Assembly: GCA_947476065.1 (NCBI GenBank)
Contig: CANJPG010000005.1
Coordinates: forward strand, 18,657-82,656
Origin: Fidelibacterota bacterium
GTDB lineage: Bacteria; Pseudomonadota; Alphaproteobacteria; Rhodospirillales; Rhodospirillaceae
DNA length: 64,000 nucleotides
Direction of reading: 5' to 3'
Shown here: in pieces, positions 1 to 64,000 of the stretch
How positions within the stretch are numbered: position 1 is the first letter of the stretch
How the letters are laid out: the number at the start of each line of letters is the position of its first letter
The notes under the pieces: generated by a model
The model's input: only the letters and a program-made list of their open reading frames with translations
The model's database searches: none
Told to the model about the DNA's origin: nothing
Position numbers and translations under genes: made by a program

Positions 1-152
1 TCGATCTCGGTGACCGGCAGATTCATAACCGCGTTGCGCACCGCGCCGCCGACAAAACGCACGTCAACCTCGCCCGAGCCAAGCGCAGCCAGCACGCGGC
101 GCACGGGTGCGGCCGTCATCCATGGCTGAATGTCGAGACGATCCTGCGTCAC
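1..152 (-). CDS. cca: CCA tRNA nucleotidyltransferase, N-terminal fragment
   Basis: This is the 5' end of a class II poly(A) polymerase/CCA-adding enzyme, which builds or repairs the 3' CCA of tRNAs; the rest lies beyond the left edge. About 50 codons read MTQDRLDIQPWMTAAPVRRV and continue to VRFVGGAVRNAVM, the family's first nucleotide-binding motif (FVGGxVRN). The start is a GTG whose bases overlap the TGA stop of the upstream small membrane protein (GTGA, positions 149-152), so the two are translationally coupled. It is the last visible gene of the minus-strand DUF1285-NUDIX-DUF6111-cca operon, an order I recall from other alphaproteobacteria. The identity rests on the motif and the context. 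Confidence 0.85.
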   Translation of the reverse strand, partial: MTQDRLDIQPWMTAAPVRRVLAALGSGEVDVRFVGGAVRNAVMNLPVTEI

Positions 153-442
153 GGCTTTTTGGGTTCGAGGTGGCCGGGAATCATCTCGCCGTTTTCCAGA
201 TGCGGTGGCACATAGGTTTCATCGGGCGATCCGCCCCGCAGCATCGCGGTCGCGCCCAGCACCGCGAAAGCGAAGACCGCGCCGGCAAACAAAAGCAGTG
301 GCCACGGGCCTTGCTCGAGTTTCGGCGCTTCGCCGCCGTGGCGCGCGGCATGGGCCGTGCGGTACCACACCCAAGCGGCGTAGACGGCTGCCGGCATCAG
401 AAACGGCACGATATATGTGAACACGATCCGTGACATCGCCAC
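149..442 (-). CDS. DUF6111-like small membrane protein
   Basis: A 97-residue protein with two predicted membrane segments, about residues 7-26 and 46-66, joined by a short basic loop (HAARHGGEAPK). The C-terminal tail is polar and proline-rich. Function is unknown. It sits between the CoA pyrophosphatase and the CCA-adding enzyme, a position that in alphaproteobacteria is commonly held by DUF6111 proteins; the assignment is from context and topology, not from a catalytic motif. A second ATG two codons downstream could also be the start. Its stop overlaps the GTG start of the next gene. Confidence 0.7.
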   Translation of the reverse strand: MAMSRIVFTYIVPFLMPAAVYAAWVWYRTAHAARHGGEAPKLEQGPWPLLLFAGAVFAFAVLGATAMLRGGSPDETYVPPHLENGEMIPGHLEPKKP

Positions 443-462
443 TCCCGGTTTGGTGGGCCCGT

Positions 463-1167
463 TCAGGTGCCGGCGGTCAGCACGTCGTAGAGATTGATCA
501 GCATACCCGCGGTGGCGCCCCAGATATAGCGATCACCGTAGGGCATGGCGTAATAGCCCCGCACCACACCTTCGGCAATCTTGCGGCTGTGGCGCTGATG
601 GTTGGCGGGATCGAGGAAGAAGGCCAGCGGCACTTCGAAAATATCGGCGACTTCGACCGGGTCAGGCGTCAGATCGAAGGGCGGCGTGACGGCGCCCACC
701 ACCGGCGTCACGGCGAAATTGGTCACCGTCATGTAGGGATCGAGCTGGCCCAGGATTTCAATATGCGTTGGCGCCAGGCCAATTTCCTCGGCGGTCTCGC
801 GCAACGCGCCCGCCGCAGCATCGGCATCGAAGGCTTCCAGCTTGCCGCCCGGAAACGAGATTTGGCCGGCATGGGCTTTCAGGTCGGCCGTGCGCTGGGT
901 GAGCAGTACGGTGAAGCCGCCTTCGCGCTCGACCAAAGGCACCAGCACCGCGGCGGGAACGGGCGGCGTGTCCTGCGTGCGGGGCGGCCAGGGTGTGCCG
1001 GGCCGTAAGAAGGTGAACTTGGTTTCATCGACGGCAGCCAGGCCACCCACTTGGGATAGATATTGTGCGGTTGCGTTATCGCCGGCGGCGCGGGGTTGAC
1101 GCGGCGCGGCCAAGGACGCGCGCACTGCGGCACGACTTAAATTCGCTATTAAGGCTGGCGGCGTCAT
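463..1167 (-). CDS. NUDIX hydrolase, CoA pyrophosphatase (NudL-like)
   Basis: A 234-residue NUDIX hydrolase likely to cleave CoA and its derivatives to phosphopantetheine and 3',5'-ADP, or to act on related nucleotide diphosphates. The family signature HAGQISFPGGK lies near residues 99-109 and runs into the NUDIX box (GG..., then ALRETAEEIGL to about residue 131) with the metal-binding glutamates present. The segment VLLTQRTADLKAHAGQ is typical of the CoA-specific subgroup. The first 45 residues are a variable N-terminal region. Its ATG overlaps the stop of the upstream DUF1285 gene (ATGA), so it is co-translated with it; 20 bases separate its stop from the next gene. Confidence 0.9.
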   Translation of the reverse strand: MTPPALIANLSRAAVRASLAAPRQPRAAGDNATAQYLSQVGGLAAVDETKFTFLRPGTPWPPRTQDTPPVPAAVLVPLVEREGGFTVLLTQRTADLKAHAGQISFPGGKLEAFDADAAAGALRETAEEIGLAPTHIEILGQLDPYMTVTNFAVTPVVGAVTPPFDLTPDPVEVADIFEVPLAFFLDPANHQRHSRKIAEGVVRGYYAMPYGDRYIWGATAGMLINLYDVLTAGT

Positions 1168-1748
1168 GGCTCTGGGATCGCGCCGGCCAGTGAGCCCAGC
1201 GGAAAGAATGTGCCGCTGCTCCAGACGCCAAAAGTGGCCTCCTCGCCGTCCCCAGCTTCACCTAAGTCCACCAGGTGATAGTAAACCGCGCGGTTTAAGC
1301 GGGCCTCGAGGCCCTTGCGCACATACATATAAGGCCGCGGCGCACCGCTGGCCGAATCGTGCGCGACGCGCAGGGCGTGATTATCATCCAGCGGCACCAC
1401 GTCATCCACATTTGTCCGCACACTAATTATTTGGTTGCGTCCTTGGCCCTCCACGATAAGTTCCACGCCGATAAAGGGAGCGTCTTCGACCTCGATCCGA
1501 CCGTTTTCCACCGGCGTCGGCAGCCAGTAGATCCCGTCCGAATCGCGGCGCAAAACCGTGGAGAATAATTTTACAAGGGCGATGCGGCCGATCGGCGAGC
1601 CGCGGTAATACCAGGTTCCGTTGCGGTCGATGCGCATGCTAAAGTCGCCGCACAAATCTGGGAACGGAACCGTTAGGCCCTCGCCGGGAGTACCCGCCGC
1701 TGGCCGAGATTCTGCCTCACCGGTACTTGTTTGAGGTTCCGTCTGCAT
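1164..1748 (-). CDS. DUF1285 family protein
   Basis: A 194-residue protein of the DUF1285 family, function unknown; solved members have a PH-like beta fold. Recognisable pieces are the MRIDRNGTWYYRGSPIGR segment, which resembles the start of the domain, and later GVWSSGTFFPLG near the C-terminus. I chose the ATG at 1748 because the reading frame continues open far upstream (to 2393) only as antisense of the divergent moxR gene. It heads the minus-strand operon with the CoA pyrophosphatase and overlaps it by four bases. Only 48 bases separate this start from the divergent moxR start, so the two promoters must be packed back to back. Confidence 0.85.
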   Translation of the reverse strand: MQTEPQTSTGEAESRPAAGTPGEGLTVPFPDLCGDFSMRIDRNGTWYYRGSPIGRIALVKLFSTVLRRDSDGIYWLPTPVENGRIEVEDAPFIGVELIVEGQGRNQIISVRTNVDDVVPLDDNHALRVAHDSASGAPRPYMYVRKGLEARLNRAVYYHLVDLGEAGDGEEATFGVWSSGTFFPLGSLAGAIPEP

Positions 1749-1796
1749 CGCAATCAACCGCGTAAGCCATTGAAATTCATAGCTGGAGCTTAGTCC

Positions 1797-2828
1797 GTGA
1801 GTGCAACAATAACACAATCGAGTGGCGGCGTGAGCCGGGGGGCCGAGAGTGGCGCCGTGGCGGATATGGAGCGGATCGCAAGCCTCGTGCAGCGGGCCAA
1901 GGACGCCGTTGAAGAGGTCGTCTACGGACAAGGCCTGGTTGTCGAGGAATGCCTGATCACGCTGCTGGCCGGCGGCCACGTGCTGCTGATCGGCGTGCCG
2001 GGCCTGGCCAAGACCAAACTCGTTCAGGCCCTCGGCACCGTGCTCGGCCTTGACGACAAGCGCGTGCAGTTCACGCCCGACCTTATGCCCGCTGACATTA
2101 TCGGCTCGGAAGTGCTCGAGGAAGACGCCGAAGGCCGGCGCTTCTTCCGCTTCATCCAGGGCCCGGTGTTCTGCCAGTTGCTGATGGCCGACGAAATCAA
2201 CCGCGCTTCCCCGCGTACCCAGTCGGCGCTTCTGCAGTCGATGCAGGAAGGCCACGTGTCCGTCGCCGGGCATCAACACCCGCTGCCGCATCCGTTCCAC
2301 GTGCTCGCCACGCAGAACCCGGTCGAGCAGGAAGGCACCTATCCGCTGCCCGAAGCGCAGCTCGATCGCTTCCTGATGCAGGTCGATATCCACTACCCCA
2401 GCTTCGAAGCCGAACGTCAGATCATCGTGCGCACCACCAGCGCCGACATGCCGGTCGCCAAGCAGGTGCTCACCGCCGACGAACTGGTGGCCGCGCAGAA
2501 ACTCGTGCGCCAGGTGCCGGTCGGCGAAAGCGTGATCAACGCCATCCTCAAACTCGTGCGGTCAGGCCGTCCCGAGACCACCGACCTGCAGGAAGTCAAA
2601 GACCGCGTCGCCTGGGGCCCCGGCCCCCGCGCCTCGCAAGCGCTGATGCAGGCCACACGCGCCCGCGCCCTTCTGCAGGGTCGCCTGTCGCCGTCCATCG
2701 ACGACGTGCTGGCGCTGGCCAAGCCGATCCTCCAGCACCGCATGGCGCTGAACTTCGGCGCGCGCGCCGACGGCCACACGCTCTCGGGCCTGATCGATCT
2801 CCTCTGCCAGCGCGTGGACGCCGGCTGA
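1797..2828 (+). CDS. MoxR family AAA+ ATPase
   Basis: A 343-residue MoxR-type AAA+ ATPase, a family thought to act as chaperones that insert cofactors into or remodel partner proteins, usually with VWA-domain partners encoded next door. Walker A is GVPGLAKT (about residues 66-73) and Walker B is LLMADEIN (128-135); the sensor segment VLATQNPVEQEGTYPLPEAQ is also present. The GTG start at 1797 is preceded by GGAG at 1785-1788 with good spacing. It opens a plus-strand set with DUF58, BatA/DUF4159 and a VWA-like membrane protein, the usual partner set for this MoxR subfamily. Confidence 0.95.
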   Translation: MSATITQSSGGVSRGAESGAVADMERIASLVQRAKDAVEEVVYGQGLVVEECLITLLAGGHVLLIGVPGLAKTKLVQALGTVLGLDDKRVQFTPDLMPADIIGSEVLEEDAEGRRFFRFIQGPVFCQLLMADEINRASPRTQSALLQSMQEGHVSVAGHQHPLPHPFHVLATQNPVEQEGTYPLPEAQLDRFLMQVDIHYPSFEAERQIIVRTTSADMPVAKQVLTADELVAAQKLVRQVPVGESVINAILKLVRSGRPETTDLQEVKDRVAWGPGPRASQALMQATRARALLQGRLSPSIDDVLALAKPILQHRMALNFGARADGHTLSGLIDLLCQRVDAG

Positions 2829-2867
2829 TTAGCCCGTCCCCAGCCTCACAGAAGGTGGTGAGCGCAT

Positions 2868-3791
2868 ATGAAAGCGGCCGACAAACGGGAAGAAAGCCAT
2901 CGCCTGCGTATGCAGGCCGATGCCATTTCCGCGACGCTGCCGCCCTTGTTGGTGGCGGCACGGCGTATCGCGGCGTCTGTCACGCTCGGCAGCCACGGCC
3001 GTAGACGCGCGGGTGTCGGCGACAGCTTCTGGCAGTTCCGTCCCTATTCTAAAGACGATACACCCTCGGCCATCGACTGGCGCCAGTCGGGCAAGGTTGA
3101 CATGGTCTTTGTGCGCGAGCGCGAATGGGTCGCCGCTCAGACCGCCGCGCTGTGGTGCGACGCCTCGCCTTCCATGCGCTACCGCTCGTCTCCAAAACTG
3201 CCGACCAAAGCCGAGCGCGCGGCGGTGATGATGCTGACGATCGCCGAACTTCTGGTCGATGCAGGCGAACGTATTCTGAGATTGTCGGGCGACGGCCGCC
3301 CACAGCGTGCGGCGGCTTCGGGCCGCCTGGCCGTCGCGCAGATGGCCGATGCGCTGGGCGCCGAGATGGTCGCCGAGGCCACCGTCGATGCGCCGGAGAT
3401 GCCCACCTTCTCTAAAGGCCTGCCGCGTCATGCCACGCTGGTGCTGATCAGCGACTTCCTGGCGCCCTTGGATGACGTTGCCAATTCGATCCGGGCACTC
3501 GCCCGCCAAGGCCTGTCGGGCCACATGGTGCAGGTGCTGGACCCTGCTGAAGAGACCCTGCCCTTCAGCGGCCGCGTGCGCTTCGTTGGCCTGGAAAAAG
3601 AAGGTGCTACGGTCATCGACCGCGCCGAGGAAGCCCGCGCCGGTTATGTGCGCAAGCTGAACAGCCATCGCGACGGCCTGCGCGCCCTGGCCGCCTCCAT
3701 CGGCTGGAGCTTTACCGTGCACCACACCGACCATTCGCCGCAGCCCGCCTTATCCGCGCTGCATAACGCCATCACCGGCTACAGACGTTGA
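2868..3791 (+). CDS. DUF58 domain protein with VWA-like core
   Basis: A 307-residue DUF58 protein. The family core GDSFWQFRPYSKDD...AIDWRQSG is at about residues 51-74. A VWA-type metal site, DASPS (D-x-S-x-S), follows at about 98-102, so it can probably bind a divalent metal and a ligand as VWA domains do. No membrane segment is obvious. DUF58 proteins are nearly always encoded beside MoxR ATPases and are the likely client or adaptor. It lies 39 bases after moxR and 12 bases before the BatA/DUF4159 gene, so the set is probably one operon. The biochemical role is unknown. Confidence 0.9.
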   Translation: MKAADKREESHRLRMQADAISATLPPLLVAARRIAASVTLGSHGRRRAGVGDSFWQFRPYSKDDTPSAIDWRQSGKVDMVFVREREWVAAQTAALWCDASPSMRYRSSPKLPTKAERAAVMMLTIAELLVDAGERILRLSGDGRPQRAAASGRLAVAQMADALGAEMVAEATVDAPEMPTFSKGLPRHATLVLISDFLAPLDDVANSIRALARQGLSGHMVQVLDPAEETLPFSGRVRFVGLEKEGATVIDRAEEARAGYVRKLNSHRDGLRALAASIGWSFTVHHTDHSPQPALSALHNAITGYRR

Positions 3792-3803
3792 GATGAACCC
3801 AGC

Positions 3804-6617
3804 ATGTTGAGTCTCGGCTTCATCTCATTCGCGACACCCTGGGCGTTGGCTGCCGCCGCGGCTCTGCCGCTGGTCTGGCTGCTTCTGCGCCTGACGCCGC
3901 CCAGCGTACGCCAGATCAATTTCCCCGCTATTCGCCTGTTGTTCGGCCTCGACCCCACCAAGCGCTCCGCCGCCCATACGCCGCCGTGGCTCTTGCTGCT
4001 GCGTGTCGGCATTCTTTTACTGGCTTTGCTGGGCCTCGCCGATCCCATCCTCAATATTCGCCAGAGCGACGGCAGCGGTCCGTTGATCGTCGTCGTCGAT
4101 AATGGCTGGGCGTCCGCCAATGCCTGGGAAGACCGCATCGCCTCGGTGCGTTCGCTGCTGGAAAGTGCCGACCGGCGCAATCAGCCGGCCGTGCTTGTCA
4201 CCACCGCGCCCAGTGCGACAACGCCTGATGCGCTGCAGATGCTGCCGGCCCGCGAAGTGCTGTCGCGCGCGCTGCAGATCACGCCGCAGCCCTGGCCCAC
4301 TGACCGCGCCGATGCGGCCACACGTTTGAAGGCTCTCAAGGTTAGCGGCGCGTCGGTCACCTGGGTCAGCGACGGCGTCGATACGCCGGGCGCCAAGGAC
4401 CTCTCCGATGTGCTGGGTGACTTCGGCAAACTCACGGTGCTTGAGACCGATCCGTTGATATCGCCACTGGTGCAGATGCCGCCCGAGCGCAATTTCAACG
4501 CCAAGACCGCCGGCGCCGGCACCACCAACGGCATTGGCGTAAAACTCATGCGCGTCGCCACGTCACAGAGCCCGCAGGTTGCCCACACCGTGCGTGCCAT
4601 GGATTCTGAAGGCCAGGTGCTGTCGCGCACGTTGGTCAGCATTGCCAGCGGATCGAGCAGCGGCACGGCGACCATGGGCATTCCGAGTGAACTCGCCAAT
4701 CGTATTACGCGCTTCGACGTCGAGGGAATCGCAAGTGCCGCAACGACGATCCTCGCCGACGATCAGTGGCAGCGCCGCCCGGTTGGGATTGCGAGCGCCA
4801 CCGCCGCAGGCATTTCCGTGCCCCTGCTTGAAGACGCCTACTATCTGCGCGAAGCCTTGGCACCGTTCGCCGACGCCAGGAGCGGCGCGCTAGACGATTT
4901 GCTCAGCCGGCCTCTGGCCGTGCTGGTGATGGCGGGCGGCGGCAAGATTCTTGATGCCGAACTCAGCCGCGTTCAGGCCTGGGTCGAGAATGGCGGCCTC
5001 TTGGTGCGTTTCGCCGGGCCGCGGCTCGACGGCAATGTCGACAGCCTGCTGCCGGTGAAACTGCGCGCGGGCAGCCGCTCGTCGGGCGGGGCCATGTCGT
5101 GGAACGTGCCGGTTCCTCTGGCGCCCTTCCCCGAGAACTCGCCCTTCAAGGGCATGGTCGTGCCCGAAGATGTCACCATCACCTCACAAGTGCTCGCCGA
5201 GCCCTCCGCCGATCTGGTCAATAAGACCTGGGCGCGTTTGGGTGACGGCACGCCGCTCGTCACGGCCGAGCGCCGCGGCCGCGGCTGGGTGGTGCTGTTC
5301 CATGTCACCGCCACGCCCGAGTGGTCGAAGCTGCCTTTGTCGGGCCTGTTCGTCGATATGCTGAAGCGCCTCGTCGATGTCAGCCAGGGCGTGCCCGCCG
5401 ACGGCTCCAACGAAGTCGCCGGCGCCCTGGAGCCGCGCATGATCCTCGACGGCCGCGGCCGCCTGATGCAGCCCGGCCCCACCGTGGCGCCCGTGCCCGG
5501 CGCGCAGATCGCCGAGATCGAAGCCGGCCCAAAAGCCCCGCCGGGACTGTATGGCCCGCCGGGGGCGACCCGCGCGCTCAACCTGTCGGCCCACTTGCCC
5601 GAGCCCGAGGCGCTATCCGTGCCCATGTCAGCATCGCGTTTGACGTTTGACTCCCTGTCGCGCGAGCGCAATTTCAAACCCTGGCTGCTGAGTGCCGCAC
5701 TGCTGCTGCTGCTGTTCGACTTGGTCGTCAGCTTCGCGCTGCGCCGCCTGTTGCCGCAGACCATTCTCGCGCGCACCGCCGCCGTGCTGGCGTTGTTCTG
5801 CGTCGTCGCCCTGTCCCACCCGGTGCAGGCCGCCGACGCGCCGCCACCGCCGCCCGGCGTGAACGGTACTGTGCCCCCGCGCGACATCGATGCCGCCACG
5901 CGCGCCGCGGTGCTTGAAACCCGCCTCGCCTATGTAGTCACCGGTGTGGCCGATATCGACCGCATGACCGGCGCTGGCCTGACCGCGCTCACCCGTCTGC
6001 TCTTCGACCGCACCGCCGCCGAGCTGGCCGAACCCGCGCGCGTCGATCTCAATTCTCCCACCATCGCGTCGGAAGCCCTCAGCGCCTATCCGATCATCTA
6101 CTGGCGCGTCACGGCCGCGGCCCCGATTCCGCCCGCGCGCGGATTGTCGGCCATCAACACTTATCTACAGCGCGGCGGCATGGTGATCTTCGACGCCCCC
6201 GAGCAGGCCGGTGCTTTGGGTGGGGCCGGCGGCGGCATTCGCGACCGCCTGGATGAAATTACCGCCAAGCTCGATCTCCCGGCGGTCGTCGAACTCAACG
6301 AAGACCATGTCCTGAACCGCGCGTTCTATCTGCTGCACGGTCTGCCCGGCCGCTACGCCGGCGTGCCGACCCTGGTCGAGCGCGAGACCAGCACCAACGA
6401 CAGCGTCTCGGCGGTCATCATCGGCGGGGCCGACTGGGCCGCCGCTTGGGCGCGAGACAGCGACAACGTGCCGATGTACGCGGTCATTCCCGGCGGCGAG
6501 CAGCAGCGCGAGATGGCCTACCGCGCCGGCGTCAACATGGTGATGTACGCCCTGACCGGAAACTACAAAGCCGACCAGGTGCACGTGCCCGCCATTCTGC
6601 AGCGCCTGAATCAGTGA
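3804..6617 (+). CDS. BatA/DUF4159 membrane protein
   Basis: A 937-residue protein. The N-terminus is BatA-like: a first membrane segment (about 10-30), the NFPAIRLLFGLDPT region, and a second membrane segment (about 62-80). A VWA-like domain follows, but its metal site reads DNGWAS (99-104) rather than D-x-S-x-S, so metal binding is doubtful. A central glutamine-amidotransferase-like region is followed by membrane segments near 635-685 and by a C-terminal DUF4159 domain (from about 705, starting ETRLAYVVTG). It is the third gene of the MoxR set and ends 10 bases before the next gene. The role is presumed to be envelope-associated; the partner function is unknown. Confidence 0.85.
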   Translation: MLSLGFISFATPWALAAAAALPLVWLLLRLTPPSVRQINFPAIRLLFGLDPTKRSAAHTPPWLLLLRVGILLLALLGLADPILNIRQSDGSGPLIVVVDNGWASANAWEDRIASVRSLLESADRRNQPAVLVTTAPSATTPDALQMLPAREVLSRALQITPQPWPTDRADAATRLKALKVSGASVTWVSDGVDTPGAKDLSDVLGDFGKLTVLETDPLISPLVQMPPERNFNAKTAGAGTTNGIGVKLMRVATSQSPQVAHTVRAMDSEGQVLSRTLVSIASGSSSGTATMGIPSELANRITRFDVEGIASAATTILADDQWQRRPVGIASATAAGISVPLLEDAYYLREALAPFADARSGALDDLLSRPLAVLVMAGGGKILDAELSRVQAWVENGGLLVRFAGPRLDGNVDSLLPVKLRAGSRSSGGAMSWNVPVPLAPFPENSPFKGMVVPEDVTITSQVLAEPSADLVNKTWARLGDGTPLVTAERRGRGWVVLFHVTATPEWSKLPLSGLFVDMLKRLVDVSQGVPADGSNEVAGALEPRMILDGRGRLMQPGPTVAPVPGAQIAEIEAGPKAPPGLYGPPGATRALNLSAHLPEPEALSVPMSASRLTFDSLSRERNFKPWLLSAALLLLLFDLVVSFALRRLLPQTILARTAAVLALFCVVALSHPVQAADAPPPPPGVNGTVPPRDIDAATRAAVLETRLAYVVTGVADIDRMTGAGLTALTRLLFDRTAAELAEPARVDLNSPTIASEALSAYPIIYWRVTAAAPIPPARGLSAINTYLQRGGMVIFDAPEQAGALGGAGGGIRDRLDEITAKLDLPAVVELNEDHVLNRAFYLLHGLPGRYAGVPTLVERETSTNDSVSAVIIGGADWAAAWARDSDNVPMYAVIPGGEQQREMAYRAGVNMVMYALTGNYKADQVHVPAILQRLNQ

Positions 6618-6627
6618 GTACGACCGA

Positions 6628-8715
6628 ATGACCGGCTTGACGTTCTCACCGCTGATCCCCGTACCCCTGCTGATCTTGATGTGCGTGATCGCCGCCGTTC
6701 TGGTGGGCTACGGCTTGTTCCATCGCGCGAAGGGCGCCTTGCTGCGCGCCTTGCCGATCCTGGCCCTGATCATCGCCATCGCCGATCCAGAACTGGTGCG
6801 CGAAAACCGCACCGACTTGAAAGACGTCGCCGTCATTGTCGTCGATGAAAGTGCGAGCCAAAAGGTCGGCCAACGCGCCGCGCGCACCGAAAAGGCCCTG
6901 GCGAAGATCAATGAGGAGCTGTCTGCCAATCCCGATCTCGAAGTGCGCACGGTCTACGCCGGACGCAGCGATGCTTCGGGCGGCGCCGACGGCACCCGCC
7001 TGTTCGATGCCCTGTCGAGCGCCTTGAGCGACGTGCCGCAGCAGCGCCTGGCCGGCTCGATCCTGATTTCCGACGGCCAGATTCACGATGCCATCGCGCC
7101 TGAGCGCGCAACGCAGAACCATGCTGCGTATATGAATGCGCCGGTGCATCTGCTGATCAGCGGCGAACGTAAGGAATTCGACCGCCGCATCCGCCTCGAA
7201 AGCGCGCCTGACTTCGGCCTGGTCGGCCAGACCGCCACCGTGCGCCTGCGCGCCGAAGACACCACGGCCGCGGCGGGCACGTTGCTGCCGGTCACCATCA
7301 AGCGCAACGGCGGCAACATCCAGAGCATGAGCCTGCCTGCCGGCACCACCACCGACGTGCAGCTGAAGATCGACAACAGCGGCGCCAACATCTACGAAAT
7401 CGAGATCGCGGCCGGTAACGGCGAGATCTCCACCGCCAACAACCGCACGCTCGTTTCCATCAACGGCGTGCGCGACCGTATGCGCGTTCTGCTGATTTCC
7501 GGCCAGCCCCATGTCGGCGAACGCGCCTGGCGCAACCTGTTGAAGTCCGACCCCAACGTCGATCTCATCCACTTCACCATCCTGCGCCCCCTGACCAAGG
7601 ACGACGGCACGCCGCTCAACGAACTGGCCCTGATCGCCTTTCCGATCCGCGAACTGTTCGAAGAGCAGCTCAAGGAATTCGATCTGGTCATCTTCGACCG
7701 CTACAGCCAAAAGGGCCTGGTGCCGATCCAGTACATGAACAACGTTGCGAACTACGTGCGCAACGGCGGCGCGGTGATGCTGGCGGTCGGTCCCGAATAC
7801 GCCGACAGTTACTCGCTGTTCGGCCAGCCGTTGCAGGGCATTTTGCCCGCCGAGCCCACGGGCCGCGTGTTCAACGGCGCCTTCCGTCCGCATCTGAGCG
7901 AAGTCGGCCAGCGTCATCCGGTGACGGCGGCCCTTGAAGGCGCCGTCGGCCGCAACGGCACGGACCCCAGCTGGGGCCGCTGGCTGCGCCAGGTGCAGAT
8001 CGCCAATCCCGCCGGCGAAGCCGTGCTGATGGGTCAGGAGAAAGAGCCGCTGCTGGTGCTCAACCACGTCGGCAAGGGCCGCGTCGCGCTGCTGCTCAGC
8101 GACACCATCTGGCTGTGGGGCAAGGGCTTTGACGGCGGCGGTCCCCAGACCGAGTTGCTGCGCCGCGTCGCCCACTGGCTGATGAAAGAACCCGAGCTGG
8201 AAGAAGAAGCCCTCAGCGCCGAAGTCCACGACGGCGGCCTCGTCATCAACCGGCGCAGCTTGCAGGCGCAGGAAGTGCCGGTGAAGATCACGCTGCCCGA
8301 CGGCACCGAGCAGACCGTGACGCCGAAGCCCACTGCCGGCGGCGCCTTCACCGCGCGCCTCGATATCACCGAGCCCGGCCTTTACACGCTGACCGATGGC
8401 AAGATGACGACCATCACCGCTGCCGGCAATCCCAACCCGCTCGAAAGCTTCGACGTCGTCGCGACCGCCGACAAGGTCGGCCCGCTCGCGGAAGCCAGCG
8501 GCGGCGGCGTTTATTGGCTGGAAGACGCGGTCGCGCCTGCAATTCGGCGCGTTGTGCCGGGACGCGCCGCCCACGGCGCTACCTGGATGGGCTTGAAGGC
8601 CAACAAGCAAGTGGCCGTAACCGGGGTCACACAAACCCCACTGTCCCCCGTTGCCTTGATTCTCCTGCTTGTCATGGCGGGGGCGATGTTGGCATGGTGG
8701 CGTGAAGGAAAGTAG
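6628..8715 (+). CDS. VWA-like membrane protein of the MoxR cluster
   Basis: A 695-residue protein anchored by two N-terminal membrane segments (about 10-30 and 38-52) and a C-terminal one (about 672-690, ending WWREGK). After the first two helices, VAVIVVDESASQ holds an intact VWA-type metal motif (DESAS, 73-77), unlike the preceding gene. A glutamine-amidotransferase-like segment follows in the middle (FDLVIFDRYSQKG, then NGGAVMLAVGPEYA). No enzyme residues can be assigned safely. It is the last core member of the MoxR-DUF58-DUF4159 operon. The family is widespread in proteobacteria but lacks an experimentally defined role. Confidence 0.8.
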   Translation: MTGLTFSPLIPVPLLILMCVIAAVLVGYGLFHRAKGALLRALPILALIIAIADPELVRENRTDLKDVAVIVVDESASQKVGQRAARTEKALAKINEELSANPDLEVRTVYAGRSDASGGADGTRLFDALSSALSDVPQQRLAGSILISDGQIHDAIAPERATQNHAAYMNAPVHLLISGERKEFDRRIRLESAPDFGLVGQTATVRLRAEDTTAAAGTLLPVTIKRNGGNIQSMSLPAGTTTDVQLKIDNSGANIYEIEIAAGNGEISTANNRTLVSINGVRDRMRVLLISGQPHVGERAWRNLLKSDPNVDLIHFTILRPLTKDDGTPLNELALIAFPIRELFEEQLKEFDLVIFDRYSQKGLVPIQYMNNVANYVRNGGAVMLAVGPEYADSYSLFGQPLQGILPAEPTGRVFNGAFRPHLSEVGQRHPVTAALEGAVGRNGTDPSWGRWLRQVQIANPAGEAVLMGQEKEPLLVLNHVGKGRVALLLSDTIWLWGKGFDGGGPQTELLRRVAHWLMKEPELEEEALSAEVHDGGLVINRRSLQAQEVPVKITLPDGTEQTVTPKPTAGGAFTARLDITEPGLYTLTDGKMTTITAAGNPNPLESFDVVATADKVGPLAEASGGGVYWLEDAVAPAIRRVVPGRAAHGATWMGLKANKQVAVTGVTQTPLSPVALILLLVMAGAMLAWWREGK

Positions 8716-8750
8716 GACTTCAGGCCCGCTTCTTCACCCTAAGGTGCGTT

Positions 8751-9725
8751 GTGCAAGTATCCGCATCATCGGCCGCGGAAACCAGCCGGCTGGGCAAACT
8801 GGCCGAATATCAGATTCTGGATACACCGCCCGAGCGGGTGTTCGACGAAATCACCCAGGTCGCCGCCAAGCTGATCGGCGTGCCGATCTCGCTGGTCTCG
8901 CTCATCGACCGCGACCGCCAGTGGTTCAAGGCGCGCTACGGCCTCAACGCCATTGAGACGCCGCGCGAACACGCTTTCTGCGCCCATGCCATCAAAAGTG
9001 ATGACGTCTACGTCGTGCCCGACGCCACGCAGAACCCGCTTTTCGCCGAGAATCCATTGGTAACCGGTCTGCCCGATATCCGCTTCTACGCCGGCGCGCC
9101 GTTGATCACCTCGGACAATTTCCGCCTCGGCACGCTGTGTGTCATCGATACCAAGCCCCACGACGGACTGTCGGAAGATGCCGAGAAAGTCCTGACGCTG
9201 CTGGCCCGCATGGTGGTCAACGCCCTCGAGGCCCGCCGCCATACCATGCGCGCGCAGCATCAGATCCGCATGATGACGCGCTTGACCGAAGCCACCGTGG
9301 CCGTCGCCCAGGCTAAAAGCATCGATGAACTGGGGCGTGTGCTGACGGAAAACGCGCGCAGCCTGGTGGTGCCCGATGCCGCCAGTCTGCACATCACACG
9401 CGCCGACGACACGCCTTTTAAAGCCATCGCCACACGCAGCGGCGCGGCAGCCGACGCCGTCGCATGGCAAGCGCGCGGCGACATTCTCAAGACGCGCGGG
9501 TCACTGGTCGCCGCGACGCTGAAGGACATCCCGGCCGCGAAGGCAGGGGATGATATCAAGGGCTCATGGATGGGTGTTCTAATCGGCCTGGACGCCGATA
9601 GGCCTGTGGGCCACTTCCAGGTCTGGCGTCAAAGTACGACGTCATTCACCGAGCTGGAAACCGCGATGCTGACGGATTTGTCGCGCGTCGCCTCGGCGGT
9701 CGCCGAACGCCTGGCGTCACATTGA
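8751..9725 (+). CDS. Tandem GAF domain protein
   Basis: A 324-residue soluble protein with two GAF-type sensory domains and no visible output domain (no kinase, GGDEF, EAL or HTH). The first GAF domain starts about residue 12 (RLGKLAEYQILDTPPERVFD) and contains the usual WFKARYG, REHAFCAHAI and RFYAGAPLITSDNFRLGTLC segments; a linker near 160-180 leads to a weaker second GAF domain. The GTG start at 8751 follows AAGGTGC. It lies 35 bases after the MoxR-cluster VWA-like gene and may be read with it, then converges with ccrM 15 bases away. Ligand and partner are unknown. Confidence 0.85.
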   Translation: MQVSASSAAETSRLGKLAEYQILDTPPERVFDEITQVAAKLIGVPISLVSLIDRDRQWFKARYGLNAIETPREHAFCAHAIKSDDVYVVPDATQNPLFAENPLVTGLPDIRFYAGAPLITSDNFRLGTLCVIDTKPHDGLSEDAEKVLTLLARMVVNALEARRHTMRAQHQIRMMTRLTEATVAVAQAKSIDELGRVLTENARSLVVPDAASLHITRADDTPFKAIATRSGAAADAVAWQARGDILKTRGSLVAATLKDIPAAKAGDDIKGSWMGVLIGLDADRPVGHFQVWRQSTTSFTELETAMLTDLSRVASAVAERLASH

Positions 9726-9740
9726 GTTAGCGAAGCTGAT

Positions 9741-11040
<1,300 letters not shown>

Positions 11041-11079
11041 ATTGCGCCATCCTCGGGACAGCGGGGCTCCTGATAGGAA

Positions 11080-11234
11080 GAATCATAAGAATCAAAGCCT
11101 TACGATTGTTTAATGAGATGCGCAATGAAGTCTGTGGATAACCCCAGATGTTGAGTCCGCCGAGTCGCGGGACTCCACCCCTAGCGGTCGGGGGAGGCGG
11201 TCTGAAATTTTCTGCAGAAATATTTCGGCGAGTC
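11080..11234. promoter_or_regulatory. GANTC cluster and DnaA box upstream of ccrM
   Basis: Six GANTC sites lie at 11080, 11089, 11153, 11162, 11171 and 11230. The first pair and the middle three are spaced exactly 9 bases apart. A perfect DnaA box (TGTGGATAA, reverse of TTATCCACA) is at 11133-11141. The stretch lies between the end of rnhB and ccrM, where the ccrM promoter should be. In Caulobacter the ccrM promoter contains GANTC sites whose methylation state affects expression; a similar role here is inference. Confidence 0.55.
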
Positions 11235-11888
11235 TCAGATCAATTCGATCTGAATCGCCTCGGATTGGAGGCGATTGCGCACCGGCGCGAAAGACCGGCG
11301 GTGGTGGGGCGTGACGCCGAGCCGCACGATGGCCTCGCAATGCTGGGCAGTGCCGTAGCCCATATTGCTCTCCCAGCCATAGCCGGGATGGGCTTCGGCA
11401 AGCGCCGTCATCTGCCGGTCGCGCGTAACTTTGGCGATGATCGACGCCGCGGCAATGGACAGGCTCTTGCCGTCGCCTTCGATGATGGTCTCGACGGTGC
11501 AGGACAACGGCGGCGCGCGATTGCCGTCCACCAGCGCCACGGTCACTAAGCGGCCCAGGGCGTGGACGGCCCGGCCCATGGCGCGGAAGGTGGCCTGGAG
11601 AATATTGAAGCTGTCGATTTCCCGCACATCGGCCTGGCCGACGCCAATCACCGCAGCACCACATCCCACGAGGATGCCGTAGAGTTCCTCGCGCCGCGCC
11701 GCCGTCAGCTTCTTGGAATCATCAAGCCCCTGACGCAGTTCCTTCGGTGTCTTTTTGTAATCCAGGATCACGGCGGCCGCGACGACGGGGCCGGCGAGCG
11801 GCCCGCGCCCTGCTTCATCGACGCCGGCGACGATGGCCTCGGGCAGGTGCTTCAAAACCACGCGTTCGAATTTGAAACTCGGCGGCAT
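11235..11888 (-). CDS. rnhB: Ribonuclease HII
   Basis: A 217-residue ribonuclease HII, which nicks RNA-DNA hybrids and removes misincorporated ribonucleotides. The motif GVDEAGRGPLAGPVV (about 22-36) gives the first two catalytic acids, D24 and E25; LVDGN and ASIIAKVTRD supply the others of the DEDD set. I chose the ATG at 11888 (MPPSFKFERV) rather than the upstream start because it overlaps the peroxiredoxin stop as TAATG, the mark of coupled translation. The C-terminal HHRRSF segment is also typical. The neighbouring ccrM is a common alphaproteobacterial pairing. Confidence 0.95.
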   Translation of the reverse strand: MPPSFKFERVVLKHLPEAIVAGVDEAGRGPLAGPVVAAAVILDYKKTPKELRQGLDDSKKLTAARREELYGILVGCGAAVIGVGQADVREIDSFNILQATFRAMGRAVHALGRLVTVALVDGNRAPPLSCTVETIIEGDGKSLSIAAASIIAKVTRDRQMTALAEAHPGYGWESNMGYGTAQHCEAIVRLGVTPHHRRSFAPVRNRLQSEAIQIELI

Positions 11889-12418
11889 TATGACTTGTGT
11901 TCTGCACGCCACTTCTTCACTGCGTCCATGGTATTGGCGACGTGCTGGTCGGGATCCATGGCGGTGTAGGAATAGAGGATGTTTCCGTCGGGCGCGATCA
12001 CGAAGGATGTACGGTTGGCGTAGGAGAACAAGAGGTTGGCGTCGTAGGCCTTGATGATCTTGCCGTCGTCGGCGCCCACGGGGAATTTGTTCTGGCAGGC
12101 CTCGACCGAAAACTTGTTCAGGGTTTCGATCTTGTCTTTCGAGATGCCGATGACCGTCGCCCCCAGCACGTTGAAGTCGTCCATGGCTTCAGCAAACATA
12201 TGGGCTTCGACCGTGCAGCCGTTGGTGAAGGCCTTGGGATAGAAATAAAGCACCACCGGGCCGTTCTTCAGGGCCTCGGCCAGCGAGAAGGTGAACTCCT
12301 TGCCGCCCAGGGAGGCTTGGGTGGTAAAGGTCGGTGCAGTCGCGCCGTTCTTGAGGGCTGCCTCGGCCGGCACGGCGAACAGGGCGGCAATCAAAGCGTA
12401 GAGAAACTTGCGCTTCAT
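11888..12418 (-). CDS. Exported peroxiredoxin, Bcp/PrxQ type
   Basis: A 176-residue thiol peroxidase with a signal peptide (MKRKFLYALIAALFAVPAEA), so it should act in the periplasm on hydroperoxides. The peroxidatic site is FTNGCT (Cys68), matching the PxxxTxxCT motif of the Bcp/PrxQ group, and a second cysteine at about 108 (EACQNKF) may resolve it. Bcp proteins are more often cytoplasmic, so the leader is notable. A clear AAGGAGC ribosome site precedes the ATG, which overlaps the moaB stop by four bases; its own stop overlaps the rnhB start. It belongs to the moaB-prx-rnhB string. Confidence 0.85.
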   Translation of the reverse strand: MKRKFLYALIAALFAVPAEAALKNGATAPTFTTQASLGGKEFTFSLAEALKNGPVVLYFYPKAFTNGCTVEAHMFAEAMDDFNVLGATVIGISKDKIETLNKFSVEACQNKFPVGADDGKIIKAYDANLLFSYANRTSFVIAPDGNILYSYTAMDPDQHVANTMDAVKKWRAEHKS

Positions 12419-12948
12419 TTCAGATGCTCCTTCAGCCTAGGCATGAGTTCGACAAAATTGCAGGGCGTGTGGCGGCTATCGAGCTGGAACTTGAGGATCT
12501 CGTCCCAACCGTCTTTCACCGCACCCGTAGATCCGGGTAACGCGAAGAGATAGGTGCCGTTGGCAACACCCGCCGTGGCGCGCGACTGCACCGTCGACGT
12601 GCCGATGCTTTTCAGGCTGATCCAGCGGAACAACTCGCCAAAGCCGGGGATTTCCTTTTCGCAGACCTGCTTGAAGGCTTCCGGCGTCACATCGCGTCCG
12701 GTGACACCCGTACCGCCCGAAGTGATGATGCAGTCGACATTGGGATCGGCGATCCACTGCTTGAGTTTTGCGGCGATCAAGGCCACGTCGTCCTTCATGA
12801 TGAGGCGCACGGCCAGCTTATGACCAACGCCGGTCAGGCGCGCGACCAGGGCGTCGCCCGAGGTGTCGGTATCCGGCGTGCGCGTGTCGGAGACGGTCAT
12901 CACCGCGATATTGATCGGAACGAAGGTCCGGCTTTCGTCGATACCCAT
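12415..12948 (-). CDS. moaB: Molybdopterin adenylyltransferase-type protein MoaB
   Basis: A 177-residue MoaB/MogA-fold protein for molybdenum cofactor synthesis, where the family binds or adenylylates molybdopterin. The motif IITSGGTGVTGRDVTPEA and the later GSTGAVKDGWDEI segment are diagnostic. The start at 12948 follows AGGAA at good spacing; a longer open frame runs upstream into the glycosylase gene on the same strand and is not needed. It lies eight bases after the uracil-DNA glycosylase stop and overlaps the peroxiredoxin by ATGA. No other Mo-cofactor gene is in the window. Confidence 0.9.
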   Translation of the reverse strand: MGIDESRTFVPINIAVMTVSDTRTPDTDTSGDALVARLTGVGHKLAVRLIMKDDVALIAAKLKQWIADPNVDCIITSGGTGVTGRDVTPEAFKQVCEKEIPGFGELFRWISLKSIGTSTVQSRATAGVANGTYLFALPGSTGAVKDGWDEILKFQLDSRHTPCNFVELMPRLKEHLK

Positions 12949-12956
12949 GAGAATTC

Positions 12957-13766
12957 CTAAACCGGCGCGCTGCCATTGAGTTTTTGGCGGATCGCCAGCA
13001 GGTCGCGCCAGGCATAGCGCTTCTGTTGCGGCGAGCGTAGCAGATAAGCCGGATGGAACAGCGCCGTGGTCGGCACCGGCCGCGACAGACCCGGCGTCGC
13101 ATATTCGAACCACTGGCCGCGCAACTTGGTGATGCCTTGGGCCTTGGCCAGCAGCGTCTTGGCCGAGAGGCCGCCGACGCAGACCAGCACCGCCGGGTCC
13201 ACCAGTTCGATGTGGCGCATCACGAAGGGCAGGCAGGCGGCGATTTCCTCGTCGTTGGGCGCGCGGTTGCCGGGTGGCCGCCAGAAGACGATGTTGGTGA
13301 TATAGGCGTTCTCGGCGCGCGTGAGACCAATGGACGCCAGCATGCGGTCGAGCAGCTTGCCCGACACGCCGACAAAGGGCAGGCCCTGCCGGTCTTCGTC
13401 GCCGCCGGGCGCTTCACCGATGAACATGATGCGCGCCTTGGGATTACCGTCGGCAAAGACCGTGCGGCTGGCGAACTGCTTCAGCCCGCAGCCGTCGAAA
13501 GCCTCGACCGCCGCCTTCAGTTCCTCGACCGTCTGCGCTGCCTGGGCCAAGTGCGTGGCGCCGGCATCGCCGGCTGGAAAAGCGATAGGGGCCGGCGCGG
13601 GACGCTCTGCGATCACCGGCTGAGCGGCGCGCTCGACTGTGGGCGCGGGCGCGGCTTTGGCGACAATATTGTACCGATCCACCGGCTGATCACCGATGGT
13701 CTCATCGACGCCGGAATCGACATACCAGCGCAACAGGGCCGCGGGATCGGAGGCGAGATTGTCCAT
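12957..13766 (-). CDS. Uracil-DNA glycosylase, family 4/5 type
   Basis: A 269-residue uracil-DNA glycosylase for base excision repair. After a proline/alanine-rich N-terminal extension of about 85 residues come the motifs [18 protein letters not shown] (from about 116) and, near the C-terminus, HPAYLL. The usual CxxC pair of the Fe-S enzymes is seen only as one cysteine (DGCGL, about residue 93), a pattern I recall from other alphaproteobacteria. The gene starts one base after the permease stop and is followed by moaB on the same strand. Confidence 0.88.
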
Positions 13767-13767
13767 C

Positions 13768-14826
13768 TTAAATCAGGCGCCGGGCTGTGAGTTCATCCTT
13801 GAGGTAAGCATAGTATATCGGCGCGGCGATGAGTCCGGGAATCCCAAACGCCGCTTCCATCACCAGCATCGCCGTCAGCAGTTCCCAGGCGCGGGCCCTG
13901 ATCCTGGAGCCGATGATGCGCGCATTCACGAAGTATTCCAGCTTGTGGATGATCACAAGGAAAGCCAGCGAGCCCGCTGCAACCACCGGCGAGTAGCTGA
14001 AGCTGACCACAACGATGACGGTATTCGACATCAGGTTGCCGAGGATCGGGATCAGGCCCACAAAGAACGTCACCGCGATCATCGTCTTGACCAGCGGCAG
14101 ATGAACGCCAAGGGCCGGCAGGATTACGGCGAGATAGATCGCTGTGAGCACAGTGTTCAGCGCCGAGATGCGGATTTGCGAAAACACCACGTTGCGGAAA
14201 GCGCCGCTCAGCACGATCACGCGTGCCAACAGGGCGCGGGACAATGGGCGCATCTCGTCGTCGCCGACACCGCGATAGAAGGCGACGATGCCGCCAATGA
14301 TCAGGCCGAGCAGCGTGTGGAACAACAGCTTGCCGAAGTCCTGGCCGAAGGCGCCCAGTTGCCCCGCATGTTCACGCAGCCACTTCGCGGCGGCGGCCTC
14401 GAGATCCTGCATGCTGGCCGGAATGTAGTTGTGGGCCCAGGCCGGCGTGCGCTCGCGGGCCGTGCTGATGACGTCGGCCATCTGCTGGAGGAGCGCGACC
14501 ACACTCTCCGACCCGCCGGTCAGCAATGAGATGGACTGAATCACGCCGAGGGCCGCGGCCACCCCGATGATGGAGGCAAAAAGGATCAGCACCAGCGCCT
14601 TGCCGGTACGCCGCGTCAGGCCCAGGGCCCTGAACATCGGCGCCGCCGATTGCACGAGCAGGTAAATGAACAGGCCCGCCAGCAGCGCCGACAGCAGTCC
14701 AAGCTTCAGCGCGCCGACCAGGGCCAGGCCCATCAAGATCAGCGACGCGATCTCCATGCGCTGGGTGTCGGCGGGCAGTCCGACAGGCGGCGGCTGCAAG
14801 ACGGGCGGCTCGGTGTTGGTCGACAT
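13768..14826 (-). CDS. AI-2E family transporter (PerM-like)
   Basis: A 352-residue inner-membrane protein of the AI-2E transporter/UPF0118 family with about eight membrane segments. It shows early hydrophobic helices (residues about 26-60 and 76-100), a long periplasmic or cytosolic loop with [14 protein letters not shown], and the C-terminal helices around [16 protein letters not shown]. Most members are exporters or permeases of unknown substrate; autoinducer-2 export was shown only for a few, so the name should not be taken literally. It is followed at once by the glycosylase gene. Confidence 0.85.
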
Positions 14827-14876
14827 CGCCTAGAGATAACGCCCCGCGTGGCCGCAATCAAACCGCGCGACGGCGA

Positions 14877-15182
14877 TCAGGGTGCCTTGCCGGCAAGGTG
14901 CTCGGCGGCTTCGTGGGCGGTCAGGATGCGCTCGGCGGCCACGGCCTTTTTGTAGAACCAGATGCTGAACCACAGCACCACCGGCACGCTGGCGGCGCCG
15001 GCCAGCTGCATGAGGATGATCACGTTGTTCTCGCCCCAGCGCACCGGCAGGATGCCCAGGGCTTCCATCATTTCCTCGAACAGGCGGATGACGCCGAAGC
15101 CGGCCACGGCGATCAGCACGCCCAAGGTGCTGGCGAACAGGATCGTGGTCAGCAGCGCGATAACAACGGGGTTCTTGCTCAA
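14877..15182 (-). CDS. Small membrane protein, unknown
   Basis: A 101-residue protein with two clear hydrophobic stretches (about 6-34 and 53-76) and a charged tail ending HLAGKAP. No family is recognised. The start is TTG at 15182, supported by AAGGA eight bases upstream; no ATG is available at the N-terminus. It is divergent from the ETF-ubiquinone oxidoreductase gene and precedes the AI-2E-type permease by 50 bases on the same strand, so the two may be co-transcribed. Confidence 0.7.
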   Translation of the reverse strand: MSKNPVVIALLTTILFASTLGVLIAVAGFGVIRLFEEMMEALGILPVRWGENNVIILMQLAGAASVPVVLWFSIWFYKKAVAAERILTAHEAAEHLAGKAP

Positions 15183-15302
15183 GCAGGGTGTCCTTAAAGG
15201 CGGAAAGGCCGTTAACCCGGAAGGCCAAGCGGTCCGGGCGGGTGTTTCTGCCCCAGACGGGCACGCCAGGCAAGGGCGGCGCGGCCCAAATCATCGAAGC
15301 CC

Positions 15303-15332
15303 TTGGATTAACCTGGCTCCCGGGAGTATATC
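15303..15332 (+). promoter_or_regulatory. Possible sigma70-like promoter for etfD
   Basis: TTGGAT at 15303-15308 and TATATC at 15327-15332, with an 18-base spacer, 30 bases before the ETF-ubiquinone oxidoreductase ATG. Confidence 0.4.
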
Positions 15333-15362
15333 TAAGCCATTGTCAGGGCGGGGATTTGTCGG

Positions 15363-17021
15363 ATGAGCGAACGCGAGGCAATGGAATTCGACGTGGTGGT
15401 CGTCGGCGCCGGCCCCGCCGGGCTGTCTGCCGCCATCCGCCTGAAACAGCTGGCCGCCGCCAATGACCACGACATCACCGTCTGCGTCATCGAAAAAGGC
15501 TCCGAGGTCGGCGCGCATATTCTGTCGGGCGCCGTCATCGACCCCATCGCCCTCAACGAGCTGATCCCCGACTGGAAGGAAAAGGGCGCCCCCCTCAACA
15601 CCCCCGTCACCGACGACCGCTTCCTGTACCTCACCGAGACCGGCTCGCTGCGCGTGCCCAACGTCGTCATGCCGCCTTTGATGAACAACCACGGCAACTA
15701 CATCATCAGCCTCGGCAACCTGTGCCGCTGGCTCGCCACCCAAGCCGAGAGCATGGGCATCGAGATCTATCCTGGCTTTGCCGCCGCCGAAGTACTCTAT
15801 GACGAAAAGGGCGCCGTGCGCGGTGTGGCCACCGGCGACATGGGCGTGGGCCGTGATGGCGAGAAAACCGATCACTTCGAGCCCGGCATCGAACTGCACG
15901 CCAAGTACACATTGATCGCTGAGGGCGTGCGCGGCTCGCTCGCGAAACTGCTGATCGCGAAATACGATCTCGCCAAGGATTCTGATGTACCGAAGTTCGG
16001 CATCGGCATCAAAGAGCTGTGGGAAATCGATCCGGCCAAGCACAAGGCCGGCATGGTGATGCACACCATGGGCTGGCCGCTCGACAGCTCCACCGGCGGC
16101 GGCTCCTTCGTCTATCACCTGGAAAACAACCAGGTGGCCATCGGCTTCGTGCTGCACCTCAACTACAAAAACCCTTATTTATCGCCCTTCGACGAGTTCC
16201 AGCGCTTCAAGCACCATCCCGCCATTCAGCCAATGCTCGAAGGTGGCCGGCGCATTTCTTACGGCGCCCGCGCGATTACTGAGGGTGGTTTCCAGTCGGT
16301 GCCCAAGCTCACTTTCCCGGGCGGCGCGCTGATCGGATGTTCTGCGGGCTTCGTCAACCTGCCGCGCATCAAGGGCAGCCACAACGCCATGAAGTCGGGC
16401 ATGCTCGCCGCCGAAGCTGCCTTCGCAGCCGTCAAAGCAGGCCGGACCCACGATGAACTTGTCGACTACGGCACAGCTTACAAGCAAAGCTGGATCTACA
16501 AGGACCTCAAGCGCGTTCGCAACGTGAAGCCGCTCTGGAGCAAGCTCGGCTTGCACATGGGCCTGGCGATCGGCGGCCTCGACATGTGGATGAACCAACT
16601 GGGCATCGGCCTGCCGTTCACCTTGAGCCACGGCAAAACCGACGACGCGACGCTGCTGCCCGCATCAAAAGCCAAGCCCATCGCTTATCCCAAGCCCGAC
16701 GGCAAAATCTCCTTCGACAAGCTGTCCTCGGTGTTCATCTCGAACACCAACCACGAGGAAAACCAGCCGATCCATTTGAAACTCACCGACCCGTCCATCC
16801 CCATCGCGGTCAACCTGCCCTTGTGGGCCGAGCCCGCCCAGCGCTACTGCCCAGCCGGGGTTTATGAGGTTGTGGACAACGAGGCCGGGGGCGGAAAACG
16901 CTTTCAAATCAACGCGCAGAACTGCGTCCACTGCAAGACCTGCGACATCAAGGACCCCAGCCGTAACATCACCTGGACCGTGCCCCAGGGCGGCGGCGGC
17001 CCGAACTATCCAAATATGTAA
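15363..17021 (+). CDS. etfD: Electron transfer flavoprotein-ubiquinone oxidoreductase
   Basis: A 552-residue ETF-QO, the membrane-bound flavoprotein that passes electrons from ETF (fed by acyl-CoA and other dehydrogenases) to ubiquinone. The N-terminal FAD site is VVVVGAGPAGLSAA (about residues 10-23). The C-terminal 4Fe-4S cluster cysteines are RYCPAGVYEV and CVHCKTCDIKDP. The ubiquinone-binding and membrane-surface regions lie between. Length fits the family (about 550). It stands alone with its own likely promoter. With the PHB genes further on, it suits a cell that burns fatty acids or hydroxyalkanoates. Confidence 0.97.
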   Translation: MSEREAMEFDVVVVGAGPAGLSAAIRLKQLAAANDHDITVCVIEKGSEVGAHILSGAVIDPIALNELIPDWKEKGAPLNTPVTDDRFLYLTETGSLRVPNVVMPPLMNNHGNYIISLGNLCRWLATQAESMGIEIYPGFAAAEVLYDEKGAVRGVATGDMGVGRDGEKTDHFEPGIELHAKYTLIAEGVRGSLAKLLIAKYDLAKDSDVPKFGIGIKELWEIDPAKHKAGMVMHTMGWPLDSSTGGGSFVYHLENNQVAIGFVLHLNYKNPYLSPFDEFQRFKHHPAIQPMLEGGRRISYGARAITEGGFQSVPKLTFPGGALIGCSAGFVNLPRIKGSHNAMKSGMLAAEAAFAAVKAGRTHDELVDYGTAYKQSWIYKDLKRVRNVKPLWSKLGLHMGLAIGGLDMWMNQLGIGLPFTLSHGKTDDATLLPASKAKPIAYPKPDGKISFDKLSSVFISNTNHEENQPIHLKLTDPSIPIAVNLPLWAEPAQRYCPAGVYEVVDNEAGGGKRFQINAQNCVHCKTCDIKDPSRNITWTVPQGGGGPNYPNM

Positions 17022-17148
17022 TCCGCGCAGCAGCGGCCCCGGGAGGAAACCGTTTCCGGCCCGTGCTTTAGGCGGTTAAACTCGCTGTCAGCAGACTACA
17101 TTGGCGCGCTGGGCCTTTCCGCGCGACCCTAAAGGAAACCATCCGGCT

Positions 17149-18939
17149 ATGACCGAACCTCAGGATTCGTCTTCGATCACAAATCTGGTGAAGCCCATGG
17201 GCTGGCCCCTGGCGCTGTTCATCGGCGCGGCCGTCGCGGCCGCCATCGGCGCGGCCATCGGCGGATTGAACACCAAGGCCCTGGCCGTCAGCGGCGAAGC
17301 GCCCAAGCCGATCGCCACCACTGCGCCGTCGCCGCCGCAGCCCAAGTCGGCGGGCCTGGCTGCAGCCTTCCTCGCCGGCCGCCATGCGGAAGTGAATGCC
17401 GAGCCCGACACCGCGGTCGATTTCTACAACCGCGTCACCGAACTCGATCCGCAGAACCTGGCCCTTTTGCAGAACACCTATTTCCTAGCCGCCCAAAGCG
17501 GCGACTTCGCCATCGCCGTTCCGGCCGCGCGCAAGGCCTTCGAGACCACGCCCCGCCGCGGCATGGCTGCCGTGATCATCGCCATGGATCACATCAAGAA
17601 GGGCGAATACGCCAAGGCGATGCCGTATCTCGAAAAGCCGCAAGGCCAGACGATGAACAGCTTCGCCCTGCCGGTCATGCGCGCCTGGGCCGTCGCCGCG
17701 ACGCAACCGGTGGAAGCAGCCCTTGAGGAGCTGACGCCCCTCAAGAACTTCCAGGACACCGCCGTCCTGTGGGACGTCATGAGCGGCATGATCAATGAGT
17801 TCTACGGCCGCAAGGATCAGGCCCTGTCGCATTACGACGCCCTGGCCATGCGCATCGAGATCGAGCGCTTCTCGACCTTGCGCCAGGTGGCCGAAGGCTT
17901 TCACCGCCTCGGCCAGGACGAAAAACTCAAAGGTCTGTTCGCCAGTTTCATGAAAAGCCACGCACCGTCGCCGACCCTGGATGCCTACATGGCGGCGGTG
18001 CCGTCCATGCCCAAGCCCAAGGTCACCGTTGTGTTCGGCATGGCCGAGGCGACGTTCGGCGCCGCCGAACTTCTGCTGATGAACGATCCCAACGAACTGC
18101 GCGCCCAAGTGGCCACGGCCTATGCCCAGACCGCGCTGTTCCTCAATCCCGACATGGATATCACGCGCCGTTTCATCGGCAGCACGCTGGCCGCCCGCGG
18201 CCGCTACGCCGAATCCAACGACGTGCTGACCAAGCTGAAAAAGACCGCCCCCGGTTATCTCGACGTGCAGATGCAGCTGGCCGACAATTACGTCCGCATG
18301 CACCGCGAGAAGGATGCGCTGGCGATCCTGCAGGACCTGATCAAGGAAAAGCCGCAGTGGAAAGACGCCCATGTCGCCGTCGGCGACATCCTGCGTACTG
18401 AAAAGAAATACGGCGAGGCGGTTGCGGCCTACGACAACGCTCTCAAGTTCTCCGGCGACGACAAGGCCGAGAACTGGGCTATCCTGTATTCGCGCGGCAT
18501 CGCGCTCGAGCGCGACAAGAAGTGGGACGCGGCCGAGAAGGATTTCCGCAAGGCCCTGGAACTGCGCCCCGATGATCCGAACGTGCTTAACTACCTGGGC
18601 TACTCGTACCTCGACCGCGGCGTGAAGCTGCCCGAGGCGCGCAAGCTGATCGAAGGCGCCTACAAGCAGCGCCCCAACGACGGCTACATCATTGATAGTT
18701 TCGGGTGGGCTCTGTTCATGAACGGCGAATACGATCTAGCCGTGCAGAACCTTGAGAAGGCGGTTGAGTCCACGCCGTCGGACGGCACGATCAACGAACA
18801 CCTTGGTGACGCCTATTGGAAAGTGGGCCGGCGCAACGAGGCGCGCTTCCAGTGGCAGCGGGCCTTGAGCTTCGAGATGGAGGAGCCGCAGCGCGCCTCC
18901 ATCCGCACCAAGCTTGAGCGCGGCCTCGCCAGCAAGTAG
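17149..18939 (+). CDS. TPR repeat membrane-anchored protein
   Basis: A 596-residue protein with one N-terminal membrane segment (about 13-36, PMGWPLALFIGAAVAAAIG) and many tetratricopeptide repeats across the rest. Typical units occur near the C-terminus (WDAAEKDFRKALELRPDDPN, then LPEARKLIEGAYKQRPNDGY). TPR arrays mediate protein-protein contacts; the partner is unknown. I chose the ATG at 17149, preceded by AAAGGAAA, over a TTG at 17101. It lies 127 bases after the ETF-QO gene and 37 before ispE. In alphaproteobacteria a TPR gene often precedes ispE. Confidence 0.88.
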   Translation: MTEPQDSSSITNLVKPMGWPLALFIGAAVAAAIGAAIGGLNTKALAVSGEAPKPIATTAPSPPQPKSAGLAAAFLAGRHAEVNAEPDTAVDFYNRVTELDPQNLALLQNTYFLAAQSGDFAIAVPAARKAFETTPRRGMAAVIIAMDHIKKGEYAKAMPYLEKPQGQTMNSFALPVMRAWAVAATQPVEAALEELTPLKNFQDTAVLWDVMSGMINEFYGRKDQALSHYDALAMRIEIERFSTLRQVAEGFHRLGQDEKLKGLFASFMKSHAPSPTLDAYMAAVPSMPKPKVTVVFGMAEATFGAAELLLMNDPNELRAQVATAYAQTALFLNPDMDITRRFIGSTLAARGRYAESNDVLTKLKKTAPGYLDVQMQLADNYVRMHREKDALAILQDLIKEKPQWKDAHVAVGDILRTEKKYGEAVAAYDNALKFSGDDKAENWAILYSRGIALERDKKWDAAEKDFRKALELRPDDPNVLNYLGYSYLDRGVKLPEARKLIEGAYKQRPNDGYIIDSFGWALFMNGEYDLAVQNLEKAVESTPSDGTINEHLGDAYWKVGRRNEARFQWQRALSFEMEEPQRASIRTKLERGLASK

Positions 18940-18976
18940 CTGCACAGTCCCCATCCTCTGTTCCTAGGTTGCGGCC

Positions 18977-19843
18977 ATGCCTGCGATCACCATTCCCGCG
19001 CCCGCCAAAATCAATCTCAGCCTGCACGTCTGCGGCAAGCGGGCCGACGGCTATCACCTGCTCGACTCTCTCGTGGTCTTCGCCGGTGTCGGCGATGTCA
19101 TTACCGTTGCGCCCGCTGATACGCTGACGCTGGCCATCACCGGGCCCTTCGGCGCGGCCCTCAGCACCGAGTCTGACAACCTTGTCCTCCGTGCGGCGCG
19201 CCTGTTGGCCGAGACCCACAAGATCACGGCGGGGGCGACAATCACGCTCGAGAAAAACCTGCCCGTGGCCTCTGGCATCGGCGGCGGCTCGGCCGACGCT
19301 GCAGCGACCCTCAAGGCCTGCGCTAAGCTGTGGGGCGTCAAGCTCAAGGGCCTGAGCAATCAAACCATCGCCACCAAGCTCGGCGCCGACGTGCCGGTCT
19401 GCCTGAAGGGTCTGCCCGCCTTCATGAGCGGCATCGGCGAGATCGTCGCCCCGGCGCCGGCCCTGCCTGAGGCTTGGCTGGTGTTGGCCAACCCTGGCGT
19501 GCCCCTGGCCACCAGGGCGGTCTTTGAGGCCCTGCGCGGCCGCTCGTCGGAGCCTATGGAGCGCGGGCGGTTCGCGGGCCTGACCAGCGTTTGGGCCCTG
19601 TCGCAGGCCCTAGGGCTAACCCGCAACGACCTGACACTCCCAGCCACCAAACTGCAGCCGGTGATCGGCACGGTGATCAAAGGCCTGCAGGGCACCGGCG
19701 CCATGATCGCCCGCATGTGCGGTAGCGGCCCCACCTGCTTTGGCCTGTTTGCCGAGGAAGCCGCCGCGCAAAGGGCCGCAAAGTCCCTGGCAACGCTCAA
19801 TCCCGGCTGGTGGACCGCGGCGGCACCCATCCTCAAGGGTTAA
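18977..19843 (+). CDS. ispE: 4-diphosphocytidyl-2-C-methyl-D-erythritol kinase
   Basis: A 288-residue GHMP kinase of the MEP isoprenoid pathway, phosphorylating CDP-methylerythritol at the 2-hydroxyl. The N-terminus PAPAKINLSLHVCGKRADGY is diagnostic, and the ATP-binding loop is PVASGIGGGSADAAATL (about 95-111). The C-terminal MCGSGPTCFGLF segment also matches. Length is normal. It follows the TPR gene closely and precedes the ScsB-like gene by 45 bases. Confidence 0.96.
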   Translation: MPAITIPAPAKINLSLHVCGKRADGYHLLDSLVVFAGVGDVITVAPADTLTLAITGPFGAALSTESDNLVLRAARLLAETHKITAGATITLEKNLPVASGIGGGSADAAATLKACAKLWGVKLKGLSNQTIATKLGADVPVCLKGLPAFMSGIGEIVAPAPALPEAWLVLANPGVPLATRAVFEALRGRSSEPMERGRFAGLTSVWALSQALGLTRNDLTLPATKLQPVIGTVIKGLQGTGAMIARMCGSGPTCFGLFAEEAAAQRAAKSLATLNPGWWTAAAPILKG

Positions 19844-19888
19844 AACCAGCCCTCGGAAATGTGAGTTGATTCACCCCGGCCCTGGCCT

Positions 19889-21958
19889 ATGTTCGCCGCC
19901 ATGAAACGCCTTATCGCCCTTCTGACCTTATGTGCTGCGGTTTCCTTTGGCCTTGCGGCCAAGGCCGACAGCGTTGTGCAAACCGAGCAGGTCCGCGCCG
20001 AGCTGGCCGCGGAACAGACCAGCGTCGAACCTGGTCAGAGCCTGTGGATCGCGCTCTCGTTCACCATCAAGCCCAAGTGGCACACCTACTGGAGCACGCC
20101 CGGTGATTCGGGCCAGGGCGTCGATCTGAAATGGACGCTGCCCGAGGGCGTGACGGCAGGGCCGCTGCAGTACCCGGCCCCCGAACGCATCGCCTACGGC
20201 GAGTTCATGAACTTCGGCTACAGCGACAAAGTCACGATGCTCACCGAGCTGAAGGTCGCCCCCACTGCCGCCGTCGGCCCCGTGACCCTGGAAGCCGCCG
20301 GCTTCTGGCTTGTCTGCGCCGACATCTGCATTCCCCAGGACGCGAACTTCACTCTGCCCATCACCATCGGCCCCGCCACCTCGGGCATGAGCACGACCGC
20401 AGCGGCAACCATCGCCGCAGCCAAGGCGCAACTGCCCCAGCCCGCGCCGTGGCCTGTCTCCTTCAAGCGCGCCGGCAAGACCCTGGTGCTGAGCGCCGGT
20501 CCCGATGTTGGTGCGAAAATCTCCGAAGCCTCATTCTTTCCCACCGACGAAGGCGTGCTCGCCAATGCAGCGCCCCAGGTGCAGCGTCTGGATAAAGGCA
20601 CGCTCAATCTCACCATGACCGCCGGCAAAGCTTCACCGACGAACGTCGCCGGCGTGCTGGTGATCGAGAACGCGGGCCAGCGAACAGGTTATACGGTCAG
20701 CGCGCCGGTCGCTGTGGGTGCGGCTGAACCGGCGCCCTTTGAACTGGCGCCGTTGCTGCTGGCGATGGGCTTCGCGTTCTTGGGCGGCATCGTGCTCAAC
20801 GTCATGCCCTGCGTGCTGCCGGTGCTGGTGATGAAAGCCATGAGCTTCATCTCCCGCGGCACCGTCGATGCCGGCGCCCTGCGCCGTGACGGCATGGCCT
20901 ATACCGCCGGCGTGATGGTGACCTTCGGCGCCCTCGTCGGTTTGCTGCTGGCCCTGCGCGCCGCCGGTGATGCGGTGGGCTGGGGTTTCCAATTGCAGTC
21001 GCCAGTTTTTGTCGCGGTGCTGGCCTATGTGATGCTGGCCCTCGCACTCAATCTCTCCGGTGTGTTCAACATCGGCGGCAGCGTCATGGGTGTCGGCCAG
21101 GAGCTGACCTCGCGCGGCGGCGTCAGCGGTTCGTTCTTCACCGGCCTGCTCGCGGTTGTCGTCGCCACCCCCTGCACCGCGCCCTTCATGGGAACCGCGA
21201 TTGGCTTCGCGCTGACGCAATCGCCGCTGGAAGCCATCCTGATCTTTGAAGGACTCGCGTTGGGCCTTGCCACGCCCTACCTCGTCATCACCTTTGCCCC
21301 CGGTGTCGCGCGCAAACTGCCGCGCCCGGGCGTGTGGATGGACCGCGTCAAACAGGTGCTCGCCTTCCCGCTGTATGGAGCGGCCGCCTGGCTGGTCTGG
21401 GTTCTCGCCCAGCAGTTGGATTCTCCGGCCCTGGCCGAAGCCATGGCCGCCATTGTCCTGGTGGGTTTCATCGCCTGGCTGTGGGGCACCGCGCAGCAAT
21501 CAAGCGGCCGGGGCCGGGGCGTGGCCCTGGTGACCGCCGCCGTGGCGTTTGTCGCCACTGTCGCGCTGACTGCCGGCCTGCACGGCGAAGTCGCACCGAC
21601 CGCCACGCAATCGGCGAGCAGCATCAGCGAGCCCTATTCCGACGCCCGCCTCGCCGCCCTGCGCGCCGAAGGCCGCCCGGTGTTCGTGAACTTCACCGCC
21701 GCCTGGTGCATCACCTGCAAAGTGAACGAGCGCATCGCCTTGTCAAAAGCCGACGTCGAGGCGGCCTTCAAAACCGCCAACGTCGCCTATCTCAAGGGCG
21801 ACTGGACCAACCGCAACGCCGAGATCAGCGCCGCCCTGCGGGCCGTGGGCCGCGACGGCGTGCCCTTGTACCTGTTCTACGGGCCCAAGGCCGCCGAGCC
21901 CGTGATCCTGCCCCAGGTGCTGACCCCCGCAACGGTCATTGCCGCCATTACGAAATAG
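19889..21958 (+). CDS. ScsB/DsbD-like thiol:disulfide interchange protein
   Basis: A 689-residue membrane reductant carrier that moves electrons from cytoplasmic thioredoxin to periplasmic thiol proteins. A signal peptide is followed by a periplasmic domain with the cysteine pair VCADIC, then about eight membrane helices holding conserved cysteines in NVMPCVLPV and VATPCTAPF, then a C-terminal thioredoxin domain with WCITC. The long N-terminal domain is the ScsB type rather than classical DsbD. An internal ATG at 19901 (MKRLIALL) may be the true start. A DsbA-like oxidoreductase encoded at 51 kb could be one client; that is inference. Confidence 0.9.
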   Translation: MFAAMKRLIALLTLCAAVSFGLAAKADSVVQTEQVRAELAAEQTSVEPGQSLWIALSFTIKPKWHTYWSTPGDSGQGVDLKWTLPEGVTAGPLQYPAPERIAYGEFMNFGYSDKVTMLTELKVAPTAAVGPVTLEAAGFWLVCADICIPQDANFTLPITIGPATSGMSTTAAATIAAAKAQLPQPAPWPVSFKRAGKTLVLSAGPDVGAKISEASFFPTDEGVLANAAPQVQRLDKGTLNLTMTAGKASPTNVAGVLVIENAGQRTGYTVSAPVAVGAAEPAPFELAPLLLAMGFAFLGGIVLNVMPCVLPVLVMKAMSFISRGTVDAGALRRDGMAYTAGVMVTFGALVGLLLALRAAGDAVGWGFQLQSPVFVAVLAYVMLALALNLSGVFNIGGSVMGVGQELTSRGGVSGSFFTGLLAVVVATPCTAPFMGTAIGFALTQSPLEAILIFEGLALGLATPYLVITFAPGVARKLPRPGVWMDRVKQVLAFPLYGAAAWLVWVLAQQLDSPALAEAMAAIVLVGFIAWLWGTAQQSSGRGRGVALVTAAVAFVATVALTAGLHGEVAPTATQSASSISEPYSDARLAALRAEGRPVFVNFTAAWCITCKVNERIALSKADVEAAFKTANVAYLKGDWTNRNAEISAALRAVGRDGVPLYLFYGPKAAEPVILPQVLTPATVIAAITK

Positions 21959-22073
21959 CCTGACGACGAATAATGGCGGCTGAGTCCCAATAAAGGGCGC
22001 AACTCCACGGCTTTTTCTCCGTTGCGGGCTGCAGGCAATTTCCCTAATGTCCGCGCGCCTCTGAGAGGCCTGC

Positions 22074-22147
22074 TGGGGCGTCGCCAAGCGGTAAGGCAGC
22101 GGTTTTTGGTACCGCCACCCCTGGTTCGAATCCAGGCGCCCCAGCCA
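22074..22147 (+). tRNA. tRNA-Gln (anticodon TTG)
   Basis: A 74-base tRNA with an encoded CCA. The acceptor stem TGGGGCG pairs with CGCCCCA (22137-22143), and the T arm contains GGTTCGAATCC. The anticodon stem GCGGT/ACCGC frames the loop TTTTGGT, giving anticodon TTG. It reads CAA and, by wobble, CAG. Confidence 0.97.
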
Positions 22148-22149
22148 TC

Positions 22150-22404
22150 TCATTCCAACCGAGAAATGTTCCCGTCGGCGTATGGCGCCGGTGCGTGACG
22201 CGTGGCGCCGAAACCTTCGGCGATCCATTCCAGGATCTCGTGGCCGAGGTAATCGTCCTCGCTGTTGAAGTGATACTCAGATCGCCCTTGGGAGCAGCCT
22301 CCAGCGGCTTGTCGTAAAGCTGGCTGGGGGAAAACCCCCGCGCCCAAAAGCATGACAACTGCGAGAATCGCCGCCTGAAATCGATACCAATCACACCCAG
22401 CCAT
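22150..22404 (-). CDS. Small secreted or membrane protein, unknown
   Basis: An 84-residue protein with a hydrophobic N-terminal segment (about 9-27, FQAAILAVVMLLGAGVFP) that could be a signal peptide or anchor, then a polar domain rich in acidic and aromatic residues (HFNSEDDYLGHEILEWI). No family is recognised. A strong GGAGGGAA ribosome site lies eight bases before the ATG, the main reason to believe it. Its stop abuts the tRNA-Gln 3' end on the other strand. A longer overlapping frame across the tRNA is an artefact. Confidence 0.5.
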   Translation of the reverse strand: MAGCDWYRFQAAILAVVMLLGAGVFPQPALRQAAGGCSQGRSEYHFNSEDDYLGHEILEWIAEGFGATRHAPAPYADGNISRLE

Positions 22405-22526
22405 ATTGGTCTTCCCTCCAAGGCGTCCCTGTTACTATCGTGACAATAACTTGGCTGTAGAGGACTAGAAGGCATCGCAATACGGTTCAGCCCATCACAC
22501 TTCTGATATAGCGAGCACAGCCTTTT

Positions 22527-24191
22527 ATGACCCAGCCCCGGCTCTCCATCTCCCATCTATCCCTCGCCTTTGTCGGCTTCGACTCGACCGTCGCCGCCCT
22601 GAAGGACGTGTCGATCACGGTCGCGGCCGGCGAGATCGTGGGGCTGGTGGGTGAGTCAGGCTCGGGCAAGTCGGTCACCGCCATGAGCATCTTGAAGCTC
22701 CTGCCGGATGCCAAAACCGCATACCAAGGCGCTATCAGTGTGCTGGGCCATGATGTGCTGACGGCTAGCTCTCGCGAGCTGCAAGCCATGCGCGGCGGCG
22801 AAGTGGCGATGATTTTCCAGGAACCCATGACCGCGCTCAATCCGGTCTTGCGAGCCGGCCAGCAGATCACCGACGTCATCCTGCGCCACCGCGACATGTC
22901 CCGCGCCGCCGCCGAGACCTTGGCACTCGGGTTGCTCAAGGACCTGCATATCTCCGATCCCGCCCGGGTCATGCAAAGCTATCCCCATGAATTATCTGGC
23001 GGCATGCGGCAGCGCGTGATGATCGCCATGGCCTTTTCATGCCAGCCCAAACTGATCATCGCCGACGAACCGACGACCGCGCTTGATGTCACGGTGCAGG
23101 CGCAGATTCTCTCGCTGCTCAAGGAACGCGCCGGGGCAACCCGGACCTCGGTACTACTCATCAGCCACGACCTGGCCGTCGTCGCCCGGCTCTGCGACCG
23201 GGTTTACGTGATGTACCGGGGCGAAATCGTCGAACAGGGCGCCACCGCCGATGTCATCCGCCGGCCGCAGCATGCCTATACGCGGGCCCTTCTGAACGCC
23301 TTGCCTGAAGGCAAGGCGCCGAAATCGCGGCTCGAGACCGTGGCCGCCACCATGCGCGGCGAAACCGCGGCGCCGGTGTCGGCCATACAAAGATCAACAC
23401 CGACAACCGGCGGCGTTCTCTTTGAAGCCCAGCATGTCACTGTGCGGTATCCACGCGGCTTTGATGTTCTGGGACGCGTCACCGGCCTGCACACCGCCGT
23501 CGATGACGTGTCGTTGCACCTCGCCGAAGGCGAAACGCTGAGCCTTGTCGGCGAATCCGGCAGCGGCAAAACGTCCTTTGCGCAGACGCTGGTCGGTTTG
23601 GCATCCTTCACCGGCAGGCTCATCTATAAGGGCCGCGATCTCGCCGCCCAGGATGCGGCCACGCGGCGCGAGATCCAGATCGTTTTCCAGGACCCGCAAA
23701 GCTCGCTCGATCCGCGCTGGCCGGCCTGGCGCATTGTCACCGAGCCCCTCACCGTCGCCGGCGTCAAAAACAAAGCTGAACTGCGGGAACAGTCCGCCGC
23801 GTTGTTTCGCAGCGTAGGCCTTGATCCCGCCAGCATGGACCGCCTGCCGCACGCTTTCTCCGGTGGGCAGCGTCAAAGGCTCGCCATCGCCCGAGCCTTT
23901 TCGGTGCAGCCGCGCCTGTTGGTGCTCGATGAGCCGACCTCGGCGCTGGACGTTTCCGTGCAGGCGCAGATCTTGAACCTGCTGCTGGACCTGCAGGATC
24001 AGCACGGTCTCAGTTACCTGTTCATCTCCCACAACGTCAGTGTCGTCCGCCACATCTCCGACCGGGTGGCGGTGATGCACGAGGGTAAAGTGGTCGAAGA
24101 GGGCACCGCCTCCGATGTGCTGAATTATCCACAGCATGCCTATACCCGGACATTAATGGAGGCCGTGCCGACCCTGGCGGCAGGCCCATAA
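22527..24191 (+). CDS. Double-domain ABC transporter ATPase (peptide type)
   Basis: A 554-residue protein with two fused ABC ATPase halves, like the DppD-DppF or YejF type that drives di/oligopeptide uptake. Half one has Walker [10 protein letters not shown], signature LSGGMRQRV and Walker [13 protein letters not shown]. Half two has [18 protein letters not shown] and [12 protein letters not shown], with a linker near 265-285. All motifs are intact. No permease or binding-protein gene is adjacent; a peptide-binding protein is encoded 19 kb away at 41.8 kb and could serve the same transporter, but nothing in the sequence proves it. Confidence 0.93.
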
Positions 24192-24561
24192 CTGGCGAAA
24201 GTTACACTGCAATGCAGCAGAAAGCCTTGAAAACCGGTCCTTGGATGCGCCGGACATGCCACTTAGGCCCGTAGATTCACGATTCAATTCAACAACTTAT
24301 CAATGGCTCTTAAGCCGCGCTGTGATTTTTCCGCGCGATTTATACACAGGCCAAAATCGGCGCGACGTGCAGAATCACCCGTCAAATTGGGGCTTTGTTG
24401 CAGGCCAAGCGGCCGGCGAAAAAATGCCCTGATGCAAGAAATATCGAAAAAGTAGGCCTAAAACGCATTTTTCGACGCTGCGGCGCTTGCGTCCGGCAAG
24501 CCATTGTGATTCTCTCCGCAGCGCAGTTGATACTTCATTCTTCGAGAAAAGGACCGAAACA
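24192..24561. other. 370-base intergenic region before the HU-like gene
   Basis: No convincing gene. It is more AT-rich than its flanks and holds the pair GATTC-AC-GATTC at 24274-24285, also found at 38312-38323. It must carry the promoter of the HU-like gene; no clear -35/-10 pair could be chosen. Confidence 0.5.
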
Positions 24562-24861
24562 ATGGCCACAGCAGCCGCAAAACAAACCGTCGTTACCCTG
24601 AAGCATCTCGCCGCCGAACTCGGCGAAAAGCATGAGCTCTCCAAGAAGGTCTCGACCGAGCTCCTCACGGACCTCGTCGCCCTGATCGCCAAGAACCTGA
24701 AGAAGGGCAACAAGCTGCGCCTGACAGGCCTCGGCATTCTGCAGGTCCGCAAGCGCCCCGCGCGCATGGGCCGCAACCCGGCCACCGGCGAAGCCATCAA
24801 GATCAAAGCCAGCAAGAAGGTCGCCTTCCGCGCTGCGAAGGACTTGAAGGAAGCCGTCTAA
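24562..24861 (+). CDS. HU family DNA-binding protein
   Basis: A 99-residue histone-like protein of the HU/IHF family, which binds and bends DNA. The C-terminal signature with RMGRNPATGEAIKIKAS is the DNA-clasping arm; the core LTDLVALIAKNLKKGNKLRL precedes it. The N-terminus (MATAAAKQTVVT) is about ten residues longer than typical HU. The ATG at 24562 follows AAAGGACC. It stands alone with a very strong terminator after it. Confidence 0.92.
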   Translation: MATAAAKQTVVTLKHLAAELGEKHELSKKVSTELLTDLVALIAKNLKKGNKLRLTGLGILQVRKRPARMGRNPATGEAIKIKASKKVAFRAAKDLKEAV

Positions 24862-24870
24862 TTTAGACAA

Positions 24871-24930
24871 AACGCCGGGGAAGCCCGCGCGAGGGTTCTT
24901 GACCCCGCGGCTTCCCCGGCGTTGCTTTTT
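24871..24930 (+). terminator. Intrinsic terminator after the HU-like gene
   Basis: Perfect 15-pair stem, arms 24871-24885 and 24909-24923, followed by GCTTTTT. Confidence 0.93.
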
Positions 24931-24943
24931 GAGAATTAAAAGA

Positions 24944-24967
24944 CCCGCAGATCCAGCGGGTTTTTTT
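24944..24967. terminator. Second terminator, probably bidirectional
   Basis: Stem CCCGC (24944-24948) with GCGGG (24956-24960) followed by seven T. The other strand has a TCTTTT run, so it can also end the bdhA transcript that finishes at 24972. Confidence 0.8.
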
Positions 24968-24971
24968 ATGC

Positions 24972-25754
24972 CTACTGCATAAACCAGCCGTGGCTGACGA
25001 CCAGCGACTGTCCCGTGAGGGCATTGGTCTCGAACGCAGCGAAGAACAGCGTGGCCGCGGCCACATCTTCAACAGTCGTGAACTCGCCATTGACGGTGTT
25101 CTTCAGCATCACGTTCTTGATGACTTCGTTTTCCGTAATGCCGAGAGTCTTGGCCTGCTCGGGGATTTGTTTTTCCACCAGCGGTGTCCGCACAAAGCCC
25201 GGGCAGACGACATTGGCGCGCACGCCATGGGCGGCACCTTCTTTGGCGACGACTTTGGCCAGGCCGATCAGGCCGTGCTTGGCGGTAACGTAAGGCGCTT
25301 TCAGCAGCGAGGCTTCCTTCGAATGCACCGAGCCCATGTAAATGATCGCGCCGCCCTTGCCCTGTTTGTACATGAAGCGCAATGCCGCGCGGGTGGTGAG
25401 GAACGCGCCGTCGAGATGGATGGCCAGCATCTTCTTCCACTGGCCGAAGTCGAAGTCCTCCATGGGGGCTACGATCTGCACGCCGGCGTTGGACACCAGG
25501 ATGTCGATGCTGCCGAAGTGGGCGGCAATCTGGGCCATGCCGGTATCGACCTGGGCTTCGTTGGTGACGTCCATGGCGACACCCAGGGCCATCTTGCCGC
25601 TGGGGTCCAATTCCTTGGCGGTGGCTTGCGCGCCTTCAAGATTGAGATCGGCGATGGCGACCTTCGCACCTTCACGGATGAAGGTTGCCGCGATGCCTTT
25701 GCCGAGACCGCTGGCGGCGCCGGTGATCACGGCGACCTTGTTCTTCACGGACAT
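24972..25754 (-). CDS. bdhA: 3-hydroxybutyrate dehydrogenase
   Basis: A 260-residue short-chain dehydrogenase that oxidises D-3-hydroxybutyrate to acetoacetate with NAD, the step after depolymerisation of polyhydroxybutyrate. The cofactor loop is [10 protein letters not shown] (about 11-20), NAG is at about 88-90, and the catalytic Y-x-x-x-K is YVTAK. The C-terminal [11 protein letters not shown] is close to characterised BdhA proteins. The phaZ depolymerase gene lies 0.9 kb away in the other direction, with a GST gene between. Substrate assignment is by similarity and context. Confidence 0.9.
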
Positions 25755-25796
25755 GGAGTCTCCCCTTAAAATTCCGCAGCTTTAAAATTCCGCCGC

Positions 25797-26453
25797 TTAA
25801 AACTCGGCATCCACTTCTTCGAGCTCGTCGGGCTCGAGTTTGGCGGCCTCCACCCAGTCGGCCATGGCTGGCAAGCGCATGATGGCACGGCAATAGGCCG
25901 CGCTGACATCGTCGATCATCACGCCGTAGGTGAGAAAGCGTGTGCACACCGGCGCATACATTGCGTCCGCCATGGTCAGATCGCGGCCCAAGAGAAAGGG
26001 TCCACCGTACTGGTGGATGCAGTCCTGCCAGATGGCAAAGACCCGCGCGATGTCGGGCTTGGCGCCGGCCCAGGTTTTGAAGTTGGGGTAGTGGGCCTTG
26101 ATGTTCATGGGCAGCGCCGAGCGCAAATTATAAAAGCCCGCGTGCATCTCGCCGCAAATGGACCGGCAATGGGCCCGGATTACCCGGTCAGCGGGTAACA
26201 GGCCGGCGGCGGGGCGCAGCTCGGCCAGGTATTCGGCAATGGACAGGGTATCCCAGATCTTGGCGCCGTCATGCTCCAGGCGAGGCACCAGCACCGAGGG
26301 CGATAGGAGCAAGAGTTCGGCCCGGTTGGTGGGGTCGTCGATAGAGACCGTTTTAACGTCGACGTCGAGGCCGGCCATTTTGCATAGGAGCCATGCCCGC
26401 AGCGACCAGGAGGAATAATTCCTGCTGGAAATGGTTAAAGTGGCCGCATCCAT
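25797..26453 (-). CDS. Glutathione S-transferase family protein
   Basis: A 218-residue GST-fold protein. The N-terminal thioredoxin-like half has the segment SSRNYSSWSLRAWLLC (about 8-23), where the serines may contact glutathione, followed by SVLVPRLEHDG with the cis-proline. The helical half contains GRDLTMADAMYAPV with the conserved aspartate. I chose the ATG at 26453; the longer frame starts in the phaZ promoter region. It is 42 bases upstream of bdhA on the same strand and may be co-transcribed. Substrate unknown. Confidence 0.85.
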   Translation of the reverse strand: MDAATLTISSRNYSSWSLRAWLLCKMAGLDVDVKTVSIDDPTNRAELLLLSPSVLVPRLEHDGAKIWDTLSIAEYLAELRPAAGLLPADRVIRAHCRSICGEMHAGFYNLRSALPMNIKAHYPNFKTWAGAKPDIARVFAIWQDCIHQYGGPFLLGRDLTMADAMYAPVCTRFLTYGVMIDDVSAAYCRAIMRLPAMADWVEAAKLEPDELEEVDAEF

Positions 26454-26609
26454 GGCCTTGCCCCCTTCGGCAACTATGTAGGCCCGGTCGCCAAACCTGC
26501 GGTTTCCGGGTATCGCTAAACGATCATCTCGCAATGCAGCATAGATTGCACTAGGTTTCTGGAACTGGAACGAGACACTTAAACTGAGCCGTTATTCGCT
26601 GGGGTTCGT

Positions 26610-27824
26610 TTGCTGTATTCCGCCTACCAATGGCAGTCCGATTTACTTGAGCCGCTCCGCAAGACTGCGGACCAGGCGCGCGTCCTGTTAAAGCCCCTGC
26701 GGGAATTTCCGGGCTTCGGCGGACTGGCCTATCTCGACGCGGTCTGGGAGATGATCTCGCGCTTCAAGCTCACCCATCATCGCCCGCCTTACAACATTAA
26801 CCACGTCACTGTCGGCAACCGCGAAGTCGCCGTCACCGAACGCGCGCACCTCAGCACGCCCTTCGGGACGCTGCTGCATTTCAAGAAGGACGTCGAGACC
26901 GCCCAGCCGAAGGTGCTGGTGGTCGCGCCCTTGTCGGGCCACTTCGCCACGCTGCTGCGCGGCACCGTGCTAACGATGCTGCCCGATCACGAGGTCTACC
27001 TCACCGATTGGCACAACGCGCGTGACATCCCGGTGGAAGCCGGACGCTTCGGCTTTGACGAATACATCGAACACATCATCCAGTTCATCGAGGCCATCGG
27101 CCCCGATACGCACATGATCGCCGTCTGTCAGCCTTGCGTGCACGCTCTTGCCGCAGTGGCAATCATGGCCGAAGACAAACATCCGATGCAGCCGCTCAGC
27201 ATGACACTGATGGCCGGTCCGGTGGATACACGCGTCAATCCGACCAAAGTGAATTGCCTGGCCAACGAAAAGTCCATGGACTGGTTCGAGGGCAACCTGA
27301 TCTCGACCGTGCCGGCCTGCCACAAAGGCGGCGGACGCAAGGTCTATCCGGGCTTCATCCAATTGTCGGCCTTTGTGTCGATGAACAGCCAGCGCCATAC
27401 CAAGGCCCACCGCGACCTGTTCATGCACATGCTCACGGGCGATGAGGAAAAAGCCGACGCCATCCGCATTTTCTACGACGAGTACTTCGCCGTGTTGGAC
27501 CTGACCGCCGAATTCTATCTCGAGACCGTGGACAAGGTGTTCCAGAAGGCAGAGCTGGCCAAAGGCGAGCTGACGTATCGCGGGCGAACGGTGAACACCG
27601 CTGCCATCAAGCGCACCGCGCTCCTGACGGTCGAAGGTGAACGCGACGACATCTGCGCGCCGGGCCAGACCGTGGCGGCGCACGATCTATGCACCGGATT
27701 GCGGCCCTATATGAAACGCCACCACCTGCAGGCGGGCGTCGGCCACTACGGCGTCTTCAGCGGCCGGCGCTGGGAAAACCAGATCTATCCCATCGTGCGC
27801 AATCTAATCCTGTCGATGGCCTAG
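26610..27824 (+). CDS. phaZ: Intracellular polyhydroxyalkanoate depolymerase
   Basis: A 404-residue intracellular PHB depolymerase of the PhaZ1 type, which mobilises stored polymer. The nucleophile is probably Cys173 in AVCQPCVHAL, the lipase-box-like site of this family; the C-terminal GVGHYGVFSGRRW contains the expected histidine. The start is TTG at 26610; the resulting MLYSAYQWQSD matches the conserved family N-terminus, so the TTG is credible. It is divergent from the GST/bdhA pair and lies 47 bases before bioC. With bdhA it gives a short route from polymer to acetoacetate. Confidence 0.92.
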   Translation: MLYSAYQWQSDLLEPLRKTADQARVLLKPLREFPGFGGLAYLDAVWEMISRFKLTHHRPPYNINHVTVGNREVAVTERAHLSTPFGTLLHFKKDVETAQPKVLVVAPLSGHFATLLRGTVLTMLPDHEVYLTDWHNARDIPVEAGRFGFDEYIEHIIQFIEAIGPDTHMIAVCQPCVHALAAVAIMAEDKHPMQPLSMTLMAGPVDTRVNPTKVNCLANEKSMDWFEGNLISTVPACHKGGGRKVYPGFIQLSAFVSMNSQRHTKAHRDLFMHMLTGDEEKADAIRIFYDEYFAVLDLTAEFYLETVDKVFQKAELAKGELTYRGRTVNTAAIKRTALLTVEGERDDICAPGQTVAAHDLCTGLRPYMKRHHLQAGVGHYGVFSGRRWENQIYPIVRNLILSMA

Positions 27825-27871
27825 CGCCCGTCCTGTTGGCCTTTGCGCAAAACACCGGCTATACCGCCCCT

Positions 27872-28627
27872 ATGAATAAACCCGTCAGTATCAAGACCGC
27901 CGTTGCCGCGGCCTTCGGTGCCGCCGCCGGAACCTACGACGCCGGCGCCGATCTGCAGCGCGAGGTTGCAACCAAGCTGGCCGCCGAGATCACTGGACTC
28001 GCGCTGCCGGCGCGCCCGCGCATTCTCGAAATCGGCTGCGGCACGGGCTTTCTCAGCCGGGCGCTGGCCGGTCTCAACCCGGGCGAACTGGTCTTAAGCG
28101 ACATCGCACCCGAAATGCTGCTCCGCTGCCGCGAAAGCCTGGGCGAGACGCCGGCCCGCTTTGTGATGATGGACGGCGAAGCGCCGGGTGCCGCGGGCCG
28201 CAACTTCGATCTGGTCTGCGCGAGCCTGGTCTTTCAGTGGTTCACCGATCTAAAGCGGGCCCTCGGGCGCCTGTCGGGCCTCTTGGCCCCTGGCGGCCAT
28301 CTGGTCTTCTCGACCCTGGCCGCCGACAGCTTTTGCGAATGGCGCGCGGCCCACGACACGCTTGGCCTCGCGGCGGGCACAGGACCCTATCCAACCACAC
28401 AGGCCTTGGCCGATATGCTGCCCGGCATGACGGTGACCGACGAACGCATCACGCGCCACTACGCGGACGGGCACAGCTTTCTCAATCAATTGAAACAGAT
28501 CGGCGCCCAGGGCGCCCTCGACGACTACCGGCCCTTGAGTGCCGGCGCCTTGCGGCGTGTGTTGCGGCGTTTCGAGACCGGCATCGACGTGACCTATCAC
28601 GTCGCCACCGCCGTCTACACCGCCTAG
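27872..28627 (+). CDS. bioC: Malonyl-ACP O-methyltransferase BioC
   Basis: A 251-residue SAM-dependent methyltransferase at the edge of the biotin cluster, so most likely BioC, which methylates malonyl-ACP so that it can enter fatty-acid elongation toward pimelate. The SAM site is ILEIGCGTGFLSRAL (about 50-64). The N-terminal AFGAAAGTYDAGADLQ matches the BioC pattern with the conserved Y. The ATG at 27872 is used; the upstream open frame overlaps phaZ. Its stop and that of convergent bioA share the four bases CTAG. No BioH-type esterase gene is in the cluster. Confidence 0.85.
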   Translation: MNKPVSIKTAVAAAFGAAAGTYDAGADLQREVATKLAAEITGLALPARPRILEIGCGTGFLSRALAGLNPGELVLSDIAPEMLLRCRESLGETPARFVMMDGEAPGAAGRNFDLVCASLVFQWFTDLKRALGRLSGLLAPGGHLVFSTLAADSFCEWRAAHDTLGLAAGTGPYPTTQALADMLPGMTVTDERITRHYADGHSFLNQLKQIGAQGALDDYRPLSAGALRRVLRRFETGIDVTYHVATAVYTA

Positions 28628-29898
28628 GCGTCCTTCAGCACCGCAACGACGGTCTGCGTCAGCTTGGCCATGTCTTCATCGCCGATGGTCAGGGCCGGCG
28701 TGAGATAGACGATCCTATTGAAGGGCCGCACCCAGACGCCGGAGTCGATGAAGCGCTGCTTCAAGGCATTCATGTCGTCGATTTTGTTCAGCTCGACGAC
28801 GCCGATGGCCCCCATGACCCGCACATCCTTGACGCCGACGATGTCGCGGCACGGAGCGAGGCCGGCTTCCAGCGATTCGGAAATCGCCATGGCCTGGGCT
28901 AGGCGCGGCTCCAGTTCAAAGAGATCGAGCGAGGCATTGGCCGCCGCGCAGGCCAGCGGATTGGCCATGAAGGTGGGGCCGTGCATCAGCGCGTGTTCGG
29001 GCCTGTCGGACCAGAAGGCGTCGAAAACCTTTTTGCGCGCGACCGTTGCCGCGAGGGCCATGGTGCCGCCGGTAAGCGCTTTGGACAGGGTGATGATGTC
29101 GGGCACGATGCCGGCCCCATCGCAGGCGAACATGGTGCCGGTGCGCCCGAAGCCGGTGAAGATTTCGTCGCAGATCAACAGCAAACCATAACGGTCGGCC
29201 GCCGCACGAATGTGCTGCAGGACTTCGGCGCCATGGAACAGCATGCCGCCCGCACCCTGCACCAACGGCTCAACCACGATGCCCGCCAGCGTATCGGCAT
29301 GGCGTTCCAGGAATGCATCGAAAGCCATGATGCTGTCCTCATCGCGCGGCAGATCGACGACGTGATGTTTGGGCAGGAGGCCCTTGAACAGCGCGTGCAT
29401 GCCCTCGTCGGGATCGCTGACGGCCATGGTGGCAATGGTGTCGCCGTGATAACCGCCTTTGAACGCGAGGAAACTGTGGCGCGTGCGTACGCCCTGGTTC
29501 AGCCAGTATTGCGTCGCCATCTTGAGCGCCACTTCGACCGCCACCGAGCCTGAGTCGGAGAAGAACACATGATCCAGGTCGCCGGGCAGCAGTTTCGCCA
29601 AACGCGCGGCCAGGGTCAGCGCCGGCTTGTGCACCAGGCCTGCGAACATCACATGGGACATCAGATCGAGCTGGCTGGAAACGGCGGCGCGGATATGCGG
29701 ATTGCCGTAGCCGTGGCAGGCAGTCCACCACGAGGCGATGCCGTCGATCAGCTCGCGGCCATCGGCGAGAACGATGCGCGTGCCATGAGTATGCGACACC
29801 GCCAAGGGCGGTGCGGCGGTCTTCATCTGCGTATAGGGCAGCCAGATGTGGGGAAAGCCGGACTCGTACCAATCGGGCGCGAGCGGGGGATTTTCCAT
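28624..29898 (-). CDS. bioA: Adenosylmethionine-8-amino-7-oxononanoate aminotransferase
   Basis: A 424-residue class III PLP aminotransferase for the third committed step of biotin synthesis (KAPA to DAPA with SAM as amino donor). The N-terminal HIWLPYTQM and IASWWTACHGYGNP segments are specific for BioA; the PLP lysine is in IITLSKALTGG. The ATG at 29898 shares one base with the bioB stop (TGATG), so the two are coupled. It converges with bioC. Confidence 0.96.
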   Translation of the reverse strand: MENPPLAPDWYESGFPHIWLPYTQMKTAAPPLAVSHTHGTRIVLADGRELIDGIASWWTACHGYGNPHIRAAVSSQLDLMSHVMFAGLVHKPALTLAARLAKLLPGDLDHVFFSDSGSVAVEVALKMATQYWLNQGVRTRHSFLAFKGGYHGDTIATMAVSDPDEGMHALFKGLLPKHHVVDLPRDEDSIMAFDAFLERHADTLAGIVVEPLVQGAGGMLFHGAEVLQHIRAAADRYGLLLICDEIFTGFGRTGTMFACDGAGIVPDIITLSKALTGGTMALAATVARKKVFDAFWSDRPEHALMHGPTFMANPLACAAANASLDLFELEPRLAQAMAISESLEAGLAPCRDIVGVKDVRVMGAIGVVELNKIDDMNALKQRFIDSGVWVRPFNRIVYLTPALTIGDEDMAKLTQTVVAVLKDA

Positions 29899-30896
29899 CA
29901 CGCGGGCATCGGAACCATGCCGAGACGCGCGAACAGCGCTTGGTCGTGATCCTCGCCCGGGTTGGGCGTGGTCAGCAGTTTGGCTCCGTAGAAAATCGAG
30001 TTGGCGCCGGCGAGGAAACACAAGGCCTGGATTTCGTCGGACATCTCTTCGCGGCCCGCCGACAGGCGCACCATGGAGCGCGGCATGGTGATGCGGGCGA
30101 CGGCGATGGTGCGCACGAAGTCGAACTGGTCGAGCTTGGCCGCACCCTTGAGCGGCGTGCCTTCCACCTGGACCAGCATGTTGATCGGCACGCTTTCCGG
30201 ATGTGCCGGCAGCGTCGCCAGTGCAGTGATCATGCCGACGCGGTCTTCTTCCGCCTCGCCCATGCCGACGATGCCGCCGCAGCAGACATTGATTCCTGCC
30301 TCCCGTACGCAGGACAATGTATTGAGGCGGTCGGCGTAAATGCGCGTCGAGATGATGTTGCCGTAGAACTCCGGCGACGTGTCGAGGTTGTGGTTGTAGT
30401 AGTCGAGGCCCGAGCGCTTCAGGCGCGCGGCCTGTTCCGTGGTCAGCATGCCGAGGGTGGCGCAGGACTCAAGGCCCATAGCCTTCACGCCCTCGACCAT
30501 GGCGCAGACGGTGTCCAGATCGCGGTCCTTGGGCGAGCGCCAGGCGGCCCCCATGCAAAAGCGCGTCGCGCCGTTGGCCTTGGCGGCGCGGGCTTCGGCC
30601 AGCACCTTCTCGACTTCCATCAACTTCTCGGCCGGCAGACCCGTATCGTGGTGGGCGCTCTGGGGACAATAGCCGCAATCCTCGGGACAGCCGCCGGTCT
30701 TGATCGACAGCAGTGTGGAGACCTGGACCTCGCGCGGGTCGAAGTTCATGCGATGGATGGTCTGGGCCTGGAACATCAGCTCGGGGAACGGCAGCGCGAA
30801 CAGCGCGCGTACCTCTTCCCGGGTCCAATCGGAGCGCACGGCGCCCGGATTGATAAGCTTGCTGAACTGCTGAGAGGCCTCGACGGTCGATGACAT
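29898..30896 (-). CDS. bioB: Biotin synthase
   Basis: A 332-residue radical SAM enzyme inserting sulfur into dethiobiotin. The radical SAM cysteines are at 70, 74 and 77 in [16 protein letters not shown], and the auxiliary cluster ligands are in segments such as FCMGAAWR and CATLGML. The ATG at 30896 is used because the frame upstream overlaps the divergent bioF promoter and lacks homology-like sequence. No BioR or BirA operator could be recognised in the 101 bases between bioB and bioF. Confidence 0.97.
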
Positions 30897-30997
30897 ATTA
30901 CAGTATGCCTTTGCGGTGAAACTGCGGCTTGAACCACGTTGGGCGTAAAGATACATCCGCCGGGCGTCAAGGTGGAAGGGCCACGGGAAGGCCATAG

Positions 30998-32152
30998 ATG
31001 TCTAGTCTCGATACATACGCCGCCAAAAAGCTCGCTGCGCTCGAAGCGCGGCACCTGCGCCGGACGCTTGTCGAGACGGCGCGCGAGGACGGCATCTGGG
31101 TGCAGCGCGCCGGACGCAAATTGCTATCGTTTTCCTGCAACGATTATCTCAACCTGTCACAGCATCCCAATGTCCAAGACGCGGCCATCGCCGCCATCCG
31201 CGAACATGGCGCCGGGGCCGGGGCCTCGCGGCTGGTGACCGGCAACCACCCACTGTACGCAGCACTTGAAACCCGCCTCGCGCGCCTCAAGCAGACTGAA
31301 GCCGCTTGTGTGTTCGGTTCAGGATACTTGGCAAACTTGGGAATCATCTCGACGCTCATCGGGCGCAACGATCTGGTGTTGGTGGACGAGTTGTCCCATT
31401 CCTGCATCCTGGCAGGGGCTGCCCTCAGCGGCGGCAAGATGCTGACCTTCCGACATAATAATATCGAGGACGCACGCGCGCTGCTGACACAGCATCGTGC
31501 CAGTCACCGCCATGTGCTCATCGCCACCGACGGCGTATTTTCCATGGACGGGGATCTCGCGCCCTTGCATGAGCTCGCTGCACTCTCTCAGGAACACGAC
31601 GCCTGGCTGCTGTCGGACGACGCCCACGGCATCGGCGTTGTCGGCGGCGGGCGCGGCTCCGGCTTCGCGCGCGGCGGCAAAGCCGACATTCCGCTGCAGA
31701 TGGGCACGTTGTCGAAAGCCGTGGGCGGTTACGGCGGCTATCTCTGCGCCTCGCAATTCGTCATCGACCTGATCAAAACCCGCGCGCGGACCTTTGTGTA
31801 TTCGACGGCCCTACCGCCGCCCACGGTCGCCGCCGCCATCGCCGCCCTCGACATTATCGAACAGGACGCGGCCCTCACGGCCAAACCCTTGCAGAAAGCC
31901 AAGGCCTTCACGTCGCGCCTCAACCTGCGCGAAGCTGAAAGCGCCATCGTGCCGATTGTGCTGGGGGATACGGAAACCACATTGAACGCCTCGAGGATGC
32001 TCGAAGACGAAGGTTTCCTGGTCAGCGCCATTCGTCCGCCGACGGTGCCGAATGGCACCTCACGATTGCGGCTCACCTTCACCGCCGCCCATCCCGATGC
32101 CGAAATCGCGCGCCTCGCCGCGATCATCGGCGAACGCCTGTTGGTGCACTGA
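30998..32152 (+). CDS. bioF: 8-amino-7-oxononanoate synthase
   Basis: A 384-residue PLP enzyme condensing pimeloyl-ACP (or CoA) with alanine. The PLP lysine is K240 in [12 protein letters not shown], and [11 protein letters not shown] carries the cofactor-contacting aspartate and histidine. The N-terminal [13 protein letters not shown] is typical. It is divergent from bioB, and its stop overlaps the bioD start as TGATG. Confidence 0.97.
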
Positions 32153-32826
32153 TGCCCGCATTTTTCGTCACCGCCACCGGCACCGACATCGGCAAAACCT
32201 TCGTCACCGCCGGCCTGGTCAAGATCCTGCGCCAGCGCCGCCAGCAAGTTGCGGCCATCAAGCCCGTCGCCAGCGGCTACGACCCCGCGACCGCCGCTGC
32301 CAGTGACGCCGGACAATTGCTGGCGGCCATGGGCCAGCCGGTCACTGACGAGACGATTGCCGCCATCAGCCCCTGGAGATACACAGCCCCGCTGTCGCCC
32401 GACATGGCGGCAGCCCGCGAAGGCCGCGCCGTGGACTACGCCGCTCTGCTCGCATTCACCAAAGCCGCCGTTGCGCAGACGCCCGGCGTTCTCTTTGTCG
32501 AAGGCATCGGCGGCGTGATGGTGCCGCTCGACCCCACGCACACGACATTGGATTGGATGGCGGAGATGAAACTGCCGCTGATCCTGGTGACCGGCAGCTA
32601 CCTCGGCACCATCAGCCACACCTTGACGGCGGTGAACGCGGTCACCCAGCGCGGGCTTCGGCTGGCGGCGCTGGTGGTCAATGAAACGCCCGGCAGCACT
32701 GTCGCGCATTTTGAAACCGCGCAGAACCTGGCCGCGCGCGTCAATACGCCGGTGGTGACCCTCCCGCGCGACGCGGTGACGGGGCACGCCGGCTTTGCGG
32801 CGCTCGAAGCCCTGGTTTCCGGTTGA
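32152..32826 (+). CDS. bioD: Dethiobiotin synthetase
   Basis: A 224-residue ATP-dependent carboxylase that closes the ureido ring of dethiobiotin. The P-loop is GTDIGKT (residues 10-16), and KPVASGY supplies the catalytic lysine region. The segment VEGIGGVMVPLD is also diagnostic. It is translationally coupled to bioF and ends against the convergent DUF3775 gene with no gap. Confidence 0.95.
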   Translation: MPAFFVTATGTDIGKTFVTAGLVKILRQRRQQVAAIKPVASGYDPATAAASDAGQLLAAMGQPVTDETIAAISPWRYTAPLSPDMAAAREGRAVDYAALLAFTKAAVAQTPGVLFVEGIGGVMVPLDPTHTTLDWMAEMKLPLILVTGSYLGTISHTLTAVNAVTQRGLRLAALVVNETPGSTVAHFETAQNLAARVNTPVVTLPRDAVTGHAGFAALEALVSG

Positions 32827-33231
32827 TTATTCGGCGTCTTCGCAGGACAGGCCCAGTTCGCTGAGGCCTTCTTCCAGCTCGTCGGCCAGCAGCGGCTGGC
32901 TGAGCAGATACCGCGCCACGCGCTTGGGATGCTCTTCGTGGGCGATCTCGACGGCTTCGTCCCAGTCTTCGGCGGTATAGGTGCCGCGGCCGATCCAGGC
33001 CAGGGCCACGAGGTCGGCCTGCTCGTCGTCGTTCAGGCTGTCGATGAAGGCCTTGAGGTCTTCATACTCGGCGTTGTCGGCGTCACCGCCCTCGTCTTCT
33101 TCCGGCAGTTCCTCGCGCACGACGTCGTCGCCGGCGTGGTGACCGGGCTCATCCTCGATGGGATCGAGATCGGCCATCACCTCGCGGGCGCGATTGATGA
33201 CGTAGCAGACGGTTTCCAGGGCGATATCCAT
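32827..33231 (-). CDS. DUF3775 family acidic protein
   Basis: A 134-residue very acidic protein. The C-terminal LVALAWIGRGTYTAEDWDEA and YLLSQPLLADELEEGL segments match the DUF3775 family, which has no known function. The start at 33231 follows GAGGAAG. It lies 13 bases after the GlpQ stop on the same strand and may be read with it. Confidence 0.8.
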   Translation of the reverse strand: MDIALETVCYVINRAREVMADLDPIEDEPGHHAGDDVVREELPEEDEGGDADNAEYEDLKAFIDSLNDDEQADLVALAWIGRGTYTAEDWDEAVEIAHEEHPKRVARYLLSQPLLADELEEGLSELGLSCEDAE

Positions 33232-33244
33232 AGCTTCCTCACTC

Positions 33245-34243
33245 TCACTTCGGCATTGGATATGATTCACCGAAGGCTTTCAACGCCAGATCGGGCGTAT
33301 CCGTAAACACCCCATCGACGCCCAATTGCGCGAACTGGCAGTACTCTTTGCCCGCATCGCCCGCATAAGTCACAGGCAGGAACTGTATCTCCGGGCGGAA
33401 GGTATAGGGATGCACCAGGAGGCCGGCCTGGTGAGCGCGGGCCACCAGATCGGTAGGCGGTCCGGTGCGGCCCTTGGCATCGACCGGCACGATCAGGCTT
33501 TTGGCGGGCCCGATGCCCTCGGCGAAACGCGCGATGGCGCCCAGGCTTTCGTCGGTGGTCTCCGGGCTGCCCTCGGCCAGCAGGTAAATCACCGGCACGG
33601 CCGTGCCCTCGCCCATGCGCCACACGCTGTCGGCCTCGAAGGATTCCAGGAACACCGGCGAGCCGGGGCGGTCCAGGGCCCAGGCTGTGAGGATCGACAA
33701 CAGCGGCTCCTCCATCGGGAGTCCCATGGCGCGGAAGTAGCTGGGGTGCTTGGTCTCGATATAGACGCCGATGGTCCGCCCGGTCTCGCGCTGTTTAGCG
33801 GCGCGCAAAGTGAGGATCTCGGCGATGGTCGGGATATGGAAATGGCTGTTGTTTGACTGATCGCGGAACGCCAAGCGCTCCTTGGCGCGCACGGTCGAAA
33901 GCTCATCCAGGTTGAAGTGCTCGCTGAACCAACCCTCCACCATGCGCCCGTCGATAGTCTTGGTCGTCTTGCGGTTGGGAAAGCGCAGTGCGATGTCGGT
34001 GGTGTCGCTCAGCTCGTTCTCATGGCGGGCAACGAGGTAGCCGTCCTTGGTGACGACGAGGTCGGCCTCGATGTAGTCGGCCCCCTGATCGATGGCGCGA
34101 GCGTAGCTCTCAAGGGTATGTTCGGGCAGATAGCCGCTTGCGCCGCGATGGGCGATCACCAGCGGACGTGCCGGCTCCGCAGCGGAGACGTTGCCGGCGC
34201 AGACAGCAGCCATAATAAGAATGGACGGGATGAGACGCGGCAC
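33245..34243 (-). CDS. Glycerophosphodiester phosphodiesterase, exported
   Basis: A 332-residue GlpQ-like enzyme that hydrolyses glycerophosphodiesters to glycerol-3-phosphate and an alcohol in the periplasm. A signal peptide (MPRLIPSILIMAAVCAGNVS) precedes the catalytic start LVIAHRGASGYLPEHT with the paired H and R, and EADLVVTKDGYLVARHE holds the metal-binding E and D and the second histidine. I chose the GTG at 34243 because GGAG lies eight bases upstream and the leader is then complete; the open frame continues upstream without support. Substrate range is assumed from the family. Confidence 0.88.
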   Translation of the reverse strand: MPRLIPSILIMAAVCAGNVSAAEPARPLVIAHRGASGYLPEHTLESYARAIDQGADYIEADLVVTKDGYLVARHENELSDTTDIALRFPNRKTTKTIDGRMVEGWFSEHFNLDELSTVRAKERLAFRDQSNNSHFHIPTIAEILTLRAAKQRETGRTIGVYIETKHPSYFRAMGLPMEEPLLSILTAWALDRPGSPVFLESFEADSVWRMGEGTAVPVIYLLAEGSPETTDESLGAIARFAEGIGPAKSLIVPVDAKGRTGPPTDLVARAHQAGLLVHPYTFRPEIQFLPVTYAGDAGKEYCQFAQLGVDGVFTDTPDLALKAFGESYPMPK

Positions 34244-34345
34244 CGGCTTTCTCCATAGCGACCCCGGATTTTGCCACAGAGACCGGCGCTGTGAAGATGG
34301 CTTGGCGCACTTAGCCGCAGCTGTCACACAAAATAGGCAAAGAAA

Positions 34346-34387
34346 AAGGCCGCTCGACCCAAATAAATGGGGCCCGAAAGCGGCCTT
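34346..34387 (-). terminator. Intrinsic terminator of nrdB
   Basis: Nine-pair stem, arms 34346-34354 and 34379-34387, followed on the minus strand by TTTTTC. It ends the nrdA-nrdB transcript. Confidence 0.88.
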
Positions 34388-34407
34388 CCCCAACGATCTG
34401 GCGGCGA

Positions 34408-35454
34408 CTACTCCGCGGCGACGCTCTCGCCGTTGGTCTTGCGGGTCTGCATCATCTTGTCGAAGTGCGACCACACACCCTCGACGCCGTGCCATTGGCC
34501 GCGCGTGGCGGCTTTGGAGTACTCGGTGGCGCGGGCTTCAAAGAAGTTCGCGTGCTCGACACCGTTCAAAATCTGCTGCAGCCAGGGCAGCGGGTGTTCC
34601 TTGATGTTGTAGACGGCAGGTAAGCCGAGCTGCGACAGGCGCCAGTCGGCGACGTAGCGGATGTAGGACTGGATGTCCTTGGGCGTCATGCCGTTGACCG
34701 GGCCCATGTCGAAGGCAAGATCAATGAACTTGTCTTCGAGGCTGACCACTGTCTTGCAGCAATCGACGATGTCGTCCTTCACGCCTTGGGTCAGGCAATT
34801 GGTTTCACGCGCGAAGGTGTGGAACAGCTTGATGATGGCTTCGCAGTGCAGGCTTTCATCGCGCACGGACCACGAGACGATCTGGCCCATGCCCTTCATC
34901 TTGTTCTGGCGCGGGAAGTTGAGCAGCATGGCGAAAGAAGCGAACAGCTGCAGGCCTTCGGTGAAGCCGCCGAACATGGCCAGCGTACGGGCGATGTCGG
35001 CGGGCGTATCGACGCCGAACTTCTGCATGTAGCTGTGTTTGTCGGCCATCTCCTTGTACTGCATGAAGGCGCCGAACTCGCTCTCGGGCATGCCGATGGT
35101 CTCAAGCAGCAGGGCATAGGCCGCGATATGGATGGTTTCCATATTCGAAAAGGCCGCGAGCATCATCTTGATTTCGGTCGGCTTGAAGACGCGGGCGTAG
35201 CGCTCCATGTAGTTGTCGTTCACCTCAATGTCCGACTGGGTGAAGAAGCGGAAAATCTGCGACAACAGACTGCGCTCGGCGTCGGTGAGCTTGCCGGCCC
35301 AATCCTTGCAGTCTTCGCCCAACGGCACTTCTTCGGGCATCCAATGGATCTGCTGCTGGCGCTTCCAATAATCGTGGGCCCACGGATAGCGGAACGGCTT
35401 ATAGCCGAGGCTGGGCGTCATGAGGCCGGGAAGTGTCGGCGTGATAATGTTCAT
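34408..35454 (-). CDS. nrdB: Ribonucleotide reductase class I, beta subunit
   Basis: A 348-residue radical-carrying subunit that supplies the tyrosyl radical used by NrdA to make deoxyribonucleotides. Metal ligands include E106 and H109 in NMETIHIAAY, with the radical tyrosine expected at 113 (spacing as in E. coli 115/118/122), and a second ExxH in RDESLHCEAI. The tyrosine argues for class Ia rather than Ic. No ATP-cone is present. It follows nrdA by 40 bases and ends in a strong terminator. Confidence 0.96.
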   Translation of the reverse strand: MNIITPTLPGLMTPSLGYKPFRYPWAHDYWKRQQQIHWMPEEVPLGEDCKDWAGKLTDAERSLLSQIFRFFTQSDIEVNDNYMERYARVFKPTEIKMMLAAFSNMETIHIAAYALLLETIGMPESEFGAFMQYKEMADKHSYMQKFGVDTPADIARTLAMFGGFTEGLQLFASFAMLLNFPRQNKMKGMGQIVSWSVRDESLHCEAIIKLFHTFARETNCLTQGVKDDIVDCCKTVVSLEDKFIDLAFDMGPVNGMTPKDIQSYIRYVADWRLSQLGLPAVYNIKEHPLPWLQQILNGVEHANFFEARATEYSKAATRGQWHGVEGVWSHFDKMMQTRKTNGESVAAE

Positions 35455-35494
35455 ATGCGTCGTCCTGTCAGCGGTCTGCGGCGGCACTTAGGCT

Positions 35495-37390
35495 CTACTG
35501 GCAGGCCAGGCATTCCTCGTAGTCGGTGCGGTCGCCGCCCAGGGGCTTTTCCGGCCACTGACGGGTGTTGTCTGCTTCGACGCCGGCAAAGGCGGCGCGC
35601 TGCACCGACTTGGAGCGAAGGTAATAAAGGCTCTTCACGCCCGATTCCCAGGCGCGCCAATGCAGCATCATCAGGTCCCACTTATCCACGTCCGAGGGGA
35701 TAAACAGGTTGATGGACTGGCCCTGGCAGATATACGGCGAACGGTCGGCTGAAAACTCGACCACCCAACGCTGATCAATTTCAAAGGCGGTCTTGAACAC
35801 GTCCTTCTCTTCTTGCGAAAGACCGTTCAGGTGCTGCACCGAGCCTTCATGCTCGAGGATCGAATTCCAGGTGGCAGGATTGTCGAGGCCTTTTTCCGCC
35901 AGGACTTTACCGAGATAGGGGTTCTTCACCGAGAATGAGCCCGACAAGGTTTTGTGCGTATACACATTGGCCGGGATCGGCTCGACGCACGGCGACGCAC
36001 CGCCGCAGATGATGCTGATGGAGGCCGTCGGCGCGATGGCGAGCTTATGCGAGAAGCGCGCCATGACGCCGGTTTCGGCGGCGTCGGGGCAGGGCCCGCG
36101 CTCCTCGGCCAGCTGCACCGAGGCCGCATCGGCGGCGCGGCGGATGTGCTTGAACATCTTGATGTTCCAGGACTTGGCCATGGCCGACTCAAAGGGCACG
36201 CCCTTGGCCTGCAGGAACGAATGATAACCCATGATGCCGAGGCCCACCGAACGCTCGCGGATGGCCGAATACTTGGCGCGGTCCATGGAGGCCGGCGCGC
36301 GGTCGATGAAGTCCTGCAACACGTTGTCGAGGAAGCGCATGACGTCGGGGATGAACTGCTCGTCGGTGTTCCACTCGTCCCAGGTCTCGACATTGAGCGA
36401 GGACAGGCAGCACACGGCGGTGCGGTCCACGCCTTTGTGATCGGGGCCGGTGTGCAGCATGATTTCGCTGCAGAGGTTCGAGGTGGTGACCTTCAAGCCC
36501 AGGTCACGCTGATGCTTGGGCATCTGGCGGTTGATGGTGTCGCCGAAGATCAGATAGGGCTCGCCGGTGTTCAGGCGGGTCTCGAGGATCTTCTGCCACA
36601 GCTCGCGGGCATTGACCGTCTTCATCACTTCGCCGGTCTTGGGGCTGCGCAGGCCAAAGGAGGCGTCGGCGCGCACGGCTTCCATGAATTCATCGGTGAT
36701 GTTGAGGCCGTGGTGCAGGTTCAGGCTTTTGCGGTTGAAATCGCCCGAGGGTTTGCGGATTTCCAGGAACTCTTCGATTTCCGGGTGATGCACGTCGAGG
36801 TACACGGCGGCCGAGCCGCGGCGAAGCGAGCCTTGCGAAATGGCCAGCGTGAGTGAATCCATCACGCGCACGAAAGGAATGATGCCCGAGGTGTGGCCGC
36901 AGTTCTTCACCTTCTCGCCGATGGAGCGCACCTTGCCCCAGTAGGTGCCGATGCCGCCGCCGTTGGAGGCCAGCCAGACGTTCTCGGTCCAGGTGCCGAC
37001 AATGCCGCCGAGGTCGTCGTTGACGGCGTTGAGAAAGCAGGAGATCGGCAGGCCGCGCTCCGCCCCACCATTCGACAGAACGGGCGTCGCGGGCATGAAC
37101 CACAGGCGCGACATGTAGTCGTAGATGCGCTGGGCGTGTTCGATGTTGTCGCTGTAGACCTTGGCGACGCGGGCGAACATGTCCTGGTAGGACTCACCCG
37201 GGAGCAAGTAACGGTCTTCGAGAGTCGCTTTGCCGAAGTCGGTCAAAAGGGCGTCGCGCGAGCGGTCGATGCGAATCGACGGCACAACTTCCAGAGCAGC
37301 GTCACGCTGCGGTTTGGGCGTTGAAAGTGGCTGGGGGGTAGTGGTGAGCGGCGTGGCGATGGCGGCGTTAGCGTCTACAGCGTAATTCAT
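35495..37390 (-). CDS. nrdA: Ribonucleotide reductase class I, alpha subunit
   Basis: A 631-residue catalytic subunit. Active-site and redox cysteines are seen in GLPISCFLN, SNLCSEIMLH and the C-terminal YEECLACQ. It is shorter than the E. coli enzyme (761), and the first 60 residues do not look like an ATP-cone, so the usual dATP overall-activity switch is probably absent. The start at 37390 follows a GAGGAAA site. Expression is likely controlled by NrdR: two boxes 31 bases apart lie 312-358 bases upstream, leaving a long structured leader. Confidence 0.96.
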   Translation of the reverse strand: MNYAVDANAAIATPLTTTPQPLSTPKPQRDAALEVVPSIRIDRSRDALLTDFGKATLEDRYLLPGESYQDMFARVAKVYSDNIEHAQRIYDYMSRLWFMPATPVLSNGGAERGLPISCFLNAVNDDLGGIVGTWTENVWLASNGGGIGTYWGKVRSIGEKVKNCGHTSGIIPFVRVMDSLTLAISQGSLRRGSAAVYLDVHHPEIEEFLEIRKPSGDFNRKSLNLHHGLNITDEFMEAVRADASFGLRSPKTGEVMKTVNARELWQKILETRLNTGEPYLIFGDTINRQMPKHQRDLGLKVTTSNLCSEIMLHTGPDHKGVDRTAVCCLSSLNVETWDEWNTDEQFIPDVMRFLDNVLQDFIDRAPASMDRAKYSAIRERSVGLGIMGYHSFLQAKGVPFESAMAKSWNIKMFKHIRRAADAASVQLAEERGPCPDAAETGVMARFSHKLAIAPTASISIICGGASPCVEPIPANVYTHKTLSGSFSVKNPYLGKVLAEKGLDNPATWNSILEHEGSVQHLNGLSQEEKDVFKTAFEIDQRWVVEFSADRSPYICQGQSINLFIPSDVDKWDLMMLHWRAWESGVKSLYYLRSKSVQRAAFAGVEADNTRQWPEKPLGGDRTDYEECLACQ

Positions 37391-37700
37391 ATTTTCCTCT
37401 TCCCCTCGAAACCAAAAATCCCCCGCGTCAGCCATCGCGAGCTTTTGGGGTCCGAAAGGAGTGAATCAGGCTCTGTCCCTAGGAAGGTGCCCTTGAAAAT
37501 CAAGGGCTTACCCTCACTCGAGTCTGCGGCAGGTGTAGCTTGCCGCGGCCTTGTTCTAGATGGTTATCGGTCGCGGGTTTTCCCGCGTACCCTCTCCAGC
37601 CCCTCGGTCCGTAGCCCCAGATTGTGTAGACCTGGGACATCCGCGATACGACATATGGTGTTCTTGTCGGGCCTTGCCGTCAACGGAACGAATTCACTTA
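37391..37700 (-). promoter_or_regulatory. Structured leader upstream of nrdA
   Basis: About 300 bases without a gene, probably transcribed as the nrdAB leader. It holds three perfect hairpins and one looser one: arms 37489-37496/37500-37507 (8 pairs, AAA loop); 37526-37531/37541-37546; 37572-37577/37582-37587 (TTTT loop); and about 37616-37620/37632-37636. An outer pairing, GAGTGA with TCACTC, may enclose the first. I could match it to no known riboswitch, tmRNA, RNase P RNA or 6S RNA. Confidence 0.45.
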
Positions 37701-37701
37701 T

Positions 37702-37748
37702 TCACAACATTTAGCGCTTGACGGGCGGAGCGAAACTATATCTAGCAG
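37702..37748 (-). promoter_or_regulatory. Two NrdR boxes
   Basis: Cores CAACATTTAG (37705-37714) and CTATATCTAG (37736-37745) fit the NrdR consensus core CwAtATaTwG with two and one mismatches. Their spacing is exactly 31 bases, three helical turns, as NrdR needs. They lie upstream of nrdA and should mediate nucleotide-dependent repression. Confidence 0.75.
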
Positions 37749-37994
37749 TTCTTAAGGGGCGGACTCAGGTTCTTCGCACAATGCATTGATTTCAATCGCG
37801 AAAAAAATGTGACGCGGAGGTTACAGTCGGCAGCGTTTTTTGAGCGCTTTCGTGCGATTTGGCGGTTTTCCGCCACCTTTCAACTATGCAGCCGCGGCAA
37901 TGCTGTGTTGCACAATTCCCCTTTGCCCGGACCGGCGACCTGCCTCATACAGCCGCCAAGCACCCACCTGACACAGGACTACGAGGGGACCGCC

Positions 37995-38219
37995 ATGGTG
38001 ACGCTGACCGACGACCAACGCGGATTGATCGACTACCTAGCCGACAAGGTGCACGAACTGACGGCCTCCGCCACGGGAACCACGGGCGTCGAGGCGACCG
38101 ACCTCATGCGGGAAGCCCAAGAGCTGACGGCGATCCGCGGCAGCATCATCGACCGCGCCCATGCGGCCGAAAATGCCGCCCAGCTGCAATTACCGCTCGA
38201 ATTGAGGAAGGCTGCCTAA
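37995..38219 (+). CDS. Small hypothetical protein
   Basis: A 74-residue protein beginning MVTLTDDQRGLIDYLADKV, predicted mostly helical, ending LPLELRKAA. No family is recognised. The ATG at 37995 is preceded by GAGGGG with good spacing; a longer open frame starts at 37809 but lacks a site. It has its own terminator, so it is a monocistronic unit, divergent from nrdA. Confidence 0.6.
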   Translation: MVTLTDDQRGLIDYLADKVHELTASATGTTGVEATDLMREAQELTAIRGSIIDRAHAAENAAQLQLPLELRKAA

Positions 38220-38249
38220 CAACCAAGAACTCGACAACGAGTCTTGAAG

Positions 38250-38277
38250 AACCCGGCCCTCGCGGCCGGGTTTTTTA
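38250..38277 (+). terminator. Terminator after the 74-residue gene
   Basis: Nine-pair stem, arms 38250-38258 and 38264-38272, running into TTTTTT. A smaller hairpin ACTCG/CGAGT precedes it at 38229-38242. Confidence 0.9.
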
Positions 38278-38378
38278 TTGTCCGCGCTTTAGAGGCGCGG
38301 AAATTAAGAAAGATTCACGATTCGTTAACGGCTCCCGGGAAAGATGCGGCTACGGATTTAACGCTGGGGCATTTCTCC

Positions 38379-38400
38379 TCCCTCCCCACCCCACAACCCC
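38379..38400 (+). repeat. 22-base C-rich repeat, copy 2
   Basis: Identical to 10961-10982. Here it lies in the loop and 3' arm of a hairpin. On the minus strand it forms a potential G-quadruplex. Confidence 0.85.
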
Positions 38401-38410
38401 AGCAAACTCA

Positions 38411-38445
38411 GCGGCGGATCTTTTAGATCCGCCGCCTTTCTTTTT
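38411..38445 (+). terminator. Intrinsic terminator of the sRNA candidate
   Basis: Perfect ten-pair stem GCGGCGGATC (38411-38420)/GATCCGCCGC (38426-38435), loop TTTTA, then CTTTCTTTTT. Confidence 0.93.
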
Positions 38446-38446
38446 A

Positions 38447-38493
38447 GGGCGCGCAGCGCCCGGCGGATCTTTTAGATCCTCGGCCTTTCTTTG
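38447..38493 (+). repeat. Small hairpin and degenerate second copy of the terminator
   Basis: A six-pair hairpin GGGCGC/GCGCCC (38447-38461) is followed by CGGCGGATCTTTTAGATCC and CGGCCTTTCTTTG (38461-38493), a near copy of the terminator with its outer pairs spoiled. It lies in the upstream region of the next gene. Confidence 0.75.
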
Positions 38494-38506
38494 CTATAAG
38501 CGACCC

Positions 38507-39013
38507 ATGATTTATTTCGCCTACGGCGCCAATCTCAATCTGCGCGGCATGAAGCGCCGCTGTCCGAAAGCCCGGCCGCTGATGGCTGCAACTCTGCCGG
38601 GCTATCGGTTCGAGTTCCGCACCTTTGCGACTATTGTCGCCGATGCACAGGCGGAAGTGCCGGGCGCGTTGTATGAGCTGACGCCGGCCTGCTGGCGCGC
38701 GCTCGACGGCTATGAAGGGCCCGAATACAAAAAGATCACTGTGACGGTGAACACCGCCGAAGGCCCGCGCGAGGCCACTGCCTACATCATGGCGAGCGGC
38801 AAACGCGCGGCGCCGTCTATGGCCTACTGCGGCGACATCGCGCGCGGCTACAGCGATTGGAAGCTGGACGCCAAGCTGTTGCAGCGGGCGCGCTACGCCA
38901 CGCTGTTTCCCGATAAGCCCGAGAGAGTGAGGCAAGAATCTACGCGGCCAGGCCCTGCACCGCCAGGATTCGCGAGGCCCGGAGTCACTAGGCCGGTGAA
39001 GGAGACGCCGTAA
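38507..39013 (+). CDS. Gamma-glutamylcyclotransferase-like protein
   Basis: A 168-residue protein. The N-terminal MIYFAYGANLNLRGMKRRCP is the YGxNL signature of the gamma-glutamylcyclotransferase (AIG2-like) fold; ALYELTP and LDGYEGPEY supply the expected glutamate region. Members cleave gamma-glutamylamines or release 5-oxoproline; the substrate here is unknown. The last 35 residues are proline-rich and overlap the convergent flippase gene by 26 bases, so the tail may be recent. The ATG at 38507 has only a weak ribosome site. Confidence 0.8.
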   Translation: MIYFAYGANLNLRGMKRRCPKARPLMAATLPGYRFEFRTFATIVADAQAEVPGALYELTPACWRALDGYEGPEYKKITVTVNTAEGPREATAYIMASGKRAAPSMAYCGDIARGYSDWKLDAKLLQRARYATLFPDKPERVRQESTRPGPAPPGFARPGVTRPVKETP

Positions 39014-40340
39014 CGCGCCGGCGCAGCTGGGTCGCGGTGAACAGCGTCATGGCGCATAGGCTTGCCGCCGCCGTTGCCAGCGAGGCGATGGCTGCCCCCG
39101 TCGGGCCATAGGTGCGCGTCAGCAGAATCAGCGTCGGCAGATAGACGCCAACGATCACCACAGTCTCGATGCGCAGCGCAATGCTGGGCCGGCCCATGGC
39201 ATAGAGCGCGGGTTCCATAGGAAAGCCGCACAGCGTCAGGCCCGCCGTTGCCACCAAGAGGATCAAGGGAATATAGGCCTCGATGAAGGTCGCGCCGAAG
39301 AAGGTGCTGATGAACAGGTGCCCCGCGAACAGCGAGATCACCAGCATCGCCGCACCACCCGAGGCCGCCACGGCGGCACCTCTTAGAATCAGCGCCTTGA
39401 AATCCTGCCAGTCGCCGCGGCTGCCGATGCGCGCGAACTCGGGGTAGATCGACTGGTTGAGCAGCTCGGCGGGCTTGGAGATGGCGGTGGCCACATCGCG
39501 GCCGATCTTGAACAGGCCGGCCGCAGCAGGCCCCGCCAAGGCGCCCACCAAAATCGTGCTCATCTGCGCGGTGACGATCTGCAGCGAGGAATGCAGGTTT
39601 GAGAAGATCGAGAACTTCCAGATGCCGCCGTGGGGCGCCGTGATGCCCTCCAGTGACAGCGTCATACCTTTGAGCCAGCCGCGGCGGTAAGCTTCGCGCC
39701 AGCCGATGAACACCAGCACCGCGCCGCCGGCCACGCTGGCGACGAACCAGGCCGCGAGATAGGCCCACAGCGGCGCATCCAGCATCACGGCAATGCTGAC
39801 GCCGATCAGCCGGCAGAGCGGCGTGACCACCGCTTGGCCCGCGAGCAGCGCAAAACGGTCGAACAGGCGCAAGAGGCCCGTGGGGGTAGCTAGCACCGTG
39901 AACAGCAATTGCAGGCTGAAGATCTGGGCATAGCCGATGACCTCGGCGCTCCAGCCGATATAAGGGCCGACCAGAGGTGCGGCGATGAAGCCGATGGCGG
40001 CGCCGGCGAACACGCCGGCAATATCGAGCAGCGTGGTGAACTTGATCAGCGCCTGGAAGGCCGCCGTGTTCTTGTTCTCCATGCAGATGGCGCCATAACG
40101 GATCACCGCCTGCCACGACTGGAAGGTGGCCAGCGCCATGATGACTTGAATATAGGTGGTCAGCAGCACGAAGACGCCGAACTGCTCGAGGCCAAGGCCG
40201 CGCGCCGACAGGCTGAGCATGGCCAGGCCGAACAGCCCGTTAGTCGCGCGGCCCGAGAGCAACAGCGTTGCGTTCTTGAAGATGCGCCGTAAGGTGCCGT
40301 CGGCGAACCAGTGCCGGACGGTATGGATGATCTTGCTCAT
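38988..40340 (-). CDS. Polysaccharide biosynthesis flippase (Wzx/MATE-like)
   Basis: A 450-residue membrane protein with about 12 hydrophobic segments, of the oligosaccharide flippase/polysaccharide export family. Segments such as LLSGRATNGLFGLAMLSLS near the N-terminus and QSIYPEFARIG about residue 290 are typical. It would move lipid-linked sugars across the inner membrane. No glycosyltransferase or polymerase is nearby, so its pathway is unknown. It overlaps the convergent gene by 26 bases. Confidence 0.85.
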   Translation of the reverse strand: MSKIIHTVRHWFADGTLRRIFKNATLLLSGRATNGLFGLAMLSLSARGLGLEQFGVFVLLTTYIQVIMALATFQSWQAVIRYGAICMENKNTAAFQALIKFTTLLDIAGVFAGAAIGFIAAPLVGPYIGWSAEVIGYAQIFSLQLLFTVLATPTGLLRLFDRFALLAGQAVVTPLCRLIGVSIAVMLDAPLWAYLAAWFVASVAGGAVLVFIGWREAYRRGWLKGMTLSLEGITAPHGGIWKFSIFSNLHSSLQIVTAQMSTILVGALAGPAAAGLFKIGRDVATAISKPAELLNQSIYPEFARIGSRGDWQDFKALILRGAAVAASGGAAMLVISLFAGHLFISTFFGATFIEAYIPLILLVATAGLTLCGFPMEPALYAMGRPSIALRIETVVIVGVYLPTLILLTRTYGPTGAAIASLATAAASLCAMTLFTATQLRRRVTASPSPA

Positions 40341-40488
40341 GCTGCTTCCAACATGGCGATCGCCGCGGCGAATGCGGAGGACAAACTCATTAAAAAGCCG
40401 ACGCGCCCCAAAAAAACATAAATGCCGTGAAGACCGATGCCGCGCCTAACGACGCAACCCCCTGCTCTCCCCCGGCGTTCTTGCGGTA

Positions 40489-40523
40489 TTAATGCTATAC
40501 TGCGACGCTGACGTCAGCATTAA
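40489..40523 (+). promoter_or_regulatory. Nested inverted repeats with a -10-like box
   Basis: Arms TTAATGC (40489-40495) and GCATTAA (40517-40523) enclose TATACT (40496-40501) and a perfect palindrome GCTGACGTCAGC (40507-40518). This is the layout of a promoter with an operator, ahead of the small membrane protein. No good -35 was found. Confidence 0.45.
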
Positions 40524-40570
40524 ACGATGACGCGGCGCGTGAAACCTGCGCTCACGTGACACAAACCAGC

Positions 40571-40789
40571 ATGACCGCCTATTACCCGCTGCTGACACTG
40601 GCTTCGATCCTGGTCTTTGCGGGACTGGGGCGATATCTCGCCAAGGCGCGCAACCGGAACGGGTTGATATGGGCCGTCGCGGCCGCCCTTCTACCGCCGG
40701 TATTGATTATTTTGCTGCTGCTGCGCCCGCTGACCGCCGAAGAAGCCGCGGAAAATGCCGGCGAAGACACCGACGAGGCGAAAGCCTAA
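40571..40789 (+). CDS. Small membrane protein, unknown
   Basis: A 72-residue protein with two hydrophobic segments (about 4-20 and 32-52, ending LIILLLLRPL) and an acidic tail of repeated E and D. No family is recognised. The ATG at 40571 is chosen; an in-frame GTG at 40556 is possible. Neither has a clear ribosome site. It is preceded by an operator-like palindrome and converges with the acuI-like gene. Confidence 0.6.
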   Translation: MTAYYPLLTLASILVFAGLGRYLAKARNRNGLIWAVAAALLPPVLIILLLLRPLTAEEAAENAGEDTDEAKA

Positions 40790-40809
40790 ATCTCCCTCAG
40801 GCCTTCACT

Positions 40810-41805
40810 TTACGCTTTCACGTCGATCACGACACGCCCACGGGTTTTGCCGCGCAGGATTTTCTCGGCCAGCGCCAGGATATTCGTCAGCGGTTCGATT
40901 TCGGTCATGGCGTCGAGTTTGGCGCGGTCGAGATCGGTTGCCAGGCGCTTCCACGCCGTCTCTCGCCAGCCCGCCGGGATCTCGAAGTAATTGATGCCCA
41001 GCAGTTTCACGCCGCGCAGGATGAACGGCATCACCGTCGTCGGCAGGTCGGTGCCGCCGGCAAGGCCACAGGCGGCAATCGCGCCTTGCGGCTTGGTCTG
41101 CGCCAGCACGGTTGCGAGAGTCCGGCCGCCGACGCTGTCCACACCGCCGGCCCAGCGTGCGGCCTCCAGCGGCTTGGGTTGCCGATCAAGATCGGCGCGC
41201 GTGATGATCTCAGTGGCGCCCAACATCTTCAGATAGTCGTGCATCTCGGCGCGTCCGCTGGCGGCGACGACGCGATAGCCGAGTTTGGCGAGGATGGCCA
41301 CCGCCACACTGCCGACGCCGCCGGCCGCCCCGGTGACGACAATCTCGCCGCTGGCTGGCGTCAGCCCCACTTGCTCGAGCGCCATGACGCAGATCATCGC
41401 GGTGTAGCCGGCCGTGCCGATGGCCATGGCCTGCTTTTCACTGAAGGCCGCCGGCAGCTTGACGATGAGGTCGGCCTTGACGCGCATGAAGGCGCTGTAG
41501 CCGCCCCACATGGTTTCCGACAAACCGCCGCCGATGACCACCACCTTGTCGCCGGCCTTGAAGCGCGCGTCTTTGGAGTCAACCACTGTGCCGGCGATAT
41601 CGATGCCGGGCACCATGGGGAAATTGCGCACGACGCCCCGGCCTTTGCCGGTGACCGCCAGGCCGTCCTTGTAGTTGAGGCTGGAGTAGCTGATCTCGAT
41701 CAGCACGTTCTCGTCGGGCAGGTCGGCCTGGGTCAGCTCCTTGAAGCCGGCGATGTACTGGCCGTCGGCCTGGTTGACGACAAAGGCGCGGAAGGTCTTG
41801 TCCAT
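40810..41805 (-). CDS. Acrylyl-CoA reductase-like MDR oxidoreductase (AcuI/YhdH)
   Basis: A 331-residue zinc-free medium-chain dehydrogenase. The N-terminal SYSSLNYKDGLAVTGKG is the AcuI/YhdH signature, and the NADPH site is VTGAAGGVGSVAVA (about 153-166). AcuI reduces acrylyl-CoA to propionyl-CoA, useful in 3-hydroxypropionate or DMSP metabolism and in detoxification; the true substrate here is unproved. It starts two bases after the stop of the peptide-binding protein gene, so they may share a transcript. Confidence 0.87.
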   Translation of the reverse strand: MDKTFRAFVVNQADGQYIAGFKELTQADLPDENVLIEISYSSLNYKDGLAVTGKGRGVVRNFPMVPGIDIAGTVVDSKDARFKAGDKVVVIGGGLSETMWGGYSAFMRVKADLIVKLPAAFSEKQAMAIGTAGYTAMICVMALEQVGLTPASGEIVVTGAAGGVGSVAVAILAKLGYRVVAASGRAEMHDYLKMLGATEIITRADLDRQPKPLEAARWAGGVDSVGGRTLATVLAQTKPQGAIAACGLAGGTDLPTTVMPFILRGVKLLGINYFEIPAGWRETAWKRLATDLDRAKLDAMTEIEPLTNILALAEKILRGKTRGRVVIDVKA

Positions 41806-41807
41806 GG

Positions 41808-43415
41808 TCACTTCACCACGCTGAGATATCGGCTCAAATGGGTGTCGATGGCATTGGCGCGCCAACCCACGACACGCTGCGAGACCATATTCTTGGTGAC
41901 GCCGTAATACAGCGGGATGACGGGCTGATCGCGCATCAGCTGTTCCTCGGCCTTGTGCAGGAGATCGGCCCGCGCGCCGGCATTTTCCATGGCGGCCGCT
42001 TGCGCAAGCAGGCTGTCATAGGCCGGGTTGTGATAGCGCGCGTAATTGGAGCGCGTGCTGGCGGAATCGAGCACATATAAAAAGCTCGAGGCATCGTTGA
42101 AGTCCGCCTGCCACCCGGCGAAAGCGATGTCGAAGTTGCCCTGGCGCATATTGGCGAAGTGCACTTTGCCCTCGGTATTGATCAGCGTGGTTTCGATGCC
42201 GACGCGTTTCCACATGCTGGCGATGATGACCGCGATGCGCCTGAGATCGAGATTGGACGAATGGTTGTAGGTCACCTGCAAGGTCTTGCCGAGGCCATAG
42301 CCGGCGGCGCTCAGCAGCTGGTTGGCTTCCGCGAGGCGCGCGTCACTTGATTTATCCGCGAAGTCCGCAAAGGCCGGCTGATAGCCGGCAACAGTGGGCG
42401 GCACGAAACTGAAAGCGGGCTGCTCGCCGCCGCGCAGCACTTTGGTCGTCAGCACATCGCGGTCGATGGCAAGCGACAGAGCCCGGCGCACACGCTGGTC
42501 AGCAAGTTTGACGACAGAGGTGTTCACCGCGAGGTAATAGGTCAGCAGCGTCTGGGACAGGCGCGTCTCCACCGGCAGGTCGGTGCGCAGGCGATCCAGC
42601 TGCGCCAGCGGCACGTCGATCTGCGTATCGAGCTCACCGGCGCGAAAGCGCGCGAGGCCCGAGGTCAAGTCTTCGGTCGGCAGGTAGATGACGCGCGCGA
42701 GCTTGACGGCGGCCGCGTCGTGATAGCGCGGATTTTGAACCAGCGTGACGTCCTCATGGGGCCGCCAGCTTTCCAGCATGAAGGCGCCGCTGGCCACCGC
42801 GTTGCCCGGTTGAATCCAGTCGTCGCCCTTTTGCGCGACCACATGGCGGGGAATGATGCCGGCGTAAGCATTGGCGAGGATCTGTGGCAGATAGGCCGCC
42901 GGCGCGTCGAGATCGAGGATCACCGTCGCCGCATCGGGCGCACTCACGCCCAGCGCCTCAACCGCCGCCGCACCGGTATTCACCGCGCGGCCGGACTTCA
43001 GCACATACAACAGGGCAGCGAAGGGCGCGGCGGTCTTGGGGTCCATCAGGCGGCGGAAGGAGAACACCACATCGTCGGCGGTCAGCGGCGCGCCATCGGA
43101 CCAAGTGAGCCTGGGGCGCAGCCGGAAGGTGTAACGCTTGCCGTCGGGTGTCACGGTCCAGGATTCGGCGAGGCCCGGCCCCGGCTGGCCTTCAGGGCCG
43201 TAAGCCACGAGACCTTCGAAAAGGTCACTGACGATAGCCATCTCATAGGTGGTGTTGATCTTGTGGGGATCGAGGCTCGCCGGCTCATAGCGGTTGCCCC
43301 GGCGCAGCGTGCCGTCGGCTGCCGCAACAGCCATGCCGCTGCGCAACAGTGCGAGCGAACTGCATCCAAGTAGCGCCAAGCGACGGGAGAGCGTCAGCAT
43401 GGCGCGATCATTCAT
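41808..43415 (-). CDS. Peptide ABC transporter substrate-binding protein
   Basis: A 535-residue periplasmic binding protein of family 5 (oligopeptide/nickel type). A signal peptide of about 32 residues is followed by LRRGNRYEPASLDPHKINTT and the family core with TFRLRPRLTWSDGAPLTADD. The ATG at 43400 (MLTLSRR) could also be the start. No permease or ATPase lies next to it; the double ATPase at 22.5 kb is the only candidate partner in the window. Ligand unknown. Confidence 0.9.
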   Translation of the reverse strand: MNDRAMLTLSRRLALLGCSSLALLRSGMAVAAADGTLRRGNRYEPASLDPHKINTTYEMAIVSDLFEGLVAYGPEGQPGPGLAESWTVTPDGKRYTFRLRPRLTWSDGAPLTADDVVFSFRRLMDPKTAAPFAALLYVLKSGRAVNTGAAAVEALGVSAPDAATVILDLDAPAAYLPQILANAYAGIIPRHVVAQKGDDWIQPGNAVASGAFMLESWRPHEDVTLVQNPRYHDAAAVKLARVIYLPTEDLTSGLARFRAGELDTQIDVPLAQLDRLRTDLPVETRLSQTLLTYYLAVNTSVVKLADQRVRRALSLAIDRDVLTTKVLRGGEQPAFSFVPPTVAGYQPAFADFADKSSDARLAEANQLLSAAGYGLGKTLQVTYNHSSNLDLRRIAVIIASMWKRVGIETTLINTEGKVHFANMRQGNFDIAFAGWQADFNDASSFLYVLDSASTRSNYARYHNPAYDSLLAQAAAMENAGARADLLHKAEEQLMRDQPVIPLYYGVTKNMVSQRVVGWRANAIDTHLSRYLSVVK

Positions 43416-43474
43416 CGCCCAGCGAAGTTAAGCAAGGCTCAGGTGGCGATAGAAGCGTGCGTTGAGGCCTGGGA

Positions 43475-43561
43475 CCTGGGAATTAATCCCAGGACGACGG
43501 TGGCGCATTTTGCGACGGCTTCACACTCCGCCGTCATCCTGTGACTTGCCCCCAGGATCCA
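43475..43561. repeat. REP-like palindrome doublet, copy 1
   Basis: Two related units: 43475-43500 (CCTGGGA/TCCCAGG hairpin ending GACGACGG) and 43531-43561 (starting CCGTCATCCTG and ending CCCAGGATCCA), with their CCGTC ends facing inward. It lies between the malic enzyme and peptide-binding protein genes. It matches the GTCATCCTGGG-type repeat common in alphaproteobacterial intergenic DNA. Confidence 0.75.
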
Positions 43562-43570
43562 GGAGGAGTC

Positions 43571-45874
<2,304 letters not shown>

Positions 45875-45962
45875 TATTGTCCCTAGGCGCCCCAAACAGG
45901 TGAGCCGCAGTATAACGCCTGGGGCCGGGCCGTACAGCAAGGCGCGGCTTGCGTTCTTTGGC

Positions 45963-47054
45963 CTAACCCATTCCCTTTATGACGTGTTTGGCCACCTTGG
46001 CCATCACGCTGGGCAGGCCGGCGGCGCCGATCTTTTCCAAAGGCGTCCAGATGATCCCGGGGCCCAGCTTCTTGGCCTGGGCGGCGGTGAGATCGGCGGT
46101 GTGAACAATTAATTGCAGGCGGAAATGCGTAAAGACGTGCTCGACCACCCCCGGCAGCACGCGCCATTTGGTCGCGACCGGAGGCGTTTCACCGACGGCG
46201 GCCTTGGCGCGCCCCTTCTGTTCAATCCAGTCGCTGCCGGGCACTTCGGTCATGCCGCCGAGCAGGCCCTTGGGCGGACGGCGTTGCAGGGCGACGCAGC
46301 CATCGGCGCGCATCATCCAATAGGCCACGCCCCGGCGCAGCGGCGTCTCGACCTTGGCGGCCTTGCGCGGCAAGGTCTCGGCGATGCCCAGCTTGCGGCC
46401 TTCGCAGCGGTCATTCCACGGACAGATCACGCAAGCCGGTGATTTCGGCGTGCAGACGGTGGCCCCCAGGTCCATCACACCCTGGGCATAGTCACCGGCG
46501 CGCTCATCGGGCGTGAGGCGCGCGGCCAACTCCCGCAGGCGGGCTTTGCTTTGGGGAAGAGGCTCGGTCACCGCGAACAGCCGCGCCATGACGCGCTCGA
46601 CGTTGCCATCCACAACCACCGCGTGGCGGTCAAAGGCAATCGCCGCGATAGCCGCCGCGGTGTAGGGGCCGATGCCGGGCAATGCATTCAGGCCTTCTTC
46701 GGTATCGGGGAATACACCGCCGTGATCCGCCGCCACGACGCTCGCGCACTTGTGCAGATTGCGCGCCCGGGCGTAGTAGCCGAGCCCGGCCCAGGCGGTC
46801 ATGACTTCGGCCACGGGGGCGGCAGCCAGATCGGCGACCGTCGGCCAGAGGGCCAGGAAATTCTCGTAGTAGCTCTTCACCGCCGCGACGGTGGTCTGCT
46901 GGAGCATGATCTCCGACAGCCACACGGCGTAAGGGTCGCTGGTTTTTCCGGGCAGCGCCCGCCATGGCAGCCGGCGGCGGTGGCGGTCGTACCAGGCCAG
47001 CAGGTCGTCGGAATCAGGTTTTGCGACAGGTTTGGGGACGGGTTTTCTGGCCAT
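45963..47054 (-). CDS. mutY: A/G-specific adenine glycosylase
   Basis: A 363-residue DNA glycosylase removing adenine opposite 8-oxoguanine. The helix-hairpin-helix ALPGIGPYTAAAIAAIAFD is followed by VDGNVERV with the catalytic aspartate, and the 4Fe-4S cluster is C-x6-C-x2-C-x5-C in CTPKSPACVICPWNDRC. A C-terminal NUDIX-like domain recognises 8-oxoG. An alternative GTG start at 47075 adds seven residues. It is divergent from DUF721, as in many alphaproteobacteria. Confidence 0.96.
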   Translation of the reverse strand: MARKPVPKPVAKPDSDDLLAWYDRHRRRLPWRALPGKTSDPYAVWLSEIMLQQTTVAAVKSYYENFLALWPTVADLAAAPVAEVMTAWAGLGYYARARNLHKCASVVAADHGGVFPDTEEGLNALPGIGPYTAAAIAAIAFDRHAVVVDGNVERVMARLFAVTEPLPQSKARLRELAARLTPDERAGDYAQGVMDLGATVCTPKSPACVICPWNDRCEGRKLGIAETLPRKAAKVETPLRRGVAYWMMRADGCVALQRRPPKGLLGGMTEVPGSDWIEQKGRAKAAVGETPPVATKWRVLPGVVEHVFTHFRLQLIVHTADLTAAQAKKLGPGIIWTPLEKIGAAGLPSVMAKVAKHVIKGMG

Positions 47055-47123
47055 GGCCGGGCATTCGTAGCACACTTCAAGAAATCATCCCGATGGCCCA
47101 AAGTGATTTGCTAAACTGGTTTC

Positions 47124-47660
47124 ATGCGCCAGGCCACACCGCCCAAAACGACCGCCAAGAAGGCCGCCGCTGAGCCGCCGGCGCCGCGCCGCTGGCGCCA
47201 GGGGCCCATCACGGTCGGCAGCCTGACCGGCCGCCTGACCCAGCCGGCCCTTGGAAAGCGCGGCTTTGCCGGCGCCGAGATCCTGTCCCACTGGGCGACC
47301 ATCGTCGGGCCCGAGCTGTCGGCCTTCGCCTGCCCGCTGGAGGTCAAATATCCGCGCGGGCGCAACAATGGCGCCACCTTGCACCTACGCGTGGCCCATG
47401 GCGCTGCGGCCACCATGCTGCAGATGAAGCTTCCCGACATCATCGCGCGCATCAACCGCTTCTTCGGCTACGAAGCGGTCACCCAGGTGCAGTCGGCCCA
47501 AGGCCCAATGCCCAAGCGGGCGCTGAAATCCCCGCCGCCCGCGCCGCTGCCGGCCGAAAAGGCCGCCGCCGTGGACAGCCAGGTGGCCGGCGTGGCCTTA
47601 GAGCCCTTGCGTGAGTCTTTGGCAAAACTCGGAAAAACCTTGCAACAACGGGGGCGGTAG
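47124..47660 (+). CDS. DUF721/DciA-like protein
   Basis: A 178-residue protein with the DUF721 core AEILSHWATIVGPELSAFACPLEV (about 50-73) and HLRVAHGAAATMLQMKLPDI. DciA proteins with this domain help load the replicative helicase in bacteria lacking DnaC. The C-terminal tail is proline and alanine rich. It is divergent from mutY with 69 bases between. In many alphaproteobacteria the next genes are a DsbA-like protein and smc; here mipA and a two-component pair come between. Confidence 0.85.
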   Translation: MRQATPPKTTAKKAAAEPPAPRRWRQGPITVGSLTGRLTQPALGKRGFAGAEILSHWATIVGPELSAFACPLEVKYPRGRNNGATLHLRVAHGAAATMLQMKLPDIIARINRFFGYEAVTQVQSAQGPMPKRALKSPPPAPLPAEKAAAVDSQVAGVALEPLRESLAKLGKTLQQRGR

Positions 47661-47733
47661 CTGCGTTGTAGACGTCGGGAAACACACGCCGCGCGACCCC
47701 TCACTCTTCCAACCCACAGGTAAGGTTAAACCC

Positions 47734-48618
47734 ATGCGTTCATTTACGCGCTCATTCGTTCTCAAGCTCTCCGCTGCGCCGTTTATTCTGGCCGCCGCCT
47801 TGAGCGCCGCGCCCGCCAGCGCCCAGAACTTCGACCGCATCTCGACCAGCCTGACCGACACCTTGCAGACCGCCGTCGACATGCTGCCCGAAGGTGTAAC
47901 CAACGTGCGCCTTGGTCTCGGCCCTGTGATCGCGCCCGACTATGAGGGCAGCAACAATTACAACATCGATGCCGTGCCGGCGATATCGCTGCGCTACCGC
48001 AATCTCATCGAAGTCGACAACAACGAAGTCAAAGTCATCGCCTTTCGCCGCCTGCTCACCAGCGGTACCGACGCTTCCGGCGGCAGCATTCGCGTAGGCC
48101 CCCTCGTGCGCATCGATTTCGGCCGCAGCGCCGGCGACAGCCCAGACTTGAAGGGCATGGGCAACGTCGGCACCTCGCTCGAGCTGGGCGCTTTTGTTGC
48201 CTACACGACGGCCGGCGGCGCGCGCATCCGCCTCAGGGCACGTCACGACGTGGTCAGCGGACACGGCGGCGGCCTGGTCAGCGCCGATTACGCCCAGCCG
48301 TTCATCCGCACCGAGCGCTTTGTGCTGAGCGGCACGGTCGCCGGCACGTGGACAACGGGCAAGTACATGCGCTCGTTCTTCGGTGTGACACCGGTGCAGG
48401 CGGCGGCCAGTGGTTACCCGGTATTCACCCCGGGCTCGGGCTTCAAGGACATCAACGGCGGCCTCAATGCGCTTTATCAGATCTCGCCGCAGTGGTCGGT
48501 GGTCGCCGACGCCAACTACAAACGCCTGCTGGGCGGGGCTGCCGACAGCCCCATCGTGCGCATTGCCGGATCACCGAACCAGATGGCCTATAGCGCGTTT
48601 GTTGTGTACTCGTTCTAG
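47734..48618 (+). CDS. MipA/OmpV family outer membrane protein
   Basis: A 294-residue outer-membrane beta-barrel with a signal peptide (cleavage after about ASA, residue 30). The early segment GLGPVIAPDYEGSNNYNIDA is typical of the MipA/OmpV family, and the C-terminus ends in an aromatic, VVYSF, as expected for outer membrane insertion. MipA-like proteins are often linked to two-component systems and to peptidoglycan or antibiotic responses. The ATG follows AGGTAAGG. The response regulator/kinase pair downstream may control it; inference from adjacency. Confidence 0.88.
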   Translation: MRSFTRSFVLKLSAAPFILAAALSAAPASAQNFDRISTSLTDTLQTAVDMLPEGVTNVRLGLGPVIAPDYEGSNNYNIDAVPAISLRYRNLIEVDNNEVKVIAFRRLLTSGTDASGGSIRVGPLVRIDFGRSAGDSPDLKGMGNVGTSLELGAFVAYTTAGGARIRLRARHDVVSGHGGGLVSADYAQPFIRTERFVLSGTVAGTWTTGKYMRSFFGVTPVQAAASGYPVFTPGSGFKDINGGLNALYQISPQWSVVADANYKRLLGGAADSPIVRIAGSPNQMAYSAFVVYSF

Positions 48619-49111
48619 ACGCGCGACGAATTTTCTCAGGCGCCTCATGCACGCATCATGCTCGTGCGTTGATTATCAACGCGCTCATGTTCGGCTCAGC
48701 TACTTAACGTCGCTTTAACCTGACTCTCATGCCGGGAGCATCAACAATGCGCGCTCGCTTGTGCGCGCGTTGCGTTTCGCGCTTTCGCTTTCCGTTCCGT
48801 GCCTTTGGCGTCTTGCGTCTCCATCCCAAACCCTCTCCTGGAAGCAATATGCCGAAACACGCCGCGGAAGTACCACGGGCGCCGTCGGCAGCGCGTGCGA
48901 GCGCGGTGCCGCCCGCGGCTTGGGCTGTGGGATTTTAAGGTGGCGGCGCCCGTGGATTTTTTGGGGCGGATTTTTTTGCCTTCTCGCACACGCGAAGGCT
49001 GATGGGACGCTAAGTCCGCGTTTTTCCAGCATTTTTCCCCCAAAGTGGGATTTCAGCCCGGGCCTAAGCTCATGTAGAATGATCCCCAGATTAGGGAGAT
49101 CGCCGCGCGCC
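48619..49111. other. 493-base intergenic region
   Basis: No believable gene on either strand; the open frames here are arginine-rich and lack support. It contains a dyad GCGTTGAT-T-ATCAACGC (48666-48682), a perfect CtrA-type box and GANTC site (48704-48726), and later direct repeats with runs of T (around 48955-48980). It must hold the promoter of the regulator pair and may encode an RNA. Confidence 0.5.
48704..48726 (+). promoter_or_regulatory. CtrA-type box with adjoining GANTC site
   Basis: TTAA (48704-48707), seven bases, TTAACC (48715-48720): an exact match to TTAA-N7-TTAAC, the binding site of the cell-cycle regulator CtrA. A GACTC site (CcrM target) follows at 48722-48726. It is the only such box I found in the non-coding DNA of the window. 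It is 390 bases upstream of the response regulator gene. Confidence 0.6.
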
Positions 49112-49792
49112 ATGACCACCCGTGTTCTTGTTATCGAAGATGATCCTGAGACCGCCGGCGAGATTGTCGCCGAGTTGTCGTCCCACGGCTTTGAAGTGGA
49201 TTGGGCCGCCACCGGCAACGACGGCCTGGCGCGGGCCGGCAGCGGCACCTACGACGTCATGACCGTCGATCGCCTGCTGCCCGAGGTCGACGGACTGTCG
49301 ATTGTCGAGAACATCCGCAGCAACGGCATCAAGACGCCAGTGCTTGTCCTCTCGGCACTCGCCGAAGTCGACGACCGCGTGCGCGGCCTGAAGGCCGGCG
49401 GCGACGACTACCTCACCAAGCCCTTTGCCCTGGTCGAGCTTTCGGCGCGCGTCGATGCGCTGCTGCGCCGCCCGGCCGATCCGCGCGAGACCGTGCTGCG
49501 CGTGGGACCGTTGACGCTTGATCTCATCGAACGCACCGCCAAGCGCCTGACCCGCGCCCTCGGCATCCTGCCGCGCGAATTCCAGCTGCTGGAATATCTC
49601 ATGCGGCATACGGGGCAAGTGGTGACGCGCGCCATGCTGTTCGAGGAAGTCTGGCATTACCGCTTCGATCCGCGCACCAACCTGGTCGACGTGCACATGG
49701 GCCGATTGCGCAGAAAGGTGGATGCCGCCGGCGAAGCGCCGATGATCCACAGCGTGCGCGGCACCGGATTCTTATTGAGAGCTCCGAGCTAG
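49112..49792 (+). CDS. OmpR/PhoB family response regulator
   Basis: A 226-residue two-component transcription regulator. The receiver domain has the acidic pair IEDD, the phospho-acceptor D53 in MTVDRLLPEVDG and the lysine in YLTKPFAL. The winged-helix DNA-binding domain (about 125-222) has REFQLLEYLMRHTGQVVTR and the C-terminal VRGTGFLL. The ATG at 49112 is chosen; an in-frame ATG 11 codons upstream is possible. The kinase gene follows after two bases. Confidence 0.94.
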   Translation: MTTRVLVIEDDPETAGEIVAELSSHGFEVDWAATGNDGLARAGSGTYDVMTVDRLLPEVDGLSIVENIRSNGIKTPVLVLSALAEVDDRVRGLKAGGDDYLTKPFALVELSARVDALLRRPADPRETVLRVGPLTLDLIERTAKRLTRALGILPREFQLLEYLMRHTGQVVTRAMLFEEVWHYRFDPRTNLVDVHMGRLRRKVDAAGEAPMIHSVRGTGFLLRAPS

Positions 49793-49794
49793 CG

Positions 49795-51156
49795 ATGCGC
49801 CTTCCCGAATTCATCCGCACCTCCACCTTCCGGTGGACCCTGGGCATGTCGGCAGTGTTCGTGGCGGCCGCGCTGGTGCTGGTGGCGGTGATTTACCAGG
49901 AGACCAGCAGCGAGAACCAGGGGCGCATCGATCGCGCGCTGACCCAGGAAGTGCGCAGCACCATCGCCGACGACATCGGCAACACCCAGCTGCACATCGA
50001 CGTGCGTCTGCTCGACGATCCCGCGCGCGTGCGCCTGGCCGGGGTGTTCACGCCCGATCACAAGCCGCTGGCCGGCAACATGGCGTCCTATCCGCGCGAC
50101 TTCGAGCCCGACGGCAAGGTGTGGAACGTCACCGCCGAACGCAGCGAGGGCGGCAGAGTCATAAACCAGGATGCGCGCGCCGTCGGCGGCATGCTGAAGA
50201 ACGGCAACATTTATATCGTCGCGCGTAACTTCGCCGACCAGGCCCCTCTGCAGCAGAGCATGTTCCACATCCTCGCCATCGGCCTCGCGCCAGCGACGAT
50301 CCTGGCACTCATTTGCGGCGTGATCCTCAGCATGCGCACGGCGCGGCGCATCGAAGGCATTCACCAGATGGCGGGGCGCATCATGCAGGGCTACCTGCAC
50401 GAGCGCCTGCCCAGCCGCGGCACCCGCGACGACTTCGACAAGCTGGTCGACATCATCAACGCCATGCTCAACCAGATCGAACATCTGATGAGCGAGGTCA
50501 AAGGCGTCGGCGACGACATCGCCCACGACCTGCGCACGCCTTTGACGCGCGTGCGCGCATCGCTCGAACGCGGCCGCGACAACGCGGGGTCCCTCGATGA
50601 TCTGCGCCGCGCCGTCGACAAGGGCATCATGGGCATCGATCAGGCCCTGGGCGTCACCACGGCGCTGTTGCGCATTGCCGCCCTCGAGCAGGGCCAGCGC
50701 AGCGCCGGCTTCGGCGACGTCGACCTCGGCACCATCATCTCGGCCATCGTCGAGCTCTATGAACCCGCCGCCGAAGACAAGGGGGTCACCCTCAACGCCG
50801 GCGGCATCGCGCATATGGTGTTGCGCGGCGATGCCGACCTGTTGTTCGAGGCGATCTCCAATCTGGTCGACAACGCCATCAAGTTCACGCCGCGGGGCGG
50901 CACCGTCGCCATTGAATTGGTGCGCACCGAGCACAACGCGCTGCTGCGCGTCGCCGACACCGGCCCCGGCATTCCCGTGCCCGAACGTGAAGCGGTGTTT
51001 CGCCGCTTCTACCGCTCGGACAAAAGCCGCAATGCCGCCGGCATGGGCTTGGGCTTGGCCCTGGTGGCCGCCATCTCCCGCTTGCACGGCTTTCGCGTTC
51101 AGGTAGCCGACAGCCAGCAGGGCTGCACCGTCGAGATGATCTGCAATCCGGCCTGA
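49795..51156 (+). CDS. Sensor histidine kinase
   Basis: A 453-residue membrane kinase: first membrane segment about 15-34, periplasmic domain to about 155, second segment about 160-180, HAMP linker, HisKA domain with His244 in AHDLRTPLTRV, and an HATPase domain with N box NLVDNAIKF and G boxes DTGPGIP and GMGLGLALV. It should phosphorylate the adjacent OmpR-type regulator. The signal is unknown; mipA upstream suggests an envelope stimulus. Confidence 0.94.
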   Translation: MRLPEFIRTSTFRWTLGMSAVFVAAALVLVAVIYQETSSENQGRIDRALTQEVRSTIADDIGNTQLHIDVRLLDDPARVRLAGVFTPDHKPLAGNMASYPRDFEPDGKVWNVTAERSEGGRVINQDARAVGGMLKNGNIYIVARNFADQAPLQQSMFHILAIGLAPATILALICGVILSMRTARRIEGIHQMAGRIMQGYLHERLPSRGTRDDFDKLVDIINAMLNQIEHLMSEVKGVGDDIAHDLRTPLTRVRASLERGRDNAGSLDDLRRAVDKGIMGIDQALGVTTALLRIAALEQGQRSAGFGDVDLGTIISAIVELYEPAAEDKGVTLNAGGIAHMVLRGDADLLFEAISNLVDNAIKFTPRGGTVAIELVRTEHNALLRVADTGPGIPVPEREAVFRRFYRSDKSRNAAGMGLGLALVAAISRLHGFRVQVADSQQGCTVEMICNPA

Positions 51157-51338
51157 GCCGCCAGGTCTCAGGCGGGCTTCCCGAGTCCCCGAAAATCGGT
51201 GTCGTTTCAGCCTCTCCAAAAGTCATCCACAGGCTAAAAACTGGCGTATTTCCAAGGGTTAAGGGCCTTTGTCTAAAATTCTCCACAAATGGTATGGATG
51301 GTGCTACCCAACCCCATCATCTAGTTGAGGAGGATGTC

Positions 51339-51950
51339 TTGAAGAACTTCACGCGTCGCGCCGCCACACTGCTCGGAGGCTTTGCTGTCATGGCGGCCGT
51401 CGCAGGCTCTGCCATTGCCGCCGATGCTCCCAAGGCCGCGGTCTACAAGGAATATGTGCAGGGCAATCCCAAGGCCAAGGTCACCGTGATCGAGTATGCC
51501 TCGCTCACCTGCCCGCACTGTGCGCACTTCGCCACCGCCGAGTATCCCGAGCTCAAGAAGAACTACATCGACACCGGCAAGATCAAATTCGTCTTCCGCG
51601 ACTTCCCGCTCGATGGTCTGGCGACCGGCGCTGCCTTGCTCGCGCGCTGCGTGCCCAACGACCGCGGCGCGGTGATGGTCGAGATGATGTTCCAGAACCA
51701 AAGCGAGTGGGTGCGTTCCGAAAAGCCCCTCGAAGTGCTGCGCGGCTACGCCCAGCTGGCCGGCCTGAACTCCGAAGGCGTCGACGCCTGCCTCAAGAAC
51801 GAAGCCATCTTGAAAGAGATCCAGAGCGTGCAGGAAAAGGCCGTGTCGCTTTACAAAGTGAAAGCCACGCCCAGCTTCTTCGTCAACGAAGACCTGGTGG
51901 AAGGCAACGACTACGAGGCCCTCAAGAAGGCCATCGACAAAAAGCTGTAG
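51339..51950 (+). CDS. DsbA-family thiol:disulfide oxidoreductase
   Basis: A 203-residue periplasmic thioredoxin-fold protein. A signal peptide (MKNFTRRAATLLGGFAVMAA) ends near ASA-type residues, and the active site is C58-P-H-C61 in ASLTCPHCAHF. The cis-proline is in KATPSFFVN. The start is TTG at 51339, with GAGGAGG five bases upstream; the nearby ATG is out of frame. It precedes smc, the usual alphaproteobacterial order. The ScsB-like protein at 20 kb could reduce it. Confidence 0.9.
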   Translation: MKNFTRRAATLLGGFAVMAAVAGSAIAADAPKAAVYKEYVQGNPKAKVTVIEYASLTCPHCAHFATAEYPELKKNYIDTGKIKFVFRDFPLDGLATGAALLARCVPNDRGAVMVEMMFQNQSEWVRSEKPLEVLRGYAQLAGLNSEGVDACLKNEAILKEIQSVQEKAVSLYKVKATPSFFVNEDLVEGNDYEALKKAIDKKL

Positions 51951-52072
51951 ACGCATTTCCGGCGCAGCACTCTCCTGGGGGAAAGTGCCACGCCTGGCTA
52001 TCTAGTTTCGCTATCTAAGTTAAGGGGCGCCGCGCACATCACCCTCGCGCGGCAGTGAGGCGGAGAGTTTCT

Positions 52073-55000
52073 TTGGTTGCCTTTTCAAAACTGCGTCTGT
52101 CTGGTTTCAAATCCTTCGTCGATGCGACGGAACTGCTGATCGAGGATGGTCTTACGGGGATTGTCGGCCCTAACGGCTGCGGCAAATCCAACCTCGTCGA
52201 GGCCCTGCGCTGGGCCATGGGTGAGACGTCGGCCAAGCAGCTGCGCGGCGGCGACATGGACGAAGTGATCTTCGGCGGTACCCGCGATAGACCCGCCCGC
52301 AACATCGCCGAAGTCTCGATTTATCTCGACAACAGCTCGCGCAAGGCCACCGCGCAATTCAACGACACCGACGACCTGGAAATCACGCGACGCATCGAGC
52401 GCGAGAAGGGCTCCCAGTACAAGGTCAACGGCCGCGACGTGCGGGCGAAAGATGTGCAGCTGCTGTTCGCCGACGTGGCGACGGGTGCCCGTTCCACCGC
52501 CATCGTCAGCCAGGGTCGCATTGGCGCTATCATCAACTCGAAGCCCGCCGCGCGCCGCAACCTGCTCGAAGAAGCCGCCGGCATTACGGGTTTGCACAGC
52601 CGCCGCCACGAAGCCGAGCTGCGCCTGTCGGCCGCCGAGACCAACCTCAACCGCTTGAACGACGTCATCGTCGCCCTCGAGGCGCAGCTGGAAAGCCTGA
52701 AGAAGCAGGCCCGCCAAGCTGTTCGTTATAGAACGATTTCCGAAAGCATCCGCGCCGCCGACGCTTTGGTGCTGATGATCAAGCGCGACGAAGCCACCGC
52801 CATGTTGTCCGCTGCGCGCGCGGCCCTCTCCGAGATCGAGACGGTTGTGGCAGACCGCACCGGCGAAGCCGCCAATGCCGCGACACATCAAGCAGACGCC
52901 GCCTCGGCGATGCCGGCCCTGCGCCGCACCGAAGCCGAAGCCGCCGCGCGGCTGCAGCATCTGGTCATCGCCCGCGACAAACTGGACGAAGAGTTGGAGC
53001 GCATTGCACGCGCCCGCGAAGCCGTCGAGATGCGCCTTGCGCAAATCCGCGACGACTTGGCCCGTGAAGGGGCCCGTATGAGCGACGCTGACTCGGCCCT
53101 TGCCCGCGTCGTCGCCGAGCAGGACGAGCTTAACGCCGCCGCCGCCGCCGAAGTGGCCGAGCGCGAGCGCACCCGTGAAGCGCTGATGAACGCGGCCAAA
53201 GCGGTCGAAGTCGTCGAGGAAGAACTGACTCTGCTCAACCGCCAGCTGTCGCAGGCTGACTCGGCCCGCGCCGCCGCGCGCCAGCAGCTCAATGAATCCG
53301 ATATGCGCCGCCAGCGCGCCGACCGCCGCCTGCAGGAAGTGCTGACGCAGCTTGAGACCGTGCGGCAGAACGCCATCTCGCCTGACGTCATCGCTGCCGA
53401 GGAAGCCAACTTCGCCCAGGCCGAAGAAACTTTGTCCGTTGCCCGCGCCACCTGGGAAGAGGCCGAACAGAACCGCGCCGCCGCGCAAACGGCATACGAA
53501 CAAGCCCGCGACGTCGCGCAAACCAAGGCCGCCGAACACACCAAGCTGCGCGCCGAAGCCGTGGCCCTTGAGGAACTGCTGGCCGAGCCCAAGGCCGCCG
53601 GCGCCTGGAGCCCGATCATTGATTCCGTCAGCGTCGAGCCCGGCTTTGAAGCCGCACTGGGTGCGGCCGTGGGCGATGATCTTTCCGCAGCCGGTGACGA
53701 CACCGCCCCCATGCGCTGGCAGCTGCTGCCGCCATTCCTGGAATTCTCGGCGCTGCCGGAAGGTGCGCGTCCGCTGTCCGACGTTGTGCGTGCGCCCGAC
53801 CGCCTCGCCCGCCGCTTGTCGCAGGTGGGCATTGTCGCCGACGCGGCGACGGCGCTGTCACTGCAAAGCCAGCTGAAGCCCGGCCAGCGTCTGGTCACGG
53901 CGACCGGCGACCTGTGGCGCTGGGACGGCTTCATCGCCGCCGCCGGTGCGGCCAACGCCGCCGCCACGCGCCTCAAGCAGCGCAATCGTTTGAAGGAACT
54001 GCTGGGCCTTCTGGAAACTTCCACCGCCGCCCTGCAAGAGGCCGAAGCCGCCGTCGCGACCGCCAAGCAGACCATCGCCGCCGCGCAAGGCACCGAACAG
54101 ACCACCCGCGCTGCTATCCGCGAAGCCGAAGTCTTCAACAACCGCGCGCGTGATGCTCTTGCGGTGGTGCGCCAGAAACTGGCCGCCTCCCAAAGCCGCA
54201 TCGCCAGCCTCGAAGACTCTGCCGGCCAGCTGAAGACGGAAGTCGACGAAGCCCAGGTGCAGATCGACTTCGCCCAAGGCCGCTTGGCTGAACTCGGCGA
54301 CGGCTCGGACCTGCGCGCCGACGTCGAAGCCAAACAATCGGGCCTCGGCCATCTGCGCCAGGAACTGATGGAAGCCCGCGCGGTCTATGACAGCTTGGCC
54401 CGCCAAGCCGACGAACGCACCCGCCGCCTGTCCGCCCTCGCCAACGAAGCCAAGTCCTGGGAAAGCCGCCGCGACGAAGCCAAGCGCCAGATCGAAGAGC
54501 TGGAACTGCGCCAGCGCCGCGCCGGGGAAGAGTTGGAAGCCCTCGCCGCCCGCCCGGCCGAGATCGCCGAACAGCGCAATGTGCTGATGGATCAGCTGCA
54601 GATCGCCGAAGCCGCCCGCACCGAAGCCGCCGATGCGTTGGCCGTGGGCGAGAAGGCGCTGTCGGAAGCCGACAAACGTCTGCGCGACGCCGAACATGCC
54701 CTGGCCGAGGCCCGCGAAGACCGCGTGCGCCGCGAGTCAGCCGTGTCCGCCGGCGAGCAGAGCCTCGCCATCATCGACGGCAATATCCGCGAACGTATCC
54801 AGTGCGAGCCGGAAGAGATCCGCACGCACACGAAATTCGAAGCCAATGAAGAACTGCCGCCCCTCGAAAAAGCCGAGAAGAGCCTGCAGCGCCTTGTCAG
54901 CGAACGCGACAACCTTGGTGCGATCAACCTACGCGCCGAGCAGGAGAGCGAAGAACTCACCCAGCAGATCCTGGGCCTGACCACGGAACGCGACGACCTG

Positions 55001-55540
55001 GTAGCCGCCATCGCCCGCCTGCGCGAGGGTATAGCGATGCTGAACAAGGAAGGCCGCGAACGCCTGCTGACCTCGTTCAAAGAGGTCGACGGCCACTTCC
55101 GCAACCTGTTCACCAAACTGTTCGGCGGCGGACGCGCACATCTGGAACTCACCGAAGCCGAAGACCCCTTGGAAGCTGGCCTCGAAATCATGGCGAGCCC
55201 GCCCGGCAAGCGCCTGGGCAACCTCGGCCTGATGTCGGGCGGTGAACAAGCGCTCACTGCACTCGCGCTGCTGTTCGCCGTGTTCATGACCAACCCCGCC
55301 CCCATCTGCGTGCTGGACGAAGTGGACGCACCACTCGACGACGCCAACGTCGACCGTTTCTGCACGCTGGTGGCGGAGATCATCAAGATCACCGGCACCC
55401 GCGTCCTCTGCGTCACTCACCACCGCATGACCATGGCCCGCATGGACCGCCTCTTCGGCGTGACGATGGCCGAACGCGGCGTAAGCCGCCTTGTGAGCGT
55501 GGACTTGAAGGCGGCGGAACAGATGCGGGATGTGGCGTAG
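52073..55540 (+). CDS. smc: Chromosome segregation protein SMC
   Basis: An 1155-residue SMC ATPase that condenses and resolves chromosomes with ScpA/ScpB. Walker A is GPNGCGKSN (about 32-40); the signature LMSGGEQALTAL and Walker B ICVLDEVDAPLDD lie near the C-terminus. Between are two long coiled coils and a hinge domain at about 500-630. I chose TTG at 52073, giving MVAFSKLRLSGFKSF, the conserved family start, with GGCGGAG upstream, over the GTG at 52055. It is 122 bases after the DsbA-like gene. Confidence 0.96.
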   Translation: MVAFSKLRLSGFKSFVDATELLIEDGLTGIVGPNGCGKSNLVEALRWAMGETSAKQLRGGDMDEVIFGGTRDRPARNIAEVSIYLDNSSRKATAQFNDTDDLEITRRIEREKGSQYKVNGRDVRAKDVQLLFADVATGARSTAIVSQGRIGAIINSKPAARRNLLEEAAGITGLHSRRHEAELRLSAAETNLNRLNDVIVALEAQLESLKKQARQAVRYRTISESIRAADALVLMIKRDEATAMLSAARAALSEIETVVADRTGEAANAATHQADAASAMPALRRTEAEAAARLQHLVIARDKLDEELERIARAREAVEMRLAQIRDDLAREGARMSDADSALARVVAEQDELNAAAAAEVAERERTREALMNAAKAVEVVEEELTLLNRQLSQADSARAAARQQLNESDMRRQRADRRLQEVLTQLETVRQNAISPDVIAAEEANFAQAEETLSVARATWEEAEQNRAAAQTAYEQARDVAQTKAAEHTKLRAEAVALEELLAEPKAAGAWSPIIDSVSVEPGFEAALGAAVGDDLSAAGDDTAPMRWQLLPPFLEFSALPEGARPLSDVVRAPDRLARRLSQVGIVADAATALSLQSQLKPGQRLVTATGDLWRWDGFIAAAGAANAAATRLKQRNRLKELLGLLETSTAALQEAEAAVATAKQTIAAAQGTEQTTRAAIREAEVFNNRARDALAVVRQKLAASQSRIASLEDSAGQLKTEVDEAQVQIDFAQGRLAELGDGSDLRADVEAKQSGLGHLRQELMEARAVYDSLARQADERTRRLSALANEAKSWESRRDEAKRQIEELELRQRRAGEELEALAARPAEIAEQRNVLMDQLQIAEAARTEAADALAVGEKALSEADKRLRDAEHALAEAREDRVRRESAVSAGEQSLAIIDGNIRERIQCEPEEIRTHTKFEANEELPPLEKAEKSLQRLVSERDNLGAINLRAEQESEELTQQILGLTTERDDLVAAIARLREGIAMLNKEGRERLLTSFKEVDGHFRNLFTKLFGGGRAHLELTEAEDPLEAGLEIMASPPGKRLGNLGLMSGGEQALTALALLFAVFMTNPAPICVLDEVDAPLDDANVDRFCTLVAEIIKITGTRVLCVTHHRMTMARMDRLFGVTMAERGVSRLVSVDLKAAEQMRDVA

Positions 55541-55578
55541 GGCTGCGGCTTTACCCACGCCGCCCGCACCCCCGACAA

Positions 55579-55665
55579 CCGTCGTCCTGGGATTCATTCC
55601 CAGGCCCCATACAATCTCCGCGCCCGCCGCCGCATGGATCCTGGGGACAAGCCCCAGGATGACGG
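55579..55665. repeat. REP-like palindrome doublet, copy 2
   Basis: Units 55579-55604 (CCGTCGTCCTGGG...CCCAGG) and 55635-55665, whose perfect nine-pair hairpin has arms 55638-55646 and 55652-55660 and ends GATGACGG. The tail ends face inward, the opposite arrangement to the copy at 43.5 kb. It lies after smc. Confidence 0.78.
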
Positions 55666-55693
55666 CAGAGCTCATGAAATCGGCGGCGGGGTT

Positions 55694-55731
55694 TTAATTC
55701 GTACCAGGTACAATTAATTCCGGCCTATAAC
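55694..55731 (+). promoter_or_regulatory. Palindrome and -10-like box before the PhnA-domain gene
   Basis: TTAATT, one base, GTACC (55701-55705), A, GGTAC (55707-55711), AATTAA form an interrupted inverted repeat. TATAAC follows at 55726-55731, so the palindrome would cover the -35 region, as a repressor site does. Confidence 0.4.
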
Positions 55732-55760
55732 CTCCGCACACCAACAGGGGAGCGCTTCAC

Positions 55761-55973
55761 ATGGACGTCAAGGACAGCAATGGCACCAAGCTCGCCGACG
55801 GCGATACGGTCACGTTGATCAAGGACCTGAAGGTCAAGGGCTCCAACGTCACGCTTAAGCGCGGGGATGTCGTCAAGAACATCCGCCTGACCTCGGACGA
55901 AGAGGAAATCGAAGGCCGCTCGGACAAAGTAAAGGGCCTTGTGCTGAAGACCGCCTTCGTCAAGAAGGCCTGA
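55761..55973 (+). CDS. PhnA/YjdM C-terminal domain protein
   Basis: A 70-residue protein matching only the C-terminal domain of PhnA/YjdM (VKDSNGTKLADGDTVTLIKD, then KVKGLVLKTAFVKK); the zinc-ribbon N-terminal half of the longer members is missing. Despite the family name a role in alkylphosphonate use is not established. The ATG is preceded by AGGGGAGCG. A palindromic promoter region lies upstream. Confidence 0.88.
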   Translation: MDVKDSNGTKLADGDTVTLIKDLKVKGSNVTLKRGDVVKNIRLTSDEEEIEGRSDKVKGLVLKTAFVKKA

Positions 55974-55980
55974 GCGCGGC

Positions 55981-56667
55981 CTAAATCCCCCGCAGCCGCG
56001 CTGCCGCTTCATCTACGGCCGCCTGGCGTTCGGCTTGGCGTTTGGCGGATTTGGCGCGGGCGGCGGCGACAAGAACAGGTCCTGCCCGCTCGGGGCTGCC
56101 GGCGTCGAAGGGCGGGTGGGGATCGTATTCGATGCTGAGCTGGATCCCTTTGGCGACCTCTTCACCAAACGCCTGGGCCGCCACCACCAAACCGAAGTCT
56201 ATGCCAGCCGTCACACCGCCGCCGGTGATGATGTTGCCGTCGGTGACCACGCGTTCGGCGACAGGTGTCGCACCAAAGGCCGCCAGCATCTCGCGGCTCA
56301 TCCAATGGCTGGCGGCGCGTTTGCCTTTGAGCAGGCCGGCCGCGCCCAGCACCAACGCACCCGTGCACACGCTGGTGACGTAACGCGCGCGCGCCGCCTG
56401 GTGCCGCAGGAAGGCCAGCGTTTCGGCATCGTTCAGCAGGCGGTTGATGCCCGATCCGCCGGGCACGCAGATGACATCAAGCTGCGGACAATCGGCAAAG
56501 GTGGTGTTTGGGATCAGCTGCAGGCCGCCGCCGGCCCTGATGGGGTCGCGGGTTTTCCAGATGAGGTGGATCTCGGCCTCCGGGAGGTTATTGAGCACCT
56601 CGTAGGGGCCGGACATGTCCAGCTGCGTGATATCGGGGAAAATCAGAAAGCCAATGCGAAAGGCCAT
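55981..56667 (-). CDS. DJ-1/PfpI family protein (isonitrile hydratase-like)
   Basis: A 228-residue class I amidotransferase-fold protein. The nucleophile cysteine is in VTSVCTGALVLGAAGLL (about 99-115), in the nucleophile elbow of the DJ-1/PfpI superfamily; the early MSGPYEVL and later IITGGGVTAGIDFGL segments match isonitrile hydratase-like members. Actual activity may be hydratase, protease-like or regulatory; there is no AraC-type HTH. It converges with the PhnA-domain gene and is divergent from the DUF6351 gene. Confidence 0.83.
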   Translation of the reverse strand: MAFRIGFLIFPDITQLDMSGPYEVLNNLPEAEIHLIWKTRDPIRAGGGLQLIPNTTFADCPQLDVICVPGGSGINRLLNDAETLAFLRHQAARARYVTSVCTGALVLGAAGLLKGKRAASHWMSREMLAAFGATPVAERVVTDGNIITGGGVTAGIDFGLVVAAQAFGEEVAKGIQLSIEYDPHPPFDAGSPERAGPVLVAAARAKSAKRQAERQAAVDEAAARLRGI

Positions 56668-56767
56668 GGGGCACCTATGGGCTGCGTCGTCACCCGATCA
56701 TAGCCGAAGCAGGCCGGGGACTGGTACAGTCAGCCCGCCGAGAGCCGCCGTCTTTGGGAGAACTAAA

Positions 56768-58948
56768 ATGCCGCAGGCCGCACGCCTTGTGAAATTCGCC
56801 GCTGTCGCGCTATTGCTGGGCGCCTGCTCCGACGGCCCGCCGCCGGCCCTGACCATCGCCAGCATCGCAGCCCCCAAGAATATCGCGACCGGCGGCGACG
56901 CGCTGATCCAGGTGAGCGCACCCGCCGATACCAAGACCGCCAAGATCACCCTGGCCCTCAACGGCGCGCCGGTGACGGCGGTGCTGAAGGTCGGCACATC
57001 GGGCCAACTTGTCGCCAAGGTCGAGGGGCTGAAGCCGGGCGCCAATACCATCGCGGCCCTTTACAGCGGCAAGGAAGTGGCCAGCGTCACGGTCCAGAAC
57101 TTCCCCGCCGAAGGGCCGGTGTTTTCGGGCCCTCATCAGACGCCTTTCGTTTGCACCACCAAGACCTTCAAACTGCCGAACGGCGAGACCCTGGGCGCGG
57201 CGCTGGATGCCGATTGCACCACCAAGGCCCGCGTCGATTACGTCTACCGCGCCACCGACGGCAAATTCAAACCGCTGCCCGATCCCAAGGCGCTGCCCGC
57301 CGACATCGCCAACACCACCACCATCGACAAGAAGACGGTGAAGTACATCGTGCGCCTGGAGTCCGGCACCGCCAACCGCGCGATCTATCAGTTCGCCATG
57401 CTGCATGATCCGAACACCGATCCTGCCGTCGACATATGGAGCCATCCCGCCGGCTGGAACGGGCGACTCGTCTACACCTACGGCGGCGGTTACGGCGGCG
57501 GCTTCACCCAGGGCGATTCCACCGGCGGCGTGCTCGAAGATGTGCTGCTGTCGCGCGGCTACGCTGTCGCCTCGTCGTCGCTGAACGTCGCCCAGACGAG
57601 TGCAAATGATGTGCGCTCGGCGGAAACCACGCTGATGGTCAAGGAGAAATTCCTCGAGACGCACGGGCCCGTGGTGCACACCATCGGCTGGGGCGCGTCT
57701 GGCGGCGCGATGCAGCAGCATCACATCACGCAGAATTATCCCGGCCTGCTCGACGGCATCATCCCGAGCGCCGCGTCGCCTGACTCCGTGACGCGCGTGG
57801 GCTTTGTCACCGACTGCTCGCTGCTGGCGCGGGTGTTCGATTCATCAAACAACACCTGGACCGAAGAACAGAAAACCGCCGTCGTCGGTTTTGCCAGCTG
57901 GAAGACCTGCAGCGGCTCGTGGATCAAGGCGGGCTTCTCGCCGGGCTGGATCGATCCGCAGTATTGCGTCAGCTTGAACGGCCTGATGAACGTGCTCAGC
58001 ACCGGCAAGCTGGAAAAGACCGTGCCGGAAGCCCTGCGCTACAACGCCGACACCAATCCCACCGGCGCGCGCTGCACCTATCAGGACGACTTGGCCAATA
58101 TCCTGGGCCGCGACGACAAAGGCCGCGGGCGGCGTCCCCTCGACAGCGTCGGCGTGCAGTACGGCTTGCAGGCCTTCAAGGAGGGCAAGATCTCGGCGGC
58201 GCAATTCGTCGAGCTGAACGAGAAGATCGGCGGCTGGGACATCGACGCCCAGTGGCAGCCCCAGCGCACCGTCGCCGACCCCGAAGCATTGCGCCTGACC
58301 TACGAAACCGGGCGCTACAACGGCGGCGGCGGCGGGCTCGCATATACGCCGACCATTGACCTGCGCACCTATACCGACAACATCGCCGACATGCATGACC
58401 GCGTGCGCGCGCTGGTGACCAAGGCGCGCATAATCGCCACCAACGGCGACGCCGCCAATCGCGTGTTCCTCTTGTTCCCAGGGCCGAGCGCCATTCCGCC
58501 GGCGCAGTATCACGTCATCGCCATCGACAAGATGGAGGAGTGGCTGAGCAACATCGAAAAGGACAGCGTCGCCGGACCGGTCAAGGAGAAGGTGGTGCGC
58601 GCGAAGCCCGTCGACCTCAAGGACGGCTGCTTCGACGAAGAAGGCAAGAAGACCGACGAGGACATGGCCTACGGCGTGGCCAATACCTGCAACGCCATGT
58701 ATCCAGTGTTCGGCGACGCGCGCATGGTCGCCGGCAGCTCGATCCGCAACAGCGTGCTGAAGTGCCAGTTGAAGCCCATCGACGCCGCCGACTATCCGGC
58801 CGCGTTGCCCGCGCCTTTGTTGACGCGCCTGAAAACCGCTTTCCCCGACGGCGTCTGCGACTACAGCAAACCCGGCGTCGGCGAAACCGCCCAGGTGGGC
58901 ACCTGGCTGAGCTACGATGGCACGGGTAAATACAGCATGATGCCGTAA
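56768..58948 (+). CDS. DUF6351 family lipoprotein, alpha/beta-hydrolase-like
   Basis: A 726-residue protein with a lipoprotein signal (LLLGAC, Cys at about 20). It has a beta-rich N-terminal region and then a large domain containing GWGASGGAMQQHH, which fits a G-x-S-x-G nucleophile elbow of alpha/beta hydrolases. Many cysteines suggest disulfides and an exported fold. I recall this architecture as DUF6351; substrate unknown. The ATG at 56768 follows GGGAG. It is divergent from the DJ-1-like gene. Confidence 0.78.
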   Translation: MPQAARLVKFAAVALLLGACSDGPPPALTIASIAAPKNIATGGDALIQVSAPADTKTAKITLALNGAPVTAVLKVGTSGQLVAKVEGLKPGANTIAALYSGKEVASVTVQNFPAEGPVFSGPHQTPFVCTTKTFKLPNGETLGAALDADCTTKARVDYVYRATDGKFKPLPDPKALPADIANTTTIDKKTVKYIVRLESGTANRAIYQFAMLHDPNTDPAVDIWSHPAGWNGRLVYTYGGGYGGGFTQGDSTGGVLEDVLLSRGYAVASSSLNVAQTSANDVRSAETTLMVKEKFLETHGPVVHTIGWGASGGAMQQHHITQNYPGLLDGIIPSAASPDSVTRVGFVTDCSLLARVFDSSNNTWTEEQKTAVVGFASWKTCSGSWIKAGFSPGWIDPQYCVSLNGLMNVLSTGKLEKTVPEALRYNADTNPTGARCTYQDDLANILGRDDKGRGRRPLDSVGVQYGLQAFKEGKISAAQFVELNEKIGGWDIDAQWQPQRTVADPEALRLTYETGRYNGGGGGLAYTPTIDLRTYTDNIADMHDRVRALVTKARIIATNGDAANRVFLLFPGPSAIPPAQYHVIAIDKMEEWLSNIEKDSVAGPVKEKVVRAKPVDLKDGCFDEEGKKTDEDMAYGVANTCNAMYPVFGDARMVAGSSIRNSVLKCQLKPIDAADYPAALPAPLLTRLKTAFPDGVCDYSKPGVGETAQVGTWLSYDGTGKYSMMP

Positions 58949-59097
58949 CGCCCCGCGTCCGAACGCTCACGCGGATTTTTGTAAGTCCGGACAATGTCTT
59001 ATGCCGCCGGTAGGGTCACGCCCCGCCGGCGGCATCTTTCCACCGAAAGCAAGGTGTAACGGCGGTAACAGCCGGCACCGAATTTTCGGGGCGGAAC

Positions 59098-59721
59098 ATG
59101 GGCACGCTGGCACCTGTTGGGGGCCGCGATTGCGGGGACTGCACGGTGTGCTGCATCGTGCCGGCGATCGACGACCCAGACATTCAGAAGCGATCAGGCA
59201 CCCGCTGCCGGCACTGCCGCGCGGCCGATGCCGATACTGACCACACTGCGGGCTGCACGGCTTACAGCACGCGGCCCGGTGTGTGCCGCACGTTCTATTG
59301 CGCCTGGCGTCTGCTGCCCGAGATGGGCGAGCACTGGCGGCCCGACCGCGCGCGCGTCTATGCCACGCTGGAAGACATCACCCAGTCAGATCTCGATTCG
59401 ACGGCCGTCACCCTGATGCTGACCGGCGATGCCGCGTCCACCGTGCAGGCGCCGTGGTTCCTCGACTTTGTCCACGTGCGGGCGTTGGCAGGGGCGCCCA
59501 TGTTCCTCGCGATACCCGGCCCGCCCGGACACAAACCGGTGCGCGTCATCCTGCCTTTGCCCGCGATGCTGAGCGCGGCCCGCACAGGTTCAGCCCGCCT
59601 TCAGGCTGTGCTGGCCCAGGCCGTGGCTTTCCTGGCCGCCAACCCCATGGGCGAACACATACTTACGCACACGGGCCACGACGTTAGCGCCCATGATCTC
59701 ACCCATGACGCGGGCCCCTAA
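59098..59721 (+). CDS. Cysteine-cluster protein (YkgJ-like)
   Basis: A 207-residue protein with an N-terminal cysteine cluster, C12, C15, C18 and C19 in DCGDCTVCCIVP, followed by CRHC, GCTAYSTRPGVC and FYCAW. This resembles the YkgJ/Fe-S or zinc-binding family. The C-terminal half has no clear motif. Function unknown. It lies 18 bases before the FGE-like gene on the same strand, so the two are probably co-expressed. Confidence 0.65.
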   Translation: MGTLAPVGGRDCGDCTVCCIVPAIDDPDIQKRSGTRCRHCRAADADTDHTAGCTAYSTRPGVCRTFYCAWRLLPEMGEHWRPDRARVYATLEDITQSDLDSTAVTLMLTGDAASTVQAPWFLDFVHVRALAGAPMFLAIPGPPGHKPVRVILPLPAMLSAARTGSARLQAVLAQAVAFLAANPMGEHILTHTGHDVSAHDLTHDAGP

Positions 59722-59739
59722 GCCTCTATACTGGCGGGC

Positions 59740-60426
59740 ATGGACGCTGTGCCCCTCGCCGAGAGCATCGACGCCGTCGCCGCCGATATGGTGGCGATCG
59801 AGGGCGGGCGCATCCAGCTGCGCGACGACGCCAAGCAGACCAAATGGACCGCGCGCGTCCAGCCCTTCCTGATCGGCAAGTTTCAGGTGACGCAGGCTGT
59901 GTACACCAGCGTCACCGGACAAAGCCCCTTTGGCTTCAAGGGCCCGCAGAAGCCCGCCGAGCGCGTGTCGTGGCTGGAGGCGGTCGCCTTCTGCAACCGG
60001 CTGTCGCGGGCCGCGGGGCTTAGCCCCTGCTACACCCTCACCGACGACAGCGCCGAGATCGACACCCAAGCGAATGGATATCGGTTACCCAGCGACGCCG
60101 AATGGGAATACGCCTGCCGCGCCGGATCGCGCGCTGCTGCTTATGGCCCTATGGGAGATATCGCGTGGTACGCCGGCAACTCGGGCGGCACGACCCACGA
60201 TGTCGGCGGCAAAGCACCCAACGCCTGGGGCCTCTACGACATGCTGGGCAACGTGTGGGAGTGGTGCACCGACCTTTACGACCCCGAAGTCTACGGCCCC
60301 TACCGCATCTTCCGCGGCGGCGGCTGGAACGACTCTCCGCGCGGCTGCCTCGCCGGCAACCGGCGCCGAAGCCACCCCACGTACGAGGTGGATGATTTGG
60401 GGTTTAGGCTGGCTAGGTCGCAGTGA
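59740..60426 (+). CDS. Formylglycine-generating enzyme family protein
   Basis: A 228-residue protein of the SUMF1/FGE-sulfatase fold. Typical segments are FQVTQAVYTSVTG, GYRLPSDAEWEYACRAGS, GLYDMLGNVWEWCTDLYD and FRGGGWNDSPRGC. True FGEs convert a sulfatase cysteine to formylglycine, but many members do other things (for example ergothioneine synthesis or ligand binding). No sulfatase gene is in the window, so activity is uncertain. No signal peptide is seen. Confidence 0.85.
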   Translation: MDAVPLAESIDAVAADMVAIEGGRIQLRDDAKQTKWTARVQPFLIGKFQVTQAVYTSVTGQSPFGFKGPQKPAERVSWLEAVAFCNRLSRAAGLSPCYTLTDDSAEIDTQANGYRLPSDAEWEYACRAGSRAAAYGPMGDIAWYAGNSGGTTHDVGGKAPNAWGLYDMLGNVWEWCTDLYDPEVYGPYRIFRGGGWNDSPRGCLAGNRRRSHPTYEVDDLGFRLARSQ

Positions 60427-60677
60427 AAAATCTGTCTCGCTGTCTCACGGCCTAGGGCATGAGACAGTGCGGGAGGCGCAAAATTCTACCGGGTACAAAA
60501 TTATCCATCCTCCATGCCTTCCGCTGAGCCTAGGGTTAGAAGGCGTCGGCATTCAAACCGACCGGCACGTCCCACTTTCCCATCCCTCAGCCATGGGAAA
60601 TGGAGACACTCGGGGTCTGGAAGGTCTTTCACAAGGGGACGGCTTCAGCTTGCTCCCATGGCGGCCTGCAGACACGC

Positions 60678-60691
60678 CCCTTTGCAAAGGG
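60678..60691. promoter_or_regulatory. Perfect 14-base palindrome upstream of the F0 promoter
   Basis: CCCTTTGCAAAGGG, 43 bases upstream of the -35 box. It has the form of a dimeric regulator site; the regulator is unknown. Confidence 0.4.
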
Positions 60692-60734
60692 TTTACCGTG
60701 TAGTTTCAATACTCTAGCTGCCCCCCCAAATCCC

Positions 60735-60763
60735 TTGACACCCCTACCCCCCGCCCCTATGTT
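60735..60763 (+). promoter_or_regulatory. Sigma70-type promoter of the F0 operon
   Basis: TTGACA (60735-60740), a 17-base spacer made almost only of C, and TATGTT (60758-60763), 107 bases before atpI. The spacing is ideal. Confidence 0.75.
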
Positions 60764-60870
60764 TCGCGCGCTTTTCGCGCCGCAAACTGCGATTTTTGGG
60801 GGGTTTTTGGCCTCCGGAGACCGTTTTCGCGAGGCTCGAGGGGTGGCGGGGGCCGAAGGAGCGTGTTTCG

Positions 60871-61272
60871 ATGTCGGACCAGCGTAAGCCGCCCAGCCTC
60901 GAGGATGTGGGCGCACGACTAAAGGCCGCGCAGGATGCAGTGGCCGGCAAGAAGACGGCGGAACGGAATACGCAGGAAGCTTCGCAAGGGGCGGGGATCG
61001 GGTTTCGGATCGGGATCGAGCTGGTGGCCGGGGTGTTGTTCGGCGCGGGGCTCGGCTGGTTCATCGACAGCAAGTTCGATACCAAGCCGATTTTCATGTT
61101 GGCCTGTATCGCCCTGGGGTTCGCCGCGAGTGTATTGAACGTTATCCGGGTCTTGAAGAACCTGGACCATTCGGTGGGTTTGGGCCGCGCGATGCGGGAG
61201 AAAGAGACGGGGCACAAAGACAATTTGAGACCGCCGCCCTCGCCCAAGGGGTTTGAGGACGACGACGACTAA
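60871..61272 (+). CDS. atpI: ATP synthase protein I
   Basis: A 133-residue AtpI, which assists assembly of the c ring and magnesium handling. Two membrane helices lie at about 48-68 (GIELVAGVLFGAGLGWFIDS) and 74-94, with a polar N-terminal region and an acidic tail of D residues. The ATG at 60871 follows AAGGAG; upstream frame is open but unsupported. It is the first gene of the F0 operon. Confidence 0.92.
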   Translation: MSDQRKPPSLEDVGARLKAAQDAVAGKKTAERNTQEASQGAGIGFRIGIELVAGVLFGAGLGWFIDSKFDTKPIFMLACIALGFAASVLNVIRVLKNLDHSVGLGRAMREKETGHKDNLRPPPSPKGFEDDDD

Positions 61273-61331
61273 GGCGGGGACGAGTAGAGATTGAGACGCG
61301 ACGCTGATGTGGCGCGAACGGAATTTAGATG

Positions 61332-61355
61332 ACGGTGGAGCCAAGGCTCCACCGT
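61332..61355. other. Perfect hairpin between atpI and atpB
   Basis: Eleven-pair stem, arms 61332-61342 and 61345-61355, with two bases between. There is no T tract, so it is more likely an RNA stability or processing element than a terminator. Confidence 0.6.
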
Positions 61356-61388
61356 TGAATTGAACGCGTAAGACGAAAGACCTTTTCG

Positions 61389-62135
61389 ATGGCTGAACAC
61401 GCCGAGGGCGGCCATAGCCCGATGGAGCAGTTCCAGATTGAACCGCTCGTCTCCCTGCACATCGGGAACACCGACATCTCCTATACCAACTCGGCCCTGT
61501 TCATGACCTTCGCGGTCGTGCTGACGGCCGTGTTGTTCTGGGCCGCGACGCGCCACCGCACCATGGTGCCGGGCCGCCTGCAGGCCACCGCCGAGATGCT
61601 CTATGAATTCGTCGCCGGCATGGTCAAGGACAACACCGGCCTGGAAGGCATGCGCTACTTCCCGTTTGTCTTCACGCTGTTCATGTTCATCCTGTTCGGC
61701 AACATCCTGGGGCTGATGCCCTATGGCTTCACGTTCACCTCGCACATCATCGTCACCGCGGCGATGGCGGTGTTCATTTTCTTAGGCGTGACCTTCATCG
61801 GCTTCTGGCGCCACGGCCTACACTTCTTCTCGCTGTTCGTGCCGCCGGGCGCGCCGCTCGGGATTGCGATCATCCTCGCGCCCTTGGAGCTGTTCTCCTA
61901 CCTCATCCGCCCCTTGAGCATGTCCTTGCGTCTGTTCGCCAACATGCTGGCGGGCCACGTGCTGTTGAAAGTGCTGGCGGGTTTCATCATTTCGTTGGGC
62001 GTGATCTTCGGCCTGGTGCCATTCATGGCCGTGTTCGCGGTGACGCTGCTGGAAATCATGGTGGCCGTGATTCAGGCCTACGTGTTCGCGCTGCTCACCT
62101 GCCTCTACCTCAACGACGCGATTCACCTGCATTAG
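61389..62135 (+). CDS. atpB: F0F1 ATP synthase subunit a
   Basis: A 248-residue subunit a, which forms the proton half-channels at the c ring. The essential arginine lies in LSMSLRLFANMLAGH (about 180-192). Several membrane helices are evident, such as SALFMTFAVVLTAVLFW and ILGLMPYGFTFTSH. It follows atpI after 116 bases and a strong hairpin. Confidence 0.97.
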   Translation: MAEHAEGGHSPMEQFQIEPLVSLHIGNTDISYTNSALFMTFAVVLTAVLFWAATRHRTMVPGRLQATAEMLYEFVAGMVKDNTGLEGMRYFPFVFTLFMFILFGNILGLMPYGFTFTSHIIVTAAMAVFIFLGVTFIGFWRHGLHFFSLFVPPGAPLGIAIILAPLELFSYLIRPLSMSLRLFANMLAGHVLLKVLAGFIISLGVIFGLVPFMAVFAVTLLEIMVAVIQAYVFALLTCLYLNDAIHLH

Positions 62136-62188
62136 TCCGCAGGCCCATTTCAACCAACTTACCCATCACCTTAGGAAGGATACGAATT

Positions 62189-62413
62189 ATGGAAACAGAA
62201 GCAGCAAAGATGATCGGTGCCGGTCTTGCGGCCATCGGCGTGCTCGGCGGCGGTGTCGGCGTCGGCCTCGTGTTCGGCAATTACATGAACGCTGCCGCGC
62301 GTAACCCCGCGCTCAAAGACGAACTGCGCACCTACGCGTTCCTGGGCTTCGCCCTGTCGGAAGCGACCTCGCTGTTCGCGCTCGTCATCGCGCTGATCAT
62401 TCTGTACGCCTAA
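62189..62413 (+). CDS. atpE: F0F1 ATP synthase subunit c
   Basis: A 74-residue hairpin of two membrane helices joined by the polar loop NAAARNPALKDELRT. The proton-carrying carboxylate is E58 in FALSEATSLFALVIAL. A strong AGGAAGG site precedes the ATG, in keeping with the many copies needed per ring. Confidence 0.97.
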   Translation: METEAAKMIGAGLAAIGVLGGGVGVGLVFGNYMNAAARNPALKDELRTYAFLGFALSEATSLFALVIALIILYA

Positions 62414-62452
62414 ACCGCTTCAGCCTGTCGTCATCCGAAGAGGCCGCCCGAT

Positions 62453-62944
62453 ATGCCGCAGTTCGATCCATCAACCTTCTCCTCGCAGCTGTTCTGGCTG
62501 CTGGTGATGTTTGTCGCGCTGTATTGGGTGATCTCCAAGATTGCGGTGCCGCGCATCGGTGAAGTCCTGGAACAGCGCGCCCGCGTCATCCAGGACGACC
62601 TCGACCGCGCCACGCAGCTGAAGGCCGAAACCGACGCCGCCGTTGCCGCCTATGACAAGGCGATGGCGGATGCCCGAGGCCAGGCCTATGAGCACATGCG
62701 CGCCATGCAGGCGGAGCTGAAAGCGGTGACCGATCAACGCACCGCCGCCGTGACCGCCGATGTGAACGCGCAGATCGCCGCCGCCGAAACGCGCATCGGT
62801 GCGGCCAAGACAGCGGCGCTGGACAGCATCAAAAGCGTCGCCGCCGAGACCGCGCGCGATGTGGTGGCCAAGCTCGCCGGCCTCTCGCCCGATGCCGGCA
62901 GCGTCGATGCCGCCGTCGCCACGGCCCTGAAGGATGCCCGCTAA
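62453..62944 (+). CDS. atpG: F0F1 ATP synthase subunit b'
   Basis: A 163-residue b' subunit: one N-terminal membrane segment (about 12-30, FWLLVMFVALYWVIS) and a long helical stalk. It pairs with the b subunit to form a heterodimeric peripheral stalk, as in other alphaproteobacteria. Its stop overlaps the atpF start as TAATG. Symbol atpG is sometimes used for b'; it is not the gamma subunit. Confidence 0.92.
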   Translation: MPQFDPSTFSSQLFWLLVMFVALYWVISKIAVPRIGEVLEQRARVIQDDLDRATQLKAETDAAVAAYDKAMADARGQAYEHMRAMQAELKAVTDQRTAAVTADVNAQIAAAETRIGAAKTAALDSIKSVAAETARDVVAKLAGLSPDAGSVDAAVATALKDAR

Positions 62945-63432
62945 TGGAGATGTTTCAGGATCCCGAGTTCTGGGTAGCCGTCGCCTTTGTGCTGGTGGTG
63001 GTGCTGATCTTCCGTCCGGTGGTCAAGGGCGTCACCGCGACGCTCGACGCCCGCGCCGCCGGCATCCGCGTCCAGATCGAAGAAGCCGGGAAGCTGCGTG
63101 AAGACGCGCAAGCCCTGTTGGCCGAGTACCAGAAGAAGCAGCGCGATGCGATGTCGGAAGCTGAAAAGATCATCAGCCAGGCCCGCGCGGAAGCCGCCCG
63201 CCTGAAGATCGACGCCGAGAAGGACCTGGAAGGCGCGATCGAACGCAGGAAGCAGCAGGCCCTCGACCGCATCGCCCAGTCTGAGGCCCAGGCCGTCGCG
63301 CAAGTGCGCAACACCGCCGTCGACGTGGCGCTGGCGGCAGCTGAAAAGCTGATCCAGTCCAGCCTCGACCCCGCCAAGAAACAGGCCCTGGCCGACAAGG
63401 CGATTGCCGAGCTGCCGGGCAGACTGAATTAG
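62944..63432 (+). CDS. atpF: F0F1 ATP synthase subunit b
   Basis: A 162-residue b subunit with a membrane segment at about 6-24 (FWVAVAFVLVVVLIFRPVV) and a long charged helix. It is coupled to b' by a one-base overlap and closes the F0 operon before a strong terminator. F1 genes are not in the window, as expected from their separate operon. Confidence 0.95.
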   Translation: MEMFQDPEFWVAVAFVLVVVLIFRPVVKGVTATLDARAAGIRVQIEEAGKLREDAQALLAEYQKKQRDAMSEAEKIISQARAEAARLKIDAEKDLEGAIERRKQQALDRIAQSEAQAVAQVRNTAVDVALAAAEKLIQSSLDPAKKQALADKAIAELPGRLN

Positions 63433-63453
63433 GTCGCCTGCATTATAGAGTTC

Positions 63454-63484
63454 AAAAAGCCCCGGTATCGCCCGGGGCTTTTTT
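63454..63484 (+). terminator. Terminator of the F0 operon
   Basis: Twelve-pair A/GC stem, arms 63454-63465 and 63472-63483, running into T's. Confidence 0.92.
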
Positions 63485-63632
63485 ATTGCCTTGCGCTGTA
63501 TGAACCAACTTCAGGCGTCAACGTGCGACGAAGGTGCGCGGGATTTTGGGGTTGAAGACTTAGAGCGTTACGGCGGCCAAAATTCCACCTTGTGGTGAGC
63601 AATACGGAACAGTCCCGCTCCGCCCGGAACGG

Positions 63633-63638
63633 TATAAT
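63633..63638 (+). promoter_or_regulatory. -10 box before the LuxR-type gene
   Basis: Perfect TATAAT, 57 bases before the ATG; no good -35 at normal spacing (the -35 region reads CAGTCC), so an activator may be needed. Confidence 0.45.
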
Positions 63639-63695
63639 TCCAGCGACGCGAATTAAACGCATAAGTGGTGCAATTGCATCGGCAGGAGATTTCAA

Positions 63696-64000
63696 ATGGA
63701 ATCATTAAGGGCCTCAGCGATAGCTGCAGACGACAGATTTGTGATGTCGGACTCTATCGACCAGCAAAGCGCCGATACGAAAGACCAGGCCGCGCACACA
63801 AAGTTTGCCAGCCTGACGTCCCGTCAATGGGATGTGCTTCGCCTGGTCGTAGGTGGTCGTCGCAACAAAGAAATCGCGCATCTGCTGGGCATCAGCCAGC
63901 GGACCGTCGAGACGCACCGCGCGGAAGTGATGAAGCGGACGAATTCCACATCCCTGCCGCAATTACTTCGCCTTGTGTTCATGGCCGAGCACGCGGGGTA
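63696..64000 (+). CDS. LuxR/FixJ-type HTH regulator, cut by the right edge
   Basis: At least 101 residues. A short polar N-terminus leads at about residue 40 into LTSRQWDVLRLVVGGRRNKE and IAHLLGISQRTVETHRAEVM, a GerE/LuxR DNA-binding helix-turn-helix close to FixJ. There is no receiver domain, so it is a stand-alone HTH protein. AGGAGAT lies six bases before the ATG. The final bases (TA) are the start of either a stop or a tyrosine codon, so the gene probably ends at or just beyond the edge. Confidence 0.88.
   Translation, partial: MESLRASAIAADDRFVMSDSIDQQSADTKDQAAHTKFASLTSRQWDVLRLVVGGRRNKEIAHLLGISQRTVETHRAEVMKRTNSTSLPQLLRLVFMAEHAG

Follow-up and report, generated by a model that had tools for sequence, protein, structure and literature searches.

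A predicted lineage-restricted small RNA with a C-rich loop and a putative pairing site in the ccrM leader

Introduction

A C-rich hairpin followed by an intrinsic terminator lies between two genes in the 64,000-nt stretch of DNA analysed here (the window), and an earlier note made from the letters of this stretch proposed it as a candidate small RNA (sRNA) with a transcription unit of its own. The locus raises two questions, whether it is a gene in its own right and, if so, which messages its RNA would act on. The window also holds ccrM, whose product sets the timing of gene expression across the alphaproteobacterial cell cycle. The host group is known here from metagenome assemblies.

Results

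A terminator-bounded hairpin between two genes

The features of the locus and of the ccrM region are listed in Table 1. The hairpin arms (GCTGGGG and CCCCAGC) enclose a C-rich loop with CTCCTCCC at 38375-38382, and both the arm positions and the loop length of 27 nt are those given in the earlier note. The terminator had been described as a perfect ten-pair stem with a U tract; the terminator itself holds, with eleven pairs instead of ten, its stem-loop at 38411-38435 reading GCGGCGGATCT-TTT-AGATCCGCCGC and continuing with CTTTCTTTTT. The upstream gene has its own terminator at about 38250-38279, and the locus does lie, as had been noted, between this terminator and the start of the next gene.

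Table 1 Features of the sRNA locus and the ccrM region in the window
Feature	Position	Strand	Remark
ccrM, DNA adenine methyltransferase	9741-10853	-	N6_N4_Mtase and RAMA
E2, second conserved element of the ccrM leader	10921-10934	-	UCUCAGGGACGCAU here
E1, G-rich element of the predicted ccrM leader	10956-10982	-	5'-GGGGUUGUGGGGUGGGGAGGGAAGAAG-3'; proposed sRNA target
Paired GANTC sites	11080-11093	-	likely ccrM promoter
Upstream small gene	37995-38219	+	74 aa, without Pfam match
Promoter-like block TTAA-N4-GATTC-N8-TTAA	38304-38328	+	conserved; single occurrence in the window
Two GANTC sites (GATTCACGATTC)	38312-38323	+	expected CcrM methylation sites
AAAGATGCGG	38340-38349	+	GATG here in 11 of 16 loci of genera g1 and g9
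sRNA hairpin	38363-38403	+	arms 38363-38369 and 38397-38403, loop 38370-38396
Inferred seed UCCCUCCCCACCCCACAACCCC	38379-38400	+	extends 4 bases into the 3' arm
Intrinsic terminator	38411-38445	+	interrupted U tract; predicted sRNA 3' end
Downstream gene (ggct)	38507-39013	+	gamma-glutamyl cyclotransferase/AIG2-like (GGACT)

The region 38282-38445 folds at -60.6 kcal/mol in RNAfold (z = -4.19; 0 of 200 shuffles as stable), much of this energy coming from the terminator and from a hairpin at 38282-38300. We infer an RNA 5' end near 38340-38349, with transcription from about 38345 and a predicted sRNA length of about 100 nt. A simple scan of the locus returned no sigma-70 consensus promoter. The exact 8-mer CTCCTCCC was rejected as evidence, its single occurrence in the window being within chance (2.17 expected). 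Between the first terminator and ggct, an imperfect second terminator copy (CGGCGGATCTTTTAGATCC...CTTTCTTT) was observed at 38461-38492 on the plus strand, and a comparable doubling is present in G013 (L015).

Conservation and covariation in relatives

When the own genome and 60 relatives were searched at the DNA level, the locus region was recovered, whole or in part, in 16 of the 60. The recurrent order was a GATTC-N8-TTAA block, a hairpin with a loop built around UCCCUCCCCACCC, a short linker that often reads AAACUC, and then a GC-rich terminator, after which the U tract is mostly interrupted. The stems of both the hairpin and the terminator covary: among 26 sequences, 11 of the 17 stem pairs had changes on both sides, with 53 both-side-change cells versus 13.1 ± 3.4 in shuffles and 1-6 with the partner slid. 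This alignment was fitted to the structure, and a MAFFT alignment of 17 sequences agrees (27 cells versus 7.5 ± 2.1 in shuffles). The arms occur as GCTGGGG/CCCCAGC, GCTAGGG/CCCTAGC, GCTGAGG/CCTCAGC and GCCGGGG/CCCCGGC, and when re-extracted without a model they show pair 3 changed from UA to CG and pairs 4 and 5 from GC to AU. The conservation, with stem changes on both sides, is what exceeds chance at this locus, unlike the count of the 8-mer. The earlier note had proposed a comparison with related genomes for conservation and compensatory changes, and in this comparison the loop and stems are kept and the stems covary.

Among the matches listed by Infernal for 297 genomes drawn from the order, those of at least 50 bits were found only in family f1, and the best match in 384 other genomes of the class reached 39.1 bits. 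Some covariance-model match was obtained in 196 of the 297 genomes, mostly below 40 bits, and these were not counted as homologues. Such sub-40-bit matches were inspected at eleven places (L222 viewed off-position) and look like unrelated terminators, one of the weak matches being SorX-like, though below the cut-off of the SorX family; five further ones included a diverged homologue in G022 (39.1 bits) and a phoH-downstream element (G024:C17). The related public records are metagenome assemblies with discordant labels, and 13 of 23 stretches from them scored above 80 bits, the other ten having at most 24 bits or no match at E 0.01.

The gene ggct follows the sRNA in 18 of 25 loci; in the other seven it does not occur within 1500 nt. 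The hairpin and the GATTC-N8-TTAA block are kept without ggct and without any intervening ORF in G010, G026, G019, G272 and G304. Because block, hairpin and terminator persist while the neighbours and the intervening ORF vary, they behave as one unit. A stand-alone gene for a trans-acting sRNA is well supported by this comparison of sequences, given its own conserved promoter-like block, its conserved structure with covarying hairpin and terminator, the intrinsic terminator and its independence of neighbours such as ggct, and the proposal of a small RNA with its own transcription unit is borne out to this extent.

A small ORF that comes and goes

Nine of 25 loci have a small ORF of about 64-80 aa between the promoter block and the hairpin (e.g., L003 1275-1508, L004 1282-1485, L007 1302-1502 and L013 1278-1490), and there is none in this window, where a five-codon ORF at 38344-38361 is left at its place. 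Seven of the nine begin with M-x-RTE(Q/K)S; neither Pfam nor NCBIfam has a family that fits the seven scanned, the lone Pfam match having E = 0.19. Loci lacking the small ORF are those of this window, G010, G014, G026, G002, G006, G012 and three g2 genomes, and in nine ORF-less loci from three genera (G014 excepted) the GATTC lies 43-66 nt from the hairpin start. The gap between block and hairpin is 157-276 nt in genus g7 and G035, also without a small ORF, and no GATTC-N8-TTAA block was found in G282. On the ccrM tree (22 rows with an ORF state, 10 without) the presence of the small ORF is scattered, with 6 changes of which at least 2 are forced by well-supported branches, and the hairpin is constant. 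Whether or not this ORF is present between the promoter block and the hairpin, the sRNA unit persists.

GANTC sites in the promoter-like block

In 23 of 24 loci a GATTC-N8-TTAA block lies ahead of the hairpin, with the additional TTAA-N4 in 16 of these 23. The first GATTC is found in the same 23 of 24 loci and a second GANTC 7 bp further on in 12 of 23. Across the window (1-64000), GANTC is depleted (117 versus about 210 in composition and block shuffles). Six close GANTC pairs were found against 4.9 expected by composition, so that the number itself is no signal; such pairs lie at the sRNA block, in the ccrM promoter region and upstream of a gene for an HU-type DNA-binding protein. The last of these places has a further GATTCACGATTC at 24274-24285 (plus strand), possibly a second promoter under the same control as the sRNA.

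In Caulobacter, CcrM methylates GANTC and GcrA reads these sites. This control is summarised in PMC8959179 and PMC5988900 (both in excerpt), and a promoter table in the latter has GANTC upstream of several Caulobacter ncRNAs. Both GcrA and Hfq are encoded in the genome analysed here. By analogy, CcrM would methylate the GANTC sites of the sRNA block and GcrA would read them, and the presence of two such sites in the promoter block suggests feedback.

Relation to known sRNA families

The loop had been described as anti-Shine-Dalgarno (anti-SD), which is incomplete as a description. All 26 loops carry CCUCCC, 24 carry CCCUCCCC, 19 carry UCCCUCCCCACCC and only 8 carry CUCCUCCC, and CCUCCUCCC and UUUCCUCCCU are found in one and none, respectively. 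The conserved UCCCUCCCCACCC reaches further than an anti-SD, and a site upstream of ccrM is complementary to it. The impression that this copy belongs to no recognised family was correct with respect to the models for ar14, CcsR1 and suhB/mmgR, all of whose cut-offs it misses; in the Infernal comparison with alpha-r14 and CcsR that the earlier note had suggested, it scored 15.6 and 14.6 bits against cut-offs of 58.8 and 65.3. In Rfam scans, only a tRNA reaches any cut-off in the window, and none of 20 sRNA loci does.

Membership of alpha-r8/suhB (RF00519, mmgR) was rejected at 16.9 bits versus a gathering score of 41, the alpha-r8 core, the 10-mer UUUCCUCCCU, being in 0 of 26 loops. The RNA resembles alpha-r8 (MmgR, Caulobacter SisA-D) as a short alphaproteobacterial sRNA with a terminator, an unpaired CCUCCC-containing stretch and predicted pairing with G-rich mRNA sites. 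The alpha-r8 core is single-stranded downstream of a weak hairpin (PMC12559287, in excerpt), whereas the C-rich stretch here is inside a predicted hairpin loop. The usual linkage of alpha-r8 is to the gene for FGase (N-formylglutamate amidohydrolase), whereas genes for a 74-aa protein and a GGACT protein adjoin here; the Caulobacter paralogues SisB-D sit elsewhere in the genome (same source).

Membership of alpha-r14/NfeR1 (RF02344) and of CcsR/CIN1 (RF02791) was likewise rejected on the scores given above, with the alpha-r14 motif CCUCCUCCC in a single loop, and the RF02344 cut-off was reached nowhere in any of 37 genomes. As in alpha-r14/NfeR1 and the cuckoo RNAs, a C-rich anti-SD-like sequence is in the unpaired part of a hairpin, but there is one such hairpin here and there are three in alpha-r14, each with CCUCCUCCC (PMC10746234, in excerpt). 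The small-protein gene between block and hairpin at nine loci recalls the ccaF1-CcsR arrangement of CcsR/CcaF1; however, CcsR is co-transcribed with an upstream DUF1127 gene, and DUF1127 was not found in the seven small ORFs scanned, the window has no such ORF, and the hairpin here is single. The likeness to CcnA and EcpR1 lies in the proposed mode of action, loop pairing with the leader of a cell-cycle master gene, their targets being ctrA and gcrA, or dnaA and gcrA (PMC8959179 and PMC4414408, in excerpt). We take the locus to represent a new sRNA family that is restricted to this lineage and belongs to a known kind.

Complementarity to the ccrM leader

Over 22 contiguous nt, positions 38379-38400 of the sRNA are complementary to 10961-10982 of the predicted ccrM leader. 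The whole duplex is predicted to comprise 27 pairs, with two bases of the sRNA bulged out, and for pairing to reach past the loop the sRNA stem has to open in part. With one mismatch allowed, the 14-mer TTCYCTCCCCACCC has two occurrences in the 3.26-Mb genome: one at the sRNA, the other at 10960-10973, antisense to the predicted leader of ccrM. The duplex energy for ccrM (-56.7 kcal/mol) ranks first of 56 called genes of the window, the next being -34.1; the genes were called greedily and are approximate, the region used was -150 to +90 around each ORF start, and the annotated ccrM start gave the same energy. Among 6394 window segments, only the sRNA's own antisense scores above the ccrM site. 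In genus g1, all nine exact 14-mers on ccrM-bearing contigs lie 5' of ccrM and antisense to it, and a tenth (G004) is at a contig end.

Upstream of ccrM its frame remains open across E1 as far as a GTG at 10976 (10854-10976, minus strand); aligned relatives have indels there, so this stretch is probably leader, a longer start being less likely.

E1 was present in 22 of 41 ccrM leaders fetched, and 19 of these 22 genomes have the sRNA (the own genome included, and for G004 with E1 taken from another contig, its leader being cut). The 19 belong to this genus and three others of the family, and the co-occurrence of E1 and sRNA could stem from one shared ancestry. The uninterrupted complement is 13-22 nt in 15 of the 19 genomes (13 nt in G004, 15 nt in G288) and 9-11 nt in G002, G003, G006 and G012. 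Five of the 19 genomes whose leaders lack E1 still have the sRNA (G019, G272, G282 and G304 of genus g2, and G022). Conserved complementarity to ccrM is strong in g1, g7, g9 and g18 and absent in g2 and G022. Conversely, the sRNA was not found in three genomes with E1, G005 and G017 (71% and 76% complete, searched by DNA and a strict pattern) and G008 (the only one of the three for which the covariance model is listed); these negatives are soft, since the G005 and G017 assemblies are incomplete and the strict pattern also misses G288, which has the sRNA.

When sRNAs and leaders were swapped among 18 genomes, own pairs were better by a mean of 2.8 kcal/mol after removal of row and column means (p = 0.00015, 20,000 permutations, the relatives not being independent), and for only two of the 18 sRNAs was the own leader top-ranked. 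In 17 of 21 leaders, E1 has a higher predicted degree of pairing than the leader mean, and this pairing may weaken access. Four close G runs in 10 of 21 leaders raise the possibility of a G-quadruplex in E1, which is predicted to form in only two.

A second candidate sRNA downstream of phoH

A further candidate sRNA was found downstream of phoH in the own genome (G000:C42), with a seed at 14526-14543 on the plus strand (L103 1027-1044). Its 18-base seed GTGCGTCCCTGAAACTTG is present exactly in 18 of 41 genomes and with a single mismatch in another three; all of these belong to family f1. The element E2 fits this seed in 30 of 41 leaders, with 48 wobble-compatible and 12 incompatible departures, counts that are biased by selection because the fit score favours wobble. 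In 19 genomes with both, the best leader duplex of the phoH-downstream sRNA includes E2, and in 13 of them this duplex is better than any of 60 shuffles (not in G000, G001, G002, G009, G014 and G015). The pairing is weak in the own genome (-33.1 versus -34.1 for shuffles; eighth among window segments) and near perfect in G019 and G022.

Discussion

Alternative explanations

The C-rich loop might instead mark a general anti-SD sRNA like alpha-r8 or alpha-r14 that silences many mRNAs, with ccrM as a fortuitous or minor target. The CCUCCC of every loop, the CUCCUCCC of eight, and the genomes that have the sRNA without E1 (genus g2 and G022) fit this, as does the broad regulon that the alpha-r8 siblings repress through an anti-SD 10-mer (PMC12559287, in excerpt). 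We nevertheless consider it unlikely, as the core UCCCUCCCCACCC of 19 of the 26 loops is longer than an anti-SD and ccrM lies more than 20 kcal/mol beyond every other called gene of the window. The position of E1 far from the ribosome site and its long complement would also suit a sponge, in which E1 titrates the sRNA and the ccrM message controls it; CrfA acts as a sponge RNA against the anti-SD sRNAs SisA-D (PMC12559287, in excerpt). The sequence gives nothing to separate such a sponge from a target, and we rate the sponge as improbable.

Two further readings concern the two loci themselves. The C-rich copy at about 10940-11045 might be not a target but a sibling sRNA on the plus strand, with the same seed and antisense to the ccrM leader; a T run follows it on that strand in many of 13 aligned genomes. 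But this run is absent in G002, G006 and G012, no conserved promoter-like block was seen to the left of the copy, and the block with two GAATC to its right fits a minus-strand ccrM promoter, leaving a sibling sRNA distinctly improbable. A cis element at the sRNA locus, such as an attenuator or a structure in the 3' UTR belonging to the flanking genes and lacking any function in trans, is the least probable of these explanations: a small ORF does precede the hairpin at nine of 25 loci and ggct does follow it at 18, yet hairpin and block are kept in the five genomes named above that have neither, and the loop is conserved, not the stems alone.

Proposed mechanism

We tentatively favour, at somewhat below an even chance, that the sRNA pairs through its seed with the predicted ccrM leader and lowers CcrM synthesis. 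A ccrM mRNA starting at the conserved GANTC-bearing block further upstream would include E1, and the seed would then pair with E1 in the cell. With E1 about 100 nt ahead of the start codon, the ribosome site would not be covered; the effect would be to repress ccrM, with translation blocked or the RNA cleaved. A precedent is EcpR1, whose site for repressing gcrA lies a long way upstream of the gcrA RBS (PMC4414408, in excerpt). In vitro, the CCCC loop of CcnA confers protection on GGGG in the leaders of both ctrA and gcrA, although a CcnA loop mutant failed to rescue mutant targets (PMC8959179, in excerpt). The sRNA loop may also silence other mRNAs via their Shine-Dalgarno sequences.

A feedback loop would be closed if CcrM methylation, together with GcrA, controlled the sRNA promoter. 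The full scheme, in which CcrM methylates the sRNA promoter, the sRNA shuts off CcrM via a duplex of 22-27 bp and the phoH-downstream sRNA joins at the same leader to form a two-sRNA hub, is doubtful as a whole.

Significance

No sRNA acting on ccrM is named in the title or abstract beginning of any paper listed by searches of open-licence PMC, nor reported in the excerpts of PMC8959179, PMC5988900, PMC6146029 and PMC4414408, and the target table excerpted from the Caulobacter prediction study PMC5988900 names no ccrM. A conserved sRNA with a precise predicted site in ccrM and with CcrM sites in its promoter block presents a directly testable feedback design. If the full scheme is true, DNA methylation and its methyltransferase would be tied together by RNA, and the ccrM leader would be a two-sRNA hub of cell-cycle control.
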